This document shows, one piece after another, positions 1 through 20,885 of a stretch of DNA of 20,885 bases; position 1 is the first letter of the stretch, and every line of letters starts with the position of its first letter. A program made the translations under genes and the position numbers. Below the pieces are notes generated by a model. It did no database searches. It saw nothing but the letters and a program-made list of their open reading frames with translations, and was not told the DNA's origin. Source of the DNA: a virus; IMG/VR virus record IMGVR_UViG_3300045974_000997, positions 1 to 20,885 of that record. One strand, written 5' to 3'.

Positions 1-255
1 TCACTGAACCGTCTCCTTCATGAACAGCTTATCCGCCGTGCCGCGAAGCATGTCAATCGCCGCGTCATCACCGAAGTTGTCAGCGATCATCCCGCCAAGC
101 ACGGCAACCATACCGGCAAACATGCGCGCCAGTTGCTGGGGCGTAGCGCTTCCGTTTGCAATCGCTTGAACTGTCGGCCCAATGGCGTCGGCCAGCAATT
201 GCCCTCCGACTTCTTCGGGGGTACCTGAGTATTCGGTTCTTTGTTCGTTTTCCAT
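1..255 (-). CDS. hypothetical phage early protein, 84 aa
   Basis: The ORF is complete: its TGA stop is the first three bases of the window and its ATG is at 253-255. The protein is small and acidic, with a Gly/Ala-rich middle (about residues 38-60) that could form a hydrophobic helix. I recognise no domain. No convincing Shine-Dalgarno sequence lies before the ATG. It is the last gene visible in the leftward early operon, 93 bp beyond the end of the Cys-rich gene, so it is probably expressed with the recombination genes. Function unknown. Confidence 0.6.
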   Translation of the reverse strand: MENEQRTEYSGTPEEVGGQLLADAIGPTVQAIANGSATPQQLARMFAGMVAVLGGMIADNFGDDAAIDMLRGTADKLFMKETVQ

Positions 256-348
256 GGCGTTTGATAATGAAAGTGAAAGTTATTAAAAATCGCCTATAGC
301 TCCCGTGTTTATTGGGTATGAAGCTATGTATTTTGTAGCGTTGTTATC

Positions 349-738
349 TCAGAAGGGGCATGGGCGGTGTTCTTCTTTATAGGACTTCCAGAATTCCTTG
401 CAGGCATCTTTGAAGTTCCATTCACCGCGTTCGGTATTGGCTGGATGATCCCACCCACGTCCTTCATCCCAGGCGCGACCAAACCAGAATTGGCGCTCGG
501 TTGCTAGGATGCAGGCAGGACAGTCGTGGCACGCAGCTTGCAGAGCTTTAAATCCCCTGGAAAGTGCTGCCTGTAGTTCTGCCATTGGCAGTTGTATTTC
601 ACCGGACATTGCACACATATTGCAATTCCGGTCAGGGTTCGCCGTGCATCGCAATTCATGCTTCACCATCGCTGGCTTGGTACCAGTAGATTTTTTGCAG
701 TGGTCGCAGTAGTGGCGCCAACGTAGAGTGCTTTTCAT
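349..738 (-). CDS. Cys-rich putative zinc-binding phage protein, 129 aa
   Basis: I place the start at the internal ATG (736-738), 13 bp after the SSB stop. The longer reading frame (to 819) would run into SSB and begins with an Arg-rich stretch typical of a shadow frame. The protein opens with a CxxC pair (CDHC, about residues 10-13), then a spaced His and Cys (KHELRC), a second pair (CNMC) and a CxxCxxC cluster (CHDCPAC). This points to one or more structural zinc sites. The C-terminal half is rich in Trp and charged residues. Such Cys-rich proteins are common beside SSB and recombination genes in phages of Burkholderiales. The exact function is unknown. Confidence 0.7.
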   Translation of the reverse strand: MKSTLRWRHYCDHCKKSTGTKPAMVKHELRCTANPDRNCNMCAMSGEIQLPMAELQAALSRGFKALQAACHDCPACILATERQFWFGRAWDEGRGWDHPANTERGEWNFKDACKEFWKSYKEEHRPCPF

Positions 739-751
739 AGTTGGTTCGAAA

Positions 752-1198
752 TTAGAACGGAATGTCGTCCGACATATCGTCAAACCCACTGCGCGGCGGC
801 GGCGCTGGTTTCGCCGCAACCGGCTGGCGGGCTGCAGGCGCTACCTGCTGGGGCTGGTCGCGCTGGCCGTCGCCTTGGCGCGGTGTTGCATAGTCAAAGC
901 TCTGAACACGTGCTACCTGCTTGAATCCTGGTGATCCGTCGCGCCTCTTGAACTCTTCCATGTGCATGTCTTCAAGGACCACATGCAGCAACATCCCCTT
1001 AAGCATGTTGGGCGCGGCCTTAGTGGCGTAATCCCCCCAGAATTTGCCCTCGACCCACTGTGTGGCACGGTTTCCGCTGTCGTCTTTCTTCCCGTGGTTG
1101 AATGCCAGCGAGAGGGTAACGATCGGCTGACCGTCTGGCAGGTATCGCGCTTCGGCGTCTCGACCAAGGCGCATAAGTCCTGATGTGATTACGGGCAT
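752..1198 (-). CDS. ssb: single-stranded DNA-binding protein
   Basis: This is an OB-fold single-stranded DNA-binding protein of about 148 aa that would coat ssDNA during phage replication and recombination. The N-terminal 110 residues have the SSB pattern: an N-terminal strand, a middle strand with TLSLAFN, and a WVEGKFWGDYA segment where bacterial SSBs have W-x-x-V/C-x-x-F/W. A Pro/Gln/Ala-rich linker follows, and the protein ends in the acidic tip DDIPF that docks partner proteins. A GTG at 1202-1204 overlaps the upstream stop as GTGA. I prefer the ATG at 1196-1198 because a GGCGGAG Shine-Dalgarno lies 5 nt before it. It sits in one operon with the RecT-like and exonuclease genes, which fits a recombination role. 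Confidence 0.93.
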   Translation of the reverse strand: MPVITSGLMRLGRDAEARYLPDGQPIVTLSLAFNHGKKDDSGNRATQWVEGKFWGDYATKAAPNMLKGMLLHVVLEDMHMEEFKRRDGSPGFKQVARVQSFDYATPRQGDGQRDQPQQVAPAARQPVAAKPAPPPRSGFDDMSDDIPF

Positions 1199-1200
1199 AG

Positions 1201-1404
1201 TCACTCCGCCTTATCGTCGTTTGCAACTTCGGGTTTGACGCCCGTTGCCATGATTTCAATGAGCTCGTTCGCGCTTGCCGCCTTGACGGTGTAGCGGTCA
1301 CGGGCGACAAAGTTACGCGCTTGGGCCTGGCTGGTTGCCTGGATGATGCGAGTCGTGTTCGCGAACGCATCGGTCACGATATAGGGACGGGTTGCAGTTG
1401 CCAT
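1201..1404 (-). CDS. hypothetical phage protein, 67 aa
   Basis: This is a small soluble protein directly upstream of ssb; its TGA overlaps the possible GTG start of ssb as GTGA. The pattern Y-V-T-D near the N-terminus, then SQAQARNFVARDRYTVKAASANEL, resembles a widespread family of short phage proteins in which a helix with AQA..+VA precedes a short strand. I cannot name a domain. No strong ribosome-binding site is visible at its ATG. Probably an early-operon accessory protein. Confidence 0.65.
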   Translation of the reverse strand: MATATRPYIVTDAFANTTRIIQATSQAQARNFVARDRYTVKAASANELIEIMATGVKPEVANDDKAE

Positions 1405-1446
1405 GATTGTTTTAGTTTGGAAAGTTAGTCTTTTGGGTATCCAGTC

Positions 1447-1812
1447 TTACGCTGCCACCCTCAGTTTCTTTTCAACAGCCAGCATCCAGACACGGCCCTT
1501 GCCGTCGCCGTAGTCCTTGATGGTGCGTACCGTGGCGTTGATTTTTTTGGCCGCGACGTAATTGCGCATGGCCCCGGCTACGCGCCCGATTTCATCCGGT
1601 TTGCACTTGATGCACTGGCCCAGTTTCATAGTTTTTAAGATTGACTCATACTTATTTCCGAAGCTGACACGGTGAGCCGGTACCTGGTCGTCGCAGACTT
1701 CGAGCGCGCTGGCGTCGGTCGGCTTGGGTGGTTGCTTGATCATTGCTGCCTTTCCAAATGGGCGGTTTGCGTCACCGAGACGCGGGGTTTTGATGGTGTC
1801 TACGATGTTCAT
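1447..1812 (-). CDS. hypothetical phage protein, 121 aa
   Basis: The N-terminal 35 residues are Pro/Lys-rich and probably disordered. A compact domain follows (about residues 48-118), including KYESILKTMKLGQCIKCKPDEI, a helix and an aromatic strand ending GRVWMLAVEK. That strand-helix-strand pattern recurs in small phage and plasmid proteins whose role is not known to me. The region before the ATG is C-rich, with no Shine-Dalgarno sequence. It lies between the DUF2303 gene, 88 bp away, and the 67-aa gene. Confidence 0.65.
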   Translation of the reverse strand: MNIVDTIKTPRLGDANRPFGKAAMIKQPPKPTDASALEVCDDQVPAHRVSFGNKYESILKTMKLGQCIKCKPDEIGRVAGAMRNYVAAKKINATVRTIKDYGDGKGRVWMLAVEKKLRVAA

Positions 1813-1900
1813 GGTGTTGGTGGGGGGTACTCACTGCGCCGGTGGATTTAATGGCTTTACCGCCTTCACAAACCCAGCATTTGCTTTCCCCCCGCAATCG

Positions 1901-2764
1901 TTACGGAGTGCCCAGCAGCACCTGGTAGCCGCTCTTTTCGCGCAGAGTCTGCACATAGCCCGAGAATGCGTCTTCAATCACACGCTCCACGCGGTCGAGC
2001 TCGTACCAAAACTTGATAGAACCGCCGTGCAGCCGGTACTTGAGTCGTGCGTGCACCTTGTAGCCTTGCCCATTCTTGAAGATGCGCACGCCAAGCGTGA
2101 ACTCCTTGGGGATTTCCATAGCTCCATTCGCGCCAGCGCGTGCATCAATGTTCTCGGTGTATTGCAGCTGCACCTGACCGTTTTGCAGGCGCTTCGCGCT
2201 GCTGAAATTGATGTCTGTCTTGGCCTGGATGGTGGTCGCCATTTCCAGCAACGCCGTGGCGGCGGGCGCGGTGATGTCGGCCATGTTGTCTTCAATGAAT
2301 TCTGCAAACCCAGACTGTTCGAACTGATGCTTGTTTCGTTCCATCCACTTAGCGAACTCTGGCGTGTATTCAGCCTTGTACTCGGCACGGTGGTCGCGCC
2401 AGCCTTGGCCCAGGCGCTGGTCATTGAAAACTGCTGTCATCTTGCGGGCGTCTGGGTCGGCATAGATGTAGCCCAATGCAGCGCCGTCGCTGGTTTCTGG
2501 ATTCTTCTGGTCTTCGCAGTACAGCATTAGGCTGTCAAGGTCTTTGAGCTGCACGGTGCCGCTCTTGCGCCGTGGGCACTCCTGCATTTTCTCCACGGCT
2601 TTGGAAATGTCTTCCAGCTTGTAGCCCTGGGGAACGATGGCATGGCAGTAGTCGCCGTGTTCGTGCACTGCAGTGGCGGAAGCTGCCAGAGCGGCCATCA
2701 CGCCGCTGATTTGCAGCACTTCGCCCATTGCACCCTTGCCCATGGTGTTTGTTGGTTGTTCCAT
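1901..2764 (-). CDS. DUF2303 (YfdQ-like) phage protein
   Basis: The protein has 287 aa. The landmarks of the DUF2303/YfdQ family are visible: an early segment with a HGDYCHAIVPQGYKLEDI motif, a central LMLYCEDQ...GYIYADPDARKMTAVFN region, then HRAEYKAEYTPEFAKW and an IEDN helix. A late conserved strand region contains FTLGVRIFKNG and a KFWYEL segment. The family is common in phage recombination/early operons, with no biochemically proven role that I know of. The ATG is well placed, with AAGGAAG 7 nt upstream, and it overlaps the stop of the next upstream gene as TAATG, so the two are likely co-translated. Confidence 0.85.
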   Translation of the reverse strand: MEQPTNTMGKGAMGEVLQISGVMAALAASATAVHEHGDYCHAIVPQGYKLEDISKAVEKMQECPRRKSGTVQLKDLDSLMLYCEDQKNPETSDGAALGYIYADPDARKMTAVFNDQRLGQGWRDHRAEYKAEYTPEFAKWMERNKHQFEQSGFAEFIEDNMADITAPAATALLEMATTIQAKTDINFSSAKRLQNGQVQLQYTENIDARAGANGAMEIPKEFTLGVRIFKNGQGYKVHARLKYRLHGGSIKFWYELDRVERVIEDAFSGYVQTLREKSGYQVLLGTP

Positions 2765-3195
2765 TACTTGACTTCCTTGAAAGAGATAACGCCATCAGCG
2801 TCGGTGGTGGTGAGGGCATTGACGATGTGCCCGGTTGCGTCTTGGGTTCCTGTTGCCTGCGTTTGGCGCATACCCCCGCGAAGGTCCTGCGCATCGCGCA
2901 GATCCAAGTTGTGCTGGCGTGGGTGATGACGGGTTGGCTCCGCGCTATCGGTGAGCCAGAAGAAGTCTTGCGGTTGTTCGGGCTTGGGAAGTTCCAGCTT
3001 TCTGTCAGCCATGATGGTGATCTTGTCCACCTCAGAACCGCCTTTGCTGGCTGATGCAATCTTGATTTTGAGCGTCATGCTGCCAGTGCGTCCGGTGTTC
3101 TGCACGGCCTGCAGCAGCTCTGCAAGGTCACCAGTCAGGCCCGCGAGTGTGGAGCCGTCGTTCAGGTCTACCAGCAGTTGATTGAATGATTTCAT
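2764..3195 (-). CDS. conserved phage protein paired with DUF2303, 143 aa
   Basis: The N-terminal part (NQLLVDLNDGSTLAGLTGDLAELLQAVQNTG, then a strand TLKIKIASASKGG) matches what I remember of a small family usually encoded next to DUF2303 proteins in phages. It has a helical LNDG...L..AVQ.TG core followed by a beta region. The stretch around residues 66-100 is Pro/Arg/His-rich and likely flexible. An AAGGA Shine-Dalgarno sits 8 nt before the ATG. The TAA overlaps the ATG of the DUF2303 gene by one base. No catalytic motif is evident; it may be a binding partner of the DUF2303 protein, which is inference from the conserved pairing. Confidence 0.75.
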   Translation of the reverse strand: MKSFNQLLVDLNDGSTLAGLTGDLAELLQAVQNTGRTGSMTLKIKIASASKGGSEVDKITIMADRKLELPKPEQPQDFFWLTDSAEPTRHHPRQHNLDLRDAQDLRGGMRQTQATGTQDATGHIVNALTTTDADGVISFKEVK

Positions 3196-3206
3196 TGGGA
3201 AAATCC

Positions 3207-3476
3207 TTAAACAGGGTGGTGTTCCGGTGCCTTTTCGACGTGGTACTTCGTGAACGGCAAAGCCTTGATGTGCTTACCGAAGTGCACGCCAATGGAATCA
3301 GCATTGATAAAGGCCTCGTACTGGTCCTTCGTCACATTGGGGTAGTGGTAAATCGCGCCGGTACCGCGTGCAAATTGCACGGCCAGGGTGTTGGTGCCGT
3401 GGTCAAAGCCCACGCTCTTAACTTGCGAGGACTTCACCTCGTGCAGGGTGATATGGGGGCGTTTGGGTGTGGTCAT
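3207..3476 (-). CDS. KTSC domain protein
   Basis: This 89-aa protein is almost entirely one KTSC domain. It carries the SSQVKSVGFD opening, the NTLAVQFARG strand, the aromatic IYHYPNVTKDQYEAFINADSIG segment and the closing FGKHIKALPF. The domain is named after a similar module at the C-terminus of some lysyl-tRNA synthetases and is thought to bind RNA or nucleic acid. Stand-alone copies are common in phage early operons. An AGGAG Shine-Dalgarno lies 6 nt before the ATG. It sits between the coiled-coil protein and the DUF2303 pair in the recombination module. Confidence 0.88.
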   Translation of the reverse strand: MTTPKRPHITLHEVKSSQVKSVGFDHGTNTLAVQFARGTGAIYHYPNVTKDQYEAFINADSIGVHFGKHIKALPFTKYHVEKAPEHHPV

Positions 3477-3514
3477 GGTGAGCTCCTGGTTAGTGGTCGG
3501 TGGTTGAAAACGGG

Positions 3515-4462
3515 TTACGCCGCCTTGGCCGACATGCCATGCTTGTTGAACACGCGCACGCCGGGCAGGTTGGTATTGAGACCCAGGCCGCGCACATAGG
3601 CGCGCAGCTTCACGCTGTCTTCCATCACGAGGTCGATCAGTTCTGGGTGTTTGGCAATGTGCTGAACCAGCGCCAGCTTGCTGGTGACTTCGTAGTCAAC
3701 CGTGACCTTCACGCTGGTGCCCTTGGCCTTTGCGGTATCGATGTGGGTCACTGGTGCGCTGGTAACCGCCAACTGTGTGCGCAGGGCTGCGGCTGACTCG
3801 TGGGCGCGCGTCTGGGCTTCCTGGTCACGCTGTGCGGCCTGCTGGGCTTCAAGTTCAGCCTGCTGGCGCGATGCCTCGGCGGCGCGGTTTGCTTCTTCGG
3901 CTGCGGCCTGGTTACCTGCGGCGGCTGCGGCGGCGGCTTCCTGGGCCAGGCGGTCCTGCTCGGCGCGGGCGGCGGCTGCGACGGCGGCGGCTTCATCGGC
4001 GATGCGCTTGCGCTCGGCGGCGGCGGCTTGCTCCACCTGGCGGGCTTCTTCCGCGATACGTTGGCGCTCGGCCTCCGCTGCCTGCTCGGCAATGCGGCGG
4101 GCCTCCGCTGCTTTGCGCTCCTGCTCCTGGTGGTAGGCCAGCATCGAGTTCTTAATAGCCGCTTCTGCGGCTTCCAGCGCAACCTTCGGCCCTTTGAACA
4201 GGGCATTGATGGCGTCCAAGGCCTTGTTCATGGGGCCGGTGATGCTGGTCCGCTGTTCTTCCAGCCTCTTCAAGCGACCTTTCACCGACTGCAACTCTTC
4301 GCCGGCCAGCTTGTAGTCGTCATCAGTGGCGATGGCGAAGGAATTGGCCATGCGCAATGCGGCATCCGCGCTGCGGTTCACCATGGTCATATCTGGCACG
4401 GCCAGGGCTTTGACTTCGGTTAGCACGCTTGGTGCTACGAGGGTTGCGGTTTCGGTGTTCAT
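3515..4462 (-). CDS. TolA-like Ala/Glu-rich coiled-coil phage protein
   Basis: The protein has 315 aa. Residues 1-50 are mixed. From about 50 to 235 it is a long charged coiled coil in which AEAERQRIAEEAR-type blocks repeat, much like TolA. A globular C-terminal domain of about 80 residues follows (VDYEVTSKLALVQHIAKHPELIDLVMEDSVKLRAYVRGLG). Proteins with this coiled-coil plus C-terminal domain layout often lie beside phage recT/exonuclease genes; their job is unproven. The ATG overlaps the exonuclease stop as ATGA, and AAGGAG is 11 nt upstream. The repetitive Ala/Glu codons create several long antisense open frames here, which I treat as shadows. Confidence 0.8.
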   Translation of the reverse strand: MNTETATLVAPSVLTEVKALAVPDMTMVNRSADAALRMANSFAIATDDDYKLAGEELQSVKGRLKRLEEQRTSITGPMNKALDAINALFKGPKVALEAAEAAIKNSMLAYHQEQERKAAEARRIAEQAAEAERQRIAEEARQVEQAAAAERKRIADEAAAVAAAARAEQDRLAQEAAAAAAAGNQAAAEEANRAAEASRQQAELEAQQAAQRDQEAQTRAHESAAALRTQLAVTSAPVTHIDTAKAKGTSVKVTVDYEVTSKLALVQHIAKHPELIDLVMEDSVKLRAYVRGLGLNTNLPGVRVFNKHGMSAKAA

Positions 4463-5061
4463 AGCGAGTGGCGCTCCTTGAATCGTTGAATGGTCAAAAG
4501 GGAAAGAAAAACTGAGAAATCACCCGGGTCTGCAAATTCGTGCAGCTTGTAGGTCCCGTCTGGGAACAACTGCAAGGCACCACGGCGGGCGGGTGTGGTG
4601 CGCCCGTTGGCACGGAACATTTCGGTGTAGGCCGCTGTTTGCACGCCGACGAGGGGCGACATAGAGACGGTGCTTTTCAGGTCAACATCCCAGACATGGC
4701 CTTCCATGGCGTAGCTGCGGTCTATGGTCCCGGCGTAGCGGTGAACCGGGTGAAACAGGCGCTGCTCGTTGGCGAGGATCTTGACTTTCTTGTCGGCCTT
4801 GAAGCGCTTGTATCCAGCGAGGTAACCGGCGATTGGCACAAGCCCGGCGCGGCCGGCGTCGGACTCCTCGTCCAGGTCGTCCATGTCCAACAGTTCGCAT
4901 GCCCGGTGCACGGCGGTTCCCAGCGCAGCCTTGGCGTTCAGCACCGAGACGGGTATCCCCTCGAAGGAATACAGCGGCTTGAGAACCTGGGTGACGCTGG
5001 GCACCCGTACACCCTCAAACGTATAGGCGTGCAGTCCCGGGTCGAACTGGAGGACTGCCAT
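4459..5061 (-). CDS. PD-(D/E)XK phage exonuclease (RecT partner)
   Basis: This 200-aa protein belongs to the RecB/lambda-exonuclease-like PD-(D/E)XK nucleases. Visible core elements are the N-terminal SVTQVL motif, a helix with GTAVHRA (His about 52), Glu about 99, the catalytic Asp in GTID (about 114), the DLK signature (Asp127, Lys129) and the downstream QTAAY motif (Gln141, Tyr145). Together these are the classic order D, DxK, Q-xxx-Y. It should resect double-strand DNA ends to give ssDNA for the neighbouring RecT-like protein. It starts 2 nt after the RecT stop and overlaps the coiled-coil gene as ATGA, which fits a co-expressed recombination pair. Confidence 0.88.
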   Translation of the reverse strand: MAVLQFDPGLHAYTFEGVRVPSVTQVLKPLYSFEGIPVSVLNAKAALGTAVHRACELLDMDDLDEESDAGRAGLVPIAGYLAGYKRFKADKKVKILANEQRLFHPVHRYAGTIDRSYAMEGHVWDVDLKSTVSMSPLVGVQTAAYTEMFRANGRTTPARRGALQLFPDGTYKLHEFADPGDFSVFLSLLTIQRFKERHSL

Positions 5062-5063
5062 GC

Positions 5064-6140
5064 TCAGGCACCCATGGCCAACAGTTCGGCCTTCATGGTG
5101 TCGAATTGCTCAACGGTCAGAGCCTCCAGCGATGCCGCGCCAATGCGCATCAGCAAGGCCTCGACTGCCGACTCTGGCAATTCAATCGCCTTGATCTTGG
5201 TTTGCAGGTACTTAACCTGGTTGGCGCTGATGGCGGGAATCTCGCCAGTCGCTGGGTCGGCCTTGCTGGCTGCGGTCGCTTTTGGCTGATCCGCTGGGGC
5301 GTCGGTCTTGATGGCCGCATCCTCTACATTGGCCGGTGGTGTGGTGGTTGCTGCTGCTGCGGCCTTGGCTTCTGACTTGGACATTGGGGCGGCTGGCGCT
5401 GCTGGTGCAACTGGCGCACTTGTCTCGGCATATGAACCATCCGCTTGCTGCTCCAGATTGATCATGTCTGGCACTTCCTCTGCGGCTGGCAGGCCCATCA
5501 ACAACTCAGGCGCGTAGATGCGGCCAAAGAACGCGGCTGAGCGGTAGCGCAGCATCAGGTCAGGCATGGATTGCCACTTGCTGCCGTTCTTGCCATACCA
5601 GCCTTCATTCACGGCCATTTCCATCGTGACCTTTGGCGACTCCAGGCGGGTGTTCGTGGCAAGCTCCACGGCCCAGGCAACGCACGTCGCATTGCGCACA
5701 CGGGTCTTCGTGGTCTTGGCAACCTTCTTGCGATCCACCCACTCAAAGGTCGTGTAGCTGGCGTCGATTTCTTCGCCTGCCGTGATGTCAAAGCGCAAAG
5801 GGGAGTAGCGACCGCACGAATTGATCGCGGCGATGATGAACTGGCTGGACCAGCTTGGGCGACCCTCGATGACATGGAGGTTCTGCATGATCATCAGTGG
5901 GTCCGCATTCATGCGGGTAGCCATATTCAGGGCGATGATGCAATTGGGCAGTGCCGAAGGGTTGTCTTCGGTTGTCACGTCATTGCCATAGCCCTTTGTC
6001 ACTTGGGCGCGGTAAGCGACCGGGACCATGCTGGAGTGGCTGAACATCTTGGCGGTGCGCTGCATGAACTCAAAGGACTGCAGGCTTCCAAAGCCCATCG
6101 TGACGACGGCATTGTTTTCGGTGGTGGTGATAGCTGTCAT
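5064..6140 (-). CDS. RecT-family single-strand annealing protein
   Basis: This is a recombinase that anneals complementary single strands. The N-terminal 230 residues show the pattern of the phage RecT-like family: SLQSFEFMQRTAKMFSHSSMVP, a CIIALNMATRMNADPLMIMQNLHVIEGRPSW block, SSQFIIAAINSCGR, then EGWYGKNGSKWQSMPDLMLRYRSAAFFGR followed by APELLMGL. The C-terminal 120 residues are Ala/Pro-rich and disordered before a short helical end. A TTG at 6150-6152 is in frame, but I choose the ATG at 6138-6140 because GAAAG lies just upstream. It is followed immediately by the exonuclease gene. The module would support phage recombination, end repair and genome circularisation. Confidence 0.87.
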   Translation of the reverse strand: MTAITTTENNAVVTMGFGSLQSFEFMQRTAKMFSHSSMVPVAYRAQVTKGYGNDVTTEDNPSALPNCIIALNMATRMNADPLMIMQNLHVIEGRPSWSSQFIIAAINSCGRYSPLRFDITAGEEIDASYTTFEWVDRKKVAKTTKTRVRNATCVAWAVELATNTRLESPKVTMEMAVNEGWYGKNGSKWQSMPDLMLRYRSAAFFGRIYAPELLMGLPAAEEVPDMINLEQQADGSYAETSAPVAPAAPAAPMSKSEAKAAAAATTTPPANVEDAAIKTDAPADQPKATAASKADPATGEIPAISANQVKYLQTKIKAIELPESAVEALLMRIGAASLEALTVEQFDTMKAELLAMGA

Positions 6141-6168
6141 GATTTCTTTCAAGTGGTTGGTGATGGGG

Positions 6169-6414
6169 TTAGGCCGTGGCCCGGGCCGTACCGCTTGCCA
6201 CGCGCTCGGCGCGGTATTGGGCCTCGGTGATTTGCTCGGACCGGTAGTTGCGCTTAGCTGGGTCTGCTTCCTTCTGGTTCAGCTTTTTAGATTCTTCGGC
6301 GCGAGCGGCGACAAAGCGAACAGAGTCCCAGACGCGGTGCTCCTGCACATGGGTGTTGCCCTTGGCGTCCGTGTAGCGCATGTGCACGTCATGGGTTGTC
6401 ATTCGGTTGTTCAT
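6169..6414 (-). CDS. hypothetical phage protein with duplicated start region, 81 aa
   Basis: The body encodes a charged, mostly helical protein (RFVAARAEESKKLNQKEADP near the middle) with no domain I recognise. The start is unusual. A perfect 64-bp tandem duplication (6348-6411 and 6412-6475) covers the first codons. The reading frame that continues to the stop starts at the inner ATG (6412-6414). The outer ATG (6476-6478), which has the good AAAGGA Shine-Dalgarno and the ATGA overlap with the upstream gene, now leads out of frame to a TGA at 6389-6391. Full-length protein would need internal initiation or re-initiation at 6414. Before the duplication, the outer ATG was probably the native start. 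Confidence 0.6.
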   Translation of the reverse strand: MNNRMTTHDVHMRYTDAKGNTHVQEHRVWDSVRFVAARAEESKKLNQKEADPAKRNYRSEQITEAQYRAERVASGTARATA

Positions 6415-6475
6415 GGGTGTTGCCCTTGGCGTCCGTGTAGCGCATGTGCACGTCATGGGTTGTCATTCGGTTGTT
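6348..6475. repeat. perfect 64-bp tandem duplication
   Basis: Bases 6348-6411 and 6412-6475 are identical, each beginning CATGGGTGTTGCCC. The first bases of a third copy (CATGGG, 6476-6481) follow. The unit holds the ATG and first codons of the 81-aa leftward gene. Its identity over 64 bp means it is recent, or is an assembly error. Confidence 0.97.
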
Positions 6476-6478
6476 CAT
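6389..6478 (-). CDS. 29-codon out-of-frame leader ORF created by the duplication
   Basis: Translation from the best-supported start (ATG at 6476-6478, AAAGGA upstream, ATGA-coupled to the preceding gene) reads the duplicated copy of the downstream gene's first 22 codons. Because 64 is not a multiple of three, it then enters another frame and stops at 6389-6391. It overlaps the start of the 81-aa gene by 26 bp. It may act as an upstream ORF that lowers or couples translation of that gene, or it may simply be a mutation scar. Short and of unknown value. Confidence 0.35.
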   Translation of the reverse strand: MNNRMTTHDVHMRYTDAKGNTHEQPNDNP

Positions 6479-6696
6479 GGGGTTCCTTTGTTAGCTAGGT
6501 TGATGACGTTTCGTGCAGTGGCGAAGCGCCGCCCGTTGGGGGCTCCTTCGACATAGGCGGTCTTGCGCTTGCTAAGCGGCCACCAGTGCACGTTCACTAG
6601 GCCACCTACGACCAGAACGCGTCCGTCTGCGTATTCAATGACTTCGAGCTCTGCGGCCCGCGCCATCTTTTTGAGGGTTTGCACCTCCTTATTCAC
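6475..6696 (-). CDS. hypothetical phage protein, 73 aa
   Basis: This small protein has a helical N-terminus (KKMARAAELEV) followed by a strand-rich core with a HWWPLSKRKTAYVEG motif and a C-terminal helix (RNVINLA). I believe I have seen this pattern among phage early proteins but cannot assign a function. It starts at GTG (6694-6696), overlapping the upstream stop as GTGA, with GAGG 8 nt before it. A perfect AAGGAGGT lies inside codons 3-5, but the next ATG is 17 nt away, too far to use it. Its own stop overlaps the ATG at 6478. Confidence 0.65.
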   Translation of the reverse strand: MNKEVQTLKKMARAAELEVIEYADGRVLVVGGLVNVHWWPLSKRKTAYVEGAPNGRRFATARNVINLANKGTP

Positions 6697-6908
6697 GCTG
6701 TTGCCTCGCTAAGGCTGTAAGCCTCTACCTGCTGGATGCTGTATCCGAGTTGGGCTGCGTAGGTGATATTTGCGCCGGATAGTGTTTTGGTTCCTGCGAT
6801 CTTTGCGAAGAGTTCAGCGACATCGTTCGCTGGGTAAATCTTCTGCACGCCAAAGACGTTTTGAATCTTGACTAAAAGAACCTTGCTCTTGATTACTACG
6901 TTTGACAT
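6693..6908 (-). CDS. hypothetical phage protein under its own operator-controlled promoter, 71 aa
   Basis: The protein begins with a Lys/Val-rich strand (VVIKSKVLLVKI), then a helix (NDVAELFAKIAG) and a region ending in QQVEAY. No domain is recognised. It has one of the strongest Shine-Dalgarno sequences of the window (AGGAGGT, 5 nt before the ATG). A 92-bp non-coding gap upstream holds two operator-like palindromes 22 bp apart and a possible -10 box. This makes it the first gene of a separately controlled leftward unit that continues into the recombination genes. Confidence 0.7.
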   Translation of the reverse strand: MSNVVIKSKVLLVKIQNVFGVQKIYPANDVAELFAKIAGTKTLSGANITYAAQLGYSIQQVEAYSLSEATA

Positions 6909-6942
6909 TCCTGACCTCCTAATTAATTTCTGACCTGTTAAA

Positions 6943-6984
6943 AGAATACCCGAAAACGGATAAAAAAGAAACCGAAAGGGGGTA
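6943..6984 (-). promoter_or_regulatory. leftward promoter with two repressor-type operators
   Basis: Two palindromes of the TAWCCG-N4-CGGWTA class lie in the gap between the genes at 6908 and 7001. One is at 6947-6962 (TACCCGAAAACGGATA). The other, one base off in the core, is at 6969-6984 (AAACCGAAAGGGGGTA). Their centres are 22 bp apart, about two helical turns. On the minus strand the sequence after the first operator reads TATTCT (6948-6943), a plausible -10. The -35 is poor. The same operator/-10 arrangement recurs at the repressor and Cro promoters, so I infer control by the phage repressor and/or Cro. Confidence 0.65.
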
Positions 6985-7000
6985 TTTCAGGGCAAATAAA

Positions 7001-7555
7001 TTAGCGGATTGATCTGCCCAGGTTGTGGCGGGCTACGTGCTGGACGAATAGATTGGGCAGTTCTCGACGCAAATACCGCTCGCGCTGCTGGTGGGTCATC
7101 ACCTCCCACCCGACCTGGGAGATACCGTACTTCCACACCCCGTCGGTGAATTTCACATGGGCATGCATGGCGCGCGAGAAGGGGTCGCGATCAATCTGCG
7201 TCATCAGGGTTTCAAGCTGCACGAGGTAGAGTTGCGGGGACTGCACTGCATCAGCCGGCGACACAACCATGTAGGGCGTGTTGTTTGGATCTGCATAGGT
7301 CATCACCGGCTGGTCGTCGGTGCTCTGGCTGTGCATTGTTATGGTTTCAGTCGCCGGGAACAGAATCGACATATGACCGGCCAGTTCTCTGGCCCGGGTC
7401 AGTACATCGCGCAGCTCCGCTATCTCTCCGCGTTGAGACGAAATGATGTCGCGATAACTCTCTACGACCTGTTGCAGCATCACGTTGTGCGTGGTGCAGG
7501 CCTGGAGGGCTTCGCGGGCGCGGCGGCGTTGGTTTCTACCAAATCGGCGGCTCAT
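7001..7555 (-). CDS. hypothetical phage protein, 184 aa
   Basis: A very basic N-terminus (SRRFGRNQRRRAREAL) leads into a coiled-coil-like helix (about residues 25-62). A globular part follows, with HVKFTDGVWKYGISQVGWEVMTHQQRERYLRRELPNLF near the C-terminus. I know no family name for it. The basic start could bind nucleic acid, which is inference only. AGGGGC lies 5 nt before the ATG, and the ATG overlaps the stop of the upstream zinc-finger gene as ATGA. It is the last gene before the operator-bearing gap at 6909-7000. Confidence 0.65.
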   Translation of the reverse strand: MSRRFGRNQRRRAREALQACTTHNVMLQQVVESYRDIISSQRGEIAELRDVLTRARELAGHMSILFPATETITMHSQSTDDQPVMTYADPNNTPYMVVSPADAVQSPQLYLVQLETLMTQIDRDPFSRAMHAHVKFTDGVWKYGISQVGWEVMTHQQRERYLRRELPNLFVQHVARHNLGRSIR

Positions 7556-7788
7556 ACATTGCCCCTAGGACTAATACATTGATCAACCTTGCTAATCCCG
7601 TGCACGTCACGGACATGCTGCCAAAGCCCTTGTTCCTTCGGCTTCGCATCGCAGTGTGGGCACTTAACCCGCTTGTAGACTGGTTTTACTTGGCTGCGCT
7701 TTGGCTCGTTCTCGTCGTACTCGCCGATGTCGTAATCGTGCGCCTGCTTGATTTCTTGGCGCATGTAGTCGTGTGCGTATTCACCCAT
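7552..7788 (-). CDS. small C2H2-type zinc-finger protein, 78 aa
   Basis: I start at the ATG at 7786-7788, preceded by AGGAG 7 nt upstream, and not at the longer frame reaching 7857. The N-terminal half is acidic and Tyr-rich. The C-terminal half holds a single Cys2-His2 finger, CPHCDAKPKEQGLWQHVRDVHG, with the usual CxxC...HxxxxH spacing, followed by a short tail. It probably binds zinc and perhaps DNA or a host protein. It overlaps the membrane-protein gene upstream by 8 bp and the 184-aa gene downstream as ATGA. Confidence 0.75.
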   Translation of the reverse strand: MGEYAHDYMRQEIKQAHDYDIGEYDENEPKRSQVKPVYKRVKCPHCDAKPKEQGLWQHVRDVHGISKVDQCISPRGNV

Positions 7789-7897
7789 GGTTGTGCTCCT
7801 TGCGTCGACCGCAAAACTTACATAGCGAGTCCCAAGCCCAGAACGGCCACAACACAATCACAGCAGCCACGATAAGCCTGGCAGTCTTTCCGTTCAT
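7781..7897 (-). CDS. tiny single-pass membrane protein, 38 aa
   Basis: The ATG at 7895-7897 overlaps the stop of the 31-aa ORF as ATGA. Residues 6-24 (ARLIVAAVIVLWPFWAWDS) form one hydrophobic, Trp-rich helix. A short tail follows with a CKFC pair and a basic/His-rich end, so the N-terminus is short and the tail Cys-rich. It overlaps the zinc-finger gene by 8 bp. A longer in-frame extension to 7966 has an Arg-rich start that I consider a shadow. It is one of three consecutive small membrane proteins here. Possible roles are interference with host membrane functions or superinfection exclusion, but this is inference. Confidence 0.6.
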   Translation of the reverse strand: MNGKTARLIVAAVIVLWPFWAWDSLCKFCGRRKEHNHG

Positions 7898-7989
7898 GAC
7901 AGATACCCCAGGAAAAAACAGGCCACTGCAAACAGCACGAGGCGCACGGCCACGGTGCGCATCCATTGCTCAATTTTCCCGGCGCTCAT
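7894..7989 (-). CDS. 31-aa putative membrane micro-protein
   Basis: The ATG at 7987-7989 overlaps the stop of the upstream 52-aa gene as ATGA, and its own TGA overlaps the next ATG as ATGA. The peptide has a short amphipathic start (SAGKIEQWMRTV) followed by a hydrophobic helix of about 18 residues (VRLVLFAVACFFLGYLS). The exact fit between two neighbours with 4-bp overlaps on both sides, together with a clean membrane helix, supports a real gene despite its size. No strong Shine-Dalgarno is seen, so translation is likely coupled. Function unknown. Confidence 0.6.
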   Translation of the reverse strand: MSAGKIEQWMRTVAVRLVLFAVACFFLGYLS

Positions 7990-8144
7990 ACTGGCAACCA
8001 GAGCAGGGCAGCACAAACCACACAGCAGGTCACACAGGCGGTGATCACTACTTTGTCCTGCCAATCGAAAGGCCGCAGATCTTCAACCAGTTGCCACTCT
8101 TTTGCCGGAGCGGTGGGCTGGATAGCACTTGTGTCTTTGGGCAT
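7986..8144 (-). CDS. small C-terminally anchored membrane protein, 52 aa
   Basis: The start is the ATG at 8142-8144, with an excellent GGAGGA Shine-Dalgarno. The first 30 residues are soluble and acidic/aromatic (KEWQLVEDLRPFDWQDK). The last 20 form one hydrophobic, Cys-rich helix (VVITACVTCCVVCAALLWLP) ending at the C-terminus, a tail-anchor layout. It is the first of three overlapping small membrane-protein genes. A perfect operator-like palindrome (8158-8173) lies 13 bp upstream, suggesting repression in the lysogen. Function unknown. Confidence 0.65.
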   Translation of the reverse strand: MPKDTSAIQPTAPAKEWQLVEDLRPFDWQDKVVITACVTCCVVCAALLWLPV

Positions 8145-8157
8145 AAATCCTCCAAAA

Positions 8158-8173
8158 TATCCGTTAACGGTTA
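8158..8173 (-). promoter_or_regulatory. perfect operator-like palindrome before the small membrane-protein genes
   Basis: The sequence TATCCGTTAACGGTTA contains CCGTTAACGG, a perfect 10-bp palindrome of the same class as the sites in the immunity region. It covers the last codons and stop of the 196-aa gene and ends just before the GGAGGA of the 52-aa gene. TATTTT follows on the minus strand (8159-8154), but a transcript from that -10 would omit the Shine-Dalgarno. It may therefore be an operator or roadblock site, not a promoter. Confidence 0.5.
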
Positions 8174-8754
8174 TTGATGGTCGTGGCTTTGGTAATTGCG
8201 GCGTTTGCCTGATCAACCAGACTGCAATCAACGCTGATGGAGCCATAGTCCAGCAGCATGTACTTCAATGCGCTCAATAGGTCGGGGGCCGCTGCGATCA
8301 GCGCTGCATTTGCTTCCGTGGTCCCGTCCTCGCGCAGATAGACCGTTGCCACATCGTGGGTGTCGGGCGCCTGGCCACAGATGATGTCGCCCTGGCCGAT
8401 GTGGAACCACGGGCCGGGAAGGTGGGCAATAGGGGAAATACCCAGGTCGGTCTGGCCTGTGTCTGGCTGCAGTTCTTGGACTCTGCTCTCCAGTTCCAGC
8501 ACGCGCGCCTGCAGCGCATCGCGCTCGCCTGCCGTTTCCATCAGCAAAGCAAACACTGGGGCTGGGTCGCCGGCTACTTTTTCCAACTTTTCGGTAGCAA
8601 TACCATCGCAGGCATTCCAGCACACTGCAAGGCGGCGGGCTAGGTTGTGTGAGTATTGCCGGACCGTTGCCACCAGGCCATCAGCGTGCCGCAGTTCTGA
8701 ATGCGCATAGACCGTAAACGCTTCCAGCCTCCCGTATGTATGTGCGCTGCTCAT
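8164..8754 (-). CDS. phage protein of the ANAALIAAAPDLL family, 196 aa
   Basis: The protein contains two motifs widespread in early proteins of temperate phages: NLARRLAVCWNACDGIATEKLEKV near residues 37-60 and ANAALIAAAPDLLSALKYML near residues 148-167. Between them is a coiled-coil segment (about 70-95) and a compact strand region (GPWFHIGQGDIICG). The role of these Ea22-like/early phage proteins is not established. A CGGAGG lies 5 nt before the ATG, which overlaps the upstream stop as ATGA. It shares its first motif with the next gene upstream, so the two may be paralogues. Confidence 0.75.
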   Translation of the reverse strand: MSSAHTYGRLEAFTVYAHSELRHADGLVATVRQYSHNLARRLAVCWNACDGIATEKLEKVAGDPAPVFALLMETAGERDALQARVLELESRVQELQPDTGQTDLGISPIAHLPGPWFHIGQGDIICGQAPDTHDVATVYLREDGTTEANAALIAAAPDLLSALKYMLLDYGSISVDCSLVDQANAAITKATTINNR

Positions 8755-9269
8755 GCTGGCCTCCGGGTGTATTCCTTGGCGATGGCCTCGGCCTTGGCGA
8801 CCACTTTCCGCGCGTTTGTCAGCGCCTCGTCGTCAGACTGATTCATCATGGTGGGGTTGTTGTCGATGTGCCAGGCCAATCCATTGCACAGCGTGTCCAG
8901 GGCGTCCAGCAGGTCAGCATGCGACCGCTGCATCATCCGGTAGGGCATGGTGGCCGTTCCCAGAGCGTCAACCGCTTCGATCAACTCGGTTTCACAGCCC
9001 ATAAACGAGTTCCAGCAGGCTACCAGTCTCCGGGCATTGGCCGCGCGCATGTCGGGATTGTTAGGCCCGAAGTCCAACGCAACGGCAACGGTTGCGGAGG
9101 CGTCGTGGTTTTGGATTGCTGTCTCCGGCATGCCCTTGTTGTCGAATATCTCGACGGCTACCTGCAGTAGGCCGGGCGTGTGTGGCTTGGCCGGTGCAGG
9201 GGCCAGTGCCTGCCTGAGTTTCTTGCTCATGTTCATCTGACCGGTGATAAGTGGGGTAATCGGTTTCAC
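8751..9269 (-). CDS. phage early protein related to its neighbour, 172 aa
   Basis: A central motif ANARRLVACWNSFMGCETELIEAV (about residues 77-100) resembles the ARRLAVCWNACDGIATEKLEKV motif of the 196-aa protein downstream. Both then carry a DLL-AL helix (ADLLDALDTL here). I infer duplication followed by divergence, or two members of one phage family. The GTG at 9267-9269 is chosen because GGAGG lies 8 nt upstream and it forms a GTGA overlap with the upstream gene. An ATG at codon 12 is an alternative. Function unknown. Confidence 0.7.
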   Translation of the reverse strand: MKPITPLITGQMNMSKKLRQALAPAPAKPHTPGLLQVAVEIFDNKGMPETAIQNHDASATVAVALDFGPNNPDMRAANARRLVACWNSFMGCETELIEAVDALGTATMPYRMMQRSHADLLDALDTLCNGLAWHIDNNPTMMNQSDDEALTNARKVVAKAEAIAKEYTRRPA

Positions 9270-9472
9270 GACCGGACCTCCAGAAACTTGCGGACGGCGT
9301 GGAGGGTGCGCAGCTCTACGGGTTTGGACGTGTTCTGCTCGCCGCAGATCGTCAGTTCATGGGCAATGATGATTCCGCTGCCGACGATGAATTGCAGGCC
9401 ACCGCGGACCATGGCGACGGCGGCGCGCTCCAGGTCTTTGGTGTTCATGGTAGTGGTGTTGGGGTTTGTCAT
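9266..9472 (-). CDS. hypothetical phage protein, 68 aa
   Basis: The ATG at 9470-9472 has a perfect AGGAGG 4 nt upstream and overlaps the methyltransferase stop as ATGA, so I reject the longer frame to 9556. The protein has a Thr/Asn-rich start, a hydrophobic Gly-rich middle (AAVAMVRGGLQFIVGSGIIIAHELTIC in its core) and a basic C-terminal helix (LRTLHAVRKFLEV). No domain is recognised. The hydrophobic middle could be buried or membrane-associated. Confidence 0.65.
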   Translation of the reverse strand: MTNPNTTTMNTKDLERAAVAMVRGGLQFIVGSGIIIAHELTICGEQNTSKPVELRTLHAVRKFLEVRS

Positions 9473-11592
9473 GCAGCCTCCTGGATGCGTTGTGATTCTT
9501 GATAGTTGGCCGCGACATAGGCGCGGGCCATGGGTGGGCAAACCGAATTTCCACACATGCGGACTTGTGCGGTCTTAGTCAGCACGCGGCCATCGCCGCC
9601 ACGCTCGATCTGATAGCTCTCAGGGAATCCTTGGGCCCTGTAGAGCTCGCGCGGTGTGAGCATGCGTAGGCCGATGTCAACGATCTGGTATTGCTGGCCC
9701 TTGACCGTGACCAGACCGAACCGGTCTTTTGTGGTGACGGTGTGCAGCGGATCGCCCAGTTGCGGGTCCTGGTCGGTGCCGTAGTACTTCACAAGGAACG
9801 CACGAACCTCGGCATGATGGGTGCCTTGCGCGCTGATGGTGTGCAACGGCTCGTCGACTGGCTGGCCTTCCTTGCTGGTGCCACGCAGCTTGATCAGGTT
9901 GCTGGTGACCAGCGCCTGACCGCCAGAGCTGGTGACGGTGCGCAGCGGTGTCTCGGCATCCCAGGCGTTGGGCCCTCTGCCGGTAGTCTTGCTGTTGGCA
10001 GTGTTGACCAGTACCGAAGTGACCAAAGCGGCGGGCATGCCTGACGCCGTGACCGTGTTCAGTGGGTCGGTGATGTCGCGCACGCCATGGCTCCAGTGCT
10101 TTGCGCCGTTGGCTTCCTCGCCGTGGCCCATGTGCACTAGGTTGGCGGTAATCAGCGCAGCGTCTGCCTTGCTGGTGGCGGTCGCGGTGGGTTCATCCAG
10201 GCCGCGCGGGCGGCTTTGTCCGGCTCGGCCACCGACACCGGCCAGCACTGCTGTGACCATTCCCATCACATTGCCCGTGCTGGCGCGGGCCGGTGTGCCG
10301 CCTGCTGTCACGGTATGGATTGGTTCATCCATCGCACTGCCAGTGCTGCCAGACCGAAACTTGGTCAGGTGTGCTGTCAGCAGGCTGTGGTGGTCCACGC
10401 TGGTTACGGTGCCAAGCGGGTCTTCCATATCACTGCCGACCACGCCGGTGTAATGCTTCACAAGCGAAGCCGCAACCAGCCCAAAGTGCCCGCCCTTGAC
10501 CTCAGCCATCTGCGTGCGCAGCGGTTCGTCAATCGGCATGACGCGCTGGCTCGAAGCATTGGCGTGCTCGTTAAGGAACGCGGTCACCAAGGCGTGCTTC
10601 TGGCCCGCCACTACGGTGCCAAGCGGCTTGTGTAGGTCCAGCGCGCGTGGCGCCTGGCCTTCGCGTTCACCATAGCCAGTCTGCACCAGCGTCGGAACAA
10701 TCAGCGCCTTCTCGCCCCGATTGGCTCCGGTTACGGTATTGAATGGCTTGGTGATGTCCTCGGTGCGGTCGCCGCCTTGGTGGGTCAGCGGCACGATGAA
10801 CGGGTTTGCCGCGTTGACGACGTAGCGCATGATGCCTTTGGCGATACGCCGTTTGGTGGCCTCGGCCAGGGGACGGGTGCGCTCGAAGATACTGGGCGCA
10901 GGGATGTCCCACTGGATGCACTCGGCGGCGGTGCGGAAGGGCTTGAGCTTCTTCTGTTTGACTGGCAGGGTATCGGGCGCTCCGTGGGTAGCCGACGGGA
11001 ACACGATCGGAAGGCCATCGCACCGGGCGACCAGGAACAGGCGCTTGCGGATAGTGGGTGTTCCCATATCACTGGCGCGGTCCTCGCGGAAGTCCACCGT
11101 GTAGCCAAGGTTCTCCAGTGACGACTTCCAACGCTTGAAGGTGCGGCCCTTGCGCTCCTTGCATGGCATGTTGTTCGCGTCCAGCGGGCCCCAGGTCTGG
11201 AATTCCTCAACGTTCTCCAAGAAGATGACGCGCGGCCGTACCAGCTTTGCCCACTTGATGACGACCCAGGCCAAGCCCCGAATTTTCTTGCTGACCGGCT
11301 TGCCGCCCTTGGCCTTGCTGAAGTGCTTGCAATCGGGCGATGCCCAGAGCATGCCCACGGGGCGACCGTCGACAACAGCCAGCGGGTCCACCTCGAACAC
11401 GTCCGACACGAAGTGCAGCGTTTGCGGGTGGTTTGCCTGGTGCAGGGCCACGGCTTCCGGGTCGTGGTTGATGGCGATGTCAACAGAGCGACCGATCGCC
11501 TGCTCAATGCCGGTACTGGCACCACCACCACCGGCAAAAAGGTCGATCACCAGTTCGTGGTGGATGGGGAGTAGGAATTGGGGACTTAGCAT
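9469..11592 (-). CDS. phage DNA cytosine-C5 methyltransferase with internal repeat array
   Basis: This 707-aa protein would transfer a methyl group from AdoMet to C5 of cytosine, probably shielding phage DNA from host restriction. Motif I is DLFAGGGGASTGIE (17-30), motif IV with the catalytic Cys88 is SPDCKHFS (85-92; PDC where the classic form is PPC), motif VI is ENV (126-128), motif VIII is IRKRLFLV (181-188), motif IX is about 643-661 and motif X is CGNSVCPPMARAYVAA (680-695). Between VIII and IX, where the target-recognition domain sits, are about ten repeats of roughly 25-40 residues with the core PLxTVTxxxxxALVxxxL (279-633). Typical enzymes have 330-450 aa. CGGGG lies 7 nt before the ATG. 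It heads the leftward operon after a 42-aa ORF. Confidence 0.93.
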   Translation of the reverse strand: MLSPQFLLPIHHELVIDLFAGGGGASTGIEQAIGRSVDIAINHDPEAVALHQANHPQTLHFVSDVFEVDPLAVVDGRPVGMLWASPDCKHFSKAKGGKPVSKKIRGLAWVVIKWAKLVRPRVIFLENVEEFQTWGPLDANNMPCKERKGRTFKRWKSSLENLGYTVDFREDRASDMGTPTIRKRLFLVARCDGLPIVFPSATHGAPDTLPVKQKKLKPFRTAAECIQWDIPAPSIFERTRPLAEATKRRIAKGIMRYVVNAANPFIVPLTHQGGDRTEDITKPFNTVTGANRGEKALIVPTLVQTGYGEREGQAPRALDLHKPLGTVVAGQKHALVTAFLNEHANASSQRVMPIDEPLRTQMAEVKGGHFGLVAASLVKHYTGVVGSDMEDPLGTVTSVDHHSLLTAHLTKFRSGSTGSAMDEPIHTVTAGGTPARASTGNVMGMVTAVLAGVGGRAGQSRPRGLDEPTATATSKADAALITANLVHMGHGEEANGAKHWSHGVRDITDPLNTVTASGMPAALVTSVLVNTANSKTTGRGPNAWDAETPLRTVTSSGGQALVTSNLIKLRGTSKEGQPVDEPLHTISAQGTHHAEVRAFLVKYYGTDQDPQLGDPLHTVTTKDRFGLVTVKGQQYQIVDIGLRMLTPRELYRAQGFPESYQIERGGDGRVLTKTAQVRMCGNSVCPPMARAYVAANYQESQRIQEAA
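9694..10758 (-). repeat. about ten degenerate protein-level repeats in the methyltransferase
   Basis: Repeats share the core (D/E/K)P(L/I)xTVT...(A/G)LVT..L. They start near residues 281, 321, 354, 389, 421, 465, 507, 547, 579 and 613. The spacing varies from 25 to 45 residues. The DNA itself is not a clean tandem repeat, so the array is old and under protein-level selection. Confidence 0.85.
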
Positions 11593-11594
11593 GA

Positions 11595-11723
11595 CTAAAC
11601 CCCGATACCAAGAATCTTGCGTGCCATTGCGGCGCTGGGTTCTCTGCGTACCTGGGAGTAGGTGTATCGGGCGTCCATTTGAAAATAGAGCGCCGCGTCG
11701 ATGTCTGACATCTGATCAACCAT
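11595..11723 (-). CDS. 42-aa ORF leading the methyltransferase operon
   Basis: The ATG is at 11721-11723 with AAAGGA 7 nt upstream, and the TAG at 11595-11597 is 2 bp before the methyltransferase ATG. The peptide begins MVDQMSDIDAALYFQMDARY and ends with a basic helix (ARKILGIGV). It is soluble, with no recognised domain. Its strong ribosome-binding site and first position after the operator-flanked promoter support expression. It might act mainly as a translational leader for the methyltransferase, which has only a modest Shine-Dalgarno. Confidence 0.65.
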   Translation of the reverse strand: MVDQMSDIDAALYFQMDARYTYSQVRREPSAAMARKILGIGV

Positions 11724-11742
11724 CTTTAAATCCTTTCCGTTA

Positions 11743-11780
11743 ATTCCGAATACGGATATATTATTAACCGAAAAAGGATA
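11743..11780 (-). promoter_or_regulatory. leftward early promoter region with two operators
   Basis: Two operator-like palindromes lie 20-57 bp upstream of the first leftward gene: 11743-11758 (ATTCCGAATACGGATA) and 11765-11780 (TAACCGAAAAAGGATA, one core mismatch). Their centres are 22 bp apart, the same as for the pair at 6947-6984. TAATAA on the minus strand (11766-11761) lies between them and could be the -10; no good -35 is seen. This is the likely equivalent of lambda PL. It is presumably blocked by the repressor in the lysogen. Confidence 0.7.
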
Positions 11781-11830
11781 TTTGCGTGAAATTTTTTACG
11801 GGTCGCAGAAATGCAACCCAAGCGTGCAAT

Positions 11831-12364
11831 TTAGACAAGTTTTAGCCGCTGTCCGATTGGCTCAATAGACCGCGTTGCAGACACTGAGAGTTGACACGGA
11901 CCGCAGAGCAGCACGAATTTTGCTGACTGGGATTGATGCGACCAGTGGCGATCTAAATACAAATCAGATGCCGGTAGTTGAACGCTGCAGTGTTGACATT
12001 GGCAACCACTGGCGTCGATCAATTCGCGCTTGCGGCGGGCTGGTTGAGAACTATGGTTCTGGACAATGGATGGTGTTACTTCGATGTCCGGTCGCCCGAC
12101 TTCCTGGCGCAATTGCAGCGCGGCCTCTTCAAGTGCAGGCAGCATGACCCGCGCATGCTCAGGCTCCAAGCCAATTCCCTTGGTGCTGACTTGTCCGCAT
12201 GCGGTGAGCGTGATATTGATAATCGCGACAGGCTTTAACTCCGAGATTGCCTGGTCGATGTGCCATTGCTTGAGTGCAGCAACACGCTGAGGATTCGGCT
12301 GGATGACGTCAGAGCTAAGACTTCTTACGGCCCCTAGCAATGGTCCCCCGTTCTTTTTCGACAT
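11831..12364 (-). CDS. HNH-like/zinc-ribbon protein co-encoded with the repressor, 177 aa
   Basis: The first 100 residues are unrecognised, with a strand-helix pattern. The last 70 read RRKRELIDASGCQCQHC (Cys121, 123, 126), then DLYLDRHWSHQ (138-143) and FVLLCGPCQLS (Cys154, 157). This is the layout of a treble-clef HNH fold: CxxC, a D-H core, then LLCxxC. The usual DHI-P core is altered to DRHW and the final Asn is absent, so nuclease activity is doubtful. The ATG at 12362-12364 has AGGGA upstream and lies 50 bp inside the repressor gene, so it is probably translated from the repressor transcript in the lysogen. It might be a lysogenic-conversion or defence gene. Confidence 0.6.
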   Translation of the reverse strand: MSKKNGGPLLGAVRSLSSDVIQPNPQRVAALKQWHIDQAISELKPVAIINITLTACGQVSTKGIGLEPEHARVMLPALEEAALQLRQEVGRPDIEVTPSIVQNHSSQPARRKRELIDASGCQCQHCSVQLPASDLYLDRHWSHQSQSAKFVLLCGPCQLSVSATRSIEPIGQRLKLV

Positions 12365-12866
12365 TCTTATTCCCTAGATTTTTTACGTGATCAGCTGCGG
12401 GGGGCCGTGACGATGCCCTCTGCACTGCCGCGACCATCGCGGCGGGAATAGTTGTAACTGAATTCAAACCGATTGGGGAATTATTTTCAGACGGGGGAGG
12501 GGCCTTGCGCGCTACTACCAACCCTATGTAGCCTATGACCGTATGCTTTTCTGCCTCGTCCAGCTTGCGCCACTCTTTAAGCAAGGTCAACTCATCAGTG
12601 CTGGGTGCGATTGGGACCGCATCGGATCCCTCCTTAATAGGAGCAATCAGCGACAACGGGTCGACCTTGAAGGCCTTGGCCAACGACTCCAGAACATCGA
12701 GGCCGGTGTGTACTTGGCGGGTGAGCACGCGCTGAACGGTGGACTGTGACAAGCCAGTGCGCTTGTGTAGCTTGGTCTGCGTGTCAAGCTCAGGGCGTGC
12801 ATCCATCAGTGCACGTAACCTGATCGCCAGTATGTCTTTGAGTTCCATGGCGGCTGAGTATTCCAT
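12315..12866 (-). CDS. phage repressor (CI-like), XRE helix-turn-helix, no peptidase domain
   Basis: The protein has 183 aa. Residues about 10-68 form an XRE/Cro-CI helix-turn-helix: TKLHKRTGLSQSTVQRVLTRQ contains the recognition helix, followed by TGLDVLESLAKAFKVDPLSL. The C-terminal part has a helix LTLLKEWRKLDEAEKHTVIGYI and a basic, probably disordered tail. There is no LexA/S24 Ser-Lys peptidase domain, so RecA-driven self-cleavage is unlikely. Divergence from a Cro-like gene and clustered operators identify it as the lysogenic repressor. An ATG at 12846-12848 is an alternative start, and plausible because the palindrome at 12860-12875 covers the upstream ATG. Neither has a Shine-Dalgarno. 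Confidence 0.82.
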   Translation of the reverse strand: MEYSAAMELKDILAIRLRALMDARPELDTQTKLHKRTGLSQSTVQRVLTRQVHTGLDVLESLAKAFKVDPLSLIAPIKEGSDAVPIAPSTDELTLLKEWRKLDEAEKHTVIGYIGLVVARKAPPPSENNSPIGLNSVTTIPAAMVAAVQRASSRPPAADHVKNLGNKNVEKERGTIARGRKKS

Positions 12867-12875
12867 AAACGGTTA
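12860..12875. promoter_or_regulatory. operator-like site at the repressor start
   Basis: ATTCCATAAACGGTTA fits the consensus TAWCCG-N4-CGGWTA with one core mismatch (CCA for CCG). It covers the outer start codon of the repressor, so binding would block or attenuate repressor transcription (autoregulation). Confidence 0.55.
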
Positions 12876-12884
12876 ATAAAACGA

Positions 12885-12911
12885 GGTTATTTGAATAACC
12901 GTTTTGGGGTA
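12885..12911 (-). promoter_or_regulatory. repressor promoter and operator
   Basis: Bases 12885-12900 form the palindrome GGTTATTTGAATAACC (7-bp arms, 2-bp centre). Overlapping it, 12896-12911 (TAACCGTTTTGGGGTA) matches the operator consensus with one core mismatch. On the minus strand TATTCA (12897-12892) can be a -10, with a weak ATGCAA 16 bp upstream (12919-12914). Transcripts would start near 12885, giving a 19-nt leader to the outer repressor ATG. The arrangement CGGTTATTC directly after the operator mirrors the Cro promoter. Confidence 0.6.
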
Positions 12912-12961
12912 ACTTGCATCCGTGTGCAACTGCGCAAAACACACAAGTTGCCAAAAATGGA

Positions 12962-12989
12962 TTGCGGACTAACCAAAATCGGTTATTCT
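12962..12989 (+). promoter_or_regulatory. cro promoter with embedded operator, leaderless
   Basis: TTGCGG (12962-12967) and TATTCT (12984-12989) are separated by 16 bp. The operator-like palindrome TAACCAAAATCGGTTA (12970-12985, perfect 5-bp arms TAACC/GGTTA) fills the spacer, so a bound repressor would exclude RNA polymerase. The expected start point is at about 12996, the A of the Cro ATG, giving an mRNA with essentially no leader. Confidence 0.65.
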
Positions 12990-12995
12990 TCGGGC

Positions 12996-13274
12996 ATGCC
13001 TAAAGAAACTGTTACCCAATACCTGTTGCGCCGATTGGATGCCAGTGCTGGTACGCACTCGCGCATTGCCAAGGAAACCGGCGTTGCGCAGGCCACCATA
13101 TCCCGGATCTACCTACGCAAGGTGTCGCCACGGCTGGATATAGCCGAGCCCATCCTGGCGTGGTTTGAAAAGCAGGACCGCGCTGCATGCAAGGCGTCAG
13201 CATCCCGTGTCCCCGTCAAGGCAGGCCGAGTCAGTCGTCGTGCCGTTGCTGCACCCCCGGCCCTCAGTCAATAG
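12996..13274 (+). CDS. Cro-like helix-turn-helix regulator, 92 aa
   Basis: I use the ATG at 12996-12998; the longer frame back to 12891 would read through the operators. Residues about 7-50 form a helix-turn-helix with THSRIAKETGVAQATISRIYLRK as its turn and recognition helix, followed by a helix (AEPILAWFEKQD) and a basic, probably disordered tail. It is divergent from the repressor and first in the rightward operon, which is the place of Cro. Its promoter predicts a leaderless transcript, consistent with the lack of a Shine-Dalgarno. It probably binds the same operators and favours lytic growth. Confidence 0.78.
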   Translation: MPKETVTQYLLRRLDASAGTHSRIAKETGVAQATISRIYLRKVSPRLDIAEPILAWFEKQDRAACKASASRVPVKAGRVSRRAVAAPPALSQ

Positions 13275-13427
13275 CCCAAACAGGCAAACCACGATGACCG
13301 CGGCCTGCGCGATTTCCCAAGCGGTGCGCCCGTTGAGGGGGATTGCCTTGGCGCGGGCACCGGCTGAGAACAAGCACACCGCGCCCCAGGCGACGAGTGC
13401 GAACTGACCCCAAGCCCAATCCACCAC
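13197..13427 (-). CDS. possible two-helix membrane protein antisense to the cro end, 76 aa
   Basis: From a GTG at 13425-13427, with AGGGGG 7 nt upstream, a minus-strand frame encodes two hydrophobic helices (QFALVAWGAVCLFSAGA and AQAAVIVVCLFGLLT). A basic loop separates them (RAKAIPLNGR) and a Cys-rich tail follows. It fills the 166-bp gap between cro and the next plus-strand gene, for which I see no plus-strand gene, and its last 78 bp overlap cro antisense. The clean hairpin-like layout is unusual for a random frame, but the orientation opposes the operon. Uncertain. Confidence 0.35.
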   Translation of the reverse strand: MVDWAWGQFALVAWGAVCLFSAGARAKAIPLNGRTAWEIAQAAVIVVCLFGLLTEGRGCSNGTTTDSACLDGDTGC

Positions 13428-13440
13428 GGAAATACCCCCT
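13275..13440. other. gap between cro and the RHH gene
   Basis: No convincing plus-strand gene, promoter or terminator is seen in these 166 bp; a short Ala/Pro frame (MTAACAIS...) lacks support. The only structured reading is the minus-strand membrane-type frame listed separately. Confidence 0.5.
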
Positions 13441-13683
13441 ATGAGCGAAAACGACCCGATGTTAAGCCGCGCACCAGGAACCAAGACGGAGATTCGCCTG
13501 GAAGTCGAAAAGTCAGAGCTTTCCGTCTTGGACGGGTTTTGCTCTGCGCACGATATTTCTCGCACCTCAGTGATTCGGGACATTTTGAAGGCCTGGTCGG
13601 ATAAGCAATCTCATGTCGCAATTGTTATCTGCCGTGTGGCGGGCATCAATCCGTACCAACCGGAGTCGAACCGGAATGACTAA
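13441..13683 (+). CDS. ribbon-helix-helix (Arc/CopG-like) putative regulator, 80 aa
   Basis: After a short flexible start, residues 15-52 read TEIRLEVEKSELSVLDGFCSAHDISRTSVIRDILKAW. This is a beta-strand followed by two helices separated by a turn with an SRTSVIRD start to the second helix, the pattern of ribbon-helix-helix DNA-binding proteins. Such dimers insert their strand into the major groove. The short C-terminal tail is polar. Only a weak GGAAA lies before the ATG. Lying just behind cro, it could tune early rightward transcription, by position the counterpart of lambda CII, but it is not related in sequence. Confidence 0.65.
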   Translation: MSENDPMLSRAPGTKTEIRLEVEKSELSVLDGFCSAHDISRTSVIRDILKAWSDKQSHVAIVICRVAGINPYQPESNRND

Positions 13684-13722
13684 GAGGACTACTGCACAGA
13701 CGACACAAATGGAGCGTTCGCT

Positions 13723-14037
13723 ATGAGCGTTGACTGGATGGCACACCAGCTTGCAGCGCGCCCGGGCGGTATGCGTTTGGAGATACCCCGCTACAACCCA
13801 CGCCCGCCTGGTGTCATGCGCGAGGACGGTACGGCAAAGGCCATTTACGAAATGCTACAGCGGTTCCCGGGCCGGTACTTCACGTTCGGCGAGGTCATGG
13901 TGCGCATTGGCTGCACCAAGCGCGCAGCTGATTGGGGTTTGCGCTTCCTGAAAGCCCAGCAATTGATCGACTGTTCCACCGATGAGGGCCGCAATGCACG
14001 GTACCTGCGGTACGCATATAGAGGGTCCAAGTCATGA
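13723..14037 (+). CDS. winged-helix-like DNA-binding protein, 104 aa
   Basis: Residues 38-100 carry a winged-helix pattern: helix KAIYEMLQRFPGRYFTFGEVMVRIG, a turn, recognition helix CTKRAADWGLRFLKAQQLID, then a short wing and strand (NARYLRYAYRG). The N-terminal 35 residues are Pro/Arg-rich. A GGAG lies 8 nt before the ATG. Its TGA overlaps the next ATG as ATGA, so the two wHTH genes are coupled. Pairs of such small winged-helix proteins often precede the replication initiator in phages of this group; a role in replication control is likely but inferred. Confidence 0.7.
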   Translation: MSVDWMAHQLAARPGGMRLEIPRYNPRPPGVMREDGTAKAIYEMLQRFPGRYFTFGEVMVRIGCTKRAADWGLRFLKAQQLIDCSTDEGRNARYLRYAYRGSKS

Positions 14038-14333
14038 AAACACGTGTCGCTGATACATCCCTGGCCACATACCGAGCGTTTGACGCAGTGAACTACCTGC
14101 AGCCCAGGGAGTTGGAAGTCATGACGTTGATGCGCCACCCTTCTACAGGGGCACTGACCCGAGAACAGATCGCCAAGCGCCTGAACTGGAAGGAGAGCGC
14201 CGTGTGTGGTCGCTGCAATTCCCTGGTGACGAAGGGGCAACTTGAAGAGTTTGACGGTGGCAGGACCGCCAGCGGGCGCACAGCCAAGTTGTTGCGTGTG
14301 CCAGTGGTGGGGCAGAAGGAGCTATTTCAGTGA
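14034..14333 (+). CDS. winged-helix-like DNA-binding protein, 99 aa
   Basis: Residues about 20-90 show a helix-turn-helix with wing: LQPRELEVMTLMRH, then ALTREQIAKRLNWKESAVCGRCNSLVTKGQLEEF and a basic strand region (ASGRTAKLLRVPV). The order helix, helix, recognition helix, wing fits MarR/replication-type winged helices. It is coupled to the upstream wHTH gene by an ATGA overlap and lies 31 bp before the replication initiator start. I infer a regulator or accessory factor for origin firing or early transcription. Confidence 0.7.
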   Translation: MKTRVADTSLATYRAFDAVNYLQPRELEVMTLMRHPSTGALTREQIAKRLNWKESAVCGRCNSLVTKGQLEEFDGGRTASGRTAKLLRVPVVGQKELFQ

Positions 14334-14364
14334 TGCGCCCATCAATCAGCGGGGAGAGCGCGTA

Positions 14365-15258
14365 GTGTCTATTCAATGGCTGCGGCTATGGCACGACATG
14401 CCGACAGATCCCAAGTTCAGGACCATCGCGCGCCTGTCTGGTGAACCCATTTCATTGGTCATCGCCATGTACATGCACATGCTGGTCGACGGGTCACGAA
14501 ATGTCACGCGCGGTCACGTGACAGTCACGCCCGAGGATTTGGCGTCCGCTTTGGACGTGACAGAGGTCCAAATTCAGGCAGTTATCCACAGCATGGAAGG
14601 CCGTCTTTTGGACAAAGGCTATCTGTCTGGATGGGAAAAACGCCAGGTCAAACGCGAGGACACCGGAAACGAAGAAACGGGCGCCAAGTCCCCCGCTCAG
14701 AGGAAGGCCGAGCAAAGACAGCGTGAAAAAGAGGCCCGCGAACTCGCTGAAAAACAAAAGCAGTCACAGGCGGTCACGCAAAGTCACGATGCGTCACGCA
14801 GTGTCACGACAGATAAAGATAAAGAGGGAGATAAAGATAAAGAGAGTGGGGGAGAGCGCACTCCGGCTGCTGCTGTGGATAACTCAGACCACCCCCCCCA
14901 GATTTCAGATGAATTCAGGAAAGTCCTGAACGCCCGCCCTGACCTGGACCCCGAAAACGTTTGGGCCAACTTCTGGAGCCACTACCCGCCTGAGAAGCGA
15001 ACCCTTCCACGTTGGGCGAAGTGGGTGCAATCCGAGCACACAGGACAGGCTGCAACGCCAGCGAATGACCCGGATACCAAGGCGAATGTCCAAGCGCTTG
15101 CAGCCACAAAGGGCGTGCAGCCATGGGACGAATTGACCGAGACATGGGCCGTCTACAAGGACCGCGTGCGGGCTGCGCCGACCCTTAAACCACCACCGAA
15201 TCGAAACAAATGGATGGAAACATTGGCCGTGAAAAAAGGAGTTGCAAATGCTGCGTGA
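14365..15258 (+). CDS. O-like phage replication initiator
   Basis: The start is a GTG (14365-14367) preceded by GGGGAG 8 nt upstream; the longer frame back to 14242 overlaps the previous gene. The N-terminal 95 residues (IQWLRLWHDMPTDPKFRTIAR..., LASALDVTEVQIQAVIHSM) form a winged-helix domain of the kind at the start of phage replication/O-like proteins. A charged linker follows (about 96-175) and then a C-terminal domain with VWANFWSHYPPEKRTLPRWAKWVQSE, which should recruit the host helicase machinery. The gene contains two groups of GTCACG iterons and an A/T-rich repeat, as in lambda O, where the origin lies inside the gene. The assignment rests on architecture and context. Confidence 0.75.
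   Translation: MSIQWLRLWHDMPTDPKFRTIARLSGEPISLVIAMYMHMLVDGSRNVTRGHVTVTPEDLASALDVTEVQIQAVIHSMEGRLLDKGYLSGWEKRQVKREDTGNEETGAKSPAQRKAEQRQREKEARELAEKQKQSQAVTQSHDASRSVTTDKDKEGDKDKESGGERTPAAAVDNSDHPPQISDEFRKVLNARPDLDPENVWANFWSHYPPEKRTLPRWAKWVQSEHTGQAATPANDPDTKANVQALAATKGVQPWDELTETWAVYKDRVRAAPTLKPPPNRNKWMETLAVKKGVANAA
14491..14530 (+). repeat. upstream iteron group (4 GTCACG)
   Basis: GTCACG occurs at 14493, 14503, 14513 and 14524, spaced 10, 10 and 11 bp, so all copies face the same side of the helix. The third copy is part of the palindrome GTCACGTGAC. A further inverted copy (CGTGAC) is at 14556-14561. The motif may be a second initiator-binding patch of the origin. Confidence 0.75.
14761..14846 (+). 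other. probable replication origin: five iterons plus A/T-rich direct repeats
   Basis: GTCAC(G/A) occurs five times at exactly 10-bp spacing (14763, 14773, 14783, 14793, 14803). Directly after it come two 18-bp direct repeats, AGATAAAGATAAAGAGGG (14811-14828) and AGATAAAGATAAAGAGAG (14829-14846), a strand-biased A/T-rich stretch suited to unwinding. Iterons beside an A/T-rich element inside the initiator gene is the lambda ori layout. Function is inferred from this structure. Confidence 0.75.
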
Positions 15259-15515
15259 TAGCTCAGGAATTCAACGGCTACCGGATGTACGACCCGGCGT
15301 GCCTGCACTGCGGGGCCCGGTTGATCAGGGTTCTTGGTACGCTGCCCATTGCAGTCTCCGAGTGCCAGGCCAGGCGCCGATCCGTTCTGGCCGACTGGAT
15401 GGCAATGGGGCACGAGGAAAAGGATTTGCGGGAGCTGGCAAAGGGCCAGGAACCCTGTATTGGCCAGGTATCCGCCACGGTGTCCGCGGCCCCACCCCGG
15501 ACGAAACGCCGCTGA
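15210..15515 (+). CDS. Cys-rich phage protein after the initiator, 101 aa
   Basis: The N-terminal half holds two Cys pairs, CKCC (about 12-15) and CLHC (about 31-34), probably one zinc site, followed by GARLIRVLGTLPIA. A helix RRRSVLADWMAMGHEEKDLRELAKGQEP comes next, then a basic Ala/Pro tail. This fits small zinc-binding proteins found behind replication genes of such phages. The start overlaps the initiator gene by 49 bp and has no good Shine-Dalgarno; a GTG at 15255 forming a GTGA overlap is an alternative but would lose the first Cys pair. The other frame (15248 to 15562) is also open and has the better ribosome-binding site, see findings. Confidence 0.65.
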   Translation: MDGNIGREKRSCKCCVIAQEFNGYRMYDPACLHCGARLIRVLGTLPIAVSECQARRRSVLADWMAMGHEEKDLRELAKGQEPCIGQVSATVSAAPPRTKRR

Positions 15516-15558
15516 GCTGGGAAGAGGTGCAGCTGGGTTTGGCTTTGGGGGCGCTGCA

Positions 15559-15993
15559 ATGATGCGCATGACCGCCAAAGAGTTTGCGGATAGCCCCTTG
15601 TCCCGCCGCGTATCGCGCGAGCAGGCCTATGCAGCCCGGGCCGAAAAGAAATCCAAGTCGAAGTACGGCAATTTGAAAGTCACCACCGATGACGGGTTGA
15701 CGTTCGATAGCCGCGCGGAGTATCGGCGCTGGCTGCAATTGGTCGTGCTCCAGCAGGCCAAAGAAATCACGCAGTTGCGTCGGCAAGTCGCCTTTGAGCT
15801 CGTGCCAGCGCAGAAGTCACCGGACGGCACCAGCTTGCGCCCGGTCAACTACGTGGCGGATTTCACCTACCTGGACAAGTCCGGGGCCTTTGTGGTCGAG
15901 GATCCAAAGGGCGCTACCACTGCGGAATGGATCATGAAAAAGAAGCTGATGCTGCATGTGCACGGCATTTGGGTGCGGGAGATTCGGTCGTGA
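15559..15993 (+). CDS. DUF1064 phage nuclease-fold protein
   Basis: The 144-aa protein matches DUF1064, a restriction-endonuclease-like fold found in phages. Visible are SKYGNLKVTTDDGLTFDSRAEYRRW with the helix Glu, the QVAFELVP strand, YVADFTYLDKSGAFVVEDPKG with the PD-(D/E)XK-type core (Asp in ADF, Glu-Asp-x-Lys in VEDPKG), and a following KKKLMLHVHG helix. This predicts a metal-dependent DNA nuclease, possibly a structure-specific or Holliday-junction enzyme by position in the nin-like region. Two adjacent ATGs (15559 and 15562) can start it. Its TGA overlaps a GTG as GTGA. Confidence 0.82.
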   Translation: MMRMTAKEFADSPLSRRVSREQAYAARAEKKSKSKYGNLKVTTDDGLTFDSRAEYRRWLQLVVLQQAKEITQLRRQVAFELVPAQKSPDGTSLRPVNYVADFTYLDKSGAFVVEDPKGATTAEWIMKKKLMLHVHGIWVREIRS

Positions 15994-16034
15994 TCGGTAT
16001 TGGTGACGGCCTCGCAATGCGGAGGTATGCGGCC

Positions 16035-16310
16035 ATGGCTAAAGTCATGGCGCTTCGTGAGGCTAACGAAAAGACTGGATTGGATCATTCGGACGCTTTG
16101 AGCGAACTTGTTCTACTGGAGAGCGAATGCAATTTCTCCTGCGTCAAGTGGGATGTGATTCTTCTCATCAACCGGAGTGCTTGCAATGCGTCCATTCGCA
16201 CGAAAAAGCAGCTTTCGAGAGAGTTTTCACTTTACGATGCCAGGCAACAGCTATGCAGAGACTTGGTGCGTTTGGCCGTTTTAGCCCTGGGCGATAAAGA
16301 TCATGGCTAA
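16035..16310 (+). CDS. hypothetical nin-region protein, 91 aa
   Basis: I choose the ATG at 16035-16037 because GGAGG lies 9 nt upstream. A GTG at 15990 (GTGA overlap with the DUF1064 gene) would add 15 residues. The protein is helical (ALREANEKTG, DALSELVLLESECNF, SLYDARQQLCRDLVRLAVLAL) with no motif I recognise. It ends 8 bp inside the small terminase gene. Its place, just before the packaging genes, is where lambda-like phages carry a late-gene regulator, but I see no sequence support for that role. Confidence 0.6.
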   Translation: MAKVMALREANEKTGLDHSDALSELVLLESECNFSCVKWDVILLINRSACNASIRTKKQLSREFSLYDARQQLCRDLVRLAVLALGDKDHG

Positions 16311-16704
16311 ACCCGATGAGCTCACGCCTAAGCAAGCGGCATTCGTGCGCGAGTACCTGGTAGATCACAACGGAACACAGGCCGCAATTCGCGCCGGTTA
16401 CAGCGCAAAGACTGCCGCTTCCCAAGCAGAACGCTTGTTGAGAAATGTTGACATTCGCGCTGCCGTCGATGCCGCCCAGACAAAGATAGCCGAAAAGACC
16501 GAGACGGATGCTGAATGGGTGCGCCGAAGGCTCAAAGAAGAGGCTGACGATTTCAGCGAGTTTTCCAGCCACAGCGCGCGGATAAAGGCCATTGAACTGG
16601 TTGGCAAGATCAACGGCGTGTTCGAGAAAGACAACGAGCAGCAAAAGCCGACCGTCTTCACACGGATTGAACTGGTGGGCGTGAAGCCCAAGGCCCGAGA
16701 GTGA
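16303..16704 (+). CDS. terS: terminase small subunit
   Basis: The 133-aa protein opens with LTPKQAAFVREYLVDHNGTQAAIRAGYSAKTAASQAERLLRNVDIRAAV, the hallmark N-terminal helix-turn-helix of the Terminase_2 family (XtmA/PBSX type), with a helix for oligomerisation after it. It recognises the phage packaging site and presents DNA to the large subunit. The C-terminal 30 residues likely contact the large subunit. The next gene begins at a GTG overlapping this stop as GTGA. Confidence 0.92.
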   Translation: MAKPDELTPKQAAFVREYLVDHNGTQAAIRAGYSAKTAASQAERLLRNVDIRAAVDAAQTKIAEKTETDAEWVRRRLKEEADDFSEFSSHSARIKAIELVGKINGVFEKDNEQQKPTVFTRIELVGVKPKARE

Positions 16705-18026
16705 CCACAGCACAAGTCAGAATGCCCGACAAGCTGGTGGACATCTTCACCGGTGAGGCTGACGTGCGCGGGGCCTATGGCGGTCGTGGATCTGCCAAGA
16801 CGATGACCTTCGCCAAGATGACGGCGATTCGGGCCCTGATGTGGGACCAGGCCGGGCGTGAAGGCGTCATCGTTTGCGGCCGGGAATTCCTGAATTCCAT
16901 TGACGACTCCAGCCTGGCAGAGGTGAAGTCGGCCATCGAGTCCGAGCCCGAGCTACTGGCGCCGCACTTTGAGATTGGCGAGAAGTTCATCCGCACCAAG
17001 AGCAGGCGCATTGCCTACAAGTTCAGCGGCATGGACAAGAAGACGATCAAGTCGATCAAGTCCAAGGCTAAGATCCTGCTGCTGTGGGCGGATGAGGCTG
17101 AGCCCATCACCGACAAGGCCTGGGATGTAGTGATACCCACGCTGCGCCAGGAAGACAGCGAACTGTGGGTAACGTGGAACCCGGCGCGCAAGAGCAGTGC
17201 GACCGACAAGCGCTTTCGCCAGACCAAAGACCCACGAATCAAAGTCACGGAGTGCAACTGGCGGGACAATCCGTGGTTTCCGGCCATCCTGGAGCGCCAG
17301 CGCTTGCGGTGGCAAGAAACAGATCCGGACGGCTATTCCCACATCTGGGAGGGCGCATACGCCACGGCTATCAAGGGCGCTTACTTCACCAAGCAATTAG
17401 CCGCGGCGAAGCTGGAAGGGCGCATTGGGCGCGTGGCGCGCGACCCGAACATGAAGCTGCGGCTGTTCGTGGACATTGGCGGTACCGGCGTCAATGCCGA
17501 TGCCTTCACCATGTGGGGCTCACAGTTCATTGGCCGCGAGGTGCGGGTGCTGAACTACTACGAGGCGGTCGGACAAGAAATCGGCTACCACCTGAACTGG
17601 ATGCGTGAGAACGGCTACGAGGAAAAGAAGACTGAGATTTTCCTGCCGCATGATGGCGCGACACACGACAAGGTGTTTGCCGTGAGCTACCAGTCAGCGT
17701 TTGAGGCTGCAGGCTACACGGTGACGGTGATCCCGAATCAGGGGCGCGGCGCGGCCATGGCGCGGGTGAATGCTGCCCGGCGCATGTTCCCATCGTGCTG
17801 GATCAACGAGGAACCAACATCGGCCGGCGTCGAGGCATTGGGCTGGTATCACGAGAAGTGGGACGAAGAGCGCGACATTGGCCTGGGGCCTGAACATGAC
17901 TGGGCCAGCCACGGGTCGGATGCTTTTGGGCTGTTGGCTATTGTGGCTGAGGATGCAATGCGGCCTGGGATGGGGATCAAGCGGGAGAATACGTTTAAGC
18001 GGCGGGGATCGCCTATGGCGGTATAA
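16701..18026 (+). CDS. terL: terminase large subunit (PBSX type)
   Basis: The 441-aa protein is the packaging motor and headful/site nuclease. The N-terminal ATPase has Walker A GGRGSAKT (27-34), Walker B ILLLWADEAE (125-134) and a coupling motif TWNP (158-161). The C-terminal RNase H-like nuclease has its acidic residues in DIGGTG (Asp258), LPHDG (Asp318) and HGSDAFG (Asp407). These features and the length fit Terminase_3/XtmB proteins. It starts at GTG 16701, coupled to terS. The next gene begins 8 bp after the stop. Confidence 0.95.
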   Translation: MTTAQVRMPDKLVDIFTGEADVRGAYGGRGSAKTMTFAKMTAIRALMWDQAGREGVIVCGREFLNSIDDSSLAEVKSAIESEPELLAPHFEIGEKFIRTKSRRIAYKFSGMDKKTIKSIKSKAKILLLWADEAEPITDKAWDVVIPTLRQEDSELWVTWNPARKSSATDKRFRQTKDPRIKVTECNWRDNPWFPAILERQRLRWQETDPDGYSHIWEGAYATAIKGAYFTKQLAAAKLEGRIGRVARDPNMKLRLFVDIGGTGVNADAFTMWGSQFIGREVRVLNYYEAVGQEIGYHLNWMRENGYEEKKTEIFLPHDGATHDKVFAVSYQSAFEAAGYTVTVIPNQGRGAAMARVNAARRMFPSCWINEEPTSAGVEALGWYHEKWDEERDIGLGPEHDWASHGSDAFGLLAIVAEDAMRPGMGIKRENTFKRRGSPMAV

Positions 18027-18033
18027 ACACATC

Positions 18034-18420
18034 ATGAAAATAGAAGAACTTTCAGGCGAACAGCTGGATTACTGGGTGGCAAAGGCGATTTACAACATAC
18101 CCGGCTACGAGTTCCGACTATGGGGCGAGAACGCAACTACCATCACTCTGTGTAGTCTTAAAACGGGTTTGGATGTGGCGTGGAGTCCGTCTACCAACCC
18201 AGCGCAAGCCTATCCCATCATTGACCAAAACAAAATCAGCGTGATCACGGTGTCCAATGAAGAAGGCGTATGGCTGGCCATGGTTGACGCCTATTGGGAG
18301 AAAGGGGACGGACCTGCGGCGACCCATGAAGCGCGCGGGTCAACGCCATTGATCGCAGCCATGCGCGCCTTTGTTGCAAGTAAGTACGGCAAAGAGGTAC
18401 TAGACCAGATTTCGGTATGA
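18034..18420 (+). CDS. ninX: NinX-like protein (DUF2591)
   Basis: The 128-aa protein matches DUF2591, the NinX family: MKIEELSGEQLDYWVAKA at the N-terminus, the central WSPSTNPAQAYPIIDQNKISV and the C-terminal GSTPLIAAMRAFVASKYGKEV. The family is known from the nin region of lambdoid phages and has no proven function. Here it lies between the large terminase and the portal, an odd location suggestive of a moron. No Shine-Dalgarno is visible at the ATG. Its base composition looks lower in GC than the terminase gene. Confidence 0.85.
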   Translation: MKIEELSGEQLDYWVAKAIYNIPGYEFRLWGENATTITLCSLKTGLDVAWSPSTNPAQAYPIIDQNKISVITVSNEEGVWLAMVDAYWEKGDGPAATHEARGSTPLIAAMRAFVASKYGKEVLDQISV

Positions 18421-18509
18421 CGTGCCAAGCATGGCAGATTGAAGCCTCCCATCAAGGGTTTGGCTCATCGCCGCCAGCCACGGCAATATCAAAGGAACCA
18501 ACACTATGA
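18417..18509 (+). CDS. possible 30-aa ORF bridging two genes
   Basis: The ATG at 18417 overlaps the NinX stop as ATGA, and its TGA (18507-18509) overlaps the ATG of the next gene as ATGA. The double 4-bp overlap fits coupled translation, but the peptide (starting MTCQAWQIEASHQ) is Ser/Pro/Ala-rich without clear structure and has no Shine-Dalgarno. It may only be a chance frame. Confidence 0.3.
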   Translation: MTCQAWQIEASHQGFGSSPPATAISKEPTL

Positions 18510-18790
18510 AAAGTTCTCGTACCCTCGTACTGCTTGCAGCCGTTGCCGGTCTGGCCCTCGCCGTCGCCACTTCCGTCGTAACCAAACTTAAAGTGGTGGC
18601 CGATACGGTCTACACCAGTTGTCGGGCCTTCAAGAACCTGCTTGTGGATGGCTTCATGGTCCTGGCCACTCCCGATGCTGGTAAACCAGAAGCCGTGCCA
18701 TTTGCCCAAGCCAAGGCATTCAAGGCACGCATTGAGAAGCGAGCGCGCCCAGTTATTACCGGTGCGTGGCGAATGTGCCCAAGCATTTAG
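18506..18790 (+). CDS. membrane-anchored or secreted hypothetical protein, 94 aa
   Basis: The N-terminus is typical of a signal peptide or anchor: MKSSR, then a hydrophobic segment LVLLAAVAGLALAVATSVV (7-25), with no lipobox or clear cleavage site. A soluble region follows with two Cys residues and a basic helix (AQAKAFKARIEKRAR). AAAGGA lies 8 nt before the ATG. The gene ends 18 bp before an intrinsic terminator, so it and NinX form a unit that closes before the portal genes, as in phage morons expressed from the prophage. Function unknown. Confidence 0.65.
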   Translation: MKSSRTLVLLAAVAGLALAVATSVVTKLKVVADTVYTSCRAFKNLLVDGFMVLATPDAGKPEAVPFAQAKAFKARIEKRARPVITGAWRMCPSI

Positions 18791-18808
18791 CGCCTAATTG
18801 ACCCTGAG

Positions 18809-18833
18809 AAACCCGCCAAGCGCGGGTTTTTTT
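18809..18833 (+). terminator. intrinsic terminator
   Basis: An 8-bp perfect stem (AAACCCGC at 18809-18816 and GCGGGTTT at 18822-18829) with loop CAAGC is followed by a T run to 18833. It stands after the anchored-protein gene and before the conserved hypothetical. Late transcription must pass it, so an antiterminator is implied if the portal genes share the terminase transcript. Confidence 0.88.
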
Positions 18834-18889
18834 ACGCCCGTCTTCCCGTGGCAAGCATGCGAAAGTCCCCCAGAACTTTGGAGCGGGCT

Positions 18890-19321
18890 ATGGGCGTTAC
18901 TCTCGATTTGCGCAAGGCGCATGCATCACACTATCGCGGCGACCTGGTTGTCGTGCTGTCATGGATCAATGATGTTCGCGCACTCTTTCTGATTCCACAC
19001 ATCCGCAAGGGTGCACCCTGGTACGTGATTGAAGAGCCCGCCGCCCACTTCTGGCGCGATGACGAGCCAGCCAACATTGCCAACTGCGCGATCAAGTCTA
19101 AAAAGGCCTGTGAGGTCTTGGGGCTGGAGCCATCCCCAATGAACCAGACCAAGATCATTGCATTGGTCAACGATTTCATTCCCGACTTGCTGCGCATGCC
19201 GTCGGCGCCACCAATCACCTATCTGAAACAGGACTTTGGAACCATGGTGATGCGCGAGGCCGGTAAGGTGATCGCCACTGACTCCATTCGCCTGGAAGAC
19301 GAGGGGCAGGAATATGTTTGA
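18890..19321 (+). CDS. conserved phage protein upstream of portal, 143 aa
   Basis: I start at the ATG at 18890-18892 with GGAG 6 nt upstream; a GTG at 18848 would add 14 residues without a Shine-Dalgarno. The region HYRGDLVVVLSWINDVRALFLIPHIRKGAPWYVIEE is a conserved strand-rich core of a phage family that I cannot name. A helical part with ALVNDFIPDLLRMPSAPP and a final strand region follow. Its position between the terminase and portal suggests a virion or head-completion-related gene. It overlaps the portal start by 8 bp. Confidence 0.68.
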   Translation: MGVTLDLRKAHASHYRGDLVVVLSWINDVRALFLIPHIRKGAPWYVIEEPAAHFWRDDEPANIANCAIKSKKACEVLGLEPSPMNQTKIIALVNDFIPDLLRMPSAPPITYLKQDFGTMVMREAGKVIATDSIRLEDEGQEYV

Positions 19322-20885
19322 TGACGTGACGCCGGTACGCGGGCGCGCGCCAGGTGACGACTATTTCAGGCGCCAGGAGGAAACGATTGCACAACTGGGC
19401 CAGGACAAGGCAGAGCCGGGCCCCGAAGACCTCAACAGTGAAGAGTCGCGCAATCTGCACTCGAAGCTGCTGTCCTGGTTCTTCATGGAGCGCGAAAAGC
19501 AATCGGTGAACCGTATGGAAATGGCGATGGACGCCGATTTCTATGACAACTTGCAGTGGGACCCGCAAGACGCCCAGGATCTGCGCGACCGTGGACAGAT
19601 GCCCCTCGTGTACAACGAGGTTGCGCCCATGGTGGACTGGATCATCGGTACTGAGCGCCGGGCGCGCGTCGATTGGAAGGTACTGCCACGCACCGAGGAT
19701 GACGTCAAGTCGGCCGACATCAAGACAAAGGTTTTGAAGTACATGGCGGACGTGAATCGCGCTGCCTTCGGGCGATCCAGGGCATTTGCTGATTCCGTAA
19801 AGGCCGGTATTGGATGGGTCGATAGTGGTGCGCGCGATGACCCCACCAAGGATGCGCTCTACGACAAGTACGAAGACTGGCGCAGGGTGTTGTACGACTC
19901 AGCTGCCGATGAACTGGACTTATCGGACGCACGATTCCTGTTCCGCTGGCGCTGGGTGGATGAGGATATTGCTGTTGCGATGTACCCCAATCGGGCAGAT
20001 CAGATCCGCAAGGCGGTGGAGAAGACCAACCACAACCGTGACATTTCATGGGAAGAGGAAAACTGGCAGAACCAGAACACGCTCCAGTCACGCCAGACCG
20101 GCCAGCTATACGCCTCAGGCACTGGTGTTTCGATCAATACCAAGCGCCGCCAGGTCAAGCTGATTGAAGCGCAGTACCGCATGCCGGTTATCTCAAAGGT
20201 CGTGACTAGTGGCCCGCTCAAGGGAACCGTTGTGCACGAGGGTGATACGCCGCTGCACAACGCCCTGCAGCAGGTTGGCGGGTCCATCGTGGACAAGGTG
20301 ATCATGCGGGTGCATACCGCCATCATGACCGAGGGTGATCTGATCGCCAATGGCGTTTCAATCTACCGGCATAACCGTTTCAGCTTGACGCCCATCTGGT
20401 GCTACCGCCGAAGCCGCGACCGCCTTCCATACGGTGTCATTCGCCGCGTGCGCGACGTGCAGCAGGATTTGAACAAGCGCGCCAGCAAGGCTCTGTTCAT
20501 GCTCAATACCAATCAGATCGTGGCTGACGAGGGCGCGGTGGACGATTGGGACACATTGCGCGATGAGGTAGACCGCCCAGATGGCGTGATCATCAAGAAG
20601 GCTGGCAAGGAACTGGTGATCCGCCGTGACACCGACGCTGCCACGGGCCAACTCCAGATGATGACCATGGATGCCCAGGCCATCCAGAAGTCTGCCGGTG
20701 TGGCTCAGGAGAACATGGGCCGCGCGACCAATGCCGTATCTGGCGAAGCCATCAAGGCGCGCCAGTTGCAGGGATCCGTAGTTACGACGGAGCCATTCGA
20801 CAACCTGCGCTTGGCCGTGCAGATACAGGGTGAAAACAATTTGAGCCTGGCCGAGCAGTTCTACACCGAGGAAAAGGTTATCCGC
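19314..20885 (+). CDS. P22-type portal protein (3' end beyond window)
   Basis: The frame is open from the ATG at 19314 to the last base (524 codons), so the C-terminus is missing. Portal hallmarks are SKLLSWFFMEREKQSVNRMEMAMDADFYDNLQWDPQD, then RGQMPLVYNEVAPMVDWIIGTERRARVDWKVLPR, then a long RFLFRWRWVDEDIA...RADQIR section. The crown-proximal part has VRDVQQDLNKRASKALFML and a late QKSAGVAQENMGRATNAVSGEAIKARQLQG helix. This matches P22 gp1-like dodecameric portals, usually around 700 aa, through which DNA is packaged. GAGG lies just upstream. Its pairing with a PBSX-type terminase is known in mosaic phages. Confidence 0.9.
   Translation, partial: MFDDVTPVRGRAPGDDYFRRQEETIAQLGQDKAEPGPEDLNSEESRNLHSKLLSWFFMEREKQSVNRMEMAMDADFYDNLQWDPQDAQDLRDRGQMPLVYNEVAPMVDWIIGTERRARVDWKVLPRTEDDVKSADIKTKVLKYMADVNRAAFGRSRAFADSVKAGIGWVDSGARDDPTKDALYDKYEDWRRVLYDSAADELDLSDARFLFRWRWVDEDIAVAMYPNRADQIRKAVEKTNHNRDISWEEENWQNQNTLQSRQTGQLYASGTGVSINTKRRQVKLIEAQYRMPVISKVVTSGPLKGTVVHEGDTPLHNALQQVGGSIVDKVIMRVHTAIMTEGDLIANGVSIYRHNRFSLTPIWCYRRSRDRLPYGVIRRVRDVQQDLNKRASKALFMLNTNQIVADEGAVDDWDTLRDEVDRPDGVIIKKAGKELVIRRDTDAATGQLQMMTMDAQAIQKSAGVAQENMGRATNAVSGEAIKARQLQGSVVTTEPFDNLRLAVQIQGENNLSLAEQFYTEEKVIR

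Follow-up and report, generated by a model that had tools for sequence, protein, structure and literature searches.

Dispersed palindromic candidate operators at the cI/cro switch, leftward control regions and gene junctions of a group of related phages

Control regions and palindromes in the window

The window, a stretch of viral DNA of 20,885 nucleotides (IMG/VR record IMGVR_UViG_3300045974_000997), carries a repressor gene and a Cro gene that diverge from a gap holding palindromic candidate operators, a lambda-type feature. The repressor gene (12315..12848, - strand) encodes a CI-type HTH protein without an S24 domain, its start being placed at a methionine kept in relatives within a reading frame open from 12866, and the gene of the Cro-type regulator (12996..13274, + strand) starts 6 bp past a predicted -10 box. 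This TATTCT box (12984-12989), together with a possible -35 box TTGCGG (12962-12967), accompanies operator OR-a of the cro promoter (12970..12985, + strand). Also in the cI-cro gap are OR-b (12896..12911, - strand), as evidenced by matrix and leave-one-out scores, OR-c (12860..12875, - strand) directly upstream of cI, whose identical 16-mer TAACCGTTTATGGAAT precedes cI in the relatives G001, G002 and G003, and a weak ninth operator-like copy (12948..12963, + strand; matrix score 7.5) lying 22 bp from 12970, a spacing that recurs in relatives.

The other sites lie on the - strand. At PL, operator 1 (11765..11780) is 22 bp from operator 2 (11743..11758), upstream of the methyltransferase operon, in which a C-5 cytosine DNA methyltransferase (9469..11592, - strand) is the first large gene past PL. 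The P2 region repeats this arrangement with operator 1 (6969..6984) and, 22 bp away, operator 2 (6947..6962), the latter with a -10-like TATTCT (6943-6948, - strand), ahead of a gene for 71 amino acids (6693..6908, - strand) that has a homologue after P2 in G001, G002 and G006. Both PL operators and P2 operator 1 were recovered by matrix, leave-one-out and comparison with relatives. The single junction operator (8158..8173; 5' flank CACGACCATCAA) shares bases with the stop codon of gene 8164..8754. Its end is separated by 13 bp from the start codon of a downstream gene (7986..8144, - strand) for a 52-amino-acid protein with a C-terminal hydrophobic segment.

All eight 16-mers described in the earlier note stand where it places them. 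The pattern given for them, TAWCCG-N4-CGGWTA, is matched exactly only at 8158, with one mismatch at 6947, 11765 and 12970, two at 11743 and 12896, and three at 6969 and 12860; the CCG-N4-CGG core deviates by no more than one base in any of the eight. The bare core is unspecific (of 13 exact copies across the window, three belong to the eight sites), and site specificity comes from the AT-rich flanks. Allowing two mismatches gave 7 matches in the window against 1.19 expected, a number reached in none of 100 shuffles, although one of the seven, at 12192 inside gene 11831..12364, is outside the set of eight; allowing three gave 23 against 12.9 expected, again reached in 0/100 shuffles, with 15 of the 23 outside the eight. 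A 20-bp weight matrix derived from these eight gave them scores of 17.1-28.6, compared to 10.4 for the best other window position, and in leave-one-out analysis each ranked in the top eight (13.0-26.6 versus 7.4-11.5 for the best non-sites), confirming that the motif is real and separable from the rest of the window. The sites had also been described as nearly all intergenic and several as running into -10-like tails. Seven are indeed non-coding if CI starts at 12848 and Cro at 12996, the exception being 8158 with its stop-codon overlap, and 12970 (CGGTTATTCT, + strand) and 6947 (CGGGTATTCT, - strand) do have such a tail, though not every site does.

Conservation of the sites and the repressor

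The motif scan proposed earlier was carried out with the window-only matrix on five phages with related repressors (261 kb), so that six phages were compared including the window; G004 and G005, which have the same repressor match and sites as G006, were omitted. Sites were predicted at matching positions, with 39 matches scoring at least 14 and 31 at least 18, compared to means of 0.88 and 0.06 (largest 8 and 2) for 300 column-permuted mirrored matrices and of 0.3 and 0 for 20 Markov sets. Four places recur in 6/6 phages, namely cI-cro, PL, P2 and the position ahead of a small gene whose product has a hydrophobic C-terminus, and single sites also occur farther left and in late genes of the relatives; the operators are thus not confined to OL and OR. 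The sample of six phages is small and they have ancestry in common, so this conservation is partly descent. A further scan of viral contigs, made with a profile of six members, yielded the same 7 records, scans of genome contigs found no relatives, and Cro as bait recovered only G001 and nothing in the phages collection.

CI contains no S24 peptidase (PF00717), nor does any of the six phage records. It is homologous to SPC32H Rep (5d4z) over the HTH and the next (assembly) domain (E 4.4e-10, profile positions 9-118); its predicted structure was of poor quality (pLDDT 52.7) and entered no fold search. The cI of phage PAJU2 is 46% identical to the repressor, confined to the HTH region, and in the 46.9-kb PAJU2 record the motif is limited to sites next to cI and immediately to its left. 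The motif is tied to the HTH, because a cI related in this region only keeps the motif beside its gene. The CI-type repressor probably binds the palindromes; binding of the candidate operators by both CI and Cro is plausible, the observations fitting either protein alike. As to release by an antirepressor, a trait of the SPC32H Rep family, G001 has a Bro-N gene close to its operator 56900; for this type, the only one compared, no homologue was found in the other five phage records.

Promoter-type and junction sites

The earlier note held that the sites sit at likely promoters and that control reaches internal promoters beyond two classical clusters. This internal-promoter reading is supported for the two leftward regions, PL and P2, because their sites form 22-bp-spaced series in 6/6 phages and fall between -35/-10-like boxes in the six-phage set; at 8158 and its equivalents no promoter is recognisable. 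The 22-bp spacing gave 21 partner matches around 47 strong sites, two strong sites forming a pair being entered twice, followed by 8 at 36 bp and 7 at 37 bp. The 19 promoter-type sites (one per promoter, but two for PL of the window) averaged 8.2 of 12 in the promoter register, compared to a null of 5.77 +- 0.27 and a largest value of 6.5 among 500 flank shuffles, in an unblinded test in which site classes were assigned by eye after the promoter scan and the register range was chosen from the same scan, with the null equally free. The window itself has weak boxes, its four promoter-type sites reaching 6-7 of 12 in sense direction, and the antisense register exceeds the sense at 11743 (8 versus 7) and 6947 (8 versus 6).

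Homologues of the P2 gene at 38 viral loci, a weak control since most are fragments of other phages, had no motif within 600 bp of the gene (0/38), five loci carrying one match of 13.4-17.0 elsewhere. At one locus, L053, a different palindrome precedes the gene; a second copy was looked for and not found.

The 16 non-paired sites (12 junction, three giant-gene and one distal) are as a set close to the null in the promoter register, averaging 6.0 of 12 in sense and 6.1 in antisense direction against a null of 5.56 +- 0.27. Two sites inside genes, G001 29949 (12.7) and G003 43268 (14.3; both window-only matrix scores), were kept out of these class tests, and the weak G006 52428 (13.0) was retained as a junction site. 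Six of the 12 junction sites carry a 12-nt flank on the 5' side only, compared to 0/19 promoter sites. Nine of the 12 end 4-15 bp ahead of a start codon. Two, G003 24415 and, if the 77-amino-acid ORF taken there starts at its first ATG, G001 16449, fall within the opening codons of a reading frame instead of between genes. Because promoter boxes are absent, the position is a gene junction and the flank is one-sided in 6/12, a roadblock ('stoperator') suits the class of 8158 better than a promoter does. For the junction flank, sigma-54 was also weighed by eye and dropped. When viral contigs were scanned with part of this flank and a loose core, 11 stretches were obtained, four being known phages of the group; the other seven had no second operator-like site save one match each in L035 (14.1) and L036 (12.5), and the matched site scored below 10 in the five of the seven that were rescored, so that a spread of the element beyond the phage group was dropped.

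Every site, 8158 included, might instead be an ordinary promoter operator, with promoters of the 8158 class missed by the sigma-70 consensus. The three sites inside the giant late gene are promoter-like at 8 of 12 each and G003 21553 reaches 9 of 12, but four of 16 sites scoring at least 8 is within the shuffle range (mean 0.9, largest 5), the 16 together stay near the null in both directions, and the short distance to a start codon at most junction sites leaves scant room for a downstream promoter. We regard this reading as unlikely, though worth keeping in view. Unlikely too is that a tetrameric repressor, anchored at junction and distal sites, brings about looping or folding of the prophage DNA with no local block of polymerase. 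The match of CI to SPC32H Rep is in its favour, as Rep works as a tetramer with an assembly domain resembling looping domains, according to the portions of PMC9638917 and PMC9986798 consulted; gene-junction placement and a one-sided flank are, however, not needed for looping, and the poor CI model gives no oligomer state. Centromere-like or other DNA-maintenance sites are disfavoured and very improbable: the junction sites are single and scattered, a tyrosine integrase match is lacking in G003 (whose 58.5 kb may not be complete) and a resolvase-type match in all of the records, but the sites share sequence with the cI/cro operators, a ParA-type ATPase (PF13614) is absent from 6/6 records and an integrase is present in G001, G006 and G007. 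Chance palindromes chosen by eye, which the commonness of the bare core might suggest, are refuted by the success of the window-only matrix in the five relatives and retain a negligible probability.

Proposed prophage silencing and known systems

We therefore favour, with good confidence, a reading in which the palindromes are operators of the CI-type repressor, probably of Cro too, through which four control regions of the window are blocked. It rests on the observed sites, their conservation and spacing, the six-phage promoter register and the co-occurrence with the repressor type, from which we infer binding, its sharing by Cro and the roadblock step. The regions that bound repressor would block are cI/cro, both leftward promoters (PL and P2) and one junction within the left operon. 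In PL and P2, operators 22 bp apart, i.e. two helix turns, would present one face of the DNA, with one copy between -35 and -10, and RNA polymerase would be excluded by the bound repressor. At 8158 the repressor may act as a roadblock for polymerase that has leaked past PL and thereby silence the small membrane protein in the lysogen; this step, taken by itself, is tentative and falls just short of an even chance. More speculatively, and in our view somewhat doubtful, these may be polar stoperators outside the actinobacteriophages, in which a lambda-like palindrome at gene junctions takes its direction from the 5' flank and stops leaked transcription inside operons, further sites silencing promoters buried in late genes prophage-wide.

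The dormant copy may thus have many points of silencing instead of the two textbook switches, a non-lambda plan with a single palindrome at the switch, several promoters and promoterless gene junctions. If the junction sites are roadblocks, direction-dependent silencing extends beyond mycobacteriophage-like phages, and an SPC32H-like repressor without a self-cleavage domain would offer a compact system for study. A common motif would also predict which phages show mutual immunity.

The operators of lambda form two clusters. Both lambda and Pseudomonas phage PAJU2 resemble the present phages in divergent cI and cro with common palindromic operators, PAJU2 also in a related HTH and a related motif, but have two clusters each, whereas more control regions and a CI without S24 peptidase are found here. 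The C1 repressor of P1 has 22 operators spread over the phage genome, as described in the part of PMC8546580 seen, and is similar in this dispersal; its operators are asymmetric and 17 bp long, unlike the 16-bp palindrome here, which the cI-cro switch shares and which forms pairs 22 bp apart. For the Cluster A phages L5 and Bxb1, the sections of PMC6550527 consulted describe 20-30 repressor sites through the genome, mostly outside promoters and oriented with transcription. The junction sites are similar in having no recognisable promoter and, in half, a one-sided flank; in L5 the sites are asymmetric and repressor binding is non-cooperative, whereas the core here is palindromic and the elongation block putative, and the present sites, though dispersed, comprise 12 junction sites (one in the window) versus 19 promoter-type sites in six phages, so that those outside promoters are not the majority. 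The SPC32H phage, whose Rep is the homologue of CI described above, also has dispersed palindromes, ATTACC-N5-GGTAAT occurring at 18 places (at most two mismatches) compared to a mean of 1.6 over 90 half-site arrangements, the true one included; an N-terminal extension makes Rep longer, and half-site and spacing differ. Dispersed operators are known already, from P1 C1 and mycobacteriophage L5, and the form found here looks like a new variant.

Conservation of the palindrome

The eight 16-bp copies of a palindrome, TAWCCG-N4-CGGWTA, for which the earlier note proposed a phage-wide regulon of repressor and Cro, are all present in the window sequence (6947, 6969, 8158, 11743, 11765, 12860, 12896 and 12970). 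Only 8158 fits this pattern exactly, the other seven carrying 1-3 mismatches. Allowing up to two mismatches, the window holds seven matches, six of the eight sites and 12192, compared to a mean of 1.19 in shuffled windows, and seven was reached in none of 100 shuffles. The CCG-N4-CGG core is unspecific by itself, with 13 exact window copies of which three are sites. A 20-bp symmetric matrix built from the eight sites scored them at 17.1-28.6, versus 10.4 for the next-best window position, and when each was omitted in turn all ranked within the top 8. The matrix, its leave-one-out version and the shuffles thus bear out the eight-copy palindrome. A weak ninth copy lies at 12948, 22 bp from 12970. 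The window spans an entire IMG/VR virus record (20,885 bases), which is probably a fragment.

Scans of the viral_contigs collection for related repressors gave seven records: L003 (phage G001, repressor match of 58% identity), L009 (G002), L010 (G003), L011-L013 (G004-G006, one repressor common to all three) and L014 (G007). Two scans of genome_contigs for a related repressor returned no relative, and the only matches in the phages collection were two PAJU2 records, in the HTH region of the repressor. G001, G002, G003, G006 and G007 were used as whole records (261 kb in total). The window-only matrix found 39 positions scoring at least 14 and 31 scoring at least 18 in these relatives, compared to means of 0.88 and 0.06 (maxima 8 and 2) for 300 column-permuted mirrored matrices, and of 0.3 and 0 in 20 Markov sets. 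This motif scan across the phage and its relatives, the check proposed in the earlier note, demonstrated conservation of these sites and speaks against a chance set.

All six phages, the window included, carry a site between cI and cro, sites at PL, to the left of the gene that follows cI, a second site series at P2, and a single site ahead of a small gene whose product is hydrophobic at its C-terminus (window 8158, G001 16449, G002 1152, G003 28787, G006 56330 and G007 9651). The gene behind P2 (6693..6908 in the window) is homologous by blastp in the window, G001, G002 and G006, and no homologue was detected behind P2 in G003 and G007. The small proteins behind the single sites have best 19-residue hydropathy values of 1.64-2.63; those of the window, G001, G002 and G003 are related in sequence, with no relation visible for G006 and G007.

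Promoter-type sites and the binding protein

The commonest partner distance is 22 bp, found 21 times around 47 strong sites (partner score at least 5, a pair of strong sites being counted twice), followed by 36 bp (8), 37 bp (7) and 14 bp (6). At PL and P2 a -35 box precedes one operator and a -10 box lies just behind the same operator, as in the PL boxes of G001 (TTGCGA-16-TATCAT) and G003 (TTGCGC-18-TATAAT). The register, scored out of 12, averaged 8.2 over nineteen promoter-type sites, cro promoters included, with 13 at 8 or above, in a test that is not blind because classes and register were chosen after viewing the promoter scan. Flank shuffles gave a mean of 5.77 (sd 0.27; maximum 6.5 in 500 runs), with on average 1.4 and at most 5 of the 19 sites at 8 or above, and the antisense register averaged 6.1. 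The window's own boxes are weaker, scoring 6-7 at its four sites, and the antisense register of 11743 and 6947 is 8.

In G002, and also in G003, G006 and G007, the PL and P2 promoters are followed by similar leaders (for example GTGGTCAGGAATTAAA.AGGAG), a likeness that would be expected if both promoters derived from a single cassette. The cro start codon lies 6-7 nt past the predicted -10 box in all six phages (window 12984-12998), a gap so short that the cro mRNA may be leaderless. In G006, the gene after PL (56125-56316; L025 16165-16356) seems to join a methyltransferase N-terminus straight to C-terminal sequence, the pattern that loss of the middle part would leave.

Judged from sequence, the palindromes would be operators, with both binding and mechanism predicted. 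The motif tracks the repressor type: PAJU2 cI shares 46% identity in the HTH region only, and across the 46.9 kb of PAJU2 the motif (combined matrix, at least 9) is confined to positions beside cI and immediately to its left. Among 38 viral loci with a P2-gene homologue, the motif was found within 600 bp of that gene in none, and five had one match elsewhere (13.4-17.0); this control is weak, since most of these loci are fragments of other phages. The recognition helices of CI (12315..12848, minus strand) and Cro (12996..13274, plus strand), at the positions we take them to occupy, are similar, so Cro may share CI sites by analogy with lambda, where Cro also uses the repressor's operators.

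Junction and distal sites

The regulon proposal is correct in outline, except that 8158, before the small gene 7986..8144, lies at a gene junction where no promoter can be recognised. The sixteen non-promoter-type sites have a mean register of 6.0 (null 5.56, sd 0.27; antisense 6.1), and four reach 8 or above, compared to a mean of 0.9 and a maximum of 5 in shuffles; three of these four lie within a giant late gene. Two of the 12 junction sites (8158 and G006 52428) overlap the preceding gene's stop codon, and G002 1152 does so if one of its two candidate frames is taken; G003 52218 directly adjoins such a stop codon, and five others begin 2-20 bp past one. G001 16449 (if the first ATG is used) and G003 24415 fall within the initial codons of an open reading frame, and the mechanical search listed no gene upstream of G007 9651. 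A start codon follows 4-15 bp past the site end in 9 of the 12, and G002 1152, G003 28787 and G003 21553 include an AAGG that probably belongs to the ribosome-binding site of the following gene.

Directly 5' of six of the 12 junction sites (window 8158; G001 16449 and 9738; G002 1152; G003 28787; G006 63182) lies CACGCCCATCAA, in the sense direction with up to two mismatches. This flank was found 5' of none of 19 promoter-type sites and on the 3' side of none of 35 sites tested. Against a leave-phage-out consensus the six flanked sites match at 10-12 of 12 positions, and the other six at 4-9. The genes behind the flank vary and include small membrane-protein genes as well as, in G001 and G006, genes of the recT type; descent with a single gene therefore does not simply account for it. 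Our guess is that it might mark direction for a roadblock. The early left operon of G001 (L003 9670-12029) holds, between PL and a junction operator, a diversity-generating retroelement with a template repeat (10842-10933), two variable repeats (9670-9761 and 10170-10261), 26 of 28 repeat differences at template adenines, and a reverse transcriptase matching PF00078.

The earlier note had the regulon extending far into the left arm; in relatives it reaches the late genes. Sites far from cI are G001 56900 (score 25.3), G003 52218 (23.4), G003 8778 (24.8), G006 18676 (20.6) and G007 43328 (19.1). G003 52218 lies between two late genes, the second encoding an internal virion protein; upstream of this operator, in the late region, are a reverse transcriptase gene (PF00078, L022 10843-11844) and then one membrane-type gene. 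G003 8778, G006 18676 and G007 43328 lie within the giant late protein gene, all with a promoter-like register of 8 of 12 and at a KT(E/G)NGY peptide; the G003 and G006 stretches align mutually, and G007 agrees in the local peptide only. The G001 alignment to this gene stops just short of the site point, with no site of at least 10 there. G001 56900 is ~280 bp upstream of a gene with Bro-N, which we take to be a domain found in antirepressors. This gene (L018 15895-16659; PF02498, E 1.5e-24) and a small secreted-looking gene point away from each other, with the operator between the two, and tblastn against the other five records detected no homologue of the Bro-N gene.

Repressor type and known systems

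As first read, the repressor gene has 183 codons and encodes an HTH protein; a search for an S24 peptidase was negative in all six records. A profile of the six CI sequences matched SPC32H Rep (PDB 5d4z) at E 4.4e-10 over the HTH and the part behind it. With up to two mismatches allowed, ATTACC-N5-GGTAAT occurs 18 times across the whole SPC32H record (L050), three of these copies being within genes; among 90 half-site arrangements (mean 1.57) the true one ranked first, the next having 8. Its eight exact copies all lie between annotated genes, including before terminase, beside ant and around rep. We infer that these palindromes are Rep sites, and dispersed operators may thus be usual for this repressor type. 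These sites may already be described in the SPC32H Rep studies (PNAS 2016; J Virol 2013). Rep is described as tetrameric, with the antirepressor Ant releasing it, and its assembly domain is likened to DNA-looping domains (PMC9638917, PMC9986798).

No description of the present site set was found in titles and abstracts on dispersed operators, roadblocks and this repressor group, in which few subscription journals are covered. The polar intergenic repeats of T1-like phages are likened to stoperators with no role assigned (PMC4319613, PMC11447400), the C1 operators of P1 are asymmetric and scattered over 22 places (PMC8546580), and Cluster A mycobacteriophages carry 20-30 sites, most of them outside promoters, at which elongation is stopped (PMC6550527).

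What the first reader, a model, noticed from the sequence alone, without database searches (positions are those of the whole stretch)
14761..14846. Helically phased iterons and A/T-rich repeats inside the initiator gene
Five GTCAC(G/A) motifs at exactly 10-bp spacing are followed by an 18-bp A/T-rich direct repeat. This is a compact origin, with shorter and more closely packed iterons than those of lambda. The DNA constraint also shapes the protein, producing Ser/Val/Thr and Asp-Lys repeats.
Basis: partly seen in the sequence, partly recalled or inferred. Interest (0 to 1): 0.65.

Follow-up and report, generated by a model that had tools for sequence, protein, structure and literature searches.

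The report
Replication origin inside phage initiator gene
A phage gene for a DNA-replication starter protein appears to carry, inside its own coding sequence, two rows of short binding sites spaced one DNA turn apart, and comparing hundreds of relatives shows which two amino acids of the protein most likely read those sites.

Summary
In detail: five GTCAC motifs at exact 10-bp spacing (14763-14807), followed by an A-rich 18-bp direct repeat, lie inside a phage replication-initiator gene (14365-15258). Comparative evidence strongly supports an in-gene origin. In the window's clade, array-1 codons show almost no synonymous variation (normalised 0.03 versus 0.86 elsewhere, p=5e-7). Iterons fall in all three reading frames. 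Across 161 non-redundant relatives the iteron switches among seven types (GTC, CGA, GGA, GTA, GAA, GTG or GCA before a constant ACG), and both arrays always share one type (74/74). The type tracks two residues, i and i+3, of a basic helix after the winged-helix domain (K..Q=GTC, K..W=GGA, A..W=CGA, V=GTA/GAA, T=GTG, S..non-W=GCA). These predict iteron type in 102/106 cases even from donors under 55% identical in the winged helix. A protein-blind scan for the array mainly finds initiator genes, including other initiator families. Binding, melting and replication are untested. The kind is known (lambda O, phage L, RepA_N plasmids); the phased double array and two-residue reading rule look new.

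The parts
14365..15258 (+). Replication initiator gene (297 aa, GTG start assumed); PHROG 3729 / 21423
   Evidence: phage relatives annotated primosomal protein I, DNA replication protein O, replisome organizer
14377..14655 (+). Codes for the winged-helix domain (residues about 5-97)
   Evidence: AlphaFold2 pLDDT mostly above 90; CAP-type winged helix, best Z 8.1 over 71 residues
14493..14529 (+). Array 1: four GTCACG iterons at 14493, 14503, 14513, 14524, inside the winged-helix coding region (loop between helices 29-45 and 56-63)
   Evidence: synonymous variation near zero across 35 relatives; same place and spacing in the window's clade
14556..14562 (-). Inverted iteron CGTGACA (reverse complement TGTCACG), codon V61 numbered from the first W always GTG (33/33)
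14692..14778 (+). Codes for basic helix residues 110-138; R113, K114, Q117, R118 = codons 14701-14706 and 14713-14718
   Evidence: helix 110-138, block pLDDT about 79-97; K114/Q117 positions covary with iteron type; R113 invariant, R118 nearly invariant
14763..14808 (+).
14811..14849 (+). A-rich, purine-rich 18-bp direct repeat (AGATAAAGATAAAGAG), proposed unwinding element
   Evidence: family-wide AT 0.59-0.63 and purine 0.74-0.76 peak 15-45 bp after the start of the last iteron, AT baseline about 0.40

Best explanation
The repeats are the phage's replication origin, carried inside the gene of its own initiator. The initiator binds the iterons (form xxxACG(C), here GTCACG), one molecule per helical turn, so that bound molecules line up on one DNA face. 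A basic helix just after the winged-helix domain reads the variable first three bases through two residues one turn apart (K114 and Q117 here), flanked by conserved arginines 113 and 118. The filament on array 2 strains the A-rich repeat just downstream, which opens and receives the helicase through the initiator's C-terminal part. Array 1 (plus one inverted site) is a second docking array in the same gene, possibly for looping, pairing or autoregulation. Shown: array anatomy, DNA-level constraint, co-switching of iteron type and helix residues. Inferred: physical binding, unwinding, helicase recruitment, role of array 1.
For: Initiator family, with helicase loader, helicase or replication protein P next door in relatives. 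Synonymous heterozygosity at array-1 codons 0.034 versus 0.855 at 82 other codons, p 5e-7. Loci with 3 or more linked same-type iterons: 111 of 161, against 1.4 in synonymous-codon shuffles; spacing 10 or 11 bp in 274 of 282 array-2 and 172 of 174 array-1 intervals; motifs in all three frames; arrays 1 and 2 same type 74/74. Iteron type versus helix pair: GTC-KQ 60/61, GGA-KW 8/8, CGA-[ASG][WFH] 31/31, GAA-V 10/10, GTA-V or Q 16/16, GTG-T or M 5/5, GCA-S 6/6. Helix pair predicts type 102/106 from donors under 55% identical in the winged helix; nearest winged-helix neighbour predicts 85/137; mutual information 1.60 and 1.39 bits at the two residues, next best column 0.68. Rule fixed on the first loci and applied to 57 new ones: 48 right, 3 wrong, 6 no call. 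Protein-blind array scan: 91 of 119 viral contigs hold this family, and 6 of 9 further array-bearing proteins tested match families named replication initiation or DnaD-like loader.
Against: No binding, melting or replication was measured. The helix positions were spotted by eye before being tested on new loci. Helix codons and array 2 are physically close, so gene conversion could move them together; but arrays 1 and 2 switch together and within-helix controls argue for contact. On the winged-helix tree only a few switches lie on well-supported branches (1-5 per type, essentially all co-switching). Array 1 is not detected in 65 of 139 loci with array 2. A few relatives (for example L014, L166) show no array. 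Exceptions: L231 (Q,K with GTC), L238 (Q,F with GTA), L334 (M,F with GTG). No helicase loader is recognisable in the window downstream of the gene.
Confidence: 0.85

Rival explanations
1. The arrays are operators: the initiator (or another regulator) binds them to control transcription of its own operon, and replication starts elsewhere.
For: Autoregulation by initiators is common (general knowledge); no replication data; array 1 lies within the first 170 bp of the gene.
Against: Array 2 lies about 400 bp inside the gene and is followed family-wide by an A-rich, purine-rich stretch, as in oriLambda; arrays occur in several other initiator families; no sigma-70-like promoter was found between 12.3 and 16.8 kb, so the target of such control is not visible. 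An additional regulatory role is not excluded.
Confidence: 0.1
2. Peptide-level repeat: selection is on a low-complexity Ser/Val/Thr/His and Asp-Lys linker, and the DNA repeats follow from it.
For: The encoded linker is repetitive in most relatives.
Against: Motifs occupy all three frames; synonymous codons frozen at motifs; synonymous shuffles lose the arrays. The record of Escherichia phage 204576 (L009) has a frameshift that rewrites the peptide while arrays stay intact (single record, possibly a sequencing error).
Confidence: 0.02
3. Linkage artefact: iterons and helix move together by recombination, so the residue-type match reflects shared descent of a small DNA block rather than recognition.
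For: Helix codons end close to array 2; the winged-helix tree is weakly supported.
Against: Information is concentrated at two helix positions, not spread over neighbours (+2: 0.49, +3: 0.05, +5: 0.24 bits); array 1, about 200 bp upstream of the helix codons, switches in step (74/74); K..Q helices also precede GTCACG arrays in proteins outside the family definition (L370, L383, L401).
Confidence: 0.1

Closest known systems
Phage lambda O protein and oriLambda (and Stx-phage O genes)
   Same: Iterons bound by the initiator lie in the middle of its own gene, next to an AT-rich tract; iteron number varies and lengthens the protein (PMC7466680)
   Different: Lambda has four inexact repeats of about 20 bp in one array (PMC8022706); here 6-7 bp motifs every 10-11 bp, two arrays plus an inverted copy, different initiator family
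Salmonella phage L gene 18
   Same: Six imprecise 11-bp repeats TGTCCAACGGA inside the initiator gene, called a likely origin and noted to differ from lambda and P22 (PMC8022706); TGTCCAACG seen at 11-bp steps, followed by an AT-rich stretch
   Different: Different N-terminal sequence; the R-X-x-x-X-R basic helix is not evident by eye in the translation; no second array described
RepA_N plasmid initiators (pSK41 Rep)
   Same: DnaD-like N-terminal domain binds four Rep boxes lying centrally within the rep gene, and the protein part coded by the origin is a dispensable linker (PMC5703833)
   Different: Plasmids of Gram-positive bacteria; no Pfam RepA_N match here; no basic-helix reading rule seen in the passages read of that review
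PHROG 3729 replication initiation proteins (Escherichia phages Evi and Tritos, Aeromonas phage pAEv1818, Pseudomonas phage phi1)
   Same: Same protein family; GTCACG arrays in the same places in the relatives read
   Different: Annotated only by gene name in the records seen; no origin or iterons annotated

Membership tests
PHROG 3729 phage replication initiation proteins | profile match over the N-terminal domain | tested here: met
   E 7e-56, residues 4-161
In-gene iteron origin (lambda-type arrangement) | direct repeats inside the initiator gene, conserved as DNA | tested here: met
In-gene iteron origin (lambda-type arrangement) | AT-rich tract next to the iterons | tested here: met
   14811-14849; family-wide AT and purine peak
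In-gene iteron origin (lambda-type arrangement) | initiator binds the repeats and replication starts there | not testable with these tools
   only indirect: iteron type covaries with helix residues
Lambda O / oriLambda proper | four repeats of about 20 bp in a single array | tested here: not met
   6-7 bp motif at 10-11 bp, two arrays
RepA_N plasmid initiators | Pfam RepA_N domain | tested here: not met
   no such Pfam match up to E 0.1
RepA_N plasmid initiators | DnaD-like N-terminal fold | tested here: inconclusive
   generic winged helix, best Z 8.1 to CAP; 4pql chain B (titled only 'N-Terminal domain of DNA binding protein') Z 6.0, rmsd 4.0, 80 residues
Phage_rep_org_N (Pfam) | Pfam match | tested here: not met
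   no such match up to E 0.1

The most novel reading that the evidence does not exclude
A portable origin-specificity module shared by several phage initiator families: a basic helix in which two residues (i, i+3) between conserved arginines set the first three bases of a 10-bp-phased iteron array coded just downstream in the same gene, so the origin specificity of a phage can be read from the protein sequence and switched by two substitutions plus array turnover.
Probability: 0.6. Interest if true: 0.78.

Novelty: new variant of a known kind. Interest (0 to 1): 0.66.

Why it matters
It would give a sequence-only way to locate replication origins in many unannotated phages and prophages, and a protein-DNA reading rule that can be tested by exchanging two residues. 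It shows one DNA stretch under a double load (protein code and phased binding sites) and origin specificity switching repeatedly in evolution, relevant to phage compatibility and to how initiators and origins stay matched.

Tried and rejected
Single-sequence scans of viral and genome collections gave only 3 loci; alignment queries were needed. A class-wide genome search found only the genome already known. No Pfam match above cut-off and no NCBIfam match for the initiator; no solved structure by sequence; Foldseek gave no significant match. Fixed helical phase between arrays 1 and 2 was tested and not convincing (resultant 0.41-0.58 for any period from 10 to 11 bp). An exact conserved A/T repeat as a second motif was rejected: GATAAA, GACACA and GARGAR versions replace each other, only composition is kept. 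Literature searches found phage L and lambda parallels but no description of this family's arrays or a helix rule; only open-licence papers are held. GC skew was uninformative in this incomplete record.

Full report
Observation. The five GTCAC motifs are at 14763, 14773, 14783, 14793 and 14803, exactly 10 bp apart. The spaced pair GTCAC-N5-GTCAC occurs six times in the window, always in this gene, against 0.02 expected. Two copies of AGATAAAGATAAAGAG follow, offset 18 bp.

The gene. The ORF 14365-15258 (P0001) matches PHROG 3729, replication initiation protein, E 7e-56. It sits in a lambdoid layout: repressor-like genes to the left, then the initiator, a DUF1064 nuclease, terminase subunits and a P22-like portal. 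In relatives the next genes include a helicase, helicase loader or replication protein P; none is recognisable in the window. AlphaFold2 gives a confident winged helix (residues 3-93) followed by a long basic helix (110-138), then mostly low-confidence sequence. Solved winged-helix proteins match the first part (best Z 8.1 over 71 residues, CAP), a common fold.

DNA, not peptide. In the distinct relatives of the window's clade, array 1 is at the same place with spacing 10, 10, 11 (one or two loci lack the first copy), and array 2 has two to five copies, nearly all at 10-12 bp. Over 35 relatives under 92% identical, synonymous variation is nearly zero exactly at codons 39, 40, 43, 44, 46, 47, 50, 51 (array 1) and 61 (inverted site), and high elsewhere, including codon 45 between motifs. 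Normalised values are 0.034 against 0.855, Mann-Whitney p 5e-7. Iterons are spread over all three reading frames (array 2: 160/149/118; array 1: 104/82/70), and shuffling synonymous codons abolishes the arrays: 111 of 161 loci have three or more linked sites against 1.4 in shuffles. In some clades array 1 lies elsewhere in the gene (nt 74-94, 141-183 or 190-210 from the first W codon instead of 116-147). In an E. coli plasmid copy extra repeats lengthen the loop in the winged helix (L340).

Iteron types. Across 161 non-redundant loci the array keeps its spacing (10 or 11 bp in 274 of 282 array-2 intervals) but the motif switches: GTC, CGA, GGA, GTA, GAA, GTG or GCA, always followed by ACG (this is how sites were defined) and usually C. 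Where both arrays are found they carry the same type in 74 of 74 loci. In L130, whose type is GTC but whose winged helix is 84-89% identical to CGA-type relatives (L287, L116), the array-1 place holds only decayed sequence.

Which residues read the iteron. The basic helix has the form R-X1-x-x-X2-[RK]. X1,X2 follow iteron type: K,Q with GTC (60/61); K,W with GGA (8/8); A/S/G with W/F/H for CGA (31/31); V with GAA (10/10); V or Q with GTA (16/16); T or M with GTG (5/5); S with GCA (6/6). The pair predicts type in 102 of 106 loci using only donors under 55% identical in the winged helix, all four errors being GTA/GAA confusions; the nearest winged-helix neighbour is right in 85 of 137. Mutual information is 1.60 and 1.39 bits at X1 and X2, with the next helix column at 0.68 and the best winged-helix column at 0.38. 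On a winged-helix tree without array columns type changes 42 times; on supported branches every independent pair co-switches or is neutral, but these are only 1-5 per type. The rule was seen by eye in the first 90 loci and then applied to 57 later ones: 48 right, 3 wrong, 6 not called. The failures are mostly the GCA type with S, hardly met before.

Protein-blind check. Of nine other array-bearing proteins tested, six match families named replication initiation or DnaD-like helicase loader and three have no match; three again show R-K-x-x-Q-R or R-K-x-x-x-Q-like basic stretches just before the array (L370, L383, L401). About half of the 28 non-family contigs have the array in short or unrelated frames and may be chance or other repeats.

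Unwinding element. After the last iteron of array 2, AT content rises to 0.59-0.63 and purines to about 0.75 for some 30-45 bp, from a baseline AT near 0.40. The exact hexamer differs between clades, so composition, not sequence, is kept.

Mechanism. Most likely one initiator molecule sits on each iteron, one helical turn apart and so on one DNA face, with the basic helix in the major groove over the variable trinucleotide; the filament on array 2 borders the A-rich stretch, which would open, and the C-terminal part would hand over the helicase. Array 1 may help by looping or pairing, or may act as an operator. Only anatomy, constraint and covariation are shown; binding and later steps are inferred.

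Known relatives. Iterons inside an initiator gene are known for lambda, P22 and phage L (PMC8022706; PMC7466680) and for RepA_N plasmids (PMC5703833). Phage L has 11-bp repeats TGTCCAACGGA, close in style. What seems new is the family-wide double array at one-turn spacing, the repeated switching of iteron type, and the two-residue rule that links protein and origin.

Noticed in passing
window 6348-6481: Perfect 64-bp tandem duplication (2.1 copies, not a multiple of 3) at the start of minus-strand ORF 6169-6456.
   Followed up: partly
window 9469-11592 (-): C-5 cytosine DNA methylase (PF00145) of 707 aa whose middle part repeats units like 'DEPL-TVT' many times (seen by eye).
   Followed up: no
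L345, L350, L365, L370, L371, L383, L401, L411, L427: Other initiator-like proteins carrying a basic stretch followed by a phased GTCACG array.
   Followed up: partly
L009 (Escherichia phage 204576): Record has a frameshift just before array 2 that rewrites the linker peptide while the arrays stay intact; could be a sequencing error.
   Followed up: no
L340 (E. coli plasmid pMY504-2): Extra GTCAC-type repeats in array 1 lengthen the winged-helix loop to VTTCHGVSLRGH.
   Followed up: partly
L339 (Microcystis phage MACPNOA1) and L231: GTCAC repeats with a Q,R or Q,K helix, hinting at a second residue pair for the GTC type.
   Followed up: no
codon 7 of the winged-helix alignment (window 14395-14397): Asp codon almost always GAC (32/33), the only low-synonymous-variation codon outside the arrays and inverted site.
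   Followed up: no
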